In this document: positions 1 through 64,000 of the stretch, piece after piece
Numbering within the stretch: position 1 is the stretch's first letter
Layout of the letters: the number at the start of each line of letters is the position of its first letter
Assembly (NCBI GenBank): GCA_003577105.1
Contig: QEUQ01000003.1
Span: 1-64,000, forward strand
Direction of reading: 5' to 3'
Length of the DNA stretch: 64,000 nt
From: Acidobacteriota bacterium
GTDB lineage: Bacteria > Actinomycetota > Acidimicrobiia > ATN3
Translations under genes and position numbers: made by a program
Notes under the pieces: generated by a model
Database searches by the model: none
Seen by the model: only the letters and a program-made list of their open reading frames with translations
What the model was told of the DNA's origin: nothing

Positions 1-518
1 GCTGTTGGCTCATCCACCAGGATGAGACATGGATCGTTCATGAGCGCCCTGCCGATCGCGACGCGCTGACGTTCGCCGCCGGAGAGCTCCTCGGGACGGT
101 TAGCCGCCCTCTCTGCGAGGCCCAGTTCGTCGAGGAGCTGATCCGCGCGCTTGGTGATCTCCTTGCGGTCGAGTTTCTTGGAGAACGAACCCATGATCGT
201 CAGGTTCTCCTTGGCCGTGAGGAACGGGACCAAGTTGAAACCCTGAAAGACGAAGCCGATCTCATTTGCTCGAAAGCGCGTCTGCTCCTTCTTTCGGAGT
301 CCGGTCACCTCTGTTTCGCGGATTTGCACGGTGCCGGCCGTCGCGGTGAGGAGGGCGCCAATTATCGAGAGCAAGGTTGTCTTGCCTGAGCCCGAGGGAC
401 CTAGCAGAGCAAGGAACTCGCCGTTGCCGAGCGTGAGGCTGACGTCCTTCAGGGCCTCAACAGCCGTATGACCTGAGCCATAGATCTTCGTCACTTCCTT
501 GACTTCAAGTGCATTCAT
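1..518 (-). CDS. ABC transporter ATP-binding protein (LolD/MacB type), 3' end outside window
   Basis: This is the ATPase of an export-type ABC transporter, the cytoplasmic partner of the two FtsX-like permeases just upstream in the same operon. Translation from the ATG at 518 gives an N-terminal ABC domain: Walker A GPSGSGKTT, the Q-loop in FVFQGFNLV, the signature LSGGERQRVAIGRAL, and Walker B LILVDEPTA, at which the window ends. About 172 codons are visible of the usual 220-240, so only the D- and H-loops are missing. The start lies 52 bp after the second permease. The substrate is unknown; MacB/LolCDE-like systems move lipoproteins, peptides or drugs, or transmit force to the cell wall. 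Confidence 0.93.
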   Translation of the reverse strand, partial: MNALEVKEVTKIYGSGHTAVEALKDVSLTLGNGEFLALLGPSGSGKTTLLSIIGALLTATAGTVQIRETEVTGLRKKEQTRFRANEIGFVFQGFNLVPFLTAKENLTIMGSFSKKLDRKEITKRADQLLDELGLAERAANRPEELSGGERQRVAIGRALMNDPCLILVDEPT

Positions 519-570
519 GATGCTCCTCTCCAAACTGGTGAGTTCGGCTTGACCTCGACGACGCCCCTCA

Positions 571-1695
571 TCACCCTGAGCCTCCAATTGCCGTCGCCGG
601 ATCTATGCGGGACAACCGCCTGAACGAAAGAGCAGCCCCCGCAAGACTCGTGAGAAGCGTTGCAGCGGCGACGGTGATAGCTGTGCTCGCCAGGAAGACT
701 GCGGGGACACTCGCCGGTAGTGCGAGTGACGCTGCTGCGGCAAGCAATGCACCGCCTGCTATGCCAAGCACTGAGCAGAGAACCGCCTGAGTCGCTGTTC
801 CGAGGATCAGGAATCCGTTGGAAGCCCCAAGGGCCTTGGTTGTAGCGAAGAGTTCGCGCTTCTCAAGCGTCAAGAGCGCGAAGAAGAGGGCAATGACCAA
901 GGTCGCGACGGCGAACGTTGCCATCACCAGCGTGTCGAAAGTTGACCTCTGCTGTTCCGTCCCCGGAATTGCAAGGATCGCGTCGATTTGCGTCAGTGAC
1001 TGCGTGTTGCGGAGCTGTGCGTCGATTTCGGCGGCGACCGTCGCTGGATCAGCTCCAGGGACAGTCGCGACTGCAATTACGTTTAGGCGGTCGGTTTGGT
1101 CGCCGAACTGCGGCCGTGCCTGCTGGCGTGCCTGCCTCCAGGTCTCCATGGTCGTCCAGAGTGTTGGTTGGAGCTGGTACCTGCTGTCTTCGGCGAAGCC
1201 GATTACCTCGACGGGTGTGTCCGACCCGGTGAAGGTGATCCGATCTCCCATCTTGATGCCTCGATCTCTAAGGGCGACGTCGGCGACTCCTTTGCCGGTC
1301 TCACCCGGGCCAATCGAGCGACCTTCTACGATCCTGACGGGTCCTCCAGGTTTGCCTGGCTCAAATCCAAACAGTCCTAGGTCGAGGAGCCCGTGCGGCC
1401 CTCTTGCGGTACCGAGAAGTGCACCGACCGGACCGGCGGCAGCCACGCCGGCCACGCCGGCCACACGATCGACGTCATGTTCACGCAGCTCTGAGCGAAT
1501 GAACGACTTACGCCCGTCTGATGAAAAGGTGAAGACCGATGCTCCCGACTCCCTAAGGGCACCCGTTGCGCCAATCCACAGGCCATCGGCAATTGCCGAG
1601 AGCACCAAGACCAAGAAGACGATCAAGGCGATGGCGGAAATGATTGCGCCAAAGCGCCCCTTGTTCTTGATCATCTCTGCTGTCGCGAACCTCAT
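571..1695 (-). CDS. ABC transporter permease, FtsX/MacB family
   Basis: A 374-residue membrane permease with one TM segment near residues 14-36, an extracytoplasmic domain of about 200 residues (MacB_PCD type), then three TM segments in the last 120 residues (around FAVATLVIALFFALLTL, ILGTATQAVLCSVLGIAGG and FLASTAITVAAATLLTSL). This 1+3 layout is the FtsX/LolC/MacB fold. It starts 10 bp after the preceding permease and shares the extracytoplasmic phrase KPGGPVRIVEGRS/KPGQPAKIVEGRS with it, so the pair arose by duplication and probably forms a heterodimer driven by the ATPase at 1-518. The substrate is not evident. Confidence 0.9.
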   Translation of the reverse strand: MRFATAEMIKNKGRFGAIISAIALIVFLVLVLSAIADGLWIGATGALRESGASVFTFSSDGRKSFIRSELREHDVDRVAGVAGVAAAGPVGALLGTARGPHGLLDLGLFGFEPGKPGGPVRIVEGRSIGPGETGKGVADVALRDRGIKMGDRITFTGSDTPVEVIGFAEDSRYQLQPTLWTTMETWRQARQQARPQFGDQTDRLNVIAVATVPGADPATVAAEIDAQLRNTQSLTQIDAILAIPGTEQQRSTFDTLVMATFAVATLVIALFFALLTLEKRELFATTKALGASNGFLILGTATQAVLCSVLGIAGGALLAAAASLALPASVPAVFLASTAITVAAATLLTSLAGAALSFRRLSRIDPATAIGGSG

Positions 1696-1704
1696 TCGAG
1701 CACC

Positions 1705-2811
1705 TCAGCGCACTTGCGCGGCTTCGGCCGGATCGAGGCGGGCCACACGCCTCAACGAGAAGGTTCCGGCGATCAGTGCCATTGCCAAGATCGCAGCCGT
1801 CGATTCGAGCACGAGAGTCAGATCTACCTCGAGAGGAAACGAAGCCGATGAGGTAGAAGTCGCGAGAAAGAGCAGGGCGACTCCGACCGCGCATCCCGCC
1901 CCTGTGACCAGGGCAATCTGGAATGTGAGTGACTTGCCTAGGTCCGCAACCGATGCACCAATTGCACGGAGCGCGATGAGGACCCTCAACTTTTGAACCG
2001 TCAAGATCAAGAAGAAGAACCCGATTACGAGAAGCACGATCGCGAAGGTAATGGCGAGTATCACGCTGAAGCTCTGGCTGATCGACTCGACTCCGGGCAC
2101 CGCAGCAGCGGCCGCCTTGCGATCGAGGGCCTCGGTTCCGGGTACTGCGGTGGTGATGCGAGCAGCAACGTCGGCCGGGTCTAGGCCCGGATCGGTGTCA
2201 ACGGCAACAAGGCTCACGGGCACCTCTTCGGCCTGTGGGAAAGCAGATCGGTAAGCAGCGGCGAATTCACCGTGGGTTACGTAGGCAGTCGGCAGCACCG
2301 AGTAACGGGAGTTCTCGGAGTATCCGACAATCTTGATTCGGTGTCCGAGCGGGATCACCGCAATTTCATTGCCGATTTCAAATCCCGCTGAAACATCGGT
2401 CCGATCGACGACGGCCTCCCCGGGACCTGGCGACCTGCCTTCCACAATCTTGGCGGGCTGTCCGGGCTTGCCGGCCTCGAATCCCCAAAGGGAAATGTCT
2501 GTGGGTCCGGACCCGGGATCAACTGACACGGTGGCCTGAGAAAGCGGGGCAGCTTCGGCGACGCCAGGCACCTCGCGAACTTGCTCGATTTCAGCTGGAC
2601 TCACTCGGGAGACGAGGAGATTCCGGCGGGCGGATCCGTTGAACACCAGGACTTGCGCCGAGTTGTTCTCGATCGCGCCGACAAAGAACCTAAGAAGGGT
2701 GCCAGAGAGCGTATTGAGGAAGAGAAGCAGGAAGACGAGCAATCCAACTGCGCCGGTAAGCAAACCAAAACGGAGTTTGGCGCGCTTGATTTCGGTGAAT
2801 GCGAGCTGCAT
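1705..2811 (-). CDS. ABC transporter permease, FtsX/MacB family
   Basis: A 368-residue paralogue of the next gene with the same 1+3 TM topology: TM1 near 15-37 (LLTGAVGLLVFLLLFLNTL), an extracytoplasmic domain, then three C-terminal TM helices beginning with FSVILAITFAIVLLVIGFFFLILTV. The domain carries a SPAEIEQVREVPGVAEAAPLS segment of the MacB periplasmic type. It is the first transporter gene after the sigma factor (78 bp gap), so the likely transcript is sigma - permease - permease - ATPase. Two different permeases with one ATPase suggests a LolCDE-like arrangement; that is inference. Confidence 0.9.
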   Translation of the reverse strand: MQLAFTEIKRAKLRFGLLTGAVGLLVFLLLFLNTLSGTLLRFFVGAIENNSAQVLVFNGSARRNLLVSRVSPAEIEQVREVPGVAEAAPLSQATVSVDPGSGPTDISLWGFEAGKPGQPAKIVEGRSPGPGEAVVDRTDVSAGFEIGNEIAVIPLGHRIKIVGYSENSRYSVLPTAYVTHGEFAAAYRSAFPQAEEVPVSLVAVDTDPGLDPADVAARITTAVPGTEALDRKAAAAAVPGVESISQSFSVILAITFAIVLLVIGFFFLILTVQKLRVLIALRAIGASVADLGKSLTFQIALVTGAGCAVGVALLFLATSTSSASFPLEVDLTLVLESTAAILAMALIAGTFSLRRVARLDPAEAAQVR

Positions 2812-2889
2812 GAGTGAATTGCCTCTTCACGGTCTGTGATCGAACTATTCCGGCCTCAGTCGAGGTCAGGCGAATCTCGAAGATGGAAT

Positions 2890-3468
2890 TTATCGAGTCG
2901 CCAGGCTAGAGCCTTCGAGTTCGCTGCGCATCCTACTCAGGCCTGCCCTGATCCGGCTCTTGACCGTGCCCTCCGGGATACCAAGGCGCTCTGCGACTTC
3001 CCGGTATGTGTGCCCGCCGAAATAGGCCATTTCGATTGGCACGCGCTCTTTGTCCGGGAGCAACTTGACCTCTCGCCGAATCAGGTCGGCAATTGACCGC
3101 TCCCGGATCACATCGCCGATGTCCGACTGCGGCAAGAGCGATTGCTCGGCGTGGCTTCGCTCCTCCCGCTTGCGTCGGGATGTCTCAGATCGCAGCACAT
3201 CTATGCTTTTTCCTCGCGCCTTTGCCAGCAGGTAGGAGCGGAGCGAACCCCGGGAGGCGTCGAACTTCTCTGGATTCGTCCAGAGATGCAAGAAGGTCTC
3301 CTGCGCAACTTCATGAGCGAGAGCGTCGTCGCGGAGGACGCGTCTTGAGAACAAGACAACAGGAGTGAAGTGCCGGTCATATGCTTCAGCCAATGCACTC
3401 TCTCCCCATTCATTCATGGCTTCCACCAGCGTGCCGTCGTCAACCTGCTTGATCTGGTTGCGTGTCAT
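2890..3468 (-). CDS. RNA polymerase sigma factor, ECF type
   Basis: A 192-residue sigma-70 family factor of extracytoplasmic-function size. Region 2 lies at about 30-95 (RRVLRDDALAHEVAQETFLHLW, then GSLRSYLLAKARGKSIDVLR); region 4 at about 130-185 has the helix-turn-helix GHTYREVAERLGIPEGTVKSR. The sequence resembles the SigK/SigL-like ECF groups. No anti-sigma gene is visible beside it; the next gene in the same direction is an ABC permease, and the divergent gene encodes a lipoprotein. The ATG at 3468 is preceded by GGAG/GAGGA. It probably directs transcription of its own operon and perhaps the divergent lipoprotein, which is inference from gene order. Confidence 0.93.
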   Translation of the reverse strand: MTRNQIKQVDDGTLVEAMNEWGESALAEAYDRHFTPVVLFSRRVLRDDALAHEVAQETFLHLWTNPEKFDASRGSLRSYLLAKARGKSIDVLRSETSRRKREERSHAEQSLLPQSDIGDVIRERSIADLIRREVKLLPDKERVPIEMAYFGGHTYREVAERLGIPEGTVKSRIRAGLSRMRSELEGSSLATR

Positions 3469-3514
3469 GTCCTCGTCTCCATTGCCTCGCTCGCACCCCG
3501 CTGGGGTCAGACTG

Positions 3515-3540
3515 TCGAAACCGTCCTATGAACGAACGTC
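3515..3540 (+). promoter_or_regulatory. candidate ECF-type promoter for the divergent lipoprotein gene
   Basis: In the 119-bp gap between the divergent sigma and lipoprotein genes, GAAAC (3517-3521) and CGTC (3537-3540) are 15 bp apart, roughly like the GGAAC/CGTC elements of many ECF promoters. The spacing is 1-2 bp shorter than usual and the match is partial, so this is only a candidate. Confidence 0.25.
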
Positions 3541-3587
3541 GTGAGAGTACAGAATATTTCCGGTCTAAACCAGTTAAATTATTTGGG

Positions 3588-4502
3588 ATGCGCATGACAC
3601 GCCTCAGGCGGGCCCGCAAGTGGCTGGTTGGAGTTGCTGTAGTCGCTGGTGCTGCGATGCTGGTGGCCGGGTGCGGTACGCACGGCGTATCGATTACGGC
3701 AGCGCCCTCTCCGGTTCCGTGCAGTGAGGCTGGAGCTGACACGTCGAGTGCCCAGTTGCGATCCGAACTTGGGTCCTATTGGCGCTACCGTGCATTCCTA
3801 ATGGCGCAATTGATGAGCCGAGGTGTATCCGCAGCATCAGATGCGCTCGTGACTAATTCGGCCGAGATCGCATTGGTATTCCGACCTGGATTTGGAGATA
3901 CCCAGGCAAACATCGCGGATTCGCAGCTAGCCAAGAATTCCGATCTCATGGCCGCGTATTTCAAGGAACTCTCTGGCGGCGCACATCCATCTTCGTTGGA
4001 GAGTCAAGCTGGAGAGAAGCTCACGGGTGCTCGGCAGAGTCTCGAAGCTGGAATTGCCGAATTCTCAGATTTCCTATGGTTGCTCACATCGGCGCCTCGC
4101 ATGGTCCTCAGGAGTCTGCTGACCGAGCAGGTTCGTCTAGTGGCTGAGGGACAAGCGGAGCGCGCAATCGGACTTGGGACTGAAATCGGTGACCTTCTCG
4201 CGCTTGCGTTTCACCGGAGTGTTCCGGAGAAGTACCCGGCATCCCCTGAGACGCCAGCGGCGACCGCTCGTTCGAGGCGTGAGGCTGGACTCGACGGCGC
4301 CATCTATATCGCGTTCAGCGCGGGTACAGGGGATAGCCTTCCCGCCGGCCTTAGTGCAGGAGCTTACGACGCAGCCGTGACTGCGATTCAGGCCAAGAAT
4401 GCCGGGAATTTCGAACTTGCCTACTCACTTCTCGGAATCGCAATAGCCCGGGTGCGCTCCGAACCGCCGCCAGCCAATCCGTGTGACGAAGGGACTCACT
4501 GA
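3588..4502 (+). CDS. secreted lipoprotein of unknown function
   Basis: Starting at the ATG at 3588 gives 304 residues with a clear lipoprotein signal: basic n-region MRMTRLRRARKW, a hydrophobic stretch, and lipobox LVAGC with Cys29. An upstream in-frame extension to 3462 would overlap the sigma gene and spoil the signal, so I reject it. The mature protein is largely helical, with two related-looking halves (about 50-150 and 165-290) and no catalytic motif I recognise. It is transcribed away from the ECF sigma gene and is followed 4 bp later by the glycerophosphodiesterase, so the two are probably co-transcribed. A cell-surface sensor or binding role linked to the sigma/ABC operon is possible but unsupported. 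Confidence 0.8.
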   Translation: MRMTRLRRARKWLVGVAVVAGAAMLVAGCGTHGVSITAAPSPVPCSEAGADTSSAQLRSELGSYWRYRAFLMAQLMSRGVSAASDALVTNSAEIALVFRPGFGDTQANIADSQLAKNSDLMAAYFKELSGGAHPSSLESQAGEKLTGARQSLEAGIAEFSDFLWLLTSAPRMVLRSLLTEQVRLVAEGQAERAIGLGTEIGDLLALAFHRSVPEKYPASPETPAATARSRREAGLDGAIYIAFSAGTGDSLPAGLSAGAYDAAVTAIQAKNAGNFELAYSLLGIAIARVRSEPPPANPCDEGTH

Positions 4503-4506
4503 CCCC

Positions 4507-5205
4507 ATGGCGTCTCCTCTTATCGATTCGAGGATCGGATTCGCGCACCGTGGCGGGCGCAAGCACGGCAAGGACAACACAATTGAGTGTTTTGAATCAG
4601 CTTTGGAGATGGGGGCCAACGGGCTCGAGACCGACATATGGCTTACGAGAGATGGCGTAGCAGTTCTCGAGCACTCGGGGCTCGTGCGCAGCGGGTTGAT
4701 TCCCAGACCGATTTCATGGACCAAGTTCGGGGCATTGCCTTCGGAAATCCCAAGGCTTGAGGACTTCTATAAGCGGCTCGGGACAGACTTTGAGCTCTCA
4801 ATTGACATCAAGGCCGGAATCGCCGGGGCCGAGGCAATTGCGATTGCCGGTGATGCAGAAGTTGAGGCACTTAGCCGGCTGTGGCTTTGCCATTGGGACC
4901 TGAAGCGTTTGCGGGCATGGAGATTGACCTCGCCCGACGTGCGCCTCGTCAATTCAGTTCGAAAACTCACGATTCGAGAAGGTATCGAGAAACGAGCGCG
5001 TCGCCTCGCTGCTGTCGGAATCGACGCTCTGAACCTGCGTGCCGACGAGTGGACAGTCCGTGACGTTGAAGTCCTGCACGCCCACGGAATCCTTGCGTTT
5101 GGATGGAACGCTCATGACGCAAAGACCCTCGCAGGCCTTCTTGAGTTGGGGATTGATGCCGTCTATTCAGATGACGTGCCGATGATGGTTGAGCTGTTGG
5201 GCTGA
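4507..5205 (+). CDS. glycerophosphodiester phosphodiesterase
   Basis: A 232-residue GDPD-family TIM barrel that hydrolyses glycerophosphodiesters to glycerol-3-phosphate and an alcohol. Seen motifs: the HRGG loop (His14, Arg15), the metal-binding pair in LETDIWLTRDG (Glu41, Asp43), His56 in LEHSG, and FELSIDIKAG. The C-terminal half ends with GILAFGWNAHD and GIDAVYSDDV, typical of the barrel's last strands. No signal peptide is seen, so it is probably cytoplasmic. I use the ATG at 4507 because the longer reading from 4483 runs into the lipoprotein gene. It is translationally close to the lipoprotein (4 bp gap). Confidence 0.92.
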   Translation: MASPLIDSRIGFAHRGGRKHGKDNTIECFESALEMGANGLETDIWLTRDGVAVLEHSGLVRSGLIPRPISWTKFGALPSEIPRLEDFYKRLGTDFELSIDIKAGIAGAEAIAIAGDAEVEALSRLWLCHWDLKRLRAWRLTSPDVRLVNSVRKLTIREGIEKRARRLAAVGIDALNLRADEWTVRDVEVLHAHGILAFGWNAHDAKTLAGLLELGIDAVYSDDVPMMVELLG

Positions 5206-5260
5206 TAAGGCCGATCTCCGGACTTGTTCGGGCGAAGGGCTATAAACTGCGACGTTCCAT

Positions 5261-5288
5261 GTTTGCCGATCCAGGGGGTGCGGCAAAC
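5261..5288 (+). promoter_or_regulatory. stem-loop in the leader of the metallopeptidase gene
   Basis: GTTTGCCG (5261-5268) and CGGCAAAC (5281-5288) form a perfect 8-bp stem around a 12-nt loop containing GGGGGTG. It lies 56 bp before the GTG start and 13 bp after a TATAAACT element (5241-5248) that could be a -10 box. It could be an mRNA leader element or a terminator for the upstream gene; no T-tract follows. Confidence 0.45.
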
Positions 5289-5344
5289 ACGTAAGACGCA
5301 GCGATAGCCGCAACCAATCAGTCGTGTGACTGGGGAGGTCGACC

Positions 5345-6481
5345 GTGGGAATGAACCAACCACCGCCACCACCTGGGGGACAGTACCCGCCACCGGGCCA
5401 GCCGGTGGGACCGCCACCCGGTGTGGATCCCAACGCAGGTGCTTACCCACCAGGTCAGCCCGGCTATCCCCCTCAGCCAGATCCCAACGCGGGTGCTTAC
5501 CCGCCCGGTCAGCCCGGCTATCCCCCTCAGCCAGATCCCAACGCGGGGGCCTATCAGCCTCAGCCAGATCCCAACGCGGGGGCCTACCCGCCAGGTCAGC
5601 CCGGCTATCCCCCCCAGCCCGGATACCCCGCGCCGGTCAAGAAGAGCAAGGCGGGACTGATCATTGGGTTGGTTCTCGCTCTGATCATCGTCGGTGGGGG
5701 CGTAGCGGTCGCGCTTGTCGCAATGGGATCGAGCAACAAGACCAGCCCAACGGTCGTCGGTCCGTCGGGAACTGCCACGCCTTCAAAGACGGGCACCGGG
5801 GGTCAGGCCAAACAGCCTGACCGAGGCGACTTCAAGGCCGTCTATGAGGCGCCGGCAAGTGCCAAGTACCAGGAACTCGCAACGACGATTAAGCAGGTGC
5901 GGTTCATGGAGCTCCTCGCCGAGTGGCTCAATGAGTCACTTGCACTGCCTACTGATGTGAAGGTAGCCATGGCCGAGTGTGGCCAACCCAACGCCTTCTA
6001 CTCAGCGGACAAGAAAGCGATCGTCATCTGCTATGAGATGTGGGAATTCGCGGCGCAACTCCTTGATAGCAGTGACGACATTGGCAACGCACTGCTCTTT
6101 CTCTTTGTGCATGAGCTAGGGCACGCGGTGATCGACCTGTATCAGCTCCCGGTCACCGGTCGAGAGGAAGATGCCGCGGACGGTGCCGCAACGGTGATCA
6201 TGATCGCCGGTGATTCTCCAGAGATCGTGGTCTCTGCCGCTAAGTTCTTCGATTCCCTTTCGACGAGGAGGGTCGAACTCAACTTCGCGGATGAGCACTC
6301 GCTGGATCAGCAGCGCTTCTACAACATGGTCTGCTGGCTCTACGGGTCGAATCCGACGAAGTACAAGAACCTTGTTACCAACGGAACGCTCCCGCAGGCA
6401 CGTGCAGAGCGCTGTCCTGATGAGTACAAGCAGCTCGAGCGGAGCTGGGACAAGCTTCTCGAGCCATATATCAAGAACTGA
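5345..6481 (+). CDS. membrane-anchored DUF4344-type metallopeptidase with proline-rich repeat head
   Basis: The 378-residue product has three parts. Residues 1-98 are Pro/Gly/Tyr/Gln-rich with repeats of DPNAGAYPPGQPGYPPQP. Residues 104-126 form one TM helix after a KKSK stop. Residues 160-378 match the DUF4344 putative metallopeptidase type, with HELGH (His256, Glu257, His260) and a downstream acidic EEDAAD segment (about 274-279) that may supply the third zinc ligand. Proline-rich cytoplasmic heads before one TM helix are common in actinobacterial cell-surface proteins; the peptidase domain should face outward. GGGGAGG at 5332-5338 is 6 bp from GTG 5345 but 12 bp from the ATG at 5351, favouring GTG. 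Substrate unknown. Confidence 0.85.
   Translation: MGMNQPPPPPGGQYPPPGQPVGPPPGVDPNAGAYPPGQPGYPPQPDPNAGAYPPGQPGYPPQPDPNAGAYQPQPDPNAGAYPPGQPGYPPQPGYPAPVKKSKAGLIIGLVLALIIVGGGVAVALVAMGSSNKTSPTVVGPSGTATPSKTGTGGQAKQPDRGDFKAVYEAPASAKYQELATTIKQVRFMELLAEWLNESLALPTDVKVAMAECGQPNAFYSADKKAIVICYEMWEFAAQLLDSSDDIGNALLFLFVHELGHAVIDLYQLPVTGREEDAADGAATVIMIAGDSPEIVVSAAKFFDSLSTRRVELNFADEHSLDQQRFYNMVCWLYGSNPTKYKNLVTNGTLPQARAERCPDEYKQLERSWDKLLEPYIKN
5426..5620 (+). repeat. 54-bp coding tandem repeat (3 full units plus one 33-bp unit)
   Basis: Units at 5426-5479, 5480-5533 and 5567-5620 each encode the 18-residue DPNAGAYPPGQPGYPPQP. The unit at 5534-5566 is an in-frame 33-bp form encoding DPNAGAYQPQP, as if 21 bp had been lost. 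Nucleotide identity between units is high, so the array is recent and probably varies in length between strains. Confidence 0.95.
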
Positions 6482-6485
6482 TCTG

Positions 6486-6574
6486 CGGAGGAGGAGGGAT
6501 TTGAACCCTCGAGACGGTTGCCCGCCTACCGCATTTCGAGTGCGGCGCCATCGTCCGGACTAGGCGACTCCTCC
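6486..6574 (-). tRNA. tRNA-Ser (anticodon CGA)
   Basis: On the minus strand, GGAGGAG (from 6574) pairs with CTCCTCC before discriminator G (6486). The T arm is GAGGG-TTCAAAT-CCCTC. The anticodon arm CCGCA-CTCGAAA-TGCGG carries anticodon CGA. The long variable arm and 89-nt length fit a class II serine tRNA. CCA is not encoded: the base after the discriminator is C followed by A and G. It sits 4 bp past the metallopeptidase stop, convergent to it. Confidence 0.95.
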
Positions 6575-6584
6575 GCCGCCGAGT

Positions 6585-7241
6585 CTAGCGCCCCATAATG
6601 GTTGTCTCGCCAGGGGGATTCTCCGCGGCAGTGCCTTCGGGCGCTGCCGCTACCCATATGAGAGCCGCGAGGTCTCCAAGGGCGGCGCCACCAATTACAT
6701 CGAGCGGATAGTGGGCACCGACAACCATTCGGCTGATGGCGACCCCCGACGCCCATGCGCGCGCTAGCTTTTTCAGCCGACGAGGGACTTCGGAGTCAGC
6801 CTCGAGAACGCCCGCCACCGCAAACGAGACGGCCGGGTGGCCCGACGGGTACGACGAACCCCATGGAACGCCGCCGATCCTGTGGGTGCCGTCGAGTCGT
6901 TCCCAGGGGCGCTCGAGCGCAACCAGTTCCTTCCCGCCTTGGGATAGGACCCACGACAGCAAGGCGGCACCCAAGATGTCCAGGGCGAGGCGTCGTCGCC
7001 CCTTCGCCAGGCAAATCGCACACCAAAGGATCACCGACCCGAACCAGCCCCCCTGGGTAACCACCCAGAAGATGGGACGGAGCCCTCTGAGGCCGCGGTT
7101 CACTGATCGGAATACTGCGTCGTCCGCCTTGCGACCCTTCTCTGACTTGCTGGCGGCCGCGGAAACGAGAACAAGGACGATGTCGGCGACCATGTACGCG
7201 GGGGCGCCGCGCCTCGGCCGCCGAGGATTTGATTCTGGCAA
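6585..7241 (-). CDS. PAP2-family phosphatase, integral membrane
   Basis: A 218-residue acid phosphatase of the PAP2 superfamily, acting on lipid phosphates such as undecaprenyl-PP, phosphatidate or polyprenyl phosphates. All three motifs are visible: KELVALERP (K-x6-RP), PSGH in SSYPSGHPAVSF, and SRMVVGAHYPLD (SR-x5-H-x3-D). Several hydrophobic helices surround them. The start is TTG at 7241, supported by AAGGA 7 bp upstream; the internal ATG near 7193 has no comparable site and would remove only the basic N-terminus. It follows the membrane-protein gene by 22 bp. Whether it serves cell-wall lipid recycling or phospholipids cannot be told. Confidence 0.9.
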   Translation of the reverse strand: MPESNPRRPRRGAPAYMVADIVLVLVSAAASKSEKGRKADDAVFRSVNRGLRGLRPIFWVVTQGGWFGSVILWCAICLAKGRRRLALDILGAALLSWVLSQGGKELVALERPWERLDGTHRIGGVPWGSSYPSGHPAVSFAVAGVLEADSEVPRRLKKLARAWASGVAISRMVVGAHYPLDVIGGAALGDLAALIWVAAAPEGTAAENPPGETTIMGR

Positions 7242-7263
7242 ACGGTTTCCTTACGGGCGAGAC

Positions 7264-8028
7264 TCAGATCTGGTCTTCGTACTCACCCGATGTTACCGGC
7301 TCTGAGCTGAGTTCCGTCTGTGCCTGCGGAGCCGAATGCGCTCCCGCGTCAGCGTTTTTCTTCCACGGCTTGCGACCGGTCAAGTTGAAGGACCAAAGGA
7401 AGAGGAGGAGTGAGAAGCCCCCGAGCGCAAGCGAGCCGATCATGCTGCCAATGGCGATGAGGGTCCTGTTGCGCCCCGACATGATTCCACCCCCGCCGCG
7501 AACTTGCTCCATAGCCGAAGTATCAGAACTCGAGTTCACCGAGGTCAGCTGAACTGACTGCCGGGGAGCAGAACTCCCTTGCCCATCACCGAGAATGTCC
7601 TCGAGAACCGCCTCTTCCTCGGGGTCGACTTCCTCAGAGCCTGCGATGTCACCCGCCGGATTCGCACCGGGCGCTGCATTGGGCCCTTGATTCTTGCCCG
7701 GAGCTTCGGTACCAGGCCCTCGTTGGCCGTCTCGTCCCTGTCGCCCCCGTTGCACAGGTCCGTCATCGACTTGGCTGTTGTCGCCGCGTCGCCCAGGTCC
7801 CATTGGAGTTACGTCGCCACCGTCACGCCCACCTTGCGCGATCAACATGCCAATTGACGTGATGATCCCGAGTACGGCGAGCAACGCGAAGACAGCGGCG
7901 ACGAACCCGAGGTACATGCCAAATGATTTCCTTGAGTCCTGCCCTTTGAAACCGGCGAAGCCCAGGACTGCTGCGGCTCCAATGATGCTGAGAAACAATG
8001 CGGCTGCGGCGATACCGAATATGGCCAT
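7264..8028 (-). CDS. membrane protein with a Gly/Asp-rich linker, function unknown
   Basis: A 254-residue protein with two N-terminal TM helices (about 3-27 and 36-65), a long disordered segment (70-190) rich in Gly, Arg, Asp and Pro, and one C-terminal TM helix (about 205-228, IAIGSMIGSLALGGFSLLLFLW). No family is recognised. The linker carries GDGQG and GPGRRGDN-like low-complexity runs and an acidic EEVDPEEEAVLEDILGD stretch. It is the first gene of a two-gene unit with the PAP2 phosphatase. The start context is weak (GGTAG before ATG 8028). Confidence 0.7.
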   Translation of the reverse strand: MAIFGIAAAALFLSIIGAAAVLGFAGFKGQDSRKSFGMYLGFVAAVFALLAVLGIITSIGMLIAQGGRDGGDVTPMGPGRRGDNSQVDDGPVQRGRQGRDGQRGPGTEAPGKNQGPNAAPGANPAGDIAGSEEVDPEEEAVLEDILGDGQGSSAPRQSVQLTSVNSSSDTSAMEQVRGGGGIMSGRNRTLIAIGSMIGSLALGGFSLLLFLWSFNLTGRKPWKKNADAGAHSAPQAQTELSSEPVTSGEYEDQI

Positions 8029-8082
8029 GTTTACTACCTACTCAAATCTTGATGAACCTATTCGAACAATTGAAGCTTGGTT

Positions 8083-8096
8083 CCCTCATGTGAGGG
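8083..8096. promoter_or_regulatory. 14-bp palindrome upstream of the membrane-protein/PAP2 unit
   Basis: CCCTCATGTGAGGG is a perfect palindrome 55 bp before the ATG at 8028 in the 118-bp gap to tadA. It could be an operator, or a weak terminator hairpin for the tadA transcript, which runs into this gap. Confidence 0.35.
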
Positions 8097-8146
8097 TGAT
8101 GTCCACTAGTTGTAAAGGTTTTGTTAGATCGTAGCGCCCGGCCGGC

Positions 8147-8602
8147 TCACCGACTACGGCGCAGCGTGGCAAAGAAGTTACTGAGCAGGTCAGAGCACTC
8201 GTCACCGAGAACGCCCCCCGCCACCTCGACTTCGTGATTCAGGCGGGGATCCTGCACCAGGTTGTACAGGGTGGCTGTTGCACCGGCCTTCGGGTCATAG
8301 GCTCCAAAGATCAGGCGGCCTGCGCGAGAGGCCACGAGCGCCCCAGCGCACATCGGACACGGCTCTAGCGTCGAGGCCACGGTTACACCCTCGAGACGCC
8401 AGTTACCAAGCTTCTCAGCAGCAGCGCGCAGCGCCAGGATCTCGGCGTGCGCAGTGGGATCCTGATCGGTTTCCCGCCGGTTGTGCGCCCGTGCAATCAC
8501 CGCGTCGCCGGCCGAGATCGCGCATCCGATTGGGACTTCTCCCAACTCACCGGCCTTGGCTGCCTCGTCGAGGGCCACGCGCATCAGGTCTTCATCGGTC
8601 AA
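8147..8602 (-). CDS. tadA: tRNA-specific adenosine deaminase
   Basis: TadA converts adenosine-34 to inosine in tRNA-Arg(ACG). The zinc-deaminase motifs are complete: His52-Ala-Glu54 in PTAHAEIL and Cys82/Cys85 in EPCPMCAGAL. I choose the TTG at 8602, giving 151 residues (family about 150-165), preceded by GAGAGA and an AT-rich TATATGAAAC stretch that may be its promoter. The open frame runs on to 8872 but would cross the tRNA-Ser gene, so that extension is not real. The next in-frame ATG (8584) would trim the first helix. It is divergent from tRNA-Ser(GGA). Confidence 0.93.
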   Translation of the reverse strand: MTDEDLMRVALDEAAKAGELGEVPIGCAISAGDAVIARAHNRRETDQDPTAHAEILALRAAAEKLGNWRLEGVTVASTLEPCPMCAGALVASRAGRLIFGAYDPKAGATATLYNLVQDPRLNHEVEVAGGVLGDECSDLLSNFFATLRRSR

Positions 8603-8697
8603 GGCAAACTCTCTCGAAGATGTTTCATATAGAGGGATGTGAGGGTATACCGGGCCGGCGGCAGTTGCGTCCGGTGGTAGCCTTCGCCCTCGGTCCT

Positions 8698-8785
8698 GGA
8701 GGGGTCGCCTAGTTTGGCCTAGGGCGCACGCCTGGAAAGCGTGTAGGGGTATCCCCCCTCGTGGGTTCAAATCCCACCCCCTCCG
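8698..8785 (+). tRNA. tRNA-Ser (anticodon GGA)
   Basis: Acceptor GGAGGGG (8698-8704) pairs with CCCCTCC (8778-8784), discriminator G 8785. Anticodon arm CACGC-CTGGAAA-GCGTG, anticodon GGA. T arm GTGGG-TTCAAAT-CCCAC, with a long variable arm. The genomic sequence continues CCA at 8786-8788, so the 3' end is encoded, unlike the other tRNA-Ser in this window. Confidence 0.96.
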
Positions 8786-8840
8786 CCAACTGCCATTGTG
8801 GCAATCTGAACCTGGCAGATCCGAGCTAGATGCTCGGGCG

Positions 8841-8971
8841 GTCCGGTTGGGGCGATGACAGCTGGGTCCCACGCAACGGAATCCTGTGAACCGAGTCAGG
8901 TCCGGGAGGAAGCAGCTCTAAGCGGGCAATTTCGTGTGCCGTGGGGGTGCCTGGCCGAGCTGCAACCGGGC
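8841..8971 (+). ncRNA. ffs: signal recognition particle RNA (4.5S-like)
   Basis: The domain IV hallmark GTCAGGTCCGGGAGGAAGCAGC is present at about 8896-8917, with the opposing strand giving CGTGTGCCGTGGGGGTGCC. The outer helix closes with CCGGTTG (8843-8849) against CAACCGG (8963-8969), and CAGCT pairs with AGCTG inside it. The RNA binds Ffh for co-translational membrane targeting. Ends are set from the outer helix and could be off by a few bases. Location just before dnaX is common in Gram-positive genomes. Confidence 0.93.
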
Positions 8972-9034
8972 CGCCGGGGTATCTGACTAGAGGCACGCGT
9001 AAATGTCGTTCGCGTCCCTTACGATGAGCAGCAC

Positions 9035-10882
9035 ATGACCTACGCATCGCTATACCAGAAGTACCGGCCCGGGACCTTTGACGAAGTTATCGGGCAAGAG
9101 CATGTGACGCGCACACTCCGCAATGCCGTCGAGAACGATCAGGTCTTCCATGCCTACCTTTTCTCGGGCCCGCGGGGAACTGGCAAGACGAGCACGGCCA
9201 GAATCCTCGCTCGAGCACTGAATTGCGAGGAGGGCCCTACATCTTCTCCTTGCGGGAAGTGCCGGCCATGCATTGAGATCGCAGCAGGGTCATTCCCCGA
9301 CGTCTTTGAGATTGATGCCGCGACCCATTCCAAAGTGGAGGAGGCGCGTGAGTTCCTCGCCGGGGTGCCGACAGGCCTGACAGCCGGAGCTAGGCGGAAG
9401 CTGTACATCATCGATGAAGTGCACATGCTCTCGACGCATGCATTCAACGCTCTTCTCAAGACACTTGAAGAGCCTCCGGCTCATGTTGTCTTTGTGCTGG
9501 CGACGACAGAGCCTCACAAGGTTCCTCCGACAGTCGCCGGGCGGTGCCAGAGCCTTGAATTTCGGTTGGTCTCACCCCAGAAACTCGCCGAGCACTACAT
9601 CGAGATTTGCGAGAAGGAAGGCGTCAAGGCAGAGGCGGCCGCAATTGAGATGATCGCTCGCCAGGCCGGTGGTTCAGTGCGTGACGGACTGTCTCTGCTC
9701 GATCAGACGATCACAGCAATCTCAGAAGAGATCACGGTTGAGGCAGTGCTTGCCTTGACTGCTCGTAGTGAGAGCGAGACGGTTGCCGCAGTTGTCGATG
9801 CTGTTGCCGCAGGTGATCCCGCGAGGTGCTTCAAACTCATCGGCGATCTCGTTGATGAGGGCCGCGACATCAGGCATTTCGTCGCAGAGCTGAACCGCTA
9901 TTTCAGGGCGATGCTGGTGACGGTATTGGCGCCTTCGGCCCCCGGACTGGTTCAACTTGATGAATCAGCCAAGGCGCGAGTGGCGGCGCAGGCTGACCTC
10001 CTCGGCGAGTCGGCGATTCTCCGGGGAATCGACCTTTGTGGCGGCGTCATGACGGAGGCGGCATCAGGTGGCGACGTTCGCTTCGCTGTCGAGACGGCTT
10101 TGGTGCGCATGGCCCGACCGGCTACAGATCCGTCGCCCGCGGCTTTGCTTCAGAGGATTGAAAGCCTTGAGAAGTTGGTGAGCACTGGTGGTGCTCCGCC
10201 ATCTCCTTCAAGTGAGAGGGTGAGTGAGACGCCAGATGGCAAGGGCTCGGCTGATGTCGAAGCGCATACACCTGCTCCCAATCCCGCATCCGCCGATCCT
10301 GTTGTCCCCAGCGCGGCGGGCAGTGACGAGAACGCTGGCGAGCGGGTTGAAGCCGGACAACCACCGGTGGCGTCGGCAGTATCGGGGGAGGTGCCTGACT
10401 TCGACTACCTTCTGAGAATGTGGCCTGAGTTCCTGCAGGCGCTGAGAGACAAGCGCAAGCAGCGCCTCCACGCACTTCTTGCCGAGGGTCGCCCGATTGC
10501 GCTCGAGGGCAACGACTTGATCATCGGTTTCGGATCAAAGCACCAGTACCACGCGGACAGCCTCACGAACAGCCGGGATCAGTTTGATCAGCTTCTTGCG
10601 GAGGTTTACTCGGCCCCGCTGCGCATCCAAAGCCGGATCGTCGAGTCGGTCGATACGTCTGAACCTGAAGCTGCGACTCCTGAAGACGTTCCCGCGGCGC
10701 CGGCTTCGGCTCGGGTCCGAGCCGCCGATACCTCGAACCCGGCCGCCGATGCCTCGGCCGAAGCACCTGATTCAAGTGGCGAGACGCCGATATCGCCCAC
10801 CGATACCTCTGAGGTTGGGGTGGTAGATTTGGTTCGTGAAGCCTTTGCGGCCGAGGTAGTTGAGGAGTACCGATCCGAGTGA
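9035..10882 (+). CDS. dnaX: DNA polymerase III subunits gamma/tau
   Basis: The clamp-loader ATPase of 615 residues. AAA+ core: Walker [10 protein letters not shown] (45-53), zinc-binding Cys64, Cys73, Cys76 and Cys79, Walker B with the DEVHML box, and sensor motifs [16 protein letters not shown]. Domain III follows to about residue 365. Residues 370-470 are a low-complexity linker (Pro/Ser/Glu/Ala), then a tau-type domain (about 450-530, [12 protein letters not shown]...) and another acidic, Ala-rich linker before the C-terminus. No slippery A-tract for a gamma frameshift was seen. It overlaps ebfC by 4 bp (GTGA). Confidence 0.97.
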
Positions 10883-11472
10883 GCAAGAAACCGCGCAAGA
10901 AGAAGCCGCACAGGCCTTCAGGGGGCCGTTCTGGGGGTGCAGGCGGCGGCCTGGCGGGCGGGCTCGACATGAACCAAATGCTCCAGCAAGTCCAGCAAAT
11001 GCAGGAGGAAATGGCTGCGGCGCAGGCGGCCCTGGCCGATCGCACCGTAGAAGGCAGCGCTGGAGGGGGCATGGTCAAGGCAGAAGCCAACGGCCGTCAA
11101 CAAATTCTCAGCGTGAAGATCGACCCTGAGTGCGTTGACGCTGACGATGTCGAAATGCTCGAAGATCTCGTGCTTGCTGCTGTTTCTGATGCGCTTGAGA
11201 AGTCTGCCGCTCTGGCTGCCGACGCAATGCAAGGTCCGATGGGTGGCGTGGATCTTGGCGGCATTGATCTGGATTCACTTGGTATCGATCTCGACGGTCT
11301 CGGGCTTGGCGGCGGCCCGGCACTGGGGGGTGGCCCGGCAGTGGGGCGAGGCCCGGCACTGGGGGGTGGCCCGGCACTGGGCGCCTTGACTCCGGAACCC
11401 GCCCTTGGAAGCGCCGACGCAATCGAAAATCTCGCGCCTGAGCCAGGCGATTCCGGGCCCAGCGAGACCTGA
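10879..11472 (+). CDS. ebfC: YbaB/EbfC nucleoid-associated protein with a Gly-Pro-Ala-Leu repeat tail
   Basis: A 197-residue protein. Residues about 30-125 are the YbaB/EbfC DNA-binding domain: [22 protein letters not shown], then [23 protein letters not shown] and [18 protein letters not shown]. The family usually ends near 110 residues; here a 70-residue tail adds [25 protein letters not shown] and four GGPALG-type repeats. The start is GTG at 10879, overlapping the dnaX stop, and the basic leader [15 protein letters not shown] is also atypical. It binds DNA as a dimer in known cases and always travels with dnaX and recR, as here. Confidence 0.92.
11311..11382 (+). repeat. four 18-bp tandem units in the ebfC tail
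   Basis: Units at 11311-11328, 11329-11346, 11347-11364 and 11365-11382 each read G-G/R-G-P-A-L/V-G (first codon GGC, GGT or CGA, then GGC CCG GCA CTG/GTG GGG). They are near identical, which points to recent slippage expansion in a normally short protein. Confidence 0.93.
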
Positions 11473-11473
11473 T

Positions 11474-12076
11474 TTGTTCGAGGGACCGGTTCAAGACCTC
11501 GTAGACGAACTCTCCAAACTTCCGAGCATCGGCGGAAAGACTGCCCAACGAATCGCTTTCCATCTGTTGTTGCGGACCTCCCGTACCGACGCTGATCGGC
11601 TGGCGGCGGCGATCGTGGCAATCAAAGAACAGGTCGCGATCTGTCCGAGGTGTTTCAACTTCGCCGCCGGTGATCTTTGTCGCTTTTGTAGCGATTCAAG
11701 GCGCGACGAAACTGTTGTCTGTGTGGTCGAGTCGCCACCCGACATCATCGCGGTGGAACGAACCGGCGAATTTCGTGGGCTCTATCACGTACTCGGAGGT
11801 GCGATAAGCCCGATTCAGGGCATCGGCCCCGATGAGCTTCGAGTTCGCGAACTTCTCGACCGGATCAAGGCCGATGGCATTGTTGAGGTCATAATCGCCA
11901 CAAATCCAAACATCGAAGGCGAGGCGACCGCGATGTATATCGCTCGCCTGATCGAGCCCTTGGGCATTCGTGTGACCCGGATAGCTTCAGGACTTCCCGT
12001 GGGTGGAGACCTGGAGTACGCGGATGAAGTGACCCTCGGACGGGCACTGGAAGGACGTCGCGAAATTCATGGCTGA
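11474..12076 (+). CDS. recR: recombination mediator RecR
   Basis: RecR works with RecO/RecF to load RecA at gaps. From the TTG at 11474 the protein begins [13 protein letters not shown], exactly like actinobacterial RecR, and has 200 residues. It shows the helix-hairpin-helix [18 protein letters not shown], the zinc finger Cys57, Cys60, Cys69, Cys72 (CPRC..LCRFC), the Toprim domain [12 protein letters not shown] and the C-terminal [11 protein letters not shown]. The longer frame from 11405 would lie inside ebfC. The TTG is 2 bp after the ebfC stop, so the pair is translationally coupled. Confidence 0.96.
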
Positions 12077-12287
12077 AGTTGAGTGTGAATCTTGCGGAGC
12101 ACCGACTCTCGCAAATGACCTGTTTGCAGTGAGGCGAGCCCTCTACTCAGATCGGGAGGACCTAAACCCCGAAGTGCAGGATGTCCGCGAGATGTGGTGC
12201 TACGGCTGCTGCGAGACGTACCCAAATGTCTCGGGTGATGCCGAGCCAGACTCGGCAAGCGTTCCCGATTCAAGTCAGGCCGGTTAA
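12069..12287 (+). CDS. small zinc-ribbon-like protein
   Basis: A 72-residue acidic protein with Cys6/Cys9 (CESC) and Cys44, Cys47, Cys48 (CYGCC), spaced like a zinc ribbon. The ATG at 12069 overlaps the recR stop by 8 bp, so it is probably translated from the same message. The last 20 residues are Ser/Asp/Pro-rich and look disordered. I do not recognise the family; coupling to dnaX-ebfC-recR suggests, but does not show, a nucleic-acid role. Confidence 0.7.
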
Positions 12288-12338
12288 GCTCTCAGATTCC
12301 GATGGAACTAGGAATGTCGAGCGGGGCGTCACACAGGC

Positions 12339-12995
12339 ATGAATAAGAAAGCAATGGTTGTGATCGTTATTGCCGGGGCGCTCATCCTGGCGCTGGGAGT
12401 ATTCGCGGCGATCAAGGTCACCTCAAGTTCGGACAAATCCAGGTCGGGAGGCAAAGATGCAGGTACTCCGACCGGAGATGTCGTGGTCATTGAGGGCGGG
12501 CGCGTCGTTGAAAAGCCGAACCCCTCGAACACGGTAGTTCTGCCGCCGGATGTGCAGGCTCCCGGCGGTGAGCCGATCTTCATGCCAAAGAACGAGATTC
12601 CGGTTCAGGAATTGCCGAAGGACAGCAATGAGACAGCTGCGATCAAGACCACGGGGGGCATTCGTCAGTCTCAGGCATCAGATCCAATTGTGATCTGCGG
12701 GCCGACTCCATCTCCCGAGTACTGGGTGGAATTGGAGAACGGCAAGCTCGGTGACCGCACATTCCGCATGAATTTTGCGATCTCCGGATATCAGGGTCCC
12801 GGCAAGTACACAACTGTCGTCGGCATTGCCATGTCATATCCCGACGGCAGCATGGCACCCTCGGCCGACGGGCAGGCGCTTGTGGAGGTGACCTCTGATG
12901 GCGCAGCCGGCAACGTCCGTGGCGAGTTCCAGTTCACCGAAGGACTGGTAAGTGTCTCACTTGCATATCGATGTGGTGCGCCTGCTCCGAAGTAG
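12339..12995 (+). CDS. secreted or membrane-anchored beta-rich protein, function unknown
   Basis: A 218-residue protein with a short cytoplasmic start (MNKK), one hydrophobic segment (about 5-26), a polar linker (28-100), and a C-terminal domain from about residue 115 (VICGPTPSPEYWVELENG...). The domain is beta-rich and carries two cysteines, in VICGP and AYRCG, that could form a disulfide outside the cell. No catalytic motif is seen. It lies alone between the recR unit and the convergent reductase gene. Confidence 0.75.
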   Translation: MNKKAMVVIVIAGALILALGVFAAIKVTSSSDKSRSGGKDAGTPTGDVVVIEGGRVVEKPNPSNTVVLPPDVQAPGGEPIFMPKNEIPVQELPKDSNETAAIKTTGGIRQSQASDPIVICGPTPSPEYWVELENGKLGDRTFRMNFAISGYQGPGKYTTVVGIAMSYPDGSMAPSADGQALVEVTSDGAAGNVRGEFQFTEGLVSVSLAYRCGAPAPK

Positions 12996-13014
12996 CTTGA
13001 TCCGCGACAGCGGC

Positions 13015-13731
13015 TCAGTCGTATTTCTCGACGAAAATTCGGCCAGGGTCAACGCCTAGCGCCTCAAGATCGGAAACCGCCCCCTCGCACATTTGCGGTG
13101 GACCGCAAAGGTAGCAGAGTGGGTCAGCCGGGAGGTGGGCAGCGATCATCTCCTGATCGATCCTCCGGTGGTACGGAACCTTGTCGCAATCCGGCTCCCT
13201 CGTCAGCGTATGGATCACTTCGAGGTTCGGCATCTTCGACTCGTACTCGGTGAGTTCATCACGATGGATTATGTATTCCCAGCTCTTGGAGCTAAACAGC
13301 AGCGTAATTGGGATGTCTGATATGCCCATATCGTTGCAATAGCGGATGATGCACATCAGGGGGACGACCCCGGAGCCCGCGCCGATGAGCGTCAGCGGGC
13401 CGCCGTCATCTGGCGTCCATGTGAATTTCCCGAACGGACCTCGGGTCTCGACGGTTGCGCCGACCTCAATCTCGTCGCACATGTGCCGCGAAATCGTGCC
13501 GTCCTCAATTCGCCTAATTGTGAGGTCGACGAATTCCCGGTCAGTTGGTGAGGAATCAATTGAGTAGGCGCGTTGCACCCGCCCCTTGTCCGGGAATTCG
13601 AAGCGGATATTGACGTACTGGCCACACACAAAATCGATGGGTTCCGGCAGGGCGAGCCGGAACGTCTTTGTTTCGGGGGTCTCCACGGTGATTCGCTCGA
13701 CGGTCGCGTCTTGCCACGGCTTGGGTGCCAT
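13015..13731 (-). CDS. FAD-dependent ferredoxin-NADP-type reductase, lacks a [2Fe-2S] domain
   Basis: A 238-residue oxidoreductase of the ferredoxin reductase superfamily. It has the FAD motif RAYSIDSSP (R-x-Y-S), the pyridine nucleotide motif GAGSGVVPLMCI, and the C-terminal CYLCGPPQMCEGA (CGPP-x-M). There is no C-terminal [2Fe-2S] ferredoxin domain, so it needs a separate acceptor, probably a ferredoxin or an oxygenase. The start is ATG 13731, preceded by AGGAGA 9 bp upstream; the frame continues to 13794 without such a site. It is a single gene. Partner unknown. Confidence 0.9.
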   Translation of the reverse strand: MAPKPWQDATVERITVETPETKTFRLALPEPIDFVCGQYVNIRFEFPDKGRVQRAYSIDSSPTDREFVDLTIRRIEDGTISRHMCDEIEVGATVETRGPFGKFTWTPDDGGPLTLIGAGSGVVPLMCIIRYCNDMGISDIPITLLFSSKSWEYIIHRDELTEYESKMPNLEVIHTLTREPDCDKVPYHRRIDQEMIAAHLPADPLCYLCGPPQMCEGAVSDLEALGVDPGRIFVEKYD

Positions 13732-13931
13732 GTAATTGGTCTCCTGGGTCGTCAGCTGCGGTATCCGCTCCGGCCCGTTCGGCGGGCCGTACATGGTAAT
13801 TGGCCGATGCCACTTCGGCCAGACTGTTTCAAGTGCCGAATACTGTCACAGGCGTTCGCGTAGACTCACTCAGATAGCGAGTGTGCTCCCATGCGTCGCG
13901 CGTAAGTGGCACCTACAACGGGGTGGAGACC

Positions 13932-14873
13932 TTGTCAGTTCAATGCCCAACCTGTGGATTTCCCAATCTCGAAGAGGTCGAGGTTTGTATCTCGTGTGGT
14001 CAAGCTCTCCCAGCGGCTTCGATGTCGCCCGCCGCACCGATACCCGGTGACTTTGCGTCGGCACCCTCTCAGGGGCTAGCGCCGCCTTCGCAGCTGGCCG
14101 ATAGCGCCGGGGTAGCAGCCGCGCCGATTGAACCCAGGGATTTGCCACATCGCGACCCAAATGCGTCAATCGAAATGTTCTTTCCGCAACGACACGGAGA
14201 ACTTCCCGCGAGCGCCGGAGCGAACCCGGAATTTGCAGCTGAATCGGCAAGCGGACCGGCTGTGTCAGGCGACTGGGGCGGAGGGGCGGTGCGATCCAAT
14301 GTGACCAGTGACGACCCATGGCTGAGCGCATATGACCACCCACAGACGCTGGGCGCCACTGTCGGGTCGGGATACAGAGCCCCAGTCGCTCATGTGAAGA
14401 AGCCAGCCAAGGTGCAGAGGTTTGCCCCATCGGACACGGTTACGGTCGTGGGGGCCTTGGCCCTGTTTGCGTCATTGATTTTGCCGTGGGCGACAAAGGT
14501 TCCGACCGAGGAGGTCGAAGAAGTTGTGACAGCCGGGTCGCTGCCTCTGGCTTTCTTGCTCAGTGGTTTTCAGGAGTCCTACGCGCTTCCCTGGCTCACC
14601 GCGTTTGTTGTCCTTGCCCTGTGCGGCTTGGGTGCAGTGCTTGGCACGGTAATTTCAGAGCGTCCGAGCTCCTACATGATTGTTTCCACTACGGGTCTCA
14701 CGGCCCTCTTGATCTCGGCAGCGTTTCTTGTGAAGCTGGCATCGCTGCAAACCGAGGTCGAGGCGGCGCAGGGTGGCTTCTCGCACGGAATCGGTATCTA
14801 CGTGGCAATTGGAGCCTCTCTCGTGATTCTTGCCGGGGCCACGCTTCGGTCCAATCGCATAAAGTCAACTTGA
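13932..14873 (+). CDS. zinc-ribbon membrane protein
   Basis: A protein of about 313 residues. The N-terminus has a zinc ribbon with Cys5, Cys8, Cys19 and Cys22 (CPTCGF...CISCGQ), followed by a long Pro/Ala/Ser-rich linker, and four TM helices at the C-terminus (starting VTVVGALALFASLILPWATKV). This is the common actinobacterial layout of ribbon plus membrane domain with unknown function. The start is uncertain: TTG 13932 or GTG 13923, both beside a GGTGGAG purine run; the ATG at 13881 gives an implausible leader. It is 18 bp before the epimerase gene. Confidence 0.75.
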   Translation: MSVQCPTCGFPNLEEVEVCISCGQALPAASMSPAAPIPGDFASAPSQGLAPPSQLADSAGVAAAPIEPRDLPHRDPNASIEMFFPQRHGELPASAGANPEFAAESASGPAVSGDWGGGAVRSNVTSDDPWLSAYDHPQTLGATVGSGYRAPVAHVKKPAKVQRFAPSDTVTVVGALALFASLILPWATKVPTEEVEEVVTAGSLPLAFLLSGFQESYALPWLTAFVVLALCGLGAVLGTVISERPSSYMIVSTTGLTALLISAAFLVKLASLQTEVEAAQGGFSHGIGIYVAIGASLVILAGATLRSNRIKST

Positions 14874-14891
14874 GCCCCGGGTAAGAGATCG

Positions 14892-15851
14892 ATGTCAGAC
14901 CCCGGTATCGAGAGGGCTCTGGTACTCGGCTCAACCGGCTTCCTTGGATCGCACCTTGTGGCGCACCTCGAGTCGCTCGGAGTTGAGACCCTGTGCGTTG
15001 GGGGCCCGCGAACGGGGAATCAGGGGGGCGTGACTGAGAACTCGGCGGGAGCAGCGGCAGGTGGGCGCCGTCCGCCAGATCGTTATCTGGACATCCGCGA
15101 TCTAGCCGAGGTCGGAAAGCTCATGCGCGACGTGAAGCCAACGCATGTCTTTCACTTGGCTGCAGTCCGCAACCGGGGCGCTGCTCCCGAGGATCTGTCG
15201 AGCTCAGTCGAGGTCAATGTGAACGGCTCTGCGAACGTCGCCGCCTGTTCGGCCAACTCAGGAGTCGAGCGTTTAGTGATAGCTGGCACGGCAGAGGAGT
15301 ACGGCTCGATTGCAGTTCCGTTTGTTGAATCGGCGGATGAGCATCCCGTAACGACCTACGGCATATCGAAAATGCTTGCAACTCATGCGAGTCTGGCTTG
15401 CGGTGAAATGATGGCCCTGCCTGTCGCGGTGCTACGGATTTCGGTCGCGTACGGACCAGGTCAGTCAGAGACCAGCCTTTTCGGCGGATTGGTATCGGCC
15501 CTTTCGCAGGGCCGACATTTCGCCATGAGTCTTGGCAATCAGACTCGTGATTTCGTCTGGGCCGGCGACGTTGCCGACGCACTCGTCAGGGCGGCTCTCG
15601 CACCGGATGCGGCTGGAACTATCGTCAACCTAGGGTCGGGATTTCCGATAACTGTCGCGGAGGCGGCCCGTACGGTCGCCGCGGCAGCAGGGAGGGAGGA
15701 ATTGCTCGGGATCGGCGAGCTTCCGCTTCGCAAGGGAGAAGCAGTCGAGTACACCTTGGACTTGAGCAAGTGCAGGAAAGTCTTGGGATGGACTCCGCCG
15801 ACGACGCTCGATGACGGGGTCCGCATGATGCTGGCAGCCGAAGGCTTGTGA
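14892..15851 (+). CDS. NAD-dependent nucleotide-sugar epimerase/dehydratase
   Basis: A 319-residue extended short-chain dehydrogenase. The NAD-binding GSTGFLGSHL (GxxGxxG) is at the N-terminus, and the catalytic Y-x3-K is in TTYGISKMLATH, with the upstream Ser/Thr in VIAGTAEEYGS. The C-terminal half resembles GDP-mannose 4,6-dehydratase and related epimerases (NQTRDFVWAGDVADALVRA). It overlaps the next glycosyltransferase by 4 bp (GTGA), so it probably supplies an activated sugar for that enzyme. The exact substrate cannot be read from the sequence. Confidence 0.88.
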   Translation: MSDPGIERALVLGSTGFLGSHLVAHLESLGVETLCVGGPRTGNQGGVTENSAGAAAGGRRPPDRYLDIRDLAEVGKLMRDVKPTHVFHLAAVRNRGAAPEDLSSSVEVNVNGSANVAACSANSGVERLVIAGTAEEYGSIAVPFVESADEHPVTTYGISKMLATHASLACGEMMALPVAVLRISVAYGPGQSETSLFGGLVSALSQGRHFAMSLGNQTRDFVWAGDVADALVRAALAPDAAGTIVNLGSGFPITVAEAARTVAAAAGREELLGIGELPLRKGEAVEYTLDLSKCRKVLGWTPPTTLDDGVRMMLAAEGL

Positions 15852-17140
15852 CACTGCGCATCCACTTTCACACTGATTCGGCGACTTTTGCTGGTTGCGA
15901 GCAGATGCTCACCGTCTTGCTTCCGGCATTTTCCGAATCCGAAGGCGTGGAAGTCTCTCTGTCTTACCGGAGGAGTGACGCCTATGAGCAAGGTCTCACG
16001 GAGCGAATTGGCGAGATTTGCACCTTCTATCCGGTATCTCTTCCAGAGGTGGCGGATCTCGAGGCAAGAATCAGGGCGCGCTTGTCCGGCCGAGCGATGA
16101 AGCCGATTAGGGGTCTCGTGATCGGACTCATGCACATCCTGCCAATTCGCCAAGTCTTCCAGCTCTACGATCTCGCCCCGCTCCGCAAGGTCTTCTCGAG
16201 AGTGCAACCTGACATCGTGCACATCAACAACGGAGGCTTTCCCGGAGCCGGCTCTGCCAATGCCGCCGCGCTGGCGTCTCACCTGGCGGGAGTTCGGAGC
16301 ACCGTTTATGTGGTCAACAACATTGCCTACGGACATGCCAGTCCTCTTCGCTGGGCCGGCTTCCCAATTGATCGCCTGGTCGCGCGTTGGACTGGCCGCT
16401 TCGTGACGGGCTCCGGCGTCGCAGCTGAGCGACTTTGTGCCGTTCTACGGCTGAAGCATTCGAGGGTCGAGGTGATTCCGAACGCGATCGCCCCTCGTGA
16501 GCCCGACGAGAGCAAAGGCGAGACGCGCCGGCGCCTCGGAATTGGCGCCGAAGAAACGCTCATCGCCTGCGTCGCCCGACTCGAGAAGCGAAAGGGTCAT
16601 CGGGTACTTGTCGAGGCGGCTGCAATTGCCAGGCCGGTAAGGGGAGCCAATCCCGTGACGATTCTTGTCGAAGGTGATGGGCCTGAGCGGGAGTCCATTG
16701 AAGCTGCGATTGCGCGATTTCGGGGGGAGGTAACTGTGCGAATGATCTCGCCAGAGAGGAACATCTGGAACCTCTTGCAGGCGAGTGACGCGATTGTGCT
16801 CCCCTCGCTCGATCGGGAGGACTTCCCCAATGTTGTGCTCGAAGCGATGAGCATGAGCAAGGCTGTGATTGCGAGTCGGGTAGGGGGAGTACCGGAGCAA
16901 GTGATTGATGGAACGACCGGCATTATCGTGCCTCCCGGCAACGTTCTGGCGCTTGCCAAAGCTATCGAGAAGCTGACATCTGAAAAGGCCTTGCTGCGCG
17001 AGCTAGGTCGAAATGGCCGACTCCACTACGAGCGGCAATTCGCTCCCGAGGCTGCAATTCGGCGTTACATGAATCTTTACCGATCGCTGATCGCGGTATC
17101 GGGAGAGCTGGCCGCGAGCTCCGGTTTCAAAGAGTCCTGA
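15848..17140 (+). CDS. glycosyltransferase, family 4 (GT-B fold)
   Basis: A 430-residue retaining GT-B transferase, starting at GTG 15848. The C-terminal nucleotide-sugar site is clear: VIPNAI, IACVARLEKRKGHRVLVEAA, LVEGDGPERESIEAAI, and the E-x7-E region DFPNVVLEAMSMSKAVIASRVGGVPEQV. The N-terminal acceptor domain includes DIVHINNGGFPGAGS. It likely transfers a sugar made by the epimerase. Its last 14 bp overlap the 3' end of the convergent thiolase gene. Confidence 0.93.
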   Translation: MTLRIHFHTDSATFAGCEQMLTVLLPAFSESEGVEVSLSYRRSDAYEQGLTERIGEICTFYPVSLPEVADLEARIRARLSGRAMKPIRGLVIGLMHILPIRQVFQLYDLAPLRKVFSRVQPDIVHINNGGFPGAGSANAAALASHLAGVRSTVYVVNNIAYGHASPLRWAGFPIDRLVARWTGRFVTGSGVAAERLCAVLRLKHSRVEVIPNAIAPREPDESKGETRRRLGIGAEETLIACVARLEKRKGHRVLVEAAAIARPVRGANPVTILVEGDGPERESIEAAIARFRGEVTVRMISPERNIWNLLQASDAIVLPSLDREDFPNVVLEAMSMSKAVIASRVGGVPEQVIDGTTGIIVPPGNVLALAKAIEKLTSEKALLRELGRNGRLHYERQFAPEAAIRRYMNLYRSLIAVSGELAASSGFKES

Positions 17141-18308
17141 TGATGATCGCGTCGCCCTGGCCCCCACCGCCACAGATCCCTGCGGCGCCTGTGCCACCGC
17201 CCCGCCTGCCAAGTTCCTTTGCGAGGGTGAGTACAATGCGACACCCGCTCGCCCCAATCGGATGGCCCAGGGCAACCGCACCACCGTTGACGTTGACGAT
17301 CTCCTCTGGGACCCCCAAGTCCTTGGTTGACTGAATCGCCACCGCGGCGAAAGCCTCATTGATTTCAATCAAGTCGAGATCGCCGACGGAGATGCCCGCC
17401 TTTTCCAAGGCTTGATTGATTGCCCGGCTTGGCTGGCTGTGGAGGCTCGAATCAGGTCCCGCGACCATGCCGTAGGAGACAATTTCGGCGATTGGATCGA
17501 GCCCGAGTGCCTCGGCTCTCTCCCGGGACATGACGACGACGGCAGCTGATCCGTCGCTGATCTGGCTTGCGTTTCCGGCGGTAATCGTCCCTTCTTTGTT
17601 GAAGGCCGGACGCAAGACCGAAAGGCTCTCCGACGTTGTGCCCGGGCGAATCCCTTCATCGGCATCGACCACGACCGGATCGCCCTTTCGCTGTGGTACT
17701 TCAACTGGCGTTATCTCTTCGGCGAATTTGCCATCTTTCGCGGCAGCAGCGGCCCGCTCGTGTGATCGCGCTGACCACTCGTCTTGCTCTTCGCGCGTAA
17801 GGCCAAGGCGTGAATTGACGTTGTCTGACCCTTCGCCCATGTGAACCATGTCGAATGCACACCAAAGGCCGTCAAGGATCATCGAGTCGACAACCTTGGA
17901 GTCGCCCATTCTCAGTCCCGATCGCGCTTGAGGCAGGAGATACGGGGCGTTGGTCATGGACTCCATGCCTCCCGCGATCACGATCTCGGCCTCGCCGAGC
18001 CGGATCATCTGATCGGCCATGTGGATCGCGTTTATCCCCGATAGGCAGACTTTGTTGATTGTGATCGCCGGGACATCCATCGGCACCCCGGCCGCTGACG
18101 CAGCCTGGCGGGCAGTAATCTGACCCTGGCCGGCCTGAATCACCTGCCCGAATACAACGTAGTCCACGGCTGAGCCATCGAGTCCGGCTGCATCTAGCGC
18201 TCCCCTTATTGCGACGCCGCCAAGGTCCGTAGCCTTGAAATTGCTTAGCCCACCCTGGAACTTGCCGATGGGCGTGCGGGTTCCCGTGACGATTACCGAA
18301 TTGTTCAT
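17127..18308 (-). CDS. acetyl-CoA C-acetyltransferase (thiolase)
   Basis: A 393-residue thiolase from ATG 18308 (family about 390). Catalytic Cys88 is in NKVCLSGINAI, the His is in NVNGGAVALGHPIGASGCR, and the second Cys is near the C-terminus in GICGGGGQGDA. It condenses two acetyl-CoA or cleaves 3-ketoacyl-CoA; the short-chain ACAT type fits best. It is a single gene, convergent with the glycosyltransferase. A frame extension to 18374 lacks a plausible leader. Confidence 0.95.
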   Translation of the reverse strand: MNNSVIVTGTRTPIGKFQGGLSNFKATDLGGVAIRGALDAAGLDGSAVDYVVFGQVIQAGQGQITARQAASAAGVPMDVPAITINKVCLSGINAIHMADQMIRLGEAEIVIAGGMESMTNAPYLLPQARSGLRMGDSKVVDSMILDGLWCAFDMVHMGEGSDNVNSRLGLTREEQDEWSARSHERAAAAAKDGKFAEEITPVEVPQRKGDPVVVDADEGIRPGTTSESLSVLRPAFNKEGTITAGNASQISDGSAAVVVMSRERAEALGLDPIAEIVSYGMVAGPDSSLHSQPSRAINQALEKAGISVGDLDLIEINEAFAAVAIQSTKDLGVPEEIVNVNGGAVALGHPIGASGCRIVLTLAKELGRRGGGTGAAGICGGGGQGDAIIIRTL

Positions 18309-18388
18309 GTGTCTGGCCTTTGCTGGCGATAGGGCACTTGGGGTCTCGGCTGATCTGTGACCGCGAGAACTCAAATGCGACTCGGATA

Positions 18389-18820
18389 CTACCGGCCGGC
18401 CCGTTTCATCAGTTTCAGAATCGTAAGCGCTGCAGCGATGCCCGCTAGACCAATTTTGGTGAAGTCGAGCACTGGCTTGATCAGGACACCGTCGGGTCCG
18501 ATTTCAATCACAGCCACCGGTCGCCCCTCGCTGTTCCCTCCGCCGCCGGCACCCCCACCACCTCCAGTTCCGGGAGTGGCGCCATCCCCGACTCCACCCC
18601 CGCCCCCGAAACCGAAGCCACCCATCTTCTGCATGGTCGAGGCAGTTATGTAAGTGCGGTCGCCGACGGTCTTCGGAGCGCCAAAGACAGCCGAAGCGTC
18701 GCACCCCTCCGTGAGATGTGCGATCGCGGCCTCAGCCCGGTGGCTAACCATGTCCAGGGCTTCGAGTCCGGTCTGGGAATCAATATCGGACGGACTCCCC
18801 GAGTCTCCGTTGTTGCTCAC
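18389..18820 (-). CDS. GerW/YtfJ-like protein with C-terminal membrane segment
   Basis: From GTG 18820 this is a 143-residue protein. Residues about 25-115 resemble the GerW (YtfJ) family: ASAVFGAPKTVGDRTYITAS, then MGGFGFGGGGGVGDG, a long Gly run, and RPVAVIEIGPDGVLIKPV. The end is a hydrophobic helix (GLAGIAAALTILKLM) plus a basic tail. YtfJ is known from spore formers, but family members occur in non-sporulating actinobacteria with unknown roles. It overlaps the gene before it by 4 bp (GTGA), so the two are coupled. Confidence 0.75.
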   Translation of the reverse strand: MSNNGDSGSPSDIDSQTGLEALDMVSHRAEAAIAHLTEGCDASAVFGAPKTVGDRTYITASTMQKMGGFGFGGGGGVGDGATPGTGGGGGAGGGGNSEGRPVAVIEIGPDGVLIKPVLDFTKIGLAGIAAALTILKLMKRAGR

Positions 18821-19110
18821 TTCGAACCTCGCTTCTTCATGGCCCTGACACCCCTGATGAACAGGCTCAGGATCGTGCATGCCAGAACCACGGTCTTGAT
18901 GTACCCGAGGATTCTGGCTTGTTCGTCAACTATTTCTACGGTGCTTCGCTCGCCATTGCCATCAACGATTTCGATGTGGTGCGGGCGGGCTTGTACCTTG
19001 AAGGCGCCGACGTTGTCCGTGGAGAACTCATTCACAGTGATCCGTGCTACCGGTGTCACCGTGACCTCGCCGGCGACAATAGTCTGAGCGGCGTAGTCAG
19101 TTGTTGGCAT
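18817..19110 (-). CDS. small membrane protein paired with the GerW-like gene
   Basis: About 97 residues from ATG 19110. The N-terminal two thirds are beta-like (TIVAGEVTVTPVARITVNEF...HIEIVDGNGERSTVEIVDE), followed by a single TM helix (YIKTVVLACTILSLFIRGV) and a basic tail. No family is recognised. An alternative ATG at 19158 adds 16 residues including YYCP; neither start has a good ribosome site. It is the first gene of a two-gene unit with the GerW-like gene, and the shared topology (C-terminal anchor) suggests they act together at the membrane. Confidence 0.65.
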   Translation of the reverse strand: MPTTDYAAQTIVAGEVTVTPVARITVNEFSTDNVGAFKVQARPHHIEIVDGNGERSTVEIVDEQARILGYIKTVVLACTILSLFIRGVRAMKKRGSK

Positions 19111-19249
19111 GGGGCAATAGTAGTTGCTGACGTGACTAGTCGACCCACCGGCGATCATGTCTGCCGGGGGAGTTCTCTAAGATTCATAGTGGATCCGGCG
19201 GGCGGTGATACCGGCAGACACCGCAGAAAGCCTCAAGGTTGGAGGACGC

Positions 19250-19666
19250 GTGCTCGACAAGATCAACCATGTCGCAATCGCAGTGGCCGATCTCGATGCG
19301 GCAATAGCCCACTACAAGAGCCGGTATCAGGTGGAGCCCGAGAGCCGCGAGGTGATTGAGACCGATGGCGTCGAGGAAGCGATGCTCAGGGTCGGAGATA
19401 GCTACGTTCAGCTGATCGCACCTACTGGTTCCGATTCCACCGTGGCGCGCTACCTTGAACGCAACGGAGAAGGACTCCACCACATCGGTTACGAAGTTGC
19501 GGATGTCTCCGAGGCGTTGGCGCACCTAAAGGCCGCCGGCGCGCGCTTAATCGACAACGAACCGAGGCGTGGCGGGGGTGGGGCGCTTGTAGCCTTCGTT
19601 CACCCCAAAGACGGCCTCGGCACCTTGATTGAATTGGTTGGTGCCGGTACCGCGCACGGCGCATAG
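19250..19666 (+). CDS. mce: methylmalonyl-CoA epimerase
   Basis: A 138-residue glyoxalase-fold (VOC) protein that interconverts (S)- and (R)-methylmalonyl-CoA. Metal ligands match the family: His7 (INHVAIAV), Gln54 (SYVQLI), His78 (LHHIGYEV) and Glu128 (LIELVG). GTG 19250 is preceded by GGAGG, so I prefer it to the ATG at 19205. The propionyl-CoA carboxylase beta gene follows 160 bp later, consistent with propionate or odd-chain degradation; the mutase is not in the window. Confidence 0.93.
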   Translation: MLDKINHVAIAVADLDAAIAHYKSRYQVEPESREVIETDGVEEAMLRVGDSYVQLIAPTGSDSTVARYLERNGEGLHHIGYEVADVSEALAHLKAAGARLIDNEPRRGGGGALVAFVHPKDGLGTLIELVGAGTAHGA

Positions 19667-19827
19667 CTTGTTATCAATAGCTGCCCTGGAAACTCGTCCT
19701 GGGCTATGTTGGAATATGGATGTGCGAAACCATCCAGCCCATCCAGCGGTCTGAACGTCCCGTTTCGCCCTTGTCGCCCAACTGCTGATTGCGCAAGGTG
19801 CCCATTCGACCAGTACATGAGGAATCG

Positions 19828-21459
19828 ATGAGCGAAGCTCCGCAGATTGTTGACAACGAGGGTGATGAGACTGCCGGATCTGAGGAATCGGTGGTTCAGG
19901 CGATGCCACATACAACCGCAGGACGGATCGAAGACCTTCGCCGCCGCCGTGAAGAGGCGCTTCACGCTGGTTCCCAGCGGGCAATCGAGAAGCAGCACTC
20001 AAAGGGAAAGCTGACGGCGCGTGAGCGAATCGAGTTGCTGCTCGATCCCGGAAGCTTCGTCGAGCTCGATCAGTTCGCGGTTCACCGAAGTCACAACTTC
20101 GGGATCGACAAGGAGCGCCCACTCGGTGACGGCGTCGTAACAGGGTGGGGCACGATCGACGGCCGCAAGGTGTTCGTCTTCGCCCAGGATTTCACGGTGT
20201 TTGGCGGATCACTTGGCGAGGTATTCGCTGAGAAGATCGTGAAGGTCATGGATCTCGCGGTCGCCACAGGCGCACCGGTGATCGGAATAAACGACTCCGG
20301 AGGCGCTCGAATCCAGGAGGGTGTTGTAAGTCTTGTCGGCTATGGCGAGATCTTCGATCGCAATGTGCAGGCATCGGGAGTGATTCCGCAGATCTCGGTC
20401 AACATGGGTCCGACGGCTGGTGGAGCGGTCTACTCGCCGTCCATGACTGACTTCATCTTCATGGTGAAAGAAAAGTCGCACATGTTCATCACCGGGCCTG
20501 ATGTGATCAAGACCGTCACCGGCGAGGATGTGACTTTCGAGGAGCTCGGTGGCGCAATGACCCATGCGACGCGCTCCGGCGTCGCGAGCTTTGTGGCCGA
20601 AGATGAGGAGAGCTGTCTCGCGGACGTCAGATACCTGATGTCATTTCTTCCCTCGAACAACATGGAGGATCCGCCGCGGTTTCAGCCCGAAGACGACCCC
20701 GATTCCGCCGACCCCCGTCTCGATTCGATAATCCCGGATCTTCCGAATCAGCCCTATGACATGCGCGACGTCGTCGGCATGGTCTTTGATGGCGGTGAGT
20801 TCTTTGAGGTCTTCCCCCATTGGGCCCGAAACATCATCACCGGCTTCTCCAGGCTTGACGGCTCAACGGTGGGGATAGTCGGCAATCAGCCAATGGAGCT
20901 GGCAGGAACCCTTGACATCGCATCCTCCTCCAAGGCGGCCCGATTCGTCAGGTTCTGCGACGCATTCAATATTCCGCTGATCGCCTTCGTAGATGTTCCG
21001 GGATTCATGCCCGGTACTGACCAGGAATACGGCGGGATCATTCGCCATGGCGCCAAGTTGCTCTATGCATTCTGCGAGGCGACCGTTCCGCGTCTCACGG
21101 TCATCACTCGAAAGGCGTACGGCGGAGCCTACGTCGTCATGAATTCGAAGTCGATCCGATGCGACTATTCAGTTGCCTGGCCGACGGCTGAGATCGCCGT
21201 CATGGGCGCGCAAGGGGCGGTCGAGATCATCTTCCGCAAGGAGATCGCGGCCGCAGATGACCCCGATGCCCGCCGAGCTGAGCTAATTGCCGACTACGAG
21301 GATCGGTTTGCCAATCCATACATGGCGGCAGAGCGTGGATACATAGATGAGGTCATCGTGCCGAGTGAGACCCGATCGAGACTGGTAAACGCACTGAACG
21401 TTCTCTCCTCCAAGAGGGAAGCCTTGCCGCACAGGCGGCACGGCAACATTCCGCTGTAG
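19828..21459 (+). CDS. pccB: acyl-CoA (propionyl-CoA) carboxylase beta subunit
   Basis: The carboxyltransferase subunit, 543 residues (family 510-550). Visible: the N-terminal [20 protein letters not shown], the acyl-CoA oxyanion loops GGARIQEGV (about residues 158-166) and a C-terminal crotonase-like half with [21 protein letters not shown] and [18 protein letters not shown]. Propionyl-CoA is the likely substrate because methylmalonyl-CoA epimerase lies next to it, but acetyl-CoA cannot be excluded. ATG 19828 has GAGGA just upstream; the frame from 19789 is a leader shadow. The biotin-bearing alpha subunit must be elsewhere. Confidence 0.94.
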
Positions 21460-21461
21460 AG

Positions 21462-21764
21462 ATGCCAGAGGTCTCAGCTCCGAATACGGGTCAGCAGGTG
21501 ACGACGCCGGCGAGACGAATCGCAATCACGCCGGAGCCAAGCGAAGAAGAGGCTGCCGCAATTGCAGCGGCCGTCGAGTTGCTACTCGCGGCTGAAGCTG
21601 AGGAGCGCTCATCGACCTCCTTTTCTCAAGTTTCACCATGGCGGCGTTCGGCGCCGTGGCGCGCCGCAACACGCCCTCGGCCAACTCCGCATTTCCCGCG
21701 CGGCGTCGAGCCTTCTCTTTCGTGGCGGCTGGCTGGGCGCGTCGGCAAGCCCTTCGGTCGGTAG
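21462..21764 (+). CDS. acyl-CoA carboxylase epsilon subunit
   Basis: A 100-residue protein beginning 2 bp after the pccB stop. It shows the two short marks of the actinobacterial epsilon family: SEEEAAAIAAAVELLLAAEA near the N-terminus and WRRSAPWRAATR downstream. In streptomycetes and mycobacteria this subunit boosts the alpha-beta carboxylase complex. The C-terminal segment is Arg/Pro-rich. Assignment rests on position plus these weak motifs. Confidence 0.75.
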   Translation: MPEVSAPNTGQQVTTPARRIAITPEPSEEEAAAIAAAVELLLAAEAEERSSTSFSQVSPWRRSAPWRAATRPRPTPHFPRGVEPSLSWRLAGRVGKPFGR

Positions 21765-21865
21765 GCTAGGCGCCCACATAGGGGGGTAAGAGGTTTCGTC
21801 GGATCACCGCTTTGGCGTGATCCCGCATCGACAAGGCTGGCCTGAGGGGAAGAACCGACTACTCA

Positions 21866-22735
21866 ATGAGTGATTTGATTCCGCGAGCTTGCGAGCGCGT
21901 CGCGCGCTCAGTCCAGACGATGATCGGTTGGATCTTTTGGGATCCCGGGGCCTTGCAGAGATATGCCGAACTTGGAGTCGCCGGCCCACTTGGGTACTTC
22001 GGGTCCCGAGGCGCTCCGCTCGCACCCGCTGGTAACGAAGCCGTCGTCGCGGCCTTCTACACGATCAATCCAGTCTTTGTGCGGCTCGGTCTGAACATGG
22101 TCCGTGACAACTCGACGTTCGACAAGATGTGGGATGCGCGCAACCAGGCCGTCATCGAGGGGCTGACCACCTACCTCGACAACGAGACATTGAAGGACAT
22201 CGCGCTCCTCGATGCGGACCTCTGGCGCGCAGTCGAAGCCTGTGAAGCCTCCGGCAGGCCGCTATTCGCGGCGTGCACCGAGATGGAGCGACCGACAGAC
22301 CCGCTCCTCTCAGCCTGGCACGCTCTGAATTGCCTGCGAGAGTGGCGCGGCGACACTCACATGGCGCTGCTCGCGACAGCTGAGCTCGGGCCCGTTGAGG
22401 CCTCGCTGTTGCATAGCGCCTGGGTCAAGTATCCAGACGACTGGATCGCCAAGAGCAGGCAGTGGGATGAGCGAGCGATCACACTTGGATTCGAATCGTT
22501 GAGATCCCGAGATCTGGCGGAGCCCGACGCGGATCGTGTCTCAGAGAGGGGCATCGCTCTGCGAGAGGCCATGGAAAAGAAGACCAACGCCCTCACAGTT
22601 GCCCCCTGGGTCAAGATCGGTCTGGATAGGACACTGGATGTGATTCGCACCCTGGAACCGCCGTGCGAGGTCCTGTTGAAGCGGGTGGACGAGACCGCTG
22701 GTCCGCGCTACCAACCGGCTTCGCGGATTCACTAG
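21866..22735 (+). CDS. SCO6745-family protein, function unknown
   Basis: A 289-residue, mostly helical soluble protein of the actinobacterial SCO6745 type. Recognisable phrases are GPLGYFGSRGAPL, NEAVVAAFYTINPVFV, the central DTHMALLATAELGPVEASLLH and a GFESLRSRDL segment. Family members contain a winged-helix-like region, but no DNA-binding data are known to me. GGGAAG lies 11 bp before the ATG. It is a single gene between the carboxylase and radical SAM units. Confidence 0.8.
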   Translation: MSDLIPRACERVARSVQTMIGWIFWDPGALQRYAELGVAGPLGYFGSRGAPLAPAGNEAVVAAFYTINPVFVRLGLNMVRDNSTFDKMWDARNQAVIEGLTTYLDNETLKDIALLDADLWRAVEACEASGRPLFAACTEMERPTDPLLSAWHALNCLREWRGDTHMALLATAELGPVEASLLHSAWVKYPDDWIAKSRQWDERAITLGFESLRSRDLAEPDADRVSERGIALREAMEKKTNALTVAPWVKIGLDRTLDVIRTLEPPCEVLLKRVDETAGPRYQPASRIH

Positions 22736-22801
22736 CGGGGAGATCCGCTGGAGGTTGTGGGCAAGCGATTGCAGCTTGAACAATCGGAGCCAAAGCGGAA
22801 A

Positions 22802-22819
22802 GGTCGGGGCTAGCCCCGA
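22802..22819. promoter_or_regulatory. 18-bp perfect palindrome before the radical SAM operon
   Basis: GTCGGGGCTAGCCCCGAC is perfectly self-complementary and can fold as a 7-bp GC stem with a CTAG loop. A second hairpin, CCGGT-7 nt-ACCGG (22881-22897), follows. They lie 66 bp after the SCO6745 stop and 147 bp before the radical SAM start. Either a terminator without a T-tract or an operator for the radical SAM operon is possible. Confidence 0.45.
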
Positions 22820-22966
22820 CGTTCAGAGAGCCTCTCCGGGATGGCTATAGTTTTCGGGGGCATTCTCACGACCAACTGTGCCGGTTTGAGCTACCGGACT
22901 TCGATGGACCACGGCAGGTAGGACTTGGACGCACGGGTTGCCCGGCAGGAGCGCCGGGATTCCTTC

Positions 22967-24109
22967 ATGGCCGTGATCGACTTCGCGCGCGCACCTTTCA
23001 GCGTTGTGTGGGAGACAACCCAGGCGTGCCCCCTTGTCTGTCGCCATTGCCGCGCCGAGGCCCAGCCTCGAAGGAATCCGCAAGAGCTAACTGCAAGTGA
23101 AGCGCGTGATCTCATTGATGAAATTGCCGAATTCGGAAATCCGATTTTTGTCTTGACCGGTGGGGACCCCCTGGCGCGCAAGGATCTCCCCGAGCTGGCG
23201 GCCTATTCGATTGAGGCCGGCTTGCGGACATCTCTTGCTCCGTCGGTCACGCCGCGTTTGAAGCCCGAGCGGATCAAACCCCTGCATGACGCCGGCGTTG
23301 CGCGTATCGCTTTGAGCCTCGACGGCGCGCATCCCGAAGTTCATGATGGATACAGAGGCGTTGAAGGGTCATTCGAGAGAACACTCGACGCCTTTGACAT
23401 GGTGCGAGATGCCGGATTCACGCTGCAGATCAACTCCACCATTTCCCGCCAAACCATTGGAGATTTCGAGGACCTCCTAGCGCTTGTCACCAAGGTCGAC
23501 CCGATTCAGTGGAGCGTCTTCTTCTTGGTACCGGTCGGCAGAGGGCAGAGAGACGACGTGATAAGCCCCGAGGAACACGAGGCGATGTTCGAGCGCCTTT
23601 GGGAGGTCTCGCGAGCCGTAGATATTGACTTGAAGGTGACAGCGGCCCAGCCCTTTCGGCGGGTTGCGATCACGAAGGCCAGGAAGGCGGCGGAGGAGGG
23701 CGGCCATCCAAGTGCGTCACCTCCGCGGGGCAATGGAGAGACCCGTCTGCGTGGCTTTGGCGGCGTTGGTTTCACACATTCCGACGGCATGGATCGCCCG
23801 ACTAAGGGCGTCAATGACGGCAACGGCTTTTTGTTCATTTCCCACGTCGGCGAGATCTGCCCCAGCGGGTTTCTCCCGCTCTCGGCAGGCAATGTCCGCG
23901 AGGACTCTGTTGTTGACGTCTATCGGGATTCCGAGCTCTTTGTGAACTTGCGGGATTCCTCGAAGCTGAAGGGTAAGTGCGGCGCCTGCGAGTTCGTGGA
24001 TGTGTGCGGTGGTTCGCGTGCGCGGTCATGGGCGCTGACCGGTGACGAGCTCGCATCTGATCCAACCTGCGCGTACCTGCCCGCAGCTCTGTCGGGGCGA
24101 GGCAAATGA
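22967..24109 (+). CDS. radical SAM/SPASM protein (TIGR04053/AhbD-NirJ-like)
   Basis: A 380-residue radical S-adenosylmethionine enzyme. The [4Fe-4S] motif is Cys21, Cys25, Cys28 in TQACPLVCRHC. The SAM-binding GGDP box is in LTGGDPLARKDL, followed by SLDGAHPEVHD. The C-terminal SPASM region has ICPSG, KCGAC, DVCGG and PTCAY, for auxiliary cluster(s). The whole is close in build to AhbD/NirJ and TIGR04053 proteins, which act in haem synthesis or peptide modification. ATG 22967 is used, with AGGAG 14 bp before it; a TTG at 22925 is the alternative. Overlaps the next gene by 4 bp. Confidence 0.88.
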   Translation: MAVIDFARAPFSVVWETTQACPLVCRHCRAEAQPRRNPQELTASEARDLIDEIAEFGNPIFVLTGGDPLARKDLPELAAYSIEAGLRTSLAPSVTPRLKPERIKPLHDAGVARIALSLDGAHPEVHDGYRGVEGSFERTLDAFDMVRDAGFTLQINSTISRQTIGDFEDLLALVTKVDPIQWSVFFLVPVGRGQRDDVISPEEHEAMFERLWEVSRAVDIDLKVTAAQPFRRVAITKARKAAEEGGHPSASPPRGNGETRLRGFGGVGFTHSDGMDRPTKGVNDGNGFLFISHVGEICPSGFLPLSAGNVREDSVVDVYRDSELFVNLRDSSKLKGKCGACEFVDVCGGSRARSWALTGDELASDPTCAYLPAALSGRGK

Positions 24110-25305
24110 TCAATTTGTCTCGCCTTCTGCGAGATCGCAGGAGCGATTCTGACTCGCTGCGTTACGGCATTGGTGAAGACGCCGCGGCAAGCGGAAGAGA
24201 CCGCCGCCCAGTCGTGGTTTGGATGTCAACTCGCACCTGCAACCTGTCCTGCAGGCACTGCTACTCGAGCTCCCGGGACCGCGAGTATCCAGATGAGCTC
24301 AGCACCCAACAGGCAGTGAACTTCGTTCGTGACCTCGGAGCGTTTGGATCCCCGGCGCTCTTGGTATCGGGCGGTGAGCCTCTACGCCGTCCCGATTTGT
24401 TTGAGATTCTTGCGGAGGCCGCTGACGCCGGATTGAGGTGCACGCTCTCGTCGAACGGCACCTTGATAGGCCCTTCAGAGGCCAAGCTGATTAGGGATGC
24501 CGGCGTCATCTACGTCGGGCTCAGTCTTGACGGAATCGGAGAGATCCACGACCGCTTCAGAGGCATGAGCGGTGCCTTTGAGGCAACCATTGCAGGCATC
24601 CGCAATCTCAAGGATGCCGGGCAGAAGGTCGGACTGCGTCTCACGCTCACCAACCGAACCGACAGCCAGCTCGATGGCATCTTCGATCTGATTGTCAGCG
24701 AGGGTATTGACCGTGCTTGCTTTTATCACCTCGTCCCAGTTGGCCGGGGCAAGGTTGCCGACGATCTGGATCCCGAAGGGCGCCGCCGGGCAATCGAATC
24801 GCTGATTGACAAGTCCCTCTGGTTGGCAGGCGCGCGGCCCGAGTCCGAAGTTCTGACCGTCGGCAATCCTGCTGACGCCGCCTTTGTCTATCGTTGGCTT
24901 GAAGCGCACGACCCCGGACGCGCGGCTGTGGTATGGCCGATGCTCGAGTGGAATGGTGGATCCGCGGGTGCTAGTGGAATCGGGTTGGGAGCGGTGGACT
25001 CCGAGGGCAACGTCCACCCGGACCAGTTCTGGCAGCACTACACGCTCGGCAACGTCAAAGAGCGGCTCTTTTCCGAGATATGGTCTGACCCGTCTGAGCC
25101 GCTTCTTGCCGAGCTGAGAGCCGAGCGCGACGGCGGGCGGCACTTACCCGCCGACTGCCAGGCGTGTTCTTATCTTTCAATTTGCGGAGGAGGGATGCGC
25201 GTAAGGGCTGATCGCGTTGAGGGATCGGTCTGGGCCGATGACCCTTCTTGCTTCCTGGTTGAATCTGAGCGGCGCGGTGAGCCCGCGGGTACGGCGCTGC
25301 TCTGA
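24106..25305 (+). CDS. second radical SAM/SPASM protein (AhbC/NirJ-like)
   Basis: A 399-residue paralogue of the preceding gene. The cluster motif is Cys45, Cys49, Cys52 in TRTCNLSCRHCYS, with SGGEPLRRPDLFEIL and LSLDGIGEIHDRF. The SPASM end has CQACSYLSICGGG and DPSCF. AhbC- or NirJ-like enzymes modify sirohaem side chains, but SPASM proteins also mature peptides. Start ATG overlaps the first gene's stop (ATGA). It shares its stop with the next start (TGATG). The two enzymes, separated by 4 bp of overlap, probably catalyse consecutive steps. Confidence 0.88.
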   Translation: MINLSRLLRDRRSDSDSLRYGIGEDAAASGRDRRPVVVWMSTRTCNLSCRHCYSSSRDREYPDELSTQQAVNFVRDLGAFGSPALLVSGGEPLRRPDLFEILAEAADAGLRCTLSSNGTLIGPSEAKLIRDAGVIYVGLSLDGIGEIHDRFRGMSGAFEATIAGIRNLKDAGQKVGLRLTLTNRTDSQLDGIFDLIVSEGIDRACFYHLVPVGRGKVADDLDPEGRRRAIESLIDKSLWLAGARPESEVLTVGNPADAAFVYRWLEAHDPGRAAVVWPMLEWNGGSAGASGIGLGAVDSEGNVHPDQFWQHYTLGNVKERLFSEIWSDPSEPLLAELRAERDGGRHLPADCQACSYLSICGGGMRVRADRVEGSVWADDPSCFLVESERRGEPAGTALL

Positions 25306-26120
25306 TGGCTGACGCTGAACCGGTTCTCGGTGAGCCACCCGAGGCGCTCGACGCCTGGGACATGTCGGTCTTCGAACACGAAGGTAAATCGAGGCGGCTC
25401 TTTGTCTCAGGTGAGGGCCGTCCGGTCATCTTGATCAGCGAGATACCAGGCATGACGCCTGAGCAAATCGCGCTTGGCGACCGCCTGATCGAAGCTGGAT
25501 TCAAAGTCATCATGCCTGAGGTCTTTGGCGAATCCGGAGCGGAGATGACCAACGCAAAAGTAGTAGCCCGCCTCTCGTGGGCGGGGATTTCGAGTGATTG
25601 GGCGACCTTTTCCTTGCGGACCACAAGCCCAATCGCCTCGTGGATGCGTGCTTTAGCTCGTGATGTGAGCGAGCAGGCGGGCGGAGCCGGTGTGGGAGCA
25701 ATTGGCATGTGCATCAGTGGCAATCTCCCGCTTGCGATGCTCACTGAGGAATCCGTGGTGGCGCCGGTCCTTAGCCAGCCGTCGCTGCCGTTCAATTTCT
25801 CGAAGACCAGAGCTCGTGACCTCGGAATAAGCGACGAGGACTGCGAGGCGGTGAAGAAGCGGATGGCCTCGGGTGCGAAGGTTCTTGCGTTCCGTTTCTC
25901 TCACGACTTCGTCTGTCCCGGCTTGCGATTCGAGCGAATGCGTGCGGAGTTCGGCGACGCGTTTACGGGCGTGGAGCTTGACTCATCTCCCGGCAACGCC
26001 CACGGATTCGGTCGCTCGTCCCACTCGGTCTTGGCTCACGAGTTCGTGGACGATGACGGGCACCCGGCCAAGGAAGCCTTCAATCAAACGGTGGCATTTC
26101 TCAGGGAGCGCTTGGGTTAG
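25305..26120 (+). CDS. dienelactone hydrolase-family protein
   Basis: A 271-residue alpha/beta hydrolase. The nucleophile is Cys136 in GAIGMCISGN (G-x-C-x-G), as in dienelactone hydrolase rather than a serine esterase. The acid and base candidates are Asp in FSHDFVCPG and His in GNAHGFG. Its start ATG shares one base with the stop of the radical SAM gene, so all three genes are one operon. Dienelactone is not the expected substrate in this context; cleavage of an ester or lactone made by the radical SAM enzymes is an inference. Confidence 0.87.
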   Translation: MADAEPVLGEPPEALDAWDMSVFEHEGKSRRLFVSGEGRPVILISEIPGMTPEQIALGDRLIEAGFKVIMPEVFGESGAEMTNAKVVARLSWAGISSDWATFSLRTTSPIASWMRALARDVSEQAGGAGVGAIGMCISGNLPLAMLTEESVVAPVLSQPSLPFNFSKTRARDLGISDEDCEAVKKRMASGAKVLAFRFSHDFVCPGLRFERMRAEFGDAFTGVELDSSPGNAHGFGRSSHSVLAHEFVDDDGHPAKEAFNQTVAFLRERLG

Positions 26121-26198
26121 CTGGTTGTTTCCCGAGAGTGGCAGACGGCAGCTGGCCGCATTGCGAAGGGTTTTCGCCAGAGGCGCGCAATCGGGAAG

Positions 26199-26711
26199 CT
26201 AGGTGCTGACGAGCTCGACAGTCGGCTCGACTACGACCGTCACGTTGAGCGAATTGGCAATGAAGCACAGGCGGTGGGCTTCCTCGTGGAGCGCAAGGGC
26301 CTTTTCGCGAAGCGAGCCGTCGTCGGCTTTTCCGTCAGGGAGCTTCGCAATCACCTGTGGACGGAGCGTGATTGAGGTGAAGTGTCCGCCGCCGCCCTCG
26401 CCGATCGCAAGCGTGCCTTCGCCCTTGTCGCTGTATGTGGTGATTGTGATGTGTCCGACAGCGCAAAGATGCAAGTACCAAAGCATGTGACAACTTGATA
26501 CCGCTGCCACAAGCATTTCCTCGGGGTTGTACCGTTCCGGATCACCCCTGAAGGTCGGGTCTGCCGAACCGGATATGGGCGGACGGGAGCCAACTGCTAC
26601 CTCGAAATCACGTGAGTAACTTCGGTATCCGGATGTGCCCTCGCCTAGGTTCCCGGTCCATGCCAGACTGATTTCATATCTGTGCTCGTTGGGCCCTTGC
26701 GAAGCCGCCAT
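26199..26711 (-). CDS. OsmC/Ohr-family peroxiredoxin
   Basis: A 170-residue OsmC-fold protein that reduces organic hydroperoxides with a thiol. The two family cysteines are present: Cys74 in VSSCHMLWYL and Cys149 in HRLCFIANS. The characteristic N-terminal hairpin (ISLAWTGN..., DFEVAVGSRPPISGSADPTFRGDP) is intact. It belongs to the OsmC-like branch rather than classic Ohr. It is separated from the hydrolase by 78 bp and convergent to it. Confidence 0.92.
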   Translation of the reverse strand: MAASQGPNEHRYEISLAWTGNLGEGTSGYRSYSRDFEVAVGSRPPISGSADPTFRGDPERYNPEEMLVAAVSSCHMLWYLHLCAVGHITITTYSDKGEGTLAIGEGGGGHFTSITLRPQVIAKLPDGKADDGSLREKALALHEEAHRLCFIANSLNVTVVVEPTVELVST

Positions 26712-26745
26712 TCCGACCCTCTCTTGTTTGTATCAGTTGCCTGTA

Positions 26746-27231
26746 TCAGTTGATGGTCCGAGCCCCGTAAGGTGACCCCGAAGCGGGTGGCTGCGTCGGG
26801 GGCTGTAATGGCGCATGGGCGGCATCAGCCGAAGATTCCTGACCGAGTGGCATCGAGGTCACCTCGCCGACGGCATCGGATGGTGAGATCGGCCGCGCTC
26901 GCTTGCGTGCCGCCTTGATTGCCTCGGGTGTTATCCCTGCCTGCTTCGCAAGTGATCGAGGCTCGCGGGTGATCAGCAGAACAGAACCCAGCAAGGTCGC
27001 AAACAGGATCAACGAAAACCCCGGGACTTTCAGAGCGACCGGCGCATCAGGGAGGGGGCGCCAGACGACGAAGACCAGCGGTACGACAATCAGGATGCCT
27101 ATATAGACGCTCCAAGCCAGCGGCTCGTACTTGGCTGCAGATGAACGCCACTTCGCAAATGCGACCGTGTCCACTCCGGGGAAGTCATCGGGATGCAGCT
27201 GTTCAATCTTTCGCTTGCCTCTGCTGGCCAT
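26746..27231 (-). CDS. two-TM membrane protein, function unknown
   Basis: A 161-residue protein from ATG 27231, preceded by GAGG 11 bp upstream; a GTG at 27243 is the alternative. There are two TM helices (about 40-60 and 70-92) with a short loop, a basic N-terminus (ASRGKRKIEQLH) and a cytoplasmic tail that is basic (EAIKAARKRARP) and then Pro/Ser-rich. No family is recognised. It lies upstream of osmC in the same direction with a 34-bp gap, so it may share its transcript. Confidence 0.65.
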   Translation of the reverse strand: MASRGKRKIEQLHPDDFPGVDTVAFAKWRSSAAKYEPLAWSVYIGILIVVPLVFVVWRPLPDAPVALKVPGFSLILFATLLGSVLLITREPRSLAKQAGITPEAIKAARKRARPISPSDAVGEVTSMPLGQESSADAAHAPLQPPTQPPASGSPYGARTIN

Positions 27232-27530
27232 CTTGCTAGTCACCTCGGCCTAGGTCTGGCGGGACTCTGAGCGCAATCCCCGCGCCGCCACTTCGCGGTC
27301 GAATACTACGACGTTGCCGGGACCCGGCTCCGGCCTTTCGATTCCGAGCCACCCAGCATACGGAGCGCTTTACTCACCGGCTGCACTTGGCTCGGATGCA
27401 ACATCGGGACCGGCGCTTAGGATTCCCTAGCTCCCTTCGCAACGGTCTTGCATCAGTGTGCTCGCGCTCTGGTCGGTCAGGCATTTCTGATTCAGCCCGG
27501 ATCTTGATAAGCCGCTCGGAGAACGTGCTC

Positions 27531-28559
27531 CTAGGACAGCACTTCCAAGATCGTCTCGTACTGAAATGCCGGCCCGCTAACAACGGCTGTCGAGATCACG
27601 GTCTCTTTCCACAACGTCGACTCCTCGGTCACCTTGCCTAGAGGGCCAATGAGTGCGACATCTTCAACCAAACCAATTGGTACCGCTGCTATTGCATCTG
27701 ACTTATTGCCGTTGAGGTATAGATCCTGGATCTTCTCGCACTCTGCCTCGTATCCCATCCGAGCGAAGACCTCGTAGTGGAAATTGGCGCCCTTCGCACC
27801 CATTCCACCTATGTAGAGGGCGAGCATCGGGCGAAGCATGTTCGCGCAGGCCTCAACATCGTCGGCAATGATCACTGGCAGCAGCGAGACGACCTCGAAG
27901 GTGTCCAGGCCGCTGTGACGGCTGCCGGGGCGGGCAAAGCCTTCCTCGAGAGCGCTGCGGTAGAAGGCGTCGCTCTTGGGTGAGAACCAGAGCGGCAGCC
28001 ATCCGTCAGAGATCTCAGCGGCCAGAGCAACGTTTTTCGGCCCCTCGGCGGCCAGCATTATCGGAATGTCGGATCGCAGCGGGTGAACGGTCGGCTTAAG
28101 CGCTTTGCCGAGCCCCGCACCCCCCTTGTAGGGCAGCTGGTAGTGCTCGCCTTCGTAAGTGACCGGGGCTTCGCGGGCGAATACCTTTCGGACAATGTCA
28201 ATGTACTCGCGGGTGCGAGCCAAAGGCCTCGGGTACGGTTGGCCATACCAACCTTCGACCACTTGCGGGCCTGACGCGCCAAGGCCGAGAACGAAACGGC
28301 CACCGCTCAGGTGATCCATCGTGAGCGCAGCCATCGCCGCTGCGGTCGGCGTGCGAGCCGACATCTGCATGATCGAAGTGCCGAGGCGGAGCCTTGTTGT
28401 CGATGCGCCCCACCACGCCAGGGGGGTGAGCGCGTCAGATCCATAGGCCTCGGCAGTCCAAAGCGAGTCGAATCCGAGCCGCTCCGCCTCCGCTATCTGT
28501 TCTTTCACACCGGGCGGCGGACCCGACGACCAATAACCAACGCTTAGCCCAATCTTCAT
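27531..28559 (-). CDS. LLM-class F420-dependent oxidoreductase
   Basis: A 342-residue luciferase-like monooxygenase-fold enzyme starting at ATG 28559 (MKIGLSVGYWSSG). The TIM barrel shows FDSLWTAEAYGSDALTPLA, LGTSIMQMSARTPTAAAMAALTMDHLSGGRFVLGLG, and a HYQLPYKG loop. The N-terminal sequence and the ISDGWLPLWFS region match the F420-using TIGR03559/TIGR03857-like groups rather than FMN luciferases; cofactor choice is inferred from family. Substrate unknown. The 287-bp gap up to 27243 holds no gene or clear hairpin that I can see. Confidence 0.88.
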   Translation of the reverse strand: MKIGLSVGYWSSGPPPGVKEQIAEAERLGFDSLWTAEAYGSDALTPLAWWGASTTRLRLGTSIMQMSARTPTAAAMAALTMDHLSGGRFVLGLGASGPQVVEGWYGQPYPRPLARTREYIDIVRKVFAREAPVTYEGEHYQLPYKGGAGLGKALKPTVHPLRSDIPIMLAAEGPKNVALAAEISDGWLPLWFSPKSDAFYRSALEEGFARPGSRHSGLDTFEVVSLLPVIIADDVEACANMLRPMLALYIGGMGAKGANFHYEVFARMGYEAECEKIQDLYLNGNKSDAIAAVPIGLVEDVALIGPLGKVTEESTLWKETVISTAVVSGPAFQYETILEVLS

Positions 28560-28665
28560 TTCCCGCGGTCCTTTCCCTTGGACGTACAGCGATTTCGCCC
28601 TGTCTGCTCTTTGCAGGCGGTGACGGGATTGTCGCCTCCTGTACCACTCCCGAGCGAACGGGCGT

Positions 28666-29352
28666 TCAACTACTGGATTTGTACCCAATCCACTCAAGGA
28701 ACTGATCGAGCGCGTTTGCCTGGTCGAGACGGGCGTCTGTCTTCGCTGCGCGCCTCAGCCTCCACCTCAGCTGACGAACTGTCAGGTTCAAACCAGGGTG
28801 CGCCCCGGCAGCCTCGAGGTTGCGAACCAGCGCGATTCGCCTCCAGTCCAGCATTAGGGTCCATCGAATCGAAAGCGACCTAATCGCCTTGGTAAACCGT
28901 CGAATCGCCTCGTTATCGATATTGGCGCCGCTCTGCAAACCAACTCCATTCATGAGCGAATGCGCTCCGATTGGAATCAGAAACGCCCCGACCGACTCGT
29001 GGAACTTGGTCACTGCCTCGCGGCAAGGTTGGCACACCAGCCAAGACCACCGGCTAACGCCAAACGTCAGATCCTGCGCGCACAAGCAGCAAAGCGACCA
29101 CGTTTCCATGATGTCCGGCGCGGATCCGTATCGCTCGATGTACCACTGCCGCCGCCCCTCGTAACTGCCTCCCCTGCAGCTGCACCGCCACACAGCGTCA
29201 TTACCGCGCGACTTGCTGTACAACTCGTAACAGGTCGAGCAGATGCGCCGGTCGTAGTCGGGCCGCAGCTCCTCGCCATCTTCAGGGTATCCGTCGTCTC
29301 CGTCTCCGTCTCCGTCGGTCGATGAGTCAGTGTCTCTATGAAGTTCGGCCAT
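28666..29352 (-). CDS. cysteine-rich protein of unknown function
   Basis: A 228-residue orphan. The N-terminus is an acidic Asp/Gly run (residues 8-30), followed by four Cys groups: Cys38/41, Cys57/59, Cys88/89/91 and Cys107/110. Their spacing suggests two zinc-binding modules. The C-terminal half (140-225) is helical and basic (SIRWTLMLDWRRIALVRN, LRWRLRRAAKTDARL), which could bind nucleic acid. I do not recognise the family. GGGAGGAG lies just before the start, and a 16-bp palindrome lies 27 bp upstream of it. Confidence 0.7.
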   Translation of the reverse strand: MAELHRDTDSSTDGDGDGDDGYPEDGEELRPDYDRRICSTCYELYSKSRGNDAVWRCSCRGGSYEGRRQWYIERYGSAPDIMETWSLCCLCAQDLTFGVSRWSWLVCQPCREAVTKFHESVGAFLIPIGAHSLMNGVGLQSGANIDNEAIRRFTKAIRSLSIRWTLMLDWRRIALVRNLEAAGAHPGLNLTVRQLRWRLRRAAKTDARLDQANALDQFLEWIGYKSSS

Positions 29353-29691
29353 CTTGCTCCTCCCGGCCTCAGAGCTAGGAGCACTGACCAGTGCTGTTCG
29401 GCAACCAGCCGTGGGAGAAGTGCCGTCGCGTTGCCGTCACTGCTGATCGAAACCCCTGGTCACGATCGGCAGGGGAAGAGCGTTGCCTCGGCCGAACGTG
29501 TATGGCCGGGCCGTATCGTTCCCTTGTCGGGCTGGCTGTGGCACCTCATTCGTCGAACAGGTTGCCGGGCGATCACAGGGCCAGTTCCCTAGCGCCACTC
29601 TTGATATGGGTGCATCCTATCGAGGTCCTGTGACAATTCTTGAAAGCTAGGCAGACGAGATCGACTGACTTCGGTCCCCCGAATTGCCTTG
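29353..29691. other. 339-bp intergenic region upstream of the Cys-rich gene
   Basis: The stretch between the Cys-rich gene and the end of the ThDP-enzyme gene holds no convincing gene: the open frames in it are short and lack ribosome sites and family features. It contains the palindrome at 29380-29395 and should hold the promoter of the Cys-rich gene. Confidence 0.6.
29380..29395. promoter_or_regulatory. 16-bp palindrome, candidate operator of the Cys-rich gene
   Basis: AGCACTGACCAGTGCT has 7-bp inverted arms (AGCACTG/CAGTGCT) about a 2-bp centre. It ends 27 bp upstream of the ATG at 29352, just before the ribosome site. Two-fold symmetry and position fit a dimeric repressor site; the regulator is not identified. 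Confidence 0.45.
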
Positions 29692-31302
29692 TTATGCCAA
29701 GTTCGACGACCTCGGGTAGGCATGCTCCGGATCGGTAAGAACATTGACGATCGCCGGCACTCCCGAGTCAAAGGCGCGGTCAATCGCCGGACCGATCTCG
29801 CCAGGATCCTCGACAAGCTCGCCATAGCCGCCGAGATCCTCAACCACCTTGTCGTAGCGGCAGCCCGGCTGAAGGTCCGCAGCGACGTCGTAGCCGTACA
29901 CCGACTTCATCGGGTGCTTCTCTAGCCCCCAAATCCCGTTGTTGCCGATTACACCCACAACTGGAAGCCCGAAGCGGATCAACGAGTCGAAGTCCATGCC
30001 GGAGAAGCCGAACGCACCATCTCCGTAAAGGATCACAACCTGGCGGTCCGGATAGACAGAGCGCGCGGCCATGGCGTAACCGGCGCCGGTGCCGAGGCAT
30101 CCGTACGGCCCAGGATCCATCCAGGCTCCCGGCGTGTACACATCGACGTAACGCCCTGCATACGAGACAAAGTCACCGCCGTCACAAATCACGATCGCGT
30201 CACGGTCCAGCCGCCTCTTAAGCTCGCCGTAGATCCGGCTTGGCAAGATCGGGGATGCCGTTGAATTCAGTTCGTCTTCATCGGATGCGCGTTTCGCGCC
30301 CTCGTCAGCAGCCAGCCGTTCGACCCAAGCGCTTGTGTCGGTCGGTTCGAGTCCGTCTGCAACACCGGTGAAGATTGCACTTAGATCACCGGAGGCCGAG
30401 GCCGCCAGCGGGACATGGCGCGCGATGGCCTCTGCGGTGTCCATTATGTGGACTACCTTGGCTTCGCCGAACTTGCCGAACCCGAGGCGGAAGTCGAGCG
30501 GGGTGCCCACAACAATTACGAGGTCTGCGCCCTTGAGCGCCAGCGACCGGGCCCTCGAAAACGACAACTCATGATCTGCGGGAATGGTTCCTCGGCCCAT
30601 CCCATTGGTGAATGTTGGGATGCGGCCCTTCTCAACGAGAGATGTCATCGCTTCCCAGGATTCATTCCAATAGACATCTGAGCCGGCGATCAGCACCGGG
30701 CTGACAGCGCCGCTCAGCGCTTTGGCGATCTTGGCAACGCCGTCTGGGTCAGGTTCGACCTTTACGGGTGCTCCGGGTCCGGCAATCTCGGACTCGCCGG
30801 GCACGAATAGGACGTCGAGAGGAAAGTCAGCAAAGACCGGGCCACGATGGGGAGTGATGGCTGTTGCGAACAGGTCATTGAGCAGCTTCGGGATGCTCGC
30901 AGTGTCGGTCACGGTCACGGCTGACTTGGTGATCGGGGCAACGATCGGAATGTGGTCGAACTCCTGAAGTGAGCCCTGCCCCCATCTGAGCTGCGGCGCC
31001 CGCCCGCCGAGCACCACCAGAGGAGAGCCGTTGAACCAGGCGGATGTGATAGCGCTCATGCCATTTGTCACGCCGGGCCCTGCGGTTAGCGCGGCGATTC
31101 CGGGCTTGCGGGTGAGCTTGGAATAACCCTCTGCAGCGAATGCCGCGGTTTGCTCGTGGCGGACGTCGAGGATCTTGACGTCACCGGCCTTAACGGCGCC
31201 GTCATAGAACGGAAAGATGTGCCCACCGCTCAAGGTGAAGATCGTGTCGATTCCCCACTTGCGCATCACCTCTGTGGCGAGGATTCCTCCGTGTCCTTGC
31301 AT
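29692..31302 (-). CDS. thiamine-diphosphate-dependent enzyme (acetolactate synthase-like)
   Basis: A 536-residue member of the acetolactate synthase/oxalyl-CoA decarboxylase superfamily. The ThDP-activating Glu is in VRHEQTAAFAAEGYSK. The ThDP motif GDGAFGFSGMDFDSLIRFGLPVVGVIGNNG (GDG...NN) and the central domain HIMDTAEAIARHVP are present. There is no visible small subunit gene, and the gene stands alone, so a catabolic carboligase or decarboxylase is more likely than the biosynthetic AHAS. Substrate unknown. It is divergent from the polysaccharide locus, with a 276-bp gap. Confidence 0.88.
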   Translation of the reverse strand: MQGHGGILATEVMRKWGIDTIFTLSGGHIFPFYDGAVKAGDVKILDVRHEQTAAFAAEGYSKLTRKPGIAALTAGPGVTNGMSAITSAWFNGSPLVVLGGRAPQLRWGQGSLQEFDHIPIVAPITKSAVTVTDTASIPKLLNDLFATAITPHRGPVFADFPLDVLFVPGESEIAGPGAPVKVEPDPDGVAKIAKALSGAVSPVLIAGSDVYWNESWEAMTSLVEKGRIPTFTNGMGRGTIPADHELSFSRARSLALKGADLVIVVGTPLDFRLGFGKFGEAKVVHIMDTAEAIARHVPLAASASGDLSAIFTGVADGLEPTDTSAWVERLAADEGAKRASDEDELNSTASPILPSRIYGELKRRLDRDAIVICDGGDFVSYAGRYVDVYTPGAWMDPGPYGCLGTGAGYAMAARSVYPDRQVVILYGDGAFGFSGMDFDSLIRFGLPVVGVIGNNGIWGLEKHPMKSVYGYDVAADLQPGCRYDKVVEDLGGYGELVEDPGEIGPAIDRAFDSGVPAIVNVLTDPEHAYPRSSNLA

Positions 31303-31578
31303 ATTGCCTAGCCTCGTTCCTGTTTCTGTCGATGGTCGTTATTGCCCTGCAGATTGGGAGCCTCCATCGCGAGCGGCCGCGATTTTGCAATGGCCAACCA
31401 TATCTTGCCTGCCAGGCCACAGAGCTTGCTAGCCTCTTGACGCGTGCATGTGATGCGACAATTGTCTGGCAGACCGGATTTCTGTTTCAGCCCATGGAGG
31501 CTTGGCCCTGAAACTCCGGAAGTCTTGGGCTCACATGAATGCTGCGTGAGCTGCAACGCGCGTCTAGGAAGGGCTGCA

Positions 31579-33732
31579 TTGAAGCAAGTCGTCGCCGCTG
31601 GTAGCAGTGTGCGAGTTGAGGAGGTCCCGCCCCCGGGGAATTCGGCCGGCCGGGTCCTGGTTGAGGTTGTCAGTTCAGCCATTTCTGCCGGTACCGAACT
31701 CGCTGGTATAGGCGAGGCATCGCTGCCCTTGTGGCGCAAGGCGCTCAAAAACCCCGACAAGGTCAAATCGGCACTAGCGAGGGTCCGAAACCAGGGTCTT
31801 GGTGCAGCCAAGGCGATGGTGTCAAACGCGGGCGCGCCATTGAAGCCAATCGGCTACTCGGCCGCGGGCATCGTCGCCGGAGATGGAACCGGAGAATACG
31901 AGATCGGCGACCTCGTGGCATGCGCCGGAGCCCAGTGCGCACACCATGCCGAGGTTATATCGGTGCCGGGCAATTTGGTAGTGAGGGTTCCGTCCGAAGT
32001 AACCCCGCGCGAAGCGAGCACCGTCGCCCTTGGCGCCATTGCACTTCAGGGGGTCAGGCGTGCAACGCCGAGCCTGGGGGAGTCCTTTGTCGTCATCGGT
32101 CTCGGGATCATCGGCCAGCTAGCAGCCCAACTCTTGAGGGTCAATGGGTGTCGGGTCCTCGGTGCGGACTCGGACCCAAGTCGAACGGAGGTCGCTCGCC
32201 AGCTTGGCACAACGCTGACCCTCGACTCGGTGATGGGCGTCGACGAAGATTCAGTTCGCCGATTGACAGGCGGAGTTGGAGCGGACGGGGTCCTGGTCGC
32301 GGCCTCGTCAGCCTCAGACGAAATCATGTCGCAAGCGTTTCAGATGTGCCGGAAGAAGGGGCGCGTCGTCTTGATTGGCGACGTCGGTCTGAATCTCAAG
32401 CGAGCAGACTTCTATGCGAAGGAGCTCGACTTTCTTATCTCCAGTTCATATGGACCGGGTCGATACGACAGGCGCTACGAAGAAGAGGGTCTTGACTACC
32501 CGATCGGTTTTGTACGGTGGACCGAAAACCGAAATATGTCGGAATACCTCCGCACCGTTGCTGAGAAGAAGATTGACCTGACTCCGTTGCTGAGCGCCGA
32601 TTATGAGGTTGAGCGAGCACGCGAAGCCTATGCGTCGTTCACCGGTTCGGCTCCGAGGCCATTGATCGTCACGATCTCGTACCCGCACTCGAAAGGCTCA
32701 TCCGAGACCCGGTCAGTAAGAAACCGTGCGGCTAAGCCCCTGAGGAAGGGGGCAGTTGGCATTGCCGTGATCGGTGCCGGGGGGTTCGCAAACAGCGTGC
32801 ACATGCCAAACATCGCTTCAAGTCCTGCGATGTTCTCTCTTGTTGCGGTAGCTACACGCCAGGGACACACGGCCGCTGCGGCCGCAAGACGATTCGGCGC
32901 GCAGTACTCGACCACCGATGTTGATCAAGTTCTCGGCGACAAGGACGTCGATGCCGTGCTGATTGCGACCCGCCACGATCTGCATGCAGATTTGGTGCTG
33001 AAGGCGCTTGAAGCGGACAAGCACGTGCTGGTGGAGAAGCCGCTGGCGACACAGAGACGAGATCTTGAGCGAATACGTGACTTCTATGAGAGCGCGGATG
33101 CCGATGCGCCAGTCCTAATGACCGGATTCAACCGCCGTTTCTCGCGTCTTGCAATCATCCTGAAAGAGCAACTTGAAGCGAAGCAAGGGCCGGTGATGCT
33201 CTCTTACCGCATGAATGCGGGTTACCAGCCACCCGATCGTTGGGTGCACGGACCCGAAGGCGGAGGCCGCAACATCGGCGAGGCATGTCATATCTACGAT
33301 CTCTTCGGATATCTACTTGATGCCGAGGTCGCGTCGGTGTCAGCCGAGACGTTGAGGCCAAACAACGACCACTATCGCAGCGATGACAATTTCGTTGCGA
33401 CGATCAGCTTTGCCGAGGGCTCGCTCGCATCCCTGACCTATACGGCCCTTGGCACATCCGAGCTACCAAAGGAGCGGCTCGAGGTCTTTTGGGATGGGCG
33501 AGCAGCAGTACTTGACGATTACGCAGCGCTCAGAGTGGTGGGCGGCTTGAGCGGTGACGTTACCTCGCGTGTCGCTGACAAAGGTCACTTCGAAGAATTA
33601 CGACGCTTCGGCCAGTGCGTTCTCTTAGGCGAGGAGTGGCCGATTCCGTTATGGCAGCAGCTTCAAGCGACTGAGATTTCTTTCGACGTAGATGTGGCGA
33701 TTGGCGCAAGACCTCACGGACCGGAGCAGTAG
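31579..33732 (+). CDS. bi-domain oxidoreductase (zinc-type dehydrogenase fused to Gfo/Idh/MocA)
   Basis: A 717-residue fusion from TTG 31579, preceded by GGAAGG. Residues about 1-365 are a medium-chain dehydrogenase without catalytic-zinc cysteines in the usual array (GDLVACAGAQCAHHAEV, then the nucleotide motif GLGIIGQLAAQLL). Residues about 395-717 are a Gfo/Idh/MocA dehydrogenase with VIGAGGFANSVHMPNI and the EKP motif in HVLVEKPLATQRRDL. Such fusions recur in exopolysaccharide loci and probably make or modify an activated sugar. The frame extends upstream to 31444 without a sensible leader. It is the first gene of the polysaccharide operon. Confidence 0.88.
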   Translation: MKQVVAAGSSVRVEEVPPPGNSAGRVLVEVVSSAISAGTELAGIGEASLPLWRKALKNPDKVKSALARVRNQGLGAAKAMVSNAGAPLKPIGYSAAGIVAGDGTGEYEIGDLVACAGAQCAHHAEVISVPGNLVVRVPSEVTPREASTVALGAIALQGVRRATPSLGESFVVIGLGIIGQLAAQLLRVNGCRVLGADSDPSRTEVARQLGTTLTLDSVMGVDEDSVRRLTGGVGADGVLVAASSASDEIMSQAFQMCRKKGRVVLIGDVGLNLKRADFYAKELDFLISSSYGPGRYDRRYEEEGLDYPIGFVRWTENRNMSEYLRTVAEKKIDLTPLLSADYEVERAREAYASFTGSAPRPLIVTISYPHSKGSSETRSVRNRAAKPLRKGAVGIAVIGAGGFANSVHMPNIASSPAMFSLVAVATRQGHTAAAAARRFGAQYSTTDVDQVLGDKDVDAVLIATRHDLHADLVLKALEADKHVLVEKPLATQRRDLERIRDFYESADADAPVLMTGFNRRFSRLAIILKEQLEAKQGPVMLSYRMNAGYQPPDRWVHGPEGGGRNIGEACHIYDLFGYLLDAEVASVSAETLRPNNDHYRSDDNFVATISFAEGSLASLTYTALGTSELPKERLEVFWDGRAAVLDDYAALRVVGGLSGDVTSRVADKGHFEELRRFGQCVLLGEEWPIPLWQQLQATEISFDVDVAIGARPHGPEQ

Positions 33733-35709
33733 GTGTGCGGCATCGCGGGAATGCTGCTGTTTGACAACGTCAGTGATCGTATCGACCCGATGCTCCTTGG
33801 GCGCATGAGCGACGCCATGATTCACCGGGGACCCGATGCAGCCGGGACCTGGATCGGATCTGATCGGCGCGTCGGTCTTGCTCACCGGCGCCTTTCGATT
33901 GTCGATCTCTCCGATGCCGCCGACCAGCCCATGACCTCAGGTGACGGATCTCTCGTGCTCTGCTTCAATGGCGAGATCTACAACCACGCCGAGCTCCGCA
34001 AGGAATTGAGCGCGCAGGGAGCTGGGCCGTGGTGCACCGATCACTCGGACACCGAGGTAATTCTTCACGCCTATCGAGCATGGGGCCGCTCCTGCTTGGA
34101 CCGCTTCATTGGCATGTTCGCGTTTGGTCTTTGGGATGTGCGTGAGCGGGAGCTCTGGTTGGTGAGGGATCGCATGGGGGTCAAGCCTCTCTATTTCGCG
34201 ATCGATAGCCGCGGTATCGCCTTTGCGTCTGAGATCAAGGCGCTTCTCGAGGATCCGACTCGGAGGCGCGAGGTCAATCCCGAAGCTATGTACCACTTCT
34301 TGTCATTCCTGACGACGCCTGCCCCGAAGACCATGTTTTCCGGAATAGAGAAGCTGGAATGCGGAACGTGGATGCGGGTCAGCACGGAGGGAAGGGTGGA
34401 GCGCCACAGGTGGTGGGATGCTCTGTCCAGCAGCACACCTCAGCCGGGCATCAGCTCGGGCGAGGCGTCGGAGACCTTGATCGAGACCCTGAGGGAGGCG
34501 GTCTCCCTGAGAAAGGTAAGCGATGTGCCGGTCGGGATCTTTCTCTCGGGCGGCGTCGACTCGAGCACCAACGCCGCGTTGTTCGCGGAGACCGAAACAA
34601 GCGGTGCCAGCCAGGTCAAGACGTTTTCGATCGGCTACGCGGATTCGACCGCCACCTACGAGAACGAGTTCAAGTGGGCTCGAGAGGTTGCCGACTACTT
34701 TGGGACCGATCATCACGAGCGGACCTTGGAACTGAACGACCTGCTCCGTTTTCTCCCGCGGATGATCCGCCTTCAAGATGAACCGATCGCAGATCCGGTG
34801 TGCGTACCCGTCTATTACGTGTCCGACCTCGCCCGCAAGAGCGGCGTCATCGTTTGTCAGGTGGGTGAAGGCGCAGACGAGTTGTTTTGGGGGTACCCGA
34901 AATGGCGGTCGGCGCTTGAACGCGAGCGAGCATCGAGGTGGCCGATTCCCAGATTCTTCAAGCGGCTTGCGGTAGGTGGGCTAGGGGCGATCGGACGCGA
35001 CTCGGGATTTCGGTTTGAATGGCTCCGGAGGAGCGCTGCCGGCTTGCCGACATTCTGGGGCGGCGCCGAGGCCTTTCCTGATCGCATCAAGAGGCGCATG
35101 CTTTCGCCGGCTATGCAAAGCGAGTTGAGCGGTATCACTTCGTGGGACGCGCTGGCTCCGATTTGGGATCGGTTCGAGAAGTCGGCGTGGGAACCGTCGC
35201 CTTTGGCATGGATGTCCTACTTGGATCTCAACTTGCGACTGCCCGAGTTATTGCTAATGCGCGTCGACAAAATGAGCATGGGCGCGAGCGTTGAGGCCAG
35301 GGTTCCATTCCTCGACCATAGGGTTGTTGAGCTGGCTCTCGGGCTGCCCGAGTCGGTCAAGACCGAGGGAGGCGTCCTCAAGGGAGTATTGAAGCGCGCG
35401 GTGCGCGGGATGCTCCCAGATGAAGTAGTGGATCGTCCAAAGCAGGGCTTTGGCGTCCCGTCAGAGCAATGGTTCAGATATCGGCTTCGAGATTTCGCGC
35501 GCAGCGAGATCCGCCGATTCTGTGAAGAGTCTGGATTGCTCCAATGGCGCGAGGTGGATCGGGTGGAGCAGGAAATCGAGTCCTTTTCATGGTCGCACAC
35601 TTGGTACCTGTTGAATCTTGCACTTTGGTGGCGTGAATACATAGCGGAGGATTCGATCCCCGAACTAGAGATGAATCGACTCGGGTCCGGCAATTCGCGG
35701 TTCGCCTAA
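33733..35709 (+). CDS. asnB: asparagine synthetase-type glutamine amidotransferase
   Basis: A 658-residue class II amidotransferase. GTG at 33733 directly follows the previous stop and puts Cys2 at the new N-terminus (MCGIAGM). The glutaminase domain shows HRGPDA and NGEIYNH; the synthetase domain has the PP-loop SGGVDSSTNAALF. Within a polysaccharide locus such enzymes often amidate sugar carboxylates or other acids rather than aspartate; here that role is inferred from context. The C-terminus is longer than plain AsnB. Confidence 0.9.
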   Translation: MCGIAGMLLFDNVSDRIDPMLLGRMSDAMIHRGPDAAGTWIGSDRRVGLAHRRLSIVDLSDAADQPMTSGDGSLVLCFNGEIYNHAELRKELSAQGAGPWCTDHSDTEVILHAYRAWGRSCLDRFIGMFAFGLWDVRERELWLVRDRMGVKPLYFAIDSRGIAFASEIKALLEDPTRRREVNPEAMYHFLSFLTTPAPKTMFSGIEKLECGTWMRVSTEGRVERHRWWDALSSSTPQPGISSGEASETLIETLREAVSLRKVSDVPVGIFLSGGVDSSTNAALFAETETSGASQVKTFSIGYADSTATYENEFKWAREVADYFGTDHHERTLELNDLLRFLPRMIRLQDEPIADPVCVPVYYVSDLARKSGVIVCQVGEGADELFWGYPKWRSALERERASRWPIPRFFKRLAVGGLGAIGRDSGFRFEWLRRSAAGLPTFWGGAEAFPDRIKRRMLSPAMQSELSGITSWDALAPIWDRFEKSAWEPSPLAWMSYLDLNLRLPELLLMRVDKMSMGASVEARVPFLDHRVVELALGLPESVKTEGGVLKGVLKRAVRGMLPDEVVDRPKQGFGVPSEQWFRYRLRDFARSEIRRFCEESGLLQWREVDRVEQEIESFSWSHTWYLLNLALWWREYIAEDSIPELEMNRLGSGNSRFA

Positions 35710-35725
35710 TGCGCGGACCTCCAAA

Positions 35726-37051
35726 ATGAACCAGGATTCAAGAGCCGATCGCACGATCGTCGAGGGTGACCGGCTGGCCGAAGGACCCCGGACTCGGGCG
35801 GCGTTTTGGAAGGACGTCGCAGAGACCGCCGCGGCTCGGTTCCTCCTACTTGGGGTGAGCGCCGTCTCGACGATTTTCATTGCCCGGGTCCTCGGTCCAG
35901 ACGGAAGAGGCGCCTACGCAGTTGCAGTGACCATAAGTGCTGTCGGCATTCGTTTTGGCAATCTCGGCTTGCATTCAGCAAACACGTATTTCGTGGCTCG
36001 CGATCGAGCCGATCTGCCGCGTCTGCTAGGGAACTCACTTGTTGTAGGACTTCTAGTTGCCGGCGCAGGGGCGCTCGGAGTCGGACTCATGTTTGTCGCC
36101 GTTCCGCCGATTTCACCGCTGGCCGGCTGGCTTCTCGCGCTGGCACTTGCCTGGGTGCCAATAGGCCTGACCTATTTGCTGCTGCAAAACCTACTTATTG
36201 GGATTGGTGAGATCCGAGCCGTCAACTTGATCGAGATCTTTGGGCGCACCTTGCCTGTGGGTCTCATGCTGGCTCTACTGCTGATCGGCTGGAAGACGCC
36301 TGCCTGGTTCATGGCTGCCGGGTTTGTGGGGCTGGTACTTGCATTCCTGTGGGTGCTGGTCATCTTGGAGCGACGAGCCGAGTGGCAACCGAAGCCCTCT
36401 TTACGGCTGTTCAAGGCGAACATCTCTTTCAGTTTCAAGGCGTACGTCGCAGCATTCTTTGCGTACGTAGTGCTTCGTTCCGATCTGCTGGTCATTTCCT
36501 ATCTGAGAGGATTGGAAGACGTCGGTTACTACTCAGTCGCCGTCTCGATCACCGAGGTTCTTTCAGCGCTGCCAATTGCGATCGGCACCGTATTGTTTCC
36601 GCGGCTCTCAGCACTGGAGTCAGAAGATGACAAACGAAAGATCGCGATTCATGTGGCCGTTATTACGGGATTGCTCCTTGGGGTCGCCAGTCTTGCGGCA
36701 GGCATGCTTGCCAATCCACTTATCTCGTTCCTATTCGGCGCGGATTTCCTTCCCGCATCGTCCGCGTTTGTCTGGCTGCTTCCAGGCATTGTCGCCATCT
36801 CCGTCAATAGGATTTTCATGAACTACTTCGCATCGATGGGGATGCCCGCGGTCACGGTCTGGTCTCCAGCAGCGGCAGCAGCAATCAATGTGGTGCTCAA
36901 CCTAGTTCTGGTACCGCGTCTCGGAATAGTTGGAGCATCGATCACCTCAACGATCGCGTACCTATTGATGCTCTTGACGAGCATCGCGTACATGCGTTTT
37001 GGTTCGCCGCGAACATCAAGCCGCGGGTCTGATTCCCCCGCTGAGGATTAG
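35726..37051 (+). CDS. polysaccharide flippase (Wzx-like, MOP superfamily)
   Basis: A 441-residue membrane protein with about 12 predicted TM helices, beginning with AARFLLLGVSAVSTIFIARVLGPDGRGAYA, the typical first two helices of Wzx/RfbX proteins. It should move lipid-linked oligosaccharide repeat units across the membrane. It starts 16 bp after asnB and ends just before the methyltransferase start. Substrate specificity is unknown. Confidence 0.9.
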   Translation: MNQDSRADRTIVEGDRLAEGPRTRAAFWKDVAETAAARFLLLGVSAVSTIFIARVLGPDGRGAYAVAVTISAVGIRFGNLGLHSANTYFVARDRADLPRLLGNSLVVGLLVAGAGALGVGLMFVAVPPISPLAGWLLALALAWVPIGLTYLLLQNLLIGIGEIRAVNLIEIFGRTLPVGLMLALLLIGWKTPAWFMAAGFVGLVLAFLWVLVILERRAEWQPKPSLRLFKANISFSFKAYVAAFFAYVVLRSDLLVISYLRGLEDVGYYSVAVSITEVLSALPIAIGTVLFPRLSALESEDDKRKIAIHVAVITGLLLGVASLAAGMLANPLISFLFGADFLPASSAFVWLLPGIVAISVNRIFMNYFASMGMPAVTVWSPAAAAAINVVLNLVLVPRLGIVGASITSTIAYLLMLLTSIAYMRFGSPRTSSRGSDSPAED

Positions 37052-37055
37052 CGAA

Positions 37056-37850
37056 GTGCAGAGGAACTCCGCGTCACAGTTCGCTGGGGCAGCAGAAATC
37101 GAAGATGCCTACGGACACAGAAAACGCCTACGCTGGATCAGGTCACATCTCTTGGCCGATGACAGGATCATCGAAATCGGGTGCGGAACGGGGTTCATGC
37201 TTTGTCTGCCTCTCGCGCTTGAGGGGTACGACGTGACCGGAATTGACTTGGATGTAACGAGCATCGAGGAAGGCAAGCGGATCTTCGAGTCGATTGGAGC
37301 AGACCAGTCACGTCTTCGAGCAGTTGATTTCTCTGAGACCGATATTCATCCGGATGTATCGATCGTCTCCGAGGTGCTCGAGCACCTAGAAGGGGATCGC
37401 ATCAAGGACTTGCTTGAAACGATTCGGAAGCGTATGCCAAAGCACGGGCGCTTGTTGGTGACTGTTCCCAATGGATTTGGCTGGTTCGAATTCGAATCGT
37501 TCTTGTGGAACCGAGTTGGGCTTGAATGGCTGGCTCGGAAACTACGCGTGCAGCGAGCACTCGACGCACTCAAGACACGCTGGCTCACCCGGCCATTTCG
37601 ATATTCGTACCCGTCAACGTTTTCAGATAGCGGCCATATTCAGCGCTTCACGCTTCGGTCAATTCAGCGCCTATTGAATGATTCTGGCTTTGAGGTCTTT
37701 GAAGCCACCGGAACAGTGATGTTTGCAGGACCGGTGAGCAACTTGGTTTTTCGGGGTCTCGAAGGGCCCCTTGCTTTCAATGCCCGGCTCGGGTCGCGTT
37801 TTCCGAAGCTGGCAGCCGGGTTTCTTGTCGCCGCGAGAACGGTGAGCTGA
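37056..37850 (+). CDS. class I SAM-dependent methyltransferase
   Basis: A 264-residue methyltransferase. The SAM motif I is IIEIGCGTGFML, followed by TGIDLDVTSIEEG and a DVSIVSEVLEHLEGD motif IV region. I choose GTG 37056 (VQRNSASQF) because GAGGA precedes it by about 9 bp; the frame runs back into the flippase gene. It may methylate a sugar hydroxyl or acid of the repeat unit, which is inferred from the locus. Confidence 0.88.
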   Translation: MQRNSASQFAGAAEIEDAYGHRKRLRWIRSHLLADDRIIEIGCGTGFMLCLPLALEGYDVTGIDLDVTSIEEGKRIFESIGADQSRLRAVDFSETDIHPDVSIVSEVLEHLEGDRIKDLLETIRKRMPKHGRLLVTVPNGFGWFEFESFLWNRVGLEWLARKLRVQRALDALKTRWLTRPFRYSYPSTFSDSGHIQRFTLRSIQRLLNDSGFEVFEATGTVMFAGPVSNLVFRGLEGPLAFNARLGSRFPKLAAGFLVAARTVS

Positions 37851-37854
37851 GATC

Positions 37855-39519
37855 GTGGCGGTCACCGGCGAGGGTTCAAGGTCGCCAACCAAGCTTGTGC
37901 TGACTCGGGATAACGCTGAGATCCCTAGCTCCATTGAGATAGGAGGCTGCGAGGTCTCGCCATTTGAATCGCGACGGGTGTTCTTCAGGAGGCACGGTCT
38001 ACGAAGGTCAATTCACGGCTGGGATGAAGTCTGGATCGTCGTACCCAATCTCGGCGCACTGAGACGCCCGTTCTTGACTCGAGCGCTCGCGTATCTTTGC
38101 GCGCGACGGCGCGCGATCCTTGTCGATTCGAGCGGCAAAACGTCTCCAGTAGGCATCGCATCACTAATTCGCTCTGGCGTTGAGTTCTTGAGAGATCTAT
38201 TGCTCTTGCCGGGCCTCTTGCTTCGGACTAATCGAGACGTTCAGCGGCTTTCATCAGTAGCTCTGCCCAAGGCACCGGAGCTCAGTCCGCTAACTGCCGA
38301 GACGAGATCAGAGATTGCCCGGGAGTTCAAGTCCCCACTTTATCTTCGAACTGACATGGTTCTCGGACTGCGATCGGGTGGTGCGGTCGGTCACATCGCC
38401 GGCGTACTCAATAGTTTTGTGTCGCGAGGGCTAAGACCGACTCTTTTCTCGACAAGCCCGATTCCGACTGTGGATGAGGGAATTGACTTCCACAGATTCG
38501 AGTTGCCGAAGCGCATGTGGAACTTGACTGAGGCGCCACTACTTGCATGTAGCTGCGAGTTTGCAGGCCAGGTGGAGCGGGAATGCGCCGACAGAAAATT
38601 CGACTTCATCTACCAAAGAAGCTCTGTCTATAACTATTGCGGGCTTGCGCTTGCCGAGCGCATGGGGATTCCTCTTGTGACCGAGTACAACAGTCCTGTT
38701 GTGTGGATCAATCGCTACTGGGCAAACCCGCTGCGCTACGAAGCCTTGGCCAAGAAGATAGAGCGAGCCAATCTGCTTGGTAGCAATCTCGTCGTTGTCG
38801 TCAGCAGTTCTCTAAGAGACAGACTCGTTGAAGACGGCGTGCCGAGCTCGCGCATCCTCGTCAATCCAAATGGGGTCAATGTCGAGATGTATTCGCCTGA
38901 TATCGATGGCAGTCAGGTGCGAAACACATATCAATTAGGGTCAGAAACCGTAGTTGGCTTTATTGGCACTTTTGGCAACTGGCATGGTGCAGAAGTTCTG
39001 GCCGAGGCCTTCGGGCAGATACTCGAGCAGGAGCCCGAACGCAGAGACGACCTGAGACTCCTCATGGTTGGCAGTGGCAAGACTCTTCCACTGGTTGAAG
39101 AGGTTGTAGACCGATACGGCATCCGCGACCTGGTGGTTCTTACTGGCACAGTTCCACAGGCCGAAGGGCCCAATTACCTGGCCGCATGCGACATATTGGT
39201 CTCGCCTCAGACTCCCAACGCCGATGGCTCCATGTTCTTCGGTTCGCCGACAAAGATGTTCGAATACATGGCGATGGGGAGGGGGATCGTTGCTTCGGAT
39301 CTCGGTCAAATTGGCGAGGTACTGACCCACCGTGAGACGGCAATTCTCGTCGACCCGGGCGATGCAAAGGACCTGGCCCGGGGGATACGGACCCTAATTG
39401 ACGATGTGGAGTTGCGCGAGAGACTCGGAAGCGCCGCCCGCAAGGAGGCGGTCGAGAAGCACACATGGGCGCGCCACGTCGACCGGATCATGGAGGCGCT
39501 TGAAGGCCGTGCGCCATGA
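37855..39519 (+). CDS. glycosyltransferase, family 4, with N-terminal extension
   Basis: A 554-residue protein from GTG 37855. Residues about 165-545 are a GT-B glycosyltransferase: SGGAVGHIAGVLNSFVSRG, ILVNPNGVNVEMYSPD, VGFIGTFGNWHGAEVLAEAF, LLMVGSGKTLPLVEEVV and GSPTKMFEYMAMGRGIVASDLGQIGEVL. The first 160 residues are an extra domain with hydrophobic stretches of uncertain role, making the protein longer than usual. It overlaps the next gene by 4 bp (ATGA). Confidence 0.9.
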   Translation: MAVTGEGSRSPTKLVLTRDNAEIPSSIEIGGCEVSPFESRRVFFRRHGLRRSIHGWDEVWIVVPNLGALRRPFLTRALAYLCARRRAILVDSSGKTSPVGIASLIRSGVEFLRDLLLLPGLLLRTNRDVQRLSSVALPKAPELSPLTAETRSEIAREFKSPLYLRTDMVLGLRSGGAVGHIAGVLNSFVSRGLRPTLFSTSPIPTVDEGIDFHRFELPKRMWNLTEAPLLACSCEFAGQVERECADRKFDFIYQRSSVYNYCGLALAERMGIPLVTEYNSPVVWINRYWANPLRYEALAKKIERANLLGSNLVVVVSSSLRDRLVEDGVPSSRILVNPNGVNVEMYSPDIDGSQVRNTYQLGSETVVGFIGTFGNWHGAEVLAEAFGQILEQEPERRDDLRLLMVGSGKTLPLVEEVVDRYGIRDLVVLTGTVPQAEGPNYLAACDILVSPQTPNADGSMFFGSPTKMFEYMAMGRGIVASDLGQIGEVLTHRETAILVDPGDAKDLARGIRTLIDDVELRERLGSAARKEAVEKHTWARHVDRIMEALEGRAP

Positions 39520-41774
39520 GTTTGCGGGTCCAGGTCCGGAGAGCTTTGGAACTCGGCCCGGCGGAGGCAGCCAAGCGTGCAGCCGAAATGGTCAATCGCG
39601 ACATGACCGGGCTGATCGAGCGCCTTCGCAATCTGAAGATACCGAGCCGCTCAAGCGATTGTGATGTGCCAAATGCACCTCTGCGCGGCGTAGGTGAAGT
39701 ACCTCCGGTAGCAACGCTTCGGCGTCGTGCCGAGGACATCAGGCTTCTCAGCGAGTGCTGGCTTGCGCATCACTTCGATCTTCTTGGAAGCGGATGGACC
39801 AAGGTGGGATATGGCGTCGAGTGTCGCGGCCTCGAAGGGATCCGATTTCGCCCCGGAGCAACGGTTTTGGCGACTTCAGATGGCTCTTGGTTGAAGGCCG
39901 TCGTCCGCAAAGTTGATCTCGAGGAGTCCCGGCAGATCTGGGCTCTCATCGAAGGCGCATACGAACCGATCGATTGGCAGCTGGATTTCAAGTCTGGGTA
40001 TCGATGGCGGTCGAAGCGCCCCGCTTCGCTCCTACGCTACGGCGACGTCGAGGGTGCAGACGTCAAGGTGCCGTGGGAACTCGCGCGCATGCAGCACTTG
40101 CCCGTCTTGGCCTTCGCCTACGCACTTGCCAAGGCCGGTGAGGAGGATTTCCGGCCACCCTCCTCGTATCTAAACGAGTTCAGGAATCAGGTCTTGGATT
40201 TTGCGGCCAGCAATCCTCCCGGGTATGGAGTCAACTGGCGCTGCACAATGGACGCCGGGATCCGCATCGCAAACCAGGCAGTTGCGTGGTCGCTCTTTGA
40301 ATCGGCGGGAGCTCAATTCGACTCCGGTTTCGAAGCGGTCTATCGCAAGTCCCTCCTCGACCATGGCCGCTACATAGCGGCCAATCTCGAGTGGCGTCGT
40401 GAACTTCGCTCAAATCACTACCTTTCAGACATCGTTGGCCTGCTCTTCGTGGCCGCGCATCTCCCGCCGTCGCCAGAAGCCGATGCATGGTTGGCGTTTG
40501 GGTCAAGGGAACTGGTGAGCGAAATCCAACTTCAGTTTCACGAGGACGGATCCAACTTCGAAGGTTCGACCGCGTACCACCGGCTCTCAGGCGAACTTGC
40601 ATTGTGGGGAACCGCTGTTGTCTTAGGTGTGGGTGCCGAGCGGCAGCAGGCATTTAAGGCGTTTGATCCGACTCATGTCACCAGCGGTCCAGATTTCGCG
40701 CAGTCCTCGATCGAGCTCTATAGCGTTTCCGGTGAGTGCGTCACCGATCAGGAATTGCATGCCACTCCCTTTCCCGATTGCCACTTCTCGCGTTTGGCTC
40801 GGATGGTCGAATTCGCGCGTGCAATTACCCGACCTGATGGAGCGATCGTCCAGTTCGGAGACAATGACAGCGGGCGCCTTTTCAAGCTCGAGCCCAAGCT
40901 GCAGCTTCTCACTACGGCGGAGATCCGCGAACGCTTTGCCGGCTTTGACGATTGGATTCCCCCTCCTGGTGTCAACCTGACTCCGGTCGAGGACCATCTC
41001 ACTAGTGAGGAGCTGATCGCGTGCGGCGGCGCTCTCGTCGGCAGTTCTTCTGGGGGCGCATCCAATGGGCGAGATAGTTTGGCGGTCAACGTATTCGAGA
41101 GCGTTTCTGGTCGCTTCCGGACAGGCTGGCTTGAAAAGCCGAGTAGATCAGAGCCGCGTGTCTCGGCCGGTGATCGGCCACCGATTCCAGCAAGCGCACG
41201 AACCTATCGGTTCGAAGCTGATTCCGGGCTGCGGATTGGACTCGAGCACCTCGCGTTTCCGGGAATGGGCGTATATGTGATGCGCTCGAACCGCGTCTTC
41301 ATCGCCGTTCGATGCGGGAGCGTCGGGCAGAACGGCAACGGCGGGCACGCCCACAACGATCAGCTCGCGATCGAGCTTGTCATTGACGGAGGGGTCCTGC
41401 TCAGAGATCCGGGCACGTACATATACACACCGCTTGTCGCCCGTAGGAACGAATACCGTTCTGTGCGGGCGCATTTTGTTCCGAGAGTAGACGGCCGAGA
41501 GCCTGGCGAAATCTCATCGGGGACTTTTCGTCTAGTGGACCGAGCGCATGCGAAATGCGAATTCTTTAGCGACGGCGTTTTTGCCGGAACTCATACGGGC
41601 TATGGCGAAGCGGTCTGGCGGCAGGTTGAGATATCTGATGAGGCCGTGGTTGTCTCCGACTGGTACGAAGGCACCGAAGAGCTTGCGAGCTGGGAGCCCC
41701 CGGCATTTTCGCCCGGATACGGCCTTCGACTGCGAGAACCCGATGCGGTCCCGATGGCCTCAACGGAGGCCTGA
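39516..41774 (+). CDS. heparinase II/III-family polysaccharide lyase-like protein
   Basis: A 752-residue protein. Residues about 120-400 form an (alpha/alpha) toroid with ANLEWRRELRSNHYLSDIVGLLF and FHEDGSNFEGSTAYHRLSGEL, the conserved N-H-Y and Tyr-His motifs of the family. The beta-sandwich part includes GHAHNDQLAIELVIDGGVLLRDPGTYIYTP. Members cleave uronic-acid polysaccharides. In biosynthetic loci they may trim, release or epimerise the polymer. No signal peptide is apparent, so its location is open. Overlaps its neighbours at both ends by 1-4 bp. Confidence 0.88.
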   Translation: MSLRVQVRRALELGPAEAAKRAAEMVNRDMTGLIERLRNLKIPSRSSDCDVPNAPLRGVGEVPPVATLRRRAEDIRLLSECWLAHHFDLLGSGWTKVGYGVECRGLEGIRFRPGATVLATSDGSWLKAVVRKVDLEESRQIWALIEGAYEPIDWQLDFKSGYRWRSKRPASLLRYGDVEGADVKVPWELARMQHLPVLAFAYALAKAGEEDFRPPSSYLNEFRNQVLDFAASNPPGYGVNWRCTMDAGIRIANQAVAWSLFESAGAQFDSGFEAVYRKSLLDHGRYIAANLEWRRELRSNHYLSDIVGLLFVAAHLPPSPEADAWLAFGSRELVSEIQLQFHEDGSNFEGSTAYHRLSGELALWGTAVVLGVGAERQQAFKAFDPTHVTSGPDFAQSSIELYSVSGECVTDQELHATPFPDCHFSRLARMVEFARAITRPDGAIVQFGDNDSGRLFKLEPKLQLLTTAEIRERFAGFDDWIPPPGVNLTPVEDHLTSEELIACGGALVGSSSGGASNGRDSLAVNVFESVSGRFRTGWLEKPSRSEPRVSAGDRPPIPASARTYRFEADSGLRIGLEHLAFPGMGVYVMRSNRVFIAVRCGSVGQNGNGGHAHNDQLAIELVIDGGVLLRDPGTYIYTPLVARRNEYRSVRAHFVPRVDGREPGEISSGTFRLVDRAHAKCEFFSDGVFAGTHTGYGEAVWRQVEISDEAVVVSDWYEGTEELASWEPPAFSPGYGLRLREPDAVPMASTEA

Positions 41775-42952
41775 TGCCAAGCGTTCATGCTCTGTTCGGC
41801 TCATCCAATTACTGGGGATCGCCAGTAAAGGTAGGCAGCCATCACTTGGCAACTGGCTTGGTTCGCCGCGGCTGGCGAGTCGGGTACGTCTCTGACCCGA
41901 TTTCTCCTTTCCATGTCATGAAGCCCAGCTCAGAACTGCGCCAGCGTGTTCAGATTTGGCGGAGTGGCGGGGTAGACGACCTCGACGGATCGCTATGGGC
42001 ATACGTGCCCGGCGCGATCGTTGTTCCTGATCCGAGATGGCCCTTCAGGCACCCCACGGTTGCCGCTCGCTGGGCCGCTGCGTCAGTGCCAAGGCTTTCC
42101 AGAGTCCTCACAAAGCATGGATTCTCTACCGTGCAGTTGCTTTGCATAGACAGTTTGGTGCTAGTGCCGCTTGCGGAAATGGTGGAATCGAAGTGCCTCG
42201 TCTATCGAATGGCGGACCGGGCCTCAGGATTCCCGGATTTCACACCCGCGATTGCGCGAGCCGAAGCCGCACTTATCGCCCGAGCCGACCTGGTTGCATG
42301 CAGTTCGGAGGGGCTTGTAAATCACGCTCAGGACCTCGGCGCGTCCAATGCCGTATTGGTGCAAAACGGAGTCGACTTCGACCTGTTTTCGACGCCGACA
42401 GGCGCGATTCCGCCCGAGTACAAGGATCTCGACGGACCAATCGCGGTCTATGCCGGTACCGTCGACTACTGGTTTGATGATTCGCTGATAGTCGCTGCCG
42501 CCAAAGCGCTTCCAGAAGTGACCTTTGTAGTGATTGGTCCCGGTGGACCGGACAGCTCGACGCTGCGCGTACAGCGGAATGTGATGGTACTTGGACCGCG
42601 ACCCCACGCATCTCTTCCGTCATATTTGCAGCATGCCGATGTGGGGCTCATTCCCTTGAGAGCTAGAGATCTCCAGGAACGCCTGGAGACTGCGCGGTCA
42701 CTGAAGCTGTTTGAGTATCTGGCGGCGGGCCTTCCCGTTGTTGCCACGTCCTGGACAGAGATCGAGCGGCTCGGCTCTCCGGCTGTGCTGACTCAAGGCA
42801 CTGGGGAGTTCGTCGAGGCCCTCGAGTCGACGCTCGCCTCGTCGGTGGATAGGGCGGAAATGGTTGACTACGCCCGCGGATTCGATTGGGGTGATTCGGT
42901 GGACCTACTCATTGCCAACGTCACCAAGTTCTTGGGTGAGGGTGAGAGCTGA
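41774..42952 (+). CDS. glycosyltransferase (GT-B)
   Basis: A 392-residue transferase whose ATG shares one base with the preceding stop. GT-B features: N-terminal ASSVHALFGSSNYWGSPVKVGSH-type start, CSSEGLVNHAQDLGASNAVLVQNGVDFDLF, YAGTVDYWFDDSLIVAAAKALP, and LETARSLKLFEYLAAGLPVVATSW. It resembles the TuaH-like (teichuronic acid) group. It is followed without a gap by the next transferase, which overlaps its stop if a CTG start is used there. Confidence 0.88.
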   Translation: MPSVHALFGSSNYWGSPVKVGSHHLATGLVRRGWRVGYVSDPISPFHVMKPSSELRQRVQIWRSGGVDDLDGSLWAYVPGAIVVPDPRWPFRHPTVAARWAAASVPRLSRVLTKHGFSTVQLLCIDSLVLVPLAEMVESKCLVYRMADRASGFPDFTPAIARAEAALIARADLVACSSEGLVNHAQDLGASNAVLVQNGVDFDLFSTPTGAIPPEYKDLDGPIAVYAGTVDYWFDDSLIVAAAKALPEVTFVVIGPGGPDSSTLRVQRNVMVLGPRPHASLPSYLQHADVGLIPLRARDLQERLETARSLKLFEYLAAGLPVVATSWTEIERLGSPAVLTQGTGEFVEALESTLASSVDRAEMVDYARGFDWGDSVDLLIANVTKFLGEGES

Positions 42953-44046
42953 TAGATCCGGGAGCTTCCAGAGTCGCAATCAATGCCCGCTTCGAGAGCA
43001 TGGCGATAACCGGTGTACAGAGATATGCCAGGGAGCTCACGATCCGGCTGCCGAATGCGCTCGGTGAGTCAGTCGAATTGATTTCGCCCGGCGAACCGCG
43101 TCGGTCGATCGCATCCGATGCCAGGGCCGTTCTCCTCAACCCTGCCTCGAGCCGGTGGTCAGGCATACCGGGCCATCTGTGGGAGCAAACACTCCTGCCT
43201 GCGCGCTTTCGCGCGTCGTCTGCCGAGATCCTCGTCAACCTGGCCAATTGGGCACCTCTCCTGGTATCTCGTCAAGTGATTGCGGTACTTGACTTGGCCC
43301 CCATCAAGTTGCCCGAGTACTTCTCGGCGTCATATCGAAGATTCATTGACGTCGTGCAAAGGCGTGCGGCCGTACGGGCGGATCGAGTAATTACCTTGAG
43401 CGAGGCAACTCGAAGCGAAATCAGCGCCGAGTTCGGCATCACTGCTGGAAAGATAGATGTTGTGCCACCGGGAGTAGGAAGTCCATTTGCGCAGGCGGGT
43501 AGGGAGCTGGCTAGCACCGAGCGACCGGCGGAGTTCTGCCTATTCGTCGGGGGGCATGACCGCAGAAAGAACTTGGACTTTCTCATGGGTTTCTGGCCCC
43601 AAGTCCACAAGAAGGCGGGGCTGAAGCTGATCGTTGTCGAGCGGGGTCATTCACGACCGCACGCCCAGACGAGATCCGTGGCGACCACTGGGGTGGAAAT
43701 GCGACTTGATCCGTCAGACGCCGAGCTGCTCGAGCTGTACGACAATGCTCTGTGCTTGCTCTCTCCAAGTCTCTATGAGGGGTACGGTCTCCCATTGCTC
43801 GAGGCTATGGCACGGGGAACTCCGTTCATTTCATCAGATACAGGTGCAGCGAGGGAGCTAGCAGCTGAGCCTGAGAAGCAAGTCCTCCCCCTGAAGGCAA
43901 GTCGTTGGATCGCCACGATCGAGGACTGGAGTTCTTCGTTCCCCTCGGGGCTTTCAACACGGCTCGGACAATTGGCAGAAGAGCACACGTGGGAGCGCTC
44001 CGCAACGCTCTTGGCCGGGTCGATACGAGAAGCGCTTCGGAGCTGA
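42949..44046 (+). CDS. glycosyltransferase, family 4; probable CTG start
   Basis: The GT-B core is clear: ITGVQRYARELTIRLP, VVPPGVGSPF, FCLFVGGHDRRKNLDFLMGFW and PSLYEGYGLPLLEAMARGTPFISSDTGAARELA. The first ATG (43000) lies after the conserved first beta-strand: in-frame codons before it encode RVAINARFES, as in many GT4 proteins. Between the upstream TGA (42943-42945) and 43000 there is no ATG, GTG or TTG; CTG 42949 overlaps the preceding stop by 4 bp and has GAGGGTGAGAG upstream. The product would be about 365 residues. Confidence 0.85.
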   Translation: MIDPGASRVAINARFESMAITGVQRYARELTIRLPNALGESVELISPGEPRRSIASDARAVLLNPASSRWSGIPGHLWEQTLLPARFRASSAEILVNLANWAPLLVSRQVIAVLDLAPIKLPEYFSASYRRFIDVVQRRAAVRADRVITLSEATRSEISAEFGITAGKIDVVPPGVGSPFAQAGRELASTERPAEFCLFVGGHDRRKNLDFLMGFWPQVHKKAGLKLIVVERGHSRPHAQTRSVATTGVEMRLDPSDAELLELYDNALCLLSPSLYEGYGLPLLEAMARGTPFISSDTGAARELAAEPEKQVLPLKASRWIATIEDWSSSFPSGLSTRLGQLAEEHTWERSATLLAGSIREALRS

Positions 44047-44050
44047 CCGA

Positions 44051-45130
44051 GTGAGTATCGCGATTGTTCATGATTACTTGACCCAGCTGGGGGGTGCCGA
44101 GCGTGTGGTGTTGGCAATGCATCGCGCCTTCCCCGATGCGGCGATTTATACATCCCTCTATGAGCCGGACGCCACGTTTCCAGAGTTTGCGGAGTGCGAT
44201 ATCACTACCTCGGCGTTGCAGCGGTTCTCCAGTTTCCGCCGATACCACAGGGCTGCATTCCCATTTCTCGCACCTGCCTTTTCGAGGATGCGCGTTACGG
44301 CCGACATCGCGATCTGCAGCTCGAGCGGGTGGGCGCATGGTTCCCGCGTGAGCGGCCGCAAGATAGTGCTATGCCACACCCCCGCGCGCTGGCTCTATCA
44401 GCCCGAGCAGTACTTGCGTGGACGCGGAGTGGGTGCCCGGCTCGCCTCGGCATCACTTCGAAGGCCTCTGCTCAAGTGGGACCAGCGCGCGGCGCAGTCG
44501 GTTGACCGGTATCTGGCTGTCTCCACGGCCGTTAGAGATCGCATTGCCGCGGCATATGGAATTGAGGCCGAAGTGTTGCATTCACCCCATGCCGCGCATC
44601 CCGGAGCACATCGTACGAGGCCGGAGGGTGTTGCTGACGAGTTCGATCTCTGCGTGAGTCGGCTGCTCCCCTACAAGAACGTTGATGCGATTATTCAGGC
44701 ATATTCGACGATGCCGAGCTTGAACCTGGTTGTCGTTGGTTCGGGGCCCGACGAGGCGCGACTGAAGTCGCTAGCCGGGCCGAGTACCAGGTTCCTTTCC
44801 GAAGTGCCCGATGAACAGCTGTGGTGGCTGTACGGCAATTGCCGCTTGCTCGTAGCAGCTTCCTATGAGGACTTTGGTTTGACGCCGCTCGAGGCTGCAG
44901 CATTTGGAAAGCCGTCGGTTGCGCTTCGCTGGGGCGGCTTCCTTGACAGCGTTATCGAAGGTGAAACGGGGATCTTCTTTGATGTGCCCGACCCGCACGA
45001 GATCCGGGCTGCGGTCACCGAAGCAGGCAACCAACGCTGGAACGAGGATTCATTGCGCAATCAGGCAGAACTCTTCTCCGAGGAGGCATTTGCCGCGCGG
45101 CTGAATGCCATAGTCAATGAGATGCGATAG
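44051..45130 (+). CDS. glycosyltransferase (GT-B, family 4)
   Basis: A 359-residue transferase from GTG 44051, 4 bp after the previous stop. N-terminal acceptor side: MSIAIVHDYLTQLGGAERVVLAMHRAFP, the classic LTQLGGAE start of WbaZ/RfaG-like mannosyltransferases. Nucleotide-sugar side: LCVSRLLPYKNVDAIIQAY, LVVVGSGPDEARLKSLAG and YEDFGLTPLEAAAFGKPSVALRWGGFLDSV. Its donor may be GDP-mannose by resemblance only. Confidence 0.92.
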   Translation: MSIAIVHDYLTQLGGAERVVLAMHRAFPDAAIYTSLYEPDATFPEFAECDITTSALQRFSSFRRYHRAAFPFLAPAFSRMRVTADIAICSSSGWAHGSRVSGRKIVLCHTPARWLYQPEQYLRGRGVGARLASASLRRPLLKWDQRAAQSVDRYLAVSTAVRDRIAAAYGIEAEVLHSPHAAHPGAHRTRPEGVADEFDLCVSRLLPYKNVDAIIQAYSTMPSLNLVVVGSGPDEARLKSLAGPSTRFLSEVPDEQLWWLYGNCRLLVAASYEDFGLTPLEAAAFGKPSVALRWGGFLDSVIEGETGIFFDVPDPHEIRAAVTEAGNQRWNEDSLRNQAELFSEEAFAARLNAIVNEMR

Positions 45131-45148
45131 ACCACTAGTCTTCTCCTG

Positions 45149-46615
45149 ATGAGTTCCCAGATCTCGACCACTGAATGCGATGCCACGGCAAGGCCGCGGG
45201 GTACCTCACCAGCTAGAGCGCGCCGTCGCCTCGAGCGCTTCTTGATAGCAGGCGATGCGGCGGTGATCGCGGCATCGAGCCTCGCGGCGTACGCACTGCG
45301 CGATGCACTCGGGGAGCTGTCTGCACTCGAGCCGTTTAAGAACGAAGTGCCAATTGCACTTGCCGTCCTGCCCCTGTGGCTTGCGATTTTCTACGCGTTC
45401 GGATGCTACCGCCTTGAATATCTCAACGCGGGCGGCGATGTTCTCCGTAGGTTTGCCGGTGGATGTGTGGGCGGGCTGCTCGCACTGGGATTCAGTTCCT
45501 TTGCGCTGAAGCTGTCCCTTGCCCGCGTGTACGTAGTAATTCTGTTCTTACTGGTGTTCTTGCTGGGAGGGCTCCTTAGGATCGGAGTTCGGAAATATCT
45601 CAAGCTTCGGCATGCGAAAGGCCGGCTGGTTACAGATGTGCTCATTGCTGGAGCGGATGGCGAGGCGATCGCTCTGGCGAGAGCAGCCAAGGAAGCCGAC
45701 ATGGCTGGATATCGGGTGATTGGGTTTCTCACTGATTCAGCGGCCGTCGGCACACGAGTCTTCGAAGATATCGAGGTTGTCGGCCCACTTGAGTCGGCGG
45801 CTGAGAGTGCTACCGGGCTTGGCGCGGGGATGGTCGTCGTATCCCCCACCGACGTGCCACCGGGAACTCTCGATGAACTGATTGTGTCGTTGGAGGGCTC
45901 AGGCATCGATCTTGCGATCGCGCCTTCCCTATTTGAGGTGGCTACCCGCAGGGTCACTGTCGAAAACGTTGCAAACGTACCGGTGCTACACGTAGGCGAG
46001 ATCCGTATTGAGGGTATCAGGGCAGTTGCGAAACGAATGATCGACGTCGTCGGTTCCATCATTCTCCTGTTGCTGCTCTGGCCCGTGATGCTCATCACGA
46101 TGGCCGTGATCAAGCTTGAAGACGGCGGGCCTGCGCTTTTCGGGCAAGTTCGGGTTGGAAAGGACGGCACAGAGTTCAAACTGCGTAAGTTCCGGACCAT
46201 GGAGATTGGAGCCGAAGAGAAGAAGGAGAGCGTTGAGGAGCTGAACGAAGCCGGCGATCACTTGTTCAAGGTTCGCAACGACCCGAGGGTCACTCGCTTC
46301 GGCGGCTTTTTACGCCGGTGGTCGATCGATGAACTACCTCAGCTTTGGAATGTCCTGATCGGCGAGATGTCGCTGATCGGGCCCCGACCGCCCCTGCCCG
46401 AAGAGGTCAAGAAGTACAGTCCTTGGCAGATGCGCAGACTCAGGGCTCGCCCCGGAATTTCGGGATACTGGCAGGTCTCCGGGCGCTCGGAAATCCCCTT
46501 TGACGAAGCTGTACGTCTCGACCTCTTCTACATAGCCAACTGGTCGCTGAGTTTCGACTTGTATCTTGCGGTCAAGACGATCAAGGCGGTCCTAACTCGA
46601 AGAGGTGCTTACTGA
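45149..46615 (+). CDS. polyprenyl-phosphate sugar-1-phosphate transferase (WbaP/CpsE type)
   Basis: A 488-residue initiating enzyme that loads the first sugar phosphate onto undecaprenyl phosphate. It has four N-terminal TM helices (about 30-140), a CoA-binding-like domain (145-265), and the bacterial sugar transferase domain: VAKRMIDVVGSIILLLLLWPVM, RKFRTM, KVRNDPRVTRFGGFLRRWSIDELPQLWNVL, MSLIGPRPPLPEE, RPGISGYWQVSGRS. The presence of this enzyme with a flippase and polymerase points to a Wzx/Wzy-type pathway. Its last 7 bp overlap the convergent polymerase gene. Confidence 0.94.
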   Translation: MSSQISTTECDATARPRGTSPARARRRLERFLIAGDAAVIAASSLAAYALRDALGELSALEPFKNEVPIALAVLPLWLAIFYAFGCYRLEYLNAGGDVLRRFAGGCVGGLLALGFSSFALKLSLARVYVVILFLLVFLLGGLLRIGVRKYLKLRHAKGRLVTDVLIAGADGEAIALARAAKEADMAGYRVIGFLTDSAAVGTRVFEDIEVVGPLESAAESATGLGAGMVVVSPTDVPPGTLDELIVSLEGSGIDLAIAPSLFEVATRRVTVENVANVPVLHVGEIRIEGIRAVAKRMIDVVGSIILLLLLWPVMLITMAVIKLEDGGPALFGQVRVGKDGTEFKLRKFRTMEIGAEEKKESVEELNEAGDHLFKVRNDPRVTRFGGFLRRWSIDELPQLWNVLIGEMSLIGPRPPLPEEVKKYSPWQMRRLRARPGISGYWQVSGRSEIPFDEAVRLDLFYIANWSLSFDLYLAVKTIKAVLTRRGAY

Positions 46616-48573
46616 GCCGGGCACAACCGGCCGACCTCTTCTGTTATTGCCCTGCGTACGCCCTCCTTCGTTGGATTCTCTCCAATACCGGTGTCCGCGA
46701 CCCGGCGGGCTCCCTCGCACCCTGACTCTCGGTACTCGAGTTGTATTCGAAGTCGCCACGCGCTCGAGCGTGTTGCCGTTGAAGCCCAGCGCGAGTACCG
46801 GCCGATGTAATCGAAATACGCGTCAATCACCCGCCGCGCCCCCTGAAGGTCTTGCGCATCGAGGAGTGCCCTAGCTGCCGCGGTGTAAGCGTCAAATGAC
46901 GAAGTCCCCGGTATCAGTGCCTCCTCAATAGCGCCGGAGTTCGCTCGGCCCGCCCTGAACAAGATGATGGACTTGGTTGTATCTAGGTCTGTCACTCCGG
47001 GATTCCATTTCCGAGCGCGCTCGATTCTCGCCAGAGCAGCGGCGTCACTGCCGTCATTACTCTCGGCCAATGCCGCGCCGGCTTGGCTGCGCGCGTCCCA
47101 CGGCGGTGGTCCATTTGGCGATTGCTCCGCGATTGCGGCGGAGGTGCCGAGAGCCAACAGAGCAACAACCGGCAATAGGGCCGCGAATCCCGTCCACCTC
47201 CTTCTGGTATCGCCGGAGCTTTCGGAGCGGACTTGGCAGGATTCCTGCCATAGGAGGCCTGCCATCACCGCGGCGAAGCATGCGATGACCGGATATGCCC
47301 AGTCGAAGTCGACACTCGCATGAAGCATCAGCGCCGCCAAGGCCGCAGCCGCGCCGACTTGCACACCGGGGCGCGCTCTATCGACGGCGTCATCGTTGCT
47401 CCGCTTCGAGTGGGGCAAGAACCAGGCGAGACGTAGGCAAATCAGTCCGAGTGCAACAACGATGATGAGCGCCGCGCTTCCCAGGAGTAGACCGCCGTCG
47501 GAAAGGAGCTGTAGATACTCGTTGTGCGGATCCGACGTGGGGTGTCCTTTCGGACTTGTGAAGCGGCGCGAGATGTCGGGGAATGATCCCAATCCCCAGC
47601 CGGTCATGGGCCTCGAGATGATCATGCCAGCGGCGGCACTCCAGTGGTACATGCGATCTCGGAACGTGGAGGAGGCAGATTCTCGTCGCGGGGTCGGCCC
47701 CGAATCGATTGGCGACGCCTGTGCAGTGTCAGAGGGCCGAGTGGCTGGCACTTGTGGCGAATCTTGGTATCCGTACAGCGATCGAAGCGTGAAGACGAGT
47801 ATGGCAGCCAGTAGAAGTACTGCGACTCCTGCTGCGATCGCTCCAATTCTCGGCCGACGCCGGCGAAAGACAGCCAGTGCAAGGAGTGATCCACCAGCGA
47901 TGGCCGCGAGTGTTGCGCCTCGAGAGGAAGATAGGTAGGCACCAGCGAAGCCCATTGCGCTCAGAACTATCGCCGGCACTCGGATTCGGCCGTGGGACTG
48001 AGTTGCAACTCCAGCAAATACGAGCGCAAAGCCCGCCATGAGTATTCCTGATTGGTTGTGCCACGAGAGGGGGAGCCACATCGCCGCGCCGCCACCTGCT
48101 GACCAGCTAAGGAAGGCGTTGCTCCAGTACAAGAGAAACGATACGACCAATAGCGCCAAGATGAGATCCGCACCCCGCCGTCTGCTGGCGATCCGCGCGG
48201 CTGCGATAGCGCAGAGAGGCATGAGCCCCAAGGTCATGGCTCGTACTGCGAAATTTGAGCGGCTCATGGCAAGCGCGAATGCAACTAGCGCTCCGGCTCC
48301 CCACATGCCGATTGCCCACTTGGCGACTCCGCGTGATTGGAATAGTGGGCCAACCAGTGCGGGTACTACAGCCAAAGCCAAAATTGAGAGCCGGACAATG
48401 CCCGTGTCGCCACCGAAACTTGCTCCTCCATCCCAGCGCGTTAGGTAGATGAAGACGCCAGCGAGCAGCGCGACGGCCCCTGCATCGCCGAGTCGCCGCA
48501 ATATTGGGCGAGGCGCGACCCGGCGCTGTCGGCTCCGATCGGAGGCAAGATCCTGGTTCGCGTTATCTGCCAT
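46609..48573 (-). CDS. O-antigen ligase/polymerase (Wzy/WaaL-like) with C-terminal repeats
   Basis: A 654-residue membrane protein. About 12 TM helices occupy residues 25-465, with a large extracytoplasmic loop near residues 285-335 and the Wzy_C-type segment GWGLGSFPDISRRFTSPKGHPTSDPHNEYLQLLSDGG, whose H-N-E-Y is conserved. The last 190 residues are soluble and helical (alpha-solenoid/TPR-like). It should polymerise or ligate repeat units. It is the only gene of the polysaccharide locus on the minus strand, overlapping the sugar transferase 3' end. Confidence 0.88.
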   Translation of the reverse strand: MADNANQDLASDRSRQRRVAPRPILRRLGDAGAVALLAGVFIYLTRWDGGASFGGDTGIVRLSILALAVVPALVGPLFQSRGVAKWAIGMWGAGALVAFALAMSRSNFAVRAMTLGLMPLCAIAAARIASRRRGADLILALLVVSFLLYWSNAFLSWSAGGGAAMWLPLSWHNQSGILMAGFALVFAGVATQSHGRIRVPAIVLSAMGFAGAYLSSSRGATLAAIAGGSLLALAVFRRRRPRIGAIAAGVAVLLLAAILVFTLRSLYGYQDSPQVPATRPSDTAQASPIDSGPTPRRESASSTFRDRMYHWSAAAGMIISRPMTGWGLGSFPDISRRFTSPKGHPTSDPHNEYLQLLSDGGLLLGSAALIIVVALGLICLRLAWFLPHSKRSNDDAVDRARPGVQVGAAAALAALMLHASVDFDWAYPVIACFAAVMAGLLWQESCQVRSESSGDTRRRWTGFAALLPVVALLALGTSAAIAEQSPNGPPPWDARSQAGAALAESNDGSDAAALARIERARKWNPGVTDLDTTKSIILFRAGRANSGAIEEALIPGTSSFDAYTAAARALLDAQDLQGARRVIDAYFDYIGRYSRWASTATRSSAWRLRIQLEYRESGCEGARRVADTGIGENPTKEGVRRAITEEVGRLCPAQ

Positions 48574-48599
48574 GGGCTCCAGTTGTTACTTGCGTCACG

Positions 48600-49367
48600 T
48601 TAGCCCTTTGTGCCTCGGCTAGAGAGCTCGGCCATGACCTTGTCAGCGGACTTGAGCCCGGCGAGCCACGCCTCGTGACGCCCTGCGGCCCAGAAGTTCT
48701 GGCGCATGGCCCGCAAGGTCTCCTGCACGGCCGGGCGTGGAAAGCTCGCAATTCGTCGGGCGACCTCAAGCGCGCGGTCGAGCACGTCGTCTCTCGCAAC
48801 CACTTCATTTATGAGCATTGCCTCAAGGGCCTTGTCTGCGCTCCATCCTCCCTTATTCACATGCAGGACAAGCTCCATCGCTTTGGCATAAGGCATCTGC
48901 TTGGGCAGGTAAACAGTTGAGTTTCCCCTCGGAAAGAGGCCGATTTCGACTTCTTCGAGCGCGAAGGTCGCTTCCTCCGCGGCAATTCGATAGTCGGTGG
49001 CGATCAGCATGTCCGTGCCCTGACCGTGGCAGTGCCCGTTGACAGCCGCAATCACCGGCTGAGGTGGAAGCTCGAGCTGAAGGGTTGCAGCCGGTGCCGC
49101 CTTGAGCCCGGCAAAGGCCTCGTCGGGGATTCGCTCACCTCGGGCGATTGCCTGGGCCATGGGGATCGTCTTCTTCAGGTCCATGCCGGCACAGAAGGCT
49201 TCACCGGTTCCCGTGATGACTATCGCACCCACCCTCTTGTGACTGCCGAGCTCCGCCCATGCATCTTTCAGATGGATGAGCGATTCCGGATCTAGCGCGT
49301 TTCGTGCCTCTGGCCGGTCAAGCGTTATCAGCCCGACTCCCTCTGATATTTCGACGATGACCGCCAT
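48600..49367 (-). CDS. enoyl-CoA hydratase/isomerase
   Basis: A 255-residue crotonase-fold protein from ATG 49367, with AAGGAG 9 bp upstream (frame extends to 49412). It shows LDRPEARNALDPE, the oxyanion loop FCAGMDLK, and INGHCHGQGTDMLIATDY. The usual catalytic Glu pair is not fully obvious: VEIGLFPRGNS lacks the second Glu of hydratases, so it may be an isomerase or a specialised member. It is divergent from the acyl-CoA dehydrogenase, 116 bp apart, suggesting a shared beta-oxidation role. Confidence 0.88.
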   Translation of the reverse strand: MAVIVEISEGVGLITLDRPEARNALDPESLIHLKDAWAELGSHKRVGAIVITGTGEAFCAGMDLKKTIPMAQAIARGERIPDEAFAGLKAAPAATLQLELPPQPVIAAVNGHCHGQGTDMLIATDYRIAAEEATFALEEVEIGLFPRGNSTVYLPKQMPYAKAMELVLHVNKGGWSADKALEAMLINEVVARDDVLDRALEVARRIASFPRPAVQETLRAMRQNFWAAGRHEAWLAGLKSADKVMAELSSRGTKG

Positions 49368-49483
49368 TGCATCGGGCTCCTTCTTGTCTGCTGACTGCCT
49401 AGCAGTAAACACTTAGAGGTCCAACCGGGGGGAAAGAAGCAATTTAGTACCGCAGCAAACATCCTCAAACGGGAGAGATGACC

Positions 49484-50734
49484 ATGCAATGGAAGACTGA
49501 GGACACCCCCGAGAGAGCAGCATTCCGAGACGAGTTCAAGAGCTGGCTCAAGAGTGTCCTGCCTGAAGGCTGGATGGAGTCGATCGATTCAGGCGATGAC
49601 GAGGCGTACTCAAAGGTTCGTGGCTCGTTCAACCCGATGGGTTGGATGAAAACCATGGGCGATTCCGGATACGGAGCGCCTTTGTGGCCGAAGGAGTACG
49701 GCGGTCTCTCGGGCGAACCGTGGATGCAGCAGATCGTCAGGGAGGAACTCGGTAGTTACCGCCTGCCGCTTTTTGGAATAAATCTCCTTGGCGTCGGCCT
49801 TGCAGGTCCGACGATCATCGAGCACGGGAACGAGGCCCAGAAGGAGCGCTATCTCAAGAAGATCCTTAATGGCGAAGAGATTTGGTGCCAGCTCTTCTCC
49901 GAGCCCGGCTCCGGTTCGGATCTGGCGTCGCTGAGCACCCGGGCTGTGCGCGACGGCGACGAATGGGTTGTCAACGGCCAGAAGGTTTGGACTTCGATCG
50001 CTCAGTACGCCAAGTTCGGAATGCTCCTGTGCCGCACCGACCCTGATGTCCCCAAGCACGACGGTCTGAGTTACTTCGTAGTGGATATGCACTCACCGGG
50101 CATGGACGTGAGGCCGTTGAAGGAAATGACAGGCGGTTCGGTCTTCAACGAGGTGTACATGACAGATGTGAGAGTGCCTCACGAGAACATCGTCAGCGAG
50201 CCCGGTGACGGCTGGCGGTGCGCCCGAACGACACTCATGAACGAGCGGGCTACCCTCGCCGGGTTGTCGATCGACACCTCCTCAATGATGGGCGGTTCCA
50301 AGCGTGATCCATGGCAGAGCTTCCTTGACCAGATTCCGGACAAGTCCGATCCAGTCGTTCGCCAGGAAATCATGAAGTACTACATCTTGCAGCAGGTCAA
50401 GGAGATCACGGCATTTCGTGCCCAGGCCGCGAAGCTGCGCGGGGATCAGCCCGGACCGGAGGGTTCGTTTGCCAAGGTCTTCAACGCCGAGTACAACCAG
50501 GCGAAGTCTTCGTTCTCGATGAATGCAGCTGGCATCGGCTCAGTTGCATGGCGACAAGGTGACAAAGCCGCGGAGGATAGGGCTGCTTCATTTCTACGGG
50601 CGCGAGCCAACACGATCGAAGGCGGAACCTCTGAAGTCCTTAGGAATCAGGTGGGTGAGCGCGTGCTGGGCCTTCCTCGGGAGCCCGAAGTGGACCGCGG
50701 GATTCCCTGGAAAGAGATCAAGCGCTCGGGTTGA
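49484..50734 (+). CDS. acyl-CoA dehydrogenase
   Basis: A 416-residue FAD-dependent acyl-CoA dehydrogenase. Motifs include CQLFSEPGSGSDLASLSTRAVRDGDEWVVNGQKVWTS, FNEVYMTDVRVP, and the C-terminal NTIEGGTSEVLRNQVGERVLGLPREP. The start ATG 49484 has GGGAGAG 6 bp before it; the ATG at 49478 is too close to the site. Length and sequence match the actinobacterial FadE branch that acts on larger CoA esters, for example steroid side chains, but the substrate is unknown. It is next to the crotonase gene. Confidence 0.93.
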   Translation: MQWKTEDTPERAAFRDEFKSWLKSVLPEGWMESIDSGDDEAYSKVRGSFNPMGWMKTMGDSGYGAPLWPKEYGGLSGEPWMQQIVREELGSYRLPLFGINLLGVGLAGPTIIEHGNEAQKERYLKKILNGEEIWCQLFSEPGSGSDLASLSTRAVRDGDEWVVNGQKVWTSIAQYAKFGMLLCRTDPDVPKHDGLSYFVVDMHSPGMDVRPLKEMTGGSVFNEVYMTDVRVPHENIVSEPGDGWRCARTTLMNERATLAGLSIDTSSMMGGSKRDPWQSFLDQIPDKSDPVVRQEIMKYYILQQVKEITAFRAQAAKLRGDQPGPEGSFAKVFNAEYNQAKSSFSMNAAGIGSVAWRQGDKAAEDRAASFLRARANTIEGGTSEVLRNQVGERVLGLPREPEVDRGIPWKEIKRSG

Positions 50735-50780
50735 TAGCCGGATCCGGTCTGTGCGATGGGCCGGAGAAGGGTGCCGATAG

Positions 50781-51650
50781 ATGTCTGAGAAGCGGGAGCT
50801 TTGCGTCCTGGCTGTGCACGCTCATCCAGATGACGAGGCATCGAAGGGCGCGGCGACATTCGCCAGATATGCCGATGAGGGCCTAAGAACCGTCGTCGTC
50901 ACGTGCACAGGTGGCGAGCGGGGGGACATTCTGAATCCGCAGATGGACCCGGCCGAGGTCGAAGGTCGCATGACCGAGGTCCGTAGGGCCGAAATGGCTG
51001 AGGCTGCGAGAATCCTCAATCTTGGCGCCCATTATTGGCTTGGTTTCGTCGACTCAGGTCTGCCGGATTGGGGTAAGTGGGATGAGGGGCTACCTGACGA
51101 TTGCTTCGCAAAAGCGCCGCTCGAAGCTCCGGTCGAGCGGCTCGTCGAGATTCTCAGGAAGGAGCGGCCCCAGGTCGTCGTGACGTACGACGAGCACGGC
51201 GGGTATCCGCACCCCGATCACATAATGGTCCACAAGGTGAGCATGGCGGCGCTTGATGCCGCCGCTGACCCCGAGGCGTACGCGGAACTCGGCGAGCCCC
51301 ATAGGGTTGCGAAGGTCTATTACCACATTGGGTTCAGCCGGGAGCGCCTCGAGACGCTTCACTCGGCCGCACTCGATGCCGGGCTCGAGTCCCCTCTTGG
51401 TGAGTGGATCGAGCGGGTCAAGGGCATGCCGCAGCACGAGATCACAACTCAAGTCGAATGCGCGGCCTGGCTTGAAGTGCGCAAGCGTGCCTTGCTCGCC
51501 CATCGAACTCAGGTTGATCCCGAGGGTTTCTGGTTTCAGCTTTCAGAGGAGATTGTTGCCAAGCACTGGCCGTACGAGGACTACGAGCTGGTTCGGAGCG
51601 ATGTCGAGAGCGCAATTCCCGAGAGTGACCTCTTTGCCGGACTGCGCTGA
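50781..51650 (+). CDS. mca: mycothiol S-conjugate amidase
   Basis: A 289-residue LmbE/PIG-L zinc hydrolase. The metal site is HAHPDDE (His15, Asp18), with a downstream HPDHIMVHK. The HPDDE...TCTGGERGDILNP sequence and the end KHWPYEDYELV fit Mca, which cleaves mycothiol conjugates during detoxification, better than MshB; a mixed assignment cannot be excluded. It marks a mycothiol-using actinobacterium. GGAGAAGGG precedes ATG 50781. It is unrelated in function to its immediate neighbours. Confidence 0.9.
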   Translation: MSEKRELCVLAVHAHPDDEASKGAATFARYADEGLRTVVVTCTGGERGDILNPQMDPAEVEGRMTEVRRAEMAEAARILNLGAHYWLGFVDSGLPDWGKWDEGLPDDCFAKAPLEAPVERLVEILRKERPQVVVTYDEHGGYPHPDHIMVHKVSMAALDAAADPEAYAELGEPHRVAKVYYHIGFSRERLETLHSAALDAGLESPLGEWIERVKGMPQHEITTQVECAAWLEVRKRALLAHRTQVDPEGFWFQLSEEIVAKHWPYEDYELVRSDVESAIPESDLFAGLR

Positions 51651-51752
51651 GGGCCGAGCGCGGCCGGGCGGGGTGCAGTTGGGCCGATTCGATGCGCGAG
51701 ACTCTTGTGAAGAACTCAATCGGCAACCGACGAGATTGAAAAGGGCCAAGCC

Positions 51753-52694
51753 ATGACTGATCCGAACCAGCCACCCGCGCCACCGGCGCCCCAAGCCGCG
51801 CCACCGGCGCCCCAAGCCGCGCCACCGCAGCCGCAGGCCGCCCCCGCGGGGTGGCACGCCGATCCCTATAGGCGATTCCAGATGCGCTACTTCGACGGCA
51901 CTCGCTGGACTGAGCACGTGAGCAATCAAGGCGTCGCCTCGACCGACCACTCCCCCTTGGGCCAAGACGGCCTCGTCGGATCGGTCACCAACGTCGTCGA
52001 TCGCCCGGTACTGCAGAAGTCTCCTGAACAAATCGCGCAACAAGCCGCCTCGGTCGTCGGATATCAGGCCGGAGCTCAGACATTCCAGGGGGGCGGCACA
52101 ATATTCACCGAACCCGTACTTGTTGTGAATCAGAAGGCCAAGATCATTGAGGTCAACAACGAGTACGGAATCTTCGATCAGTCCGGTCGCCAAATCGGCG
52201 GAGTCACTCAAGTTGGCCAGAGTGCGGCGAAAAAGGCGATGCGAATTCTCACTTCATACGATCAATTCATGACGCACAAGCTCATGGTTCATGACATTTC
52301 GGGTGCGCCCATGCTCCAGCTGACCCGGCCGGGGAAGGTATTCAAGTCAACGATCATCGTCGCTGACGCAGCGGGCAATGAGATTGGCAAGATCATTCAG
52401 GACAACGTCTTTGGCAAGATCCATTTCTCGCTCGAGGCCGGTGGCCACCGCTACGGTTCAATCAACGCCAAGAACTGGACCGCTTGGGACTTCAGCATCC
52501 AAGACCACACGGGCGCTGAGGTGGCCAAGATCACCAAGAAGTGGGGCGGACTCGCTCAGGCCATGTTCACGACCGCTGATAACTACGTAGTGCAATTTCA
52601 TCGCCAGCTCGAGAACCCGCTCCTTAGCCTCGCGGTCGCCGCGGCGGTTAGCGTTGACACTGCCTTGAAGCAGGATTCAAGAGGTCTAGGGTAG
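51753..52694 (+). CDS. DUF2510 plus scramblase/LURP-one-like protein
   Basis: A 313-residue protein in three parts. Residues 1-30 are Pro/Ala/Gln repeats (PPAPQAA). Residues about 30-55 are a DUF2510 motif: AGWHADPYRRFQMRYFDGTRWTEHV. Residues about 110-290 form a tubby-like beta-barrel of the scramblase/LURP-one family (FTEPVLVVNQKAKIIEVNNEYGIFDQSGRQIGG, FSLEAGGHRYG, NWTAWDFSIQD). The barrel is known to bind membranes or proteins; the role here is unknown. Starts at ATG 51753, with AAGGG 8 bp before; the next gene begins at or just after its stop. Confidence 0.85.
   Translation: MTDPNQPPAPPAPQAAPPAPQAAPPQPQAAPAGWHADPYRRFQMRYFDGTRWTEHVSNQGVASTDHSPLGQDGLVGSVTNVVDRPVLQKSPEQIAQQAASVVGYQAGAQTFQGGGTIFTEPVLVVNQKAKIIEVNNEYGIFDQSGRQIGGVTQVGQSAAKKAMRILTSYDQFMTHKLMVHDISGAPMLQLTRPGKVFKSTIIVADAAGNEIGKIIQDNVFGKIHFSLEAGGHRYGSINAKNWTAWDFSIQDHTGAEVAKITKKWGGLAQAMFTTADNYVVQFHRQLENPLLSLAVAAAVSVDTALKQDSRGLG
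51780..51842 (+). repeat. three 21-bp tandem units in the scramblase-like gene
   Basis: Units 51780-51800 and 51801-51821 are identical; 51822-51842 is a diverged copy. They encode the PPAPQAA-type head. This is a coding slippage repeat. Confidence 0.9.
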
Positions 52695-52703
52695 GTGGCA
52701 AAG

Positions 52704-53636
52704 ATGAGAATTGGCCTTGGAGTCGGCGAACTGAGCGGATCAGCGCCGAACGTTGACGAAATTGTCGGCGAGATTGCGGCTGCCGAGGCCGACGGTTTCG
52801 AGACTGCCTGGCTTGCGCAGGTATTCGGCACTGATGCCCTTACCGATCTTGTGGTGGCGGGAGCCAAGACGTCGTCGATCAGTCTCGGCACGGCGGTCGT
52901 ACCTACTTGGCCGCGTCATCCAATGGCACTCGCTCAGCAGGCGATCACGACAAACGTTGCCGCTGGAGGGCGGCTGCGCCTTGGTATCGGGCTCTCGCAC
53001 AAGCCGGTAATCGAAGCGATGTTCGGTATCCCTTTTGAGAAGCCGGCCAGTCACATGGAGGAGTATCTAGATGTCCTCACCTCGCTGGCGCGCGCGGGCG
53101 CGGTATCGCATATGGGTGAGAACTTCAGAGTCGCCGGATCGATTGCCGTGGATGGGGCCTCACCATTTCCCGTCTACGTGGCTGCTCTTGGCCCGCGCAT
53201 GCTTGCAGCTGCGGGCAGACTGGCCGACGGCACGATCACATGGATGACCGGGCGCAAGACGATCGAGTCACACATCGCCCCAACGATCAGGGCGGCTGCT
53301 GACGAGGTTGATCGCCCCGCACCGGCCGTAATCGTCGGATTGCCGGTCGCAGTCTGTGACGACGTTGCTGCGGCGCAGGATCGCGCATCGAAGATATTCG
53401 CGATATATCCGACATTGCCGTCTTACAGGGCAATGCTTGACCGCGAGGGCATTGCCGATGCTTCGGGATTGATCGTCGCCGGCGACGAAGCTTCTGTCGA
53501 GGCGCAGTTAGGCGAGTACGTCGATGCCGGAGCCACCGAATTTTGCCTGGTGGTGGTAGGGGTAGGAGCCTCGAGCGAAGAGCGCGCCGAGTCCGAGACG
53601 AGGACTCGCTCGCTTCTGGCGCGCCTCAACAGCTGA
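52704..53636 (+). CDS. LLM-class F420-dependent oxidoreductase
   Basis: A 310-residue TIM-barrel enzyme starting MRIGLGVGELSGSAPNVDEIV. Family marks: ADGFETAWLAQVFGTDALTDLVVAGAKT, LGTAVVPTWPRHPMALAQQAITT, and RLRLGIGLSHKPVIEAMFG; matches the TIGR03564-like actinobacterial F420 group by eye. ATG 52704 has AGGTGG 5 bp before it; a GTG at 52695, right after the previous stop, is possible. It shares a base with the next gene's start (TGATG). Confidence 0.88.
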   Translation: MRIGLGVGELSGSAPNVDEIVGEIAAAEADGFETAWLAQVFGTDALTDLVVAGAKTSSISLGTAVVPTWPRHPMALAQQAITTNVAAGGRLRLGIGLSHKPVIEAMFGIPFEKPASHMEEYLDVLTSLARAGAVSHMGENFRVAGSIAVDGASPFPVYVAALGPRMLAAAGRLADGTITWMTGRKTIESHIAPTIRAAADEVDRPAPAVIVGLPVAVCDDVAAAQDRASKIFAIYPTLPSYRAMLDREGIADASGLIVAGDEASVEAQLGEYVDAGATEFCLVVVGVGASSEERAESETRTRSLLARLNS

Positions 53637-54400
53637 TGAAGAAGGCCTCGCCGCCGAGGCCTGCGCCCAAGCGGCCAAAGTCAGCTGGTTCGAGCGGCGG
53701 TGATCGTGGCTCGCGATATCTGCGTGCGGCGGTATTGGTCGCGATGGTGATTTCGGTGGTCGTTCTATTGTCAGTTGCCTTCTCTGGCGGGACGAATAGA
53801 GAGGGCAAGCCCAGTCCTGCTGGTCCTGGACAATCGGATGCGCCAGGCAGTCCGGCTGGGTCAGGTCCGGCCGCGCTGTTACTTGACCTTGCTCAGGAAG
53901 TGCCTGGAATAGTCATTACCGAGATCGGGGCTCAATCCATTACAGACATGGCAACTGGCGCCAAGGATCCGGTTGCGGAGCGAGAGCGCCTCGCCTCGAT
54001 TGGCTTCAGAGAGGCAGCTATCGTGGTCGGAATCAAGTCGCCAGAGGCGGGGGGACTCATTGCCGGGTCAGACCTAGTGATTCAGATCGTGCATTTCGGC
54101 GACGCGAGTGGTGCTCGGACTCAAAGTGAGCGAGATGGAACTGGTGCCCTTGCAGCAGACTTCGGCGCTGCGTCGCCCGGCGCGATTGAAGATTCGGCCC
54201 TGGCCGATGGAGGTTTCACATTTGATGCTAGGGGGCCGGCGACTCCAAGAGGAGAGTCCTCGATCAAGGGTGTCGCAATACGGCAGGGAGCTTGGACCAT
54301 TTCGGTGGTAGCCACCAGCCCCTCGGGCGTGAAGCCTGCGCCTGACGAGCTGCTGAGTGATCTAGCGGTGCGGCAAGCAGCGAAACTAAGAGGAGACTAG
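53636..54400 (+). CDS. membrane-anchored protein of unknown function
   Basis: A 254-residue protein from ATG 53636, overlapping the preceding stop by one base. It has a basic N-terminus (KKASPPRPAPKRPK), one TM helix (about 28-52, LRAAVLVAMVISVVVLLSVAF), a low-complexity linker, and a folded outer domain (80-254) with a repeated alpha/beta pattern. No family is recognised. The domain layout resembles secreted stress or sporulation proteins of actinobacteria. It is followed 3 bp later by the epimerase-type gene. Confidence 0.7.
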   Translation: MKKASPPRPAPKRPKSAGSSGGDRGSRYLRAAVLVAMVISVVVLLSVAFSGGTNREGKPSPAGPGQSDAPGSPAGSGPAALLLDLAQEVPGIVITEIGAQSITDMATGAKDPVAERERLASIGFREAAIVVGIKSPEAGGLIAGSDLVIQIVHFGDASGARTQSERDGTGALAADFGAASPGAIEDSALADGGFTFDARGPATPRGESSIKGVAIRQGAWTISVVATSPSGVKPAPDELLSDLAVRQAAKLRGD

Positions 54401-54403
54401 AGC

Positions 54404-55453
54404 ATGAAGATTGCGATCACCGGCGTCTCGGGATATCTCGGGCAGCTGCTTCTGAAGCACCTCGCCGAAGATGATTCGGTGACCGAAATAGTCGGCATCG
54501 ATATGGTCGAGCCGGGCTATTCCCCTCCTAACCTTCGGTTTCATCGCGCTGACATACGAGATCCTGAATTGGCCGCGTTTCTAGATGGAGTTGCAGTCCT
54601 CGTCCACCTGGCCTTCGTCTTCAATCCAATTCACGATGAGAATCTGATGAGCGACATCAACGTCAACGGCACGCTCAATGTGTTCTCAGCTGCTGCCGAA
54701 GCGGGCGTCAGCCAAGTTGTCTACGCATCAAGCATGGCCGTCTATGGCGCACATTCGGACAACGACTACCCGTTGACCGAAGAGAGCCCGTTGCGGGCAA
54801 ACGCAGATTTCAGCTACGCGCTTCACAAGCTCGAGGCAGAGCGCCGTATCGCCGTGTGGAGAGAGGAGAATCCCGACATCAAGGTGGCCTTGTTGAGGAT
54901 GGCGATTGTCATGGGAGCAGGGGCCGAGAACTTCGTCAGCAGATCACTTGAGGCACCGAGGCTACTGTCGGTCGCCGGGTACGCCCCGCCACTTCAGTTC
55001 CTGCATCAAGACGACGCGGTCGCGGCGATTCGCTTTGCGATCGACCACAGCATCGATGGCGTTTACAACGTCTCGGCTGATGGCGAACTTAGCCGAGATG
55101 AATTCCTCGCGATCATCGGAAAGAAGGACCTGGCATTGCCGGAGCCAGCCGCTTTTCCTGCTGCAAAGATCGCTTGGAAGCTGGGAGTGAGCGAGGCACC
55201 GGCGGGAGAATTGCGGTTTCTTATGCACCGTTGGGTGGTCTCCAACGAAAAATTCAAAGAAGCAGGGTTTGCACCTTTACACACCAATCGAGAGGCGCTC
55301 GTCGAGACAGTGGAAGCGAATCGCGGCTGGGTGTCACTGGGTACGGCACGTATTGCCGAGGATCGCTACGAGAGATTACTGCGTACAAGCATCGTCTTTG
55401 CGCTTCTCGCGCTGCTATTGGTGCTGCTTGGAATGCGCGACAGCGGCGAGTGA
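54404..55453 (+). CDS. NAD-dependent epimerase/dehydratase with C-terminal membrane anchor
   Basis: A 349-residue extended SDR protein. The NAD motif is ITGVSGYLGQLLL at residues 4-16; catalytic S-Y-x3-K is represented by VVYASSMAVYG and FSYALHKLEAERR. The last 25 residues contain a TM helix (LRTSIVFALLALLLVLLGM), unusual for a soluble epimerase. It starts 3 bp after the previous gene and ends 162 bp before nosZ. It could act on a membrane-bound or lipid-linked sugar; not part of the nos operon by function. Confidence 0.85.
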   Translation: MKIAITGVSGYLGQLLLKHLAEDDSVTEIVGIDMVEPGYSPPNLRFHRADIRDPELAAFLDGVAVLVHLAFVFNPIHDENLMSDINVNGTLNVFSAAAEAGVSQVVYASSMAVYGAHSDNDYPLTEESPLRANADFSYALHKLEAERRIAVWREENPDIKVALLRMAIVMGAGAENFVSRSLEAPRLLSVAGYAPPLQFLHQDDAVAAIRFAIDHSIDGVYNVSADGELSRDEFLAIIGKKDLALPEPAAFPAAKIAWKLGVSEAPAGELRFLMHRWVVSNEKFKEAGFAPLHTNREALVETVEANRGWVSLGTARIAEDRYERLLRTSIVFALLALLLVLLGMRDSGE

Positions 55454-55479
55454 CACCAAGCTGAAATCAGCGCGAAGAA

Positions 55480-55499
55480 AGTCCCGAACTTTTGGGACT
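55480..55499 (+). terminator. candidate terminator hairpin after the epimerase gene
   Basis: AGTCCC (55480-55485) and GGGACT (55494-55499) form a 6-bp stem with an 8-nt loop, 27 bp after the epimerase stop. There is no T-tract, so termination strength is uncertain; the element could instead act as an operator for the nos operon. Confidence 0.4.
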
Positions 55500-55614
55500 C
55501 TCTGAGGGACTAACGGCCCTATTTGAGAAGGCGTTCACAAGCCCATGATTTGCCTGACTTATTATCTTTCGAAGCGCGCGGGGGTAGCTCGCGTTCGAGA
55601 AGGAGGGCTAATCA

Positions 55615-57726
55615 ATGGCCAGTGACGAGACATCCAAGGAAGTTGTCGATAACGACACTGAGGAGGAAGAGGCCAAGGCAAAGCCTACAGCCAAACCTCC
55701 TGCAGCCAAGGGCAATGGAAATGGTTCGAGCGGCACATCCGACGGCACGAAGTGGCTCGTGATCGTAGTCGCACTCGTTGTCGGCGTTGTGCTCGGCGTG
55801 CTTGGAGCGAGACTCGGAGGGAGTGCCGCGAGCGCAGGCCGCCTGTCCGATGTCGCATCTGAGCGAGGGCTGACCGGCGATCAAGCTGAAGCCGCTCTCG
55901 AGACGTTTGTCGCTCCGGGGAAGTACGACGATTACTTCCTATTTGCTTCAGGCGGGCACTCCGGGCAAATACACGTGATCGGTGTGCCATCGATGCGCCT
56001 GCTCAAGACTCTCCCGGTCTTCACGAGCGAGGCCTGGAGTGGATACGGATTCGGATCTGACCTGAGCGAAAAGGTGCTCCAAGAGGGCTCGAACCCCGAG
56101 AAGAGCAATCAGCTAGGTTGGGGCGATGCTCACCACCCGGCTCTGTCTGAAAAGAACGGTGATTACGACGGTCGTTTCATCTACATAAATGACCGCGCCA
56201 ACGGCCGGCTCGGCATGGTCGATCTGCGGGACTGGAAGGCCAAGCAGATCATTGACATCCCGAATTCACAGACTTCACACGGAGGCGTGTTCGTAACGCC
56301 AAACACGGAATACGCTCACATCTCGTCTATGACCCCTCGTCCGAACACTCCGTCAGGGTATGCCGACTTGAATGAGTACAAGGACAAGTTCCGAGGCGTA
56401 TCCAGCTTCGTCAAGATCAACCAGGAGTCAGGAAAGGGCGAATGGGACAAGAGCTTCCAAATTGAGCTCCCGCCGTACACCCAAGATCTAGCTGACGCCG
56501 GCAAGAAGGTCTCGCATGGCTACGCGTTTATCAACTCGTACAACACCGAGATGGCGACCGGCGGCAACATGGAAGGCAAGCCTCCTCTCGAAGTAGGCGC
56601 AATCCAGAACGACTTCGACTTCATGCATGTGATCAACTGGGAGAAGGCCGCCCAGGTTGTCGAGCAGGGCAAGTTCGAGAACGTAAACGGCGCCCGGATG
56701 ATCCGGCTCGATACCGCGATCAAGGAAGGCCTCTTGCATTTCGTGCCAGAGCCTCGCAACCCTCATGGTGTAGATGTCTCACCCGACGGAAGCTATATCA
56801 CGGTCTCCGGGAAGCTTGATCCGCACACGAGCGTCTACTCGATGGACAAGATCAAGAAGGCGATTGAGAACAAGACCTACGACGGCACTGATCAATTCGG
56901 AGTTCCGATCTTGAAGCTTGACGAGGTTCGTGAGGCCTATGTTGAGCTGGGTGCTGGTCCATTGCACACTCAGTACGACGCTGACGGAAACGCTTACACG
57001 AGCCTCTTCGTCGAGTCGGCAATCGCAAAGTGGACGCTTGGGCCGAACGCAGGAGTCTCTGGCGACAAGGCCTGGAAGCTAGTCGACAAGATCCCGGTTC
57101 AGTACAACATCGGCCACCTGGTGACACCTGAAGGCGACACCGTGAGCCCCGATGGCAAGTACGTCGTGGCTCTGAATAAGTGGTCGATCGACAGGTATCC
57201 CGATGTCGGGACCTTGCATCCACAGAACTTCCAGCTCATTGACACAACTGGCTCGAAGATGAAGCTGTTGGCGGATATGCCGATTGGTTTTGGTGAGCCG
57301 CATTACGTCCAGATCATCAAGCGCGACAAGATCAAGGACGCGCTCAGGGTGTACTCACCTGGTACCGATCCGCTCACGATGCAGGCTTCGTCTGTGGCTA
57401 CAAAGCCTGGCCAGGAGCGCGTTGAACGCAACGGCAAGGATGTCGACGTCTACATGGTTGCCATGAGGTCGAACTTCAAGCCCGACGTGGTTCGGGTGAA
57501 GAAGGGAGACCACGTCAGGCTCCACGTAACCAACATCGAGACAGCGCAAGATGCAACTCACGGCTTCGCGATCCCCGGTTACGACAAGCAGGTCAGCTTG
57601 GATCCGGGCGAGGTGATCACCGTCGAGTTCGATGCGAACAGAGCTGGCACCTTTGGCTTCTACTGCACCGAGTTCTGCTCGGCACTCCACCTGGAGATGC
57701 AGGGCTGGTTGCTAGTAGAACCGTAG
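55615..57726 (+). CDS. nosZ: nitrous-oxide reductase, membrane-anchored (Sec/clade II type)
   Basis: Copper enzyme reducing N2O to N2 outside the membrane, 703 residues. CuZ ligands are complete: His173, His174 (DAHHP), His222 (SHGG), His384 (NPHG), His451 (LHTQ), His501 (GHLV), His563 (EPHY). CuA ligands are His649, Cys684, Cys688, His692 and Met695 in CTEFCSALHLEM. No RR motif exists; instead an acidic/Pro-rich tail of 45 residues precedes one TM anchor (46-68), so export is probably Sec-type and the enzyme membrane-tethered. This is the clade II pattern, with CTEFC rather than the CSWFC of classic enzymes. AAGGAGG precedes ATG 55615. Confidence 0.97.
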   Translation: MASDETSKEVVDNDTEEEEAKAKPTAKPPAAKGNGNGSSGTSDGTKWLVIVVALVVGVVLGVLGARLGGSAASAGRLSDVASERGLTGDQAEAALETFVAPGKYDDYFLFASGGHSGQIHVIGVPSMRLLKTLPVFTSEAWSGYGFGSDLSEKVLQEGSNPEKSNQLGWGDAHHPALSEKNGDYDGRFIYINDRANGRLGMVDLRDWKAKQIIDIPNSQTSHGGVFVTPNTEYAHISSMTPRPNTPSGYADLNEYKDKFRGVSSFVKINQESGKGEWDKSFQIELPPYTQDLADAGKKVSHGYAFINSYNTEMATGGNMEGKPPLEVGAIQNDFDFMHVINWEKAAQVVEQGKFENVNGARMIRLDTAIKEGLLHFVPEPRNPHGVDVSPDGSYITVSGKLDPHTSVYSMDKIKKAIENKTYDGTDQFGVPILKLDEVREAYVELGAGPLHTQYDADGNAYTSLFVESAIAKWTLGPNAGVSGDKAWKLVDKIPVQYNIGHLVTPEGDTVSPDGKYVVALNKWSIDRYPDVGTLHPQNFQLIDTTGSKMKLLADMPIGFGEPHYVQIIKRDKIKDALRVYSPGTDPLTMQASSVATKPGQERVERNGKDVDVYMVAMRSNFKPDVVRVKKGDHVRLHVTNIETAQDATHGFAIPGYDKQVSLDPGEVITVEFDANRAGTFGFYCTEFCSALHLEMQGWLLVEP

Positions 57727-57801
57727 ATTCCACTCAAGAAATCATGTCCCGTGGGGTGGGCGGCATGGTCAAGCGCCATAGCCGTCCACCTCCAGGGCAT
57801 G

Positions 57802-57820
57802 TGTCAGCTGTGAGCTGACA
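57802..57820 (+). promoter_or_regulatory. strong stem-loop between nosZ and the next nos gene
   Basis: TGTCAGCT-GTG-AGCTGACA is a perfect 8-bp stem with a 3-nt loop, 21 bp before the ATG at 57842 and in the 115-bp gap after nosZ. It lacks a T-tract. It may terminate part of the transcription or protect the nosZ message, making more NosZ than assembly proteins; this is inference. Confidence 0.55.
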
Positions 57821-57841
57821 GCGCAAGTAGGAAGGCAAGAA

Positions 57842-58636
57842 ATGACTAGGGCGGGGGCCCGCAACGTGGCGGCCATTGACGAAATTAACGACGAAGAAGT
57901 AGCTGAAGTCGAACTCGAATCCGACGAATCGCTGGCAACGTCCGCCGACGAGCTGGCGACGATCGAAGAGCCCGATACTGACGACGATGATCGCGACCAA
58001 GACGTTGGCAAGGTGCGCAGGCAGTTCTCCTTGCCGGCTCGAATCACTAGTGGCGTTATTGCTGCAATCTTTGTGGTGATCGCCTATGGCATGCCGATCT
58101 GGGTGACCAAGCTAAGGGCGCCTCAATATCCTGCCGGACTCGAGCTATCTGCCTATGGCAATCGCGTTGCAGGCGATGTATTCGAGGTCGATACGCTCAA
58201 TCACTACATCGGCATGCGCCCATTCCGATTCGATGAAGTGCCAGAAGCCAAGCTATGGCCGGTCGCGATTATCTTGGCTCTCGCCGCGATTGCGGTATCG
58301 ACAATTGCCGGACGCGGATGGCTCGGCAGGCTCAGCAGGCTGTATCTCTGGCTGATGCCGGTCGGCGTGCTGCTCAACGTTCAGTACAGGCTTTACGACT
58401 ATGGCCACCATCTCGATCCGGGAGCAGCCCTGAGGCTGAAGCCATTCACCCCGTTGGTGATCGGGCCGACCAAGGTGTGGAATTTCACCGCCTGGTCAAT
58501 GCCCGGAACCGCATTGATCGTGATCTTCGCGGCCGGGGCAGTTCTTACATTTGGGCCGAGGTTGGTGGATCTGGTTATTGGGAAGCTCCGAGGTGCAACG
58601 GAGACGGGCGAGCGGGCCGTAGCAGAGTCGGGATGA
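57842..58636 (+). CDS. four-TM membrane protein of the nos operon (NosB-like position)
   Basis: A 264-residue protein. Residues 12-56 are strongly acidic and cytoplasmic. Four TM helices follow: about 68-88, 139-157, 166-183 and 222-243. Two motifs stand out on the outer side: LNHYIGM (119-125) and YGHHLDP (187-193), with histidines that could bind copper or contact NosZ. Atypical nos clusters carry a membrane protein at this place, called NosB in Wolinella; I infer equivalence from position and topology, not from sequence comparison. It overlaps nosD by 4 bp (ATGA). Confidence 0.75.
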   Translation: MTRAGARNVAAIDEINDEEVAEVELESDESLATSADELATIEEPDTDDDDRDQDVGKVRRQFSLPARITSGVIAAIFVVIAYGMPIWVTKLRAPQYPAGLELSAYGNRVAGDVFEVDTLNHYIGMRPFRFDEVPEAKLWPVAIILALAAIAVSTIAGRGWLGRLSRLYLWLMPVGVLLNVQYRLYDYGHHLDPGAALRLKPFTPLVIGPTKVWNFTAWSMPGTALIVIFAAGAVLTFGPRLVDLVIGKLRGATETGERAVAESG

Positions 58637-60234
58637 GGCGCAGAGCCGCTATCGCGGCCGTCGCCCTTTCGCTGCTAGCCATCTCTTCCCAGGGTCTGGC
58701 TGTTGCCGCAGCCCCCGGTGGCGACAGTCAGCAATCGGGGCGGGGTTCGAGCGAAAGCTATCGGCCCCGCCCCATTACATACCCGCAGGTTCCAGAGGTG
58801 CCGGTTGAGGTAGTAACGGGTCCCCGATTCGCGAAGGGGGAGATCGAACGGCGCGTGAGTCAGGCCTCCCCAGGCGAAACTGTCTTCCTTGATGAAGGCA
58901 TCTACGAAGCTCCCGCGACGATTGACAAGTCCGTTCGGATTGAGGGATTTGGCAAGGCAGTGGTTGACGCCGGGGGGCAGGGGACTGTCTTGACTGTAAG
59001 GGCTCCTGACGTGACCCTCAGCGGGCTGGTCGTTCGGAATAGCGGCATCGGACCGGTCGGGGGACCAATGGGAATCCGGATCGAGGCAGATCGGGCACAA
59101 GTCATTGGCAGCTATGTGTACGACATCTATACCGGCATCGGCGTCTTTGGAGCGAAGGGCGTCCAGGTGGTCGGCAATGTGGTCAGGGGGCGGGGGCGGG
59201 GAGCGATCCTCGACGAGGGCCATGCGACTGGCTCAGACGGCGGAAGTGAATCCTACGACGGCGAGCGTATCCAGCGCGGCGACGCTATCTCGTTCTGGGA
59301 CTCAACTGCAGTCCTCGTCAGGGGTAACCGGGTCCTGAAAGCCCGCGACGGGATTTACACGTCTTTCGGCGCTGAGATGTTGGTCGACGGCAATCTTGTC
59401 GAGACAAGCCGGTACGCGCTGCACACGATGTTCACCAAAGACGTGACTGTGGTCGAGAACGGCTTTCGCGGAAACCTTTCGGGGGCTGTCCTGATGTACG
59501 GGGGGCCGGTTCTCATGCTGAGAAACGCGCTCGAGCGAAATCACTCTCCCTCCACTGGCTTTGGAGTGCTGGTCAAGGACGTAAACGCAGTCGAACTGAA
59601 CTCAAATGTGATTTCCGAGAACAGGGCTGGCGTGAGTCTCGAAGGGCAAAGCGACCCCGCGACGAAGGTGACCATGAACACCGTGGCTCTCAACCAAATT
59701 GGGATTCTGTTGCAGCCAACCGCACAGGCCGTATTCAGCGTCAACAGTTTCGTCGACAACACGACGCAGGTTGTCGCTCAAGGCACTGAAGTTCAGGGCA
59801 AGAATCAATGGTACGACCGCGGCATTGGCAACTACTGGTCAAATTACAAGGGATATGACCATGTGGGCGAAGGCCTCGGAGACGTAGAGCACGCCGAAGG
59901 CGGTTCAGTCGCGACGCTGATCGCAAAGAGTCCGGTACTCGAGGCTCTAGCTTCAAGCACCGCATTCAGGATGGTCGGTGCCGTGGAGGATCGCTGGGCC
60001 GGCAAGCGTCCGGTCGCACTTGATCCCAAGCCGATGATGGAGCCCCGGTCGCCAAAGCTAGAGGCCGAGGCAAACCGGGGAGCCGCAGCGCTAGGGCGCG
60101 CCCTCGCGATCGTAGGTTTGCTCGCCGGGATCCTTCTTGTTGTCAGAATGCGCGCTCCGGCTCGCCGAGCACCCCGGAGCGAAGCCTCGGGGAATTCACG
60201 AGCTCAGATTTTCAACGCCCGATGGAGGAGGTGA
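58633..60234 (+). CDS. nosD: nitrous-oxide reductase maturation protein NosD
   Basis: A 533-residue protein that works with NosF and NosY in CuZ assembly. It has an N-terminal signal peptide (MRRRAAIAAVALSLLAISSQGLAVAA), then a right-handed parallel beta-helix of carbohydrate-binding/sugar hydrolase repeats (PGETVFLDEGIYEAP, YVYDIYTGIGVFGAKGVQVVGN, NQWYDRGIGNYWSNYKGYD). The end has a TM helix (about 494-512) and a basic tail. NWYD...YWSNYxGYD is a NosD hallmark. It begins at ATG 58633; the frame extends upstream to 58255 inside the previous gene. 3 bp precede nosF. Confidence 0.95.
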   Translation: MRRRAAIAAVALSLLAISSQGLAVAAAPGGDSQQSGRGSSESYRPRPITYPQVPEVPVEVVTGPRFAKGEIERRVSQASPGETVFLDEGIYEAPATIDKSVRIEGFGKAVVDAGGQGTVLTVRAPDVTLSGLVVRNSGIGPVGGPMGIRIEADRAQVIGSYVYDIYTGIGVFGAKGVQVVGNVVRGRGRGAILDEGHATGSDGGSESYDGERIQRGDAISFWDSTAVLVRGNRVLKARDGIYTSFGAEMLVDGNLVETSRYALHTMFTKDVTVVENGFRGNLSGAVLMYGGPVLMLRNALERNHSPSTGFGVLVKDVNAVELNSNVISENRAGVSLEGQSDPATKVTMNTVALNQIGILLQPTAQAVFSVNSFVDNTTQVVAQGTEVQGKNQWYDRGIGNYWSNYKGYDHVGEGLGDVEHAEGGSVATLIAKSPVLEALASSTAFRMVGAVEDRWAGKRPVALDPKPMMEPRSPKLEAEANRGAAALGRALAIVGLLAGILLVVRMRAPARRAPRSEASGNSRAQIFNARWRR

Positions 60235-60237
60235 GCG

Positions 60238-60909
60238 ATGGCTGAAGACAAGGCGGCTGCACCTCTTCTTGCGGTTGAGGACTTGGTGAAGTCCTATGGC
60301 AAGAATCAGGTTCTGAGTGGAGTCACCTTCTCGGTAGAGAAAGAAAGCATCGTCGCACTTGCTGGGTCCAATGGCTCCGGCAAGAGCACGCTTCTGCGCT
60401 GTCTCTCTGGTGCGTTGCAGTTTCAGGGCACTGCGAAGCTGGTCGGCCGTGACTTGCGGACTCGACCCGCTATCAGACGGCTGCTCGGATACCTACCTCA
60501 ACAAGTCACCCTTCCTGAGTCGGTGACTGCCTATGAGGCTCTGCTCTTCTTTGCCCGCCTCCGCGGTGCTGACGTTGATGAGCTGATACTCCCCGACGGG
60601 TTCTTGCCGGACCTCAACGCCCGCGTCGGTACGTTCTCTGGGGGGCAGCGCCAACGTGTAGCGATTGCGATCTCGCTTCTCGGACGTCCGCCGCTGCTTC
60701 TCCTCGACGAACCGGTGGCAAACCTCGACGAGCGGGGGCGCGAGGAGTTCTGGAAGACCCTTACGGAATTGCGGGACTCTGGGACCTCAGCCTTGATAGC
60801 GAGCCCTTCACCAGGCGACCTCGGTGCGGCGCCGGACCGGATCATTACTTTGGCTGATGGCGAGATCGAGTCCGACGAATCGTGGGCGGGGGACAAATCC
60901 GGTGACTGA
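60238..60909 (+). CDS. nosF: ABC transporter ATP-binding protein NosF
   Basis: A 223-residue ATPase. Walker A is GSNGSGKST (43-51), the signature is FSGGQRQRVAIAISLL, Walker B is LLLLDEPVANLDE, and the Q-loop is in LGYLPQQVTLPE. With NosY and NosD it forms the NosDFY complex needed to load the CuZ site, probably by supplying sulfur or a Cu-S unit. GGAGG precedes the ATG. It overlaps nosY by 8 bp. Confidence 0.94.
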   Translation: MAEDKAAAPLLAVEDLVKSYGKNQVLSGVTFSVEKESIVALAGSNGSGKSTLLRCLSGALQFQGTAKLVGRDLRTRPAIRRLLGYLPQQVTLPESVTAYEALLFFARLRGADVDELILPDGFLPDLNARVGTFSGGQRQRVAIAISLLGRPPLLLLDEPVANLDERGREEFWKTLTELRDSGTSALIASPSPGDLGAAPDRIITLADGEIESDESWAGDKSGD

Positions 60910-61765
60910 CAACGTCGATACTCCAACGGTCCCGACCACATGGCAAGACATCAGGACCATCGCGGGCTGGGAGCTTCGTGGCGCAATCAGAAGCCGATGG
61001 GTTCTGGGGACAGCCATCGCCTTTGCAGCAGCCGCAGTTCTCGTCTCGCTCCTTGGATTGCGGTCACTTCGAGAACTTGGACTAAGTGGTGTAGGCCCCG
61101 GTTCGGCGGGTCTGCTCAACCTGGCAGTCCTCTTCCCTCCGTTGATCGGACTGCTCCTGGGCGCTAATAGCATCGTCAATGCGCGCGAGCGGGGAGTCTT
61201 GGCGATGATCGCGGCACAACCGGTTTCGCGCTTTGCATACGCCGCCGGGGTCTTCTTAGGTCTGTCAGCCGCAGTCTGGACAACCTTGCTGATCGGCTTC
61301 AGCCTTGCTGCTGTAGTAGTCGCGGGGCCTGCGCAAGTAAGGGATCTTGGCGCGTTGCTTTCGATTGCCGGGGCATCTCTCTTGGTTGCGACTGTGGCTG
61401 TGGCCCTCGGCATGGCAATCTCGGCCCTGAGTGCCAGCAGAACTCAGGCAGCATCTTTCGCTACGGCAGTCTGGTTTGTGCTTGCTTTGGGCATGGACTT
61501 GGCTCTTGCTGGGGTCGCGTCGAGCATTCGACTGGGACCGGGCGCCCTGATGGCAGTGATTCTTCTCAATCCAGTTGAAGCTGCCCGCGTTCTCGCGCTC
61601 CTTGCCGCGAGTCCCGACGGTGGCACTCTTGGTCCATTCGGCGCTTATTTGGTCAATACCTACTCGGTGGGAGGAGCTGCGGCAATTCTCATCAGCGCAA
61701 TGGCGGCCTGGGCGATCGTCCCGGTCATGGTTGCGTGGTGGGTTGTTTCACGCCGAGATATCTAG
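60902..61765 (+). CDS. nosY: ABC transporter permease NosY
   Basis: A 287-residue permease starting at GTG 60902 inside the nosF end. It has six TM helices: about 25-50, 58-85, 100-125, 140-165, 172-197 and 255-280. Seen: WELRGAIRSRWVLG cytoplasmic start, NLAVLFPPLIGLLLGANSIVNARERGVLAMI, typical of NosY. It completes NosDFY. The longer frame from 60824 is a shadow of nosF. It ends 4 bp before the convergent membrane-protein gene, closing the nos operon. Confidence 0.93.
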   Translation: MTDNVDTPTVPTTWQDIRTIAGWELRGAIRSRWVLGTAIAFAAAAVLVSLLGLRSLRELGLSGVGPGSAGLLNLAVLFPPLIGLLLGANSIVNARERGVLAMIAAQPVSRFAYAAGVFLGLSAAVWTTLLIGFSLAAVVVAGPAQVRDLGALLSIAGASLLVATVAVALGMAISALSASRTQAASFATAVWFVLALGMDLALAGVASSIRLGPGALMAVILLNPVEAARVLALLAASPDGGTLGPFGAYLVNTYSVGGAAAILISAMAAWAIVPVMVAWWVVSRRDI

Positions 61766-61769
61766 GGGT

Positions 61770-62264
61770 TCAGCCCATGGGCGGCGGAGCAGGGTGCTGA
61801 GCTGCTCCGGCCCAGCCGCCACGCCCAATGCCGGTACTAGCGTAGCTGGGTATTGCCGGGGGTTCCGGTGACCAGATCCAGCGAAAGCTCGGCGGAATAA
61901 CAAGCAGTATCAGCGCAGTGATCGAGCCAAGCCCAATGCCGAGTCGGACAATGTCAGTTCCGAAAAGCCCAGCGCGCGGGGTAAATAGAAATGAGATCGA
62001 CGACAGCCCAAGTGCGACCACAAGGATCACCCACCCGGTCTTGGAGCCGTTTCGTATCGCAAATGCGGACCACGTGATGGCAATTGCATAGGTCCATACC
62101 AAGAAGACGATCAACCACACGAAGCCAAGCCCGGGCGTATCTGCGGGAAGGGAAGCGCTCGCAACAAAGAGAAGAAAACTAAGAAACGCGATCGCCAGAA
62201 TATTGAGAATGCCGATGACCGACGCGATCACCGACGCGATCTGAATGTACTGATTTGACTTCAT
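61770..62264 (-). CDS. four-TM membrane protein, function unknown
   Basis: A 164-residue protein of four TM helices (about 8-32, 42-66, 72-96 and 108-128) and a Pro/Ala/Gly-rich C-terminal tail of about 30 residues (GYASTGIGRGGWAGAAQHPAPPPMG-like). It starts 4 bp after the sensor gene, so the two are probably co-expressed. No family is recognised. Confidence 0.7.
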   Translation of the reverse strand: MKSNQYIQIASVIASVIGILNILAIAFLSFLLFVASASLPADTPGLGFVWLIVFLVWTYAIAITWSAFAIRNGSKTGWVILVVALGLSSISFLFTPRAGLFGTDIVRLGIGLGSITALILLVIPPSFRWIWSPEPPAIPSYASTGIGRGGWAGAAQHPAPPPMG

Positions 62265-62268
62265 GGCC

Positions 62269-63537
62269 CTATTCGACCGGGCGCAATGGCGTCACACTCG
62301 CAATAGGCTCGTCGACGCCGCGCAGTACGGGCAGGCGGACCGTGTAGCGTCTGCCTTCCTCGGTTGCTTCTTGCTGCACCGAGCCCCCGGCCTCCTCCAC
62401 TAGCGTCATGACGATCGGAAGTCCGATTCGCCCTCTTCCCGCCGGGTGCAGTCGGCGGGGCCGGCTTTCGTCTGCGCTGAGTCCGCTTTGGTCTTCCACG
62501 GAAAACTCGACCCAGGCGCCATGGCGAATCGCACGAAGAGTCATTCGTGTATTCGGCGGCGCCGATCGCCACGCATTTAGCATCAGGTTGGCGACAATCC
62601 GCTCCAGGATACGGCTTTCCATGTCTACCAGGACCCCGGTGTCTCCCTCTATCCGCACACGCGGACCCGGTAGGTTCGGCAGTAGCTCAGGCGCCCTGGC
62701 TATCACCCTGTCGAGCTCGGCGGGCCACACATTCTCTTCGGGGAGCGAGGCTGAAGGCTCTTGGTCCGGCTCAGCACCGCGGGCGACGGGCTCTGCGATC
62801 GTTTCGCCGAACTTGTCGGCGAGGTTCTCAATCTCGGCGGAAAAAGCGTTGCGCTTGGACTCGTCCAGGTCGCTCCAAATCTCGACCAAAGCCGATGCGA
62901 GTCCTGCCAGCTTCTGCCACGGTGCAGAGCCTGGGAGGGTGAGCGACTCGATATTGGTCGTCTTTTCGATCTCATGCGCGGCAGCGCGAGCGAGAGCCTT
63001 CATCAGTTGGATGTCGGACTTCGGGATCGCGCGAGGGTTTGGGTCGTAGGCGCCAAGGGTTCCAAAAAGGCGGCCGTCGGCGAACATGATCGGGACGCCG
63101 ATGTAGGCGCCGACGTTTGATCGCCGGCCTCGATCCGCGAAGTGATCGTCGGAGAGCGCATCGGGAACTGAGACGGGACTGCGCAGTGCTACGACATCTG
63201 CCTCGAACCTCGATGCGAGATCGACAGCCGTTCCCGGGCGCAGCCCGCTTTGGGACATCCCGGCTACGGCCTCTACGACAAGGGAATCCTCGTCAAGTCG
63301 ACCCATGATGACGAGCGGATACGACATCTGTGATTGCGCGACCTGAAGGAGGTCGAAGAGCGCGAGACCGGTACTCTCGTATCCGATCGAGACGAGTTCG
63401 GCGAGCTTGGGATTCTCGGCCAAATTGAGTCCTTGGCGAGCTCTCTCCCCGGTTGCCAGCCGGCTTACATAGCTCACTGGGAATCTGGGGACGATCTCAT
63501 GTGAGCCGGCAATTTGATTATCGGATCGTGACCCCAT
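62269..63537 (-). CDS. GAF-domain sensor with histidine-kinase-type ATPase domain, no H-box seen
   Basis: A 422-residue cytoplasmic protein. Residues about 20-180 are a GAF domain (GAYIGVPIMFADGRLFGTLGAYDPNPRAI). The central helical region (190-250) has no clear phosphoacceptor histidine in the expected place. The C-terminal ATPase domain (300-415) has the N-box RIVANLMLNAWRSA, a G1-like VEDQSGLS and G2 box GRIGLPIVMTLVEEAGGSV. It may be an atypical kinase, or use ATP-binding only, or its H-box may be too diverged to see. No partner regulator gene is adjacent. ATG 63537 is used. Confidence 0.8.
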   Translation of the reverse strand: MGSRSDNQIAGSHEIVPRFPVSYVSRLATGERARQGLNLAENPKLAELVSIGYESTGLALFDLLQVAQSQMSYPLVIMGRLDEDSLVVEAVAGMSQSGLRPGTAVDLASRFEADVVALRSPVSVPDALSDDHFADRGRRSNVGAYIGVPIMFADGRLFGTLGAYDPNPRAIPKSDIQLMKALARAAAHEIEKTTNIESLTLPGSAPWQKLAGLASALVEIWSDLDESKRNAFSAEIENLADKFGETIAEPVARGAEPDQEPSASLPEENVWPAELDRVIARAPELLPNLPGPRVRIEGDTGVLVDMESRILERIVANLMLNAWRSAPPNTRMTLRAIRHGAWVEFSVEDQSGLSADESRPRRLHPAGRGRIGLPIVMTLVEEAGGSVQQEATEEGRRYTVRLPVLRGVDEPIASVTPLRPVE

Positions 63538-63573
63538 ATGGCTTGACCGTCAACTCGAACCGCTGGGCTTGCG

Positions 63574-64000
63574 TCAGCCTTGGTAGTCGAAGAAGCCTGA
63601 ACCCGACTTCCGTCCGAGCTTGCCCGCTGACACCAGCCTTCTGAGCGTCGGGGCGGGAGCATAGTTGGGATCGCGAAACTCGTCGTAAAGCGCTTCGAGA
63701 ATCGAAAGGCTGGTGTCGAGTCCAACTAGGTCCAGCAGCGCCAAAGGGCCCATCGGGAATCCACAGCCCGCCTTCATCGCGGTGTCAATGTCTTCCATTG
63801 AGGCAACGCCGTTCTCAAAGAGCTTGATTGCATTGTTCAAGTACGGAAAGAGCAACGCGTTGACGATGAACCCCGCTTGGTCCTTGACGATCACCGGCTC
63901 CTTCCCGCATGACTCGGCAAACATGCGGGCCGTTTCCACGGCTTCTTCAGAGGTTGTTAGCGCAGCGACCACCTCTACTAGGCCCATTACAGGCGCCGGA
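63574..64000 (-). CDS. 3-hydroxyacyl-CoA dehydrogenase, N-terminus outside window
   Basis: Partial gene, its 5' part beyond the right edge. The open frame runs in-frame to the window end (codons P-A-P before VMGLVEVV), so the ATG at 63987 is internal. The visible part is the end of the NAD domain (FNPxPVMGLVEVV-type), the inter-domain KDQAGFIVNALLFPYLNNAIKL, and the C-terminal helical domain (AMKAGCGFPMGPLALLDLVGLDTSL, PAPTLRRLVSAGKLGRKSGSGFFDY). This is typical of 3-hydroxybutyryl-CoA dehydrogenase (FadB2/Hbd). Confidence 0.94.
   Translation of the reverse strand, partial: PAPVMGLVEVVAALTTSEEAVETARMFAESCGKEPVIVKDQAGFIVNALLFPYLNNAIKLFENGVASMEDIDTAMKAGCGFPMGPLALLDLVGLDTSLSILEALYDEFRDPNYAPAPTLRRLVSAGKLGRKSGSGFFDYQG

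Follow-up and report, generated by a model that had tools for sequence, protein, structure and literature searches.

A clade II nosZBDFY operon from a NosL-free actinobacterial lineage whose nos loci mostly carry a cupredoxin gene

Results

A five-gene nos operon

The window analysed here, a stretch of 64,000 nucleotides, carries at positions 55615-61765 five intact genes that run in one direction in the order nosZ, nosB, nosD, nosF, nosY:

nosZ, 55615..57726, + strand: clade II Sec-type nitrous-oxide reductase, 703 aa (TIGR04246 score, ligands, tree, TM helix)
nosZ-nosB gap, 57727..57841, no strand: 115 bp, empty; a cupredoxin gene lies here in ten relatives
nosB, 57842..58636, + strand: four-TM membrane protein, 264 aa (motifs, alignment with relatives, modelled helices, position)
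nosD, 58633..60234, + strand: periplasmic maturation protein with signal helix and C-terminal TM helix (PF05048, TIGR04247, 7o0y_A)
nosF, 60238..60909, + strand: ABC ATPase, 223 aa (PF00005; position and homology to nosF of relatives)
nosY, 60902..61765, + strand: ABC permease (PF12679; 7o0y_D)

The start sites of two genes were corrected: nosD most likely begins at ATG 58633, overlapping the nosB stop, and nosY probably at a GTG at about 60902, with earlier candidates at 60857 and 60824. The NosZ product scored 787.9 bits against the Sec-type model TIGR04246 (cut-off 625), 439 bits against the Tat-type model TIGR04244, under its 625 cut-off, and 227 bits against NF052460, the model for clade III (lactonase-type) NosZ, under its cut-off of 700. 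Alignment to 1QNI showed that the seven CuZ histidines are all present, together with the His, two Cys, His and Met that bind CuA, and that these residues are invariant across 48 NosZ; the Trp position is occupied by Glu in the window NosZ, as in nearly all rows of this alignment outside clade I. A twin-arginine motif was sought in the N-terminus and none was found; a single TM helix at residues 47-65 provides an N-terminal membrane anchor. In the NosZ tree, the clade I rows separated from the window NosZ with 100/100 support. Model score, signal type and the full set of CuZ and CuA ligands thus all agree with a clade II (atypical) enzyme, and the combination that marks a clade I system, a Tat-type NosZ together with an FMN_bind NosR, does not occur in the window genome.

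The maturation genes nosDFY, which belong to a clade II nos cluster, are all present. NosD matched Pfam NosD PF05048 with 105.6 bits and TIGR04247 with 280 bits, slightly below the cut-off of 300, and it matched solved NosD (7o0y_A) at E 5.9e-27; NosY matched 7o0y_D, from the same solved NosDFY complex, at E 3.1e-18. Judged by sequence, the actinobacterium carries here a clade II nosZBDFY operon that looks functional. A first-pass annotation of this DNA had proposed a complete atypical operon in an actinobacterial context, with a NosZ that has every CuZ and CuA ligand and a membrane anchor in place of a twin-arginine signal, and had named a placement of NosZ in clade I as one result that would speak against it. 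The five intact genes, the NosZ features above and an all-actinobacterial clade in the tree (see below) uphold this description, with NosZ clearly outside clade I.

The four-TM protein is NosB

The product of 57842..58636 contains the motifs APQYP, LNHYIGM and YGHH, and four membrane helices are seen in its predicted model. The signatures published for NosB are LNHYIGM and YGHN (PMC9697520), and because LNHYIGM and YGH(N/H) are present we assign the protein, on sequence grounds, as NosB. Its position agrees: it lies next to nosZ, as nosB does in clade II clusters, and NosB lies between nosZ and nosD in most of the relatives read. The four-TM protein that the first-pass annotation had reported after NosZ can therefore now be named. 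A PDB sequence search with NosB returned nothing. The predicted model weakly resembles the claudin/TARP four-helix fold, with no match at E<=0.001 and a TM score of about 0.35-0.5, a likeness too weak for us to draw a function from it. In two relatives (G001 and G025), NosB and NosD form one reading frame, of 687 and 701 residues, in which the NosB helices are followed by the NosD domain. NosB-NosL fusions exist in other bacteria, as cited in PMC9697520. From these two kinds of fusion we infer that NosB is tied to copper handling and not to quinol oxidation; the single NosB-NosD protein of the two relatives suggests a place for it within the NosDFY copper machinery.

Absent partners

Among the genes called in the window, none encodes a CxxCH haem motif or a CxxCxxCxxxC Fe-S motif, so that the linked c-type cytochrome or Fe-S protein that is frequent, though not obligatory, in clade II clusters is missing. 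NosL (PF05573), whose gene is a usual but likewise not obligatory member of such clusters, is absent from the whole 2.87-Mb genome (95% complete, 104 contigs), as is FMN_bind (PF04205), the domain of NosR. The first-pass annotation had listed these partners as missing from the window and had seen in this a possible hint of a different route. The lack of NosR and NosL extends to the entire genome. The hint itself falls away for NosR and NosX, since clade II clusters normally lack nosR and nosX (PMC9697520). Likewise, the window holds no cytochrome c or Fe-S gene, as had been claimed, but cytochromes c are encoded elsewhere in the genome, one of them just outside the window.

Two NosZ lineages with opposite linkage patterns

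We surveyed 296 genomes of the window's class and 397 of its phylum for clade II NosZ and read the gene neighbourhoods. Full-length clade II NosZ was found in 22/296 genomes across the class and in 16/397 genomes sampled across the phylum. The NosZ tree placed the window in an all-actinobacterial clade of 13 genomes (support 100/99), consisting of the window, G001 and G025 from its own class, and ten members of the phylum from outside that class. The window NosZ is 72% identical to its nearest relative, and its terminal branch, at 0.32, is longer than any other in the clade. The remaining NosZ members of the class group separately, in a lineage close to Thermomicrobium, Planctomycetota and Myxococcota.

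The contrast between the two lineages is sharp. NosL was found in none of the 13 genomes of the window's clade, searched genome-wide, versus 20/20 genomes of the other lineage; a linked monoheme cytochrome c at 0/12 versus 17/17 readable loci; and a linked cupredoxin at 11/12 versus 0/17. As all these counts come from a single tree and could go back to just one or two events, the Fisher values calculated for them describe the pattern and are not independent tests. The same search thus recovers NosL throughout one lineage and nowhere in the other, and we reject the idea that NosL was missed through genome incompleteness: its absence is a real trait of the lineage. The other result that the first-pass annotation had named as speaking against it was nosL, nosR or nosC adjacent in other copies of the locus. 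Here the answer is split: nosL and a cytochrome c adjoin nosZ at every assessable locus of the class's other lineage, and at none within the window's clade.

The linked cupredoxin

In ten relatives, a lipoprotein cupredoxin is encoded between nosZ and nosB; in an eleventh (G425), it lies upstream of the nos genes on the opposite strand. The eight cupredoxins first aligned share a lipobox-like signal and invariant H79, C113, H118 and M123, which are the positions of a type-1 copper site. Three others (G321, G448 and G506) are more diverged and occupy the same place between nosZ and nosB. The profile of the eight matched a NirK-tethered cupredoxin, auracyanin and plastocyanin in the PDB. Weak 'cytc' matches of the cupredoxins at L052, L053 and L161 were discounted, as these proteins have no CxxCH and the matches probably reflect a shared lipoprotein N-terminus. 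A blue-copper donor has precedent, pseudoazurin being a known donor to NosZ in Paracoccus (PMC6530538). The simplest reading is that in this clade the cupredoxin has probably taken over the donor role of cytochrome c.

Of the clade's readable loci, the window alone has no linked cupredoxin: none was found in the 115-bp gap, within 9 kb upstream or in the downstream sequence. It shares with the other members of the proposed cupredoxin-linked, NosL-free lineage its place in the clade and the lack of both NosL and a linked cytochrome c, and departs from them in the missing cupredoxin, one exception in 12 readable loci.

Candidate carriers and copper proteins in the window genome

As the operon has no cupredoxin of its own, the donor in this genome must, judging from gene content, be an unlinked carrier. 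Genome searches found several candidates. Anchored or lipoprotein cytochromes c are encoded on contigs C30, C65 and C25; one of them (C30:82471-83001) is on the window's own contig, 21 kb downstream of the nos genes. Cupredoxins unlinked to the operon are encoded on C40 and C104. Contig C65 also has a Rieske/cytochrome b/dihaem QcrC region (bc complex), with cytochrome c assembly genes nearby. None of the candidate carriers is a clear orthologue of a nos-linked carrier. The C104 cupredoxin scored 87 bits versus 162-193 for linked ones of the same type, which does not support a relocated operon gene, and it resembles H/M-rich cupredoxins also found in genomes of the sister lineage. The genome's own cytochromes scored at most 36 bits versus mostly 150-217, and we reject their identity with the nos-linked cytochrome c of that lineage. 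Two proteins of the haem-copper oxidase family are encoded in the genome, one an aa3-type oxidase and the other CcoN-like; an NO reductase of this family was not seen. For copper delivery, Sco and PCuAC genes are adjacent on C9, but Sco was rejected as a general NosL substitute, being absent in G001 and matched weakly in G025. The electron donor, which the first-pass annotation had left as an open question, is still a list of candidates for the window itself; it is less mysterious than claimed because carriers are present in the genome and the operons of the clade carry a cupredoxin.

Discussion

We consider it likely that the gene content, ligands, phylogeny and linkage pattern observed here are together explained by a clade II nosZBDFY operon within a NosL-free clade, with a cupredoxin mostly in place of the cytochrome c. 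Reading N2O-reductase activity, donor identity and copper route from the genes, NosZ would be exported by Sec and then stay anchored at the outer face of the membrane. CuZ would be matured by NosDFY and NosB without NosL, and CuA might be loaded by the genome's Sco/PCuAC pair; nosL deletion has been reported to matter only when copper is limiting (PMC6530538). The bc complex would oxidise menaquinol, a small one-electron carrier would then reduce CuA, and N2O would be converted to N2 at CuZ. The carrier would be the operon's cupredoxin in most members of the clade, and in the window genome one of the unlinked cupredoxins (C40 or C104) or an anchored c-type cytochrome (C30, C65 or C25). A more specific proposition seems to us evenly balanced: that these genomes represent a distinct actinobacterial NosZ lineage in which CuZ is made without NosL, a membrane-tethered blue-copper protein, whose gene lies between nosZ and nosB, is the dedicated source of electrons, and NosB works in the NosDFY copper machinery.

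Two alternatives concern what the cupredoxin does. The locus could be an ordinary clade II operon that takes electrons from an unlinked cytochrome c, the cupredoxin of its relatives being incidental. Wolinella-type clade II systems use a bc complex and c-type cytochromes (PMC13274427, citing Hein 2017), and genes for a bc complex and for several cytochromes c also occur in the window genome. A cupredoxin at the same place in ten loci over several families is, however, hard to call incidental, and we regard this as somewhat unlikely. Slightly more doubtful is the idea that the linked cupredoxin stands in for NosL as a copper chaperone, with electrons coming from c-type cytochromes in all members. 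In its favour, neither lineage combines NosL with the cupredoxin, both proteins are small lipoproteins with Met/Cys/His ligands, and the window genome has c-type cytochromes and no linked cupredoxin. Yet the H-C-H-M set and the closest solved relatives are of the electron-carrier type, and the locus loses cytochrome c along with NosL.

The other two alternatives concern the window itself. No other readable locus of the clade lacks a linked cupredoxin, and no other NosZ in the clade has so long an end branch; this might mean that the operon is decaying, its carrier gene lost and no working N2O reductase left. The five intact frames, the retention of all metal ligands, the identity of NosZ to its nearest relative and the candidate carriers elsewhere in the genome make this improbable. 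Finally, NosL and a linked carrier might exist and have fallen into gaps of a draft that is 95% complete and spread over 104 contigs. This is very improbable: NosL is missing from every one of the 13 genomes in the clade, including eight with a completeness of at least 90% and a contamination of at most 5%, the same search finds it in every genome of the other lineage, and the nosZ-nosB gap is internal to one contig.

The greenhouse gas N2O is destroyed mainly by N2O reductase, and where this enzyme works is limited by its copper supply and its electron donor. A NosL-free lineage is a natural case for CuZ assembly without a dedicated chaperone, and one with a cupredoxin where others have a cytochrome c would permit a direct, single-gene test of the electron source of NosZ. 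Parts of this picture are already known. A 2014 survey listed no nosZ in Actinobacteria (PMC4250227), and later work reported it in actinobacterial draft genomes (PMC12008989). A search of the open-access literature turned up no account of an actinobacterial NosZ lineage that lacks NosL and bears a cupredoxin. Clusters without linked nosL have been described in acidophilic methanotrophs (PMC11102522) and in Schinkia (PMC13274427), with N2O respired or NosZ expressed; the available text of these two papers describes neither lineage-wide loss of NosL nor replacement by a cupredoxin. The methanotroph clusters said to lack nosL resemble clade I, unlike the window's, and in Schinkia nosL is missing from only three of four clusters.

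Among known systems, that of Wolinella succinogenes, as described in PMC13274427 (citing Hein 2017), resembles the window's in having NosB and NosDFY, with a bc complex in the genome; it also has NosG/C1/C2/H, whereas no NosG/H or NosC-like genes were seen at the window locus. A haloarchaeal cluster on a Natronorubrum plasmid (L069) has nosZ, a NosB-like protein, nosD, nosF and nosY in the same order, and the 4 kb read to either side of it likewise contain no nosL, but its NosZ is Tat-type and groups with clade I. The other nos lineage of the class (20 genomes, for example L035-L050) has the nosZ-B-D-F-Y order and a clade II NosZ of 52-55% identity. It differs in having nosL in all 20 genomes and a monoheme cytochrome c lipoprotein at every readable locus, often with an Rrf2 regulator, and never a cupredoxin between nosZ and nosB. 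The clade II cluster of Thermomicrobium roseum (NC_011961.1) has, like the window, the order nosZ-nosB-nosD...nosY and a Sec-type NosZ, 52% identical to that of the window. It too lacks NosR, and neither a cytochrome c nor an Fe-S gene is annotated within 9 kb; unlike the window, it carries nosL after nosY, and its NosZ lies outside the window's clade.

Genes surrounding the nos operon

A gene run at window positions 33733-42952, encoding an asparagine synthase, glycosyltransferases and a heparinase-like protein, is probably a surface-polysaccharide cluster. The contig that carries the nos operon also encodes a WhiB regulator, which supports its actinobacterial origin.
C30:79175-79450 (L054:15175-15450), WhiB regulator

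Many NosZ-bearing genomes of the other, NosL-containing lineage have an Rrf2-family regulator near nosZ, and one directly follows nosY in both G025 and G001, two genomes of the window's own NosL-free clade. None was found near nosZ in the window. Two window genes convergent to nosY are a possible sensor.
L052:13314-13796, Rrf2-family regulator, G025
L053:15631-16074, Rrf2-family regulator, G001
Window 61770-62264, minus strand, small membrane protein
Window 62269-63537, minus strand, GAF and histidine-kinase-ATPase protein

A CcoN-CcoO-like fusion near the bc complex

On contig C65 of the window's genome, a fused protein adjoins a CcoP-like anchored cytochrome c, with the bc complex nearby. 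With a single histidine, at position 404, in its membrane domain, the fused protein seems to have neither the haem ligands nor the CuB ligands that mark a terminal oxidase.
L081:7363-9360, minus strand, CcoN-CcoO-like fused protein, 665 aa

NosB

In the sister genomes G025 and G001, NosB, the four-TM protein encoded between nosZ and nosD, is fused in-frame to NosD.
L052:9665-11770, NosB-NosD fusion, G025
L053:12024-14087, NosB-NosD fusion, G001
The predicted fold of the window NosB (57842-58636; structure model m8ac78b5aad34) bears a weak likeness, too slight for any conclusion, to claudin/TARP four-helix proteins.
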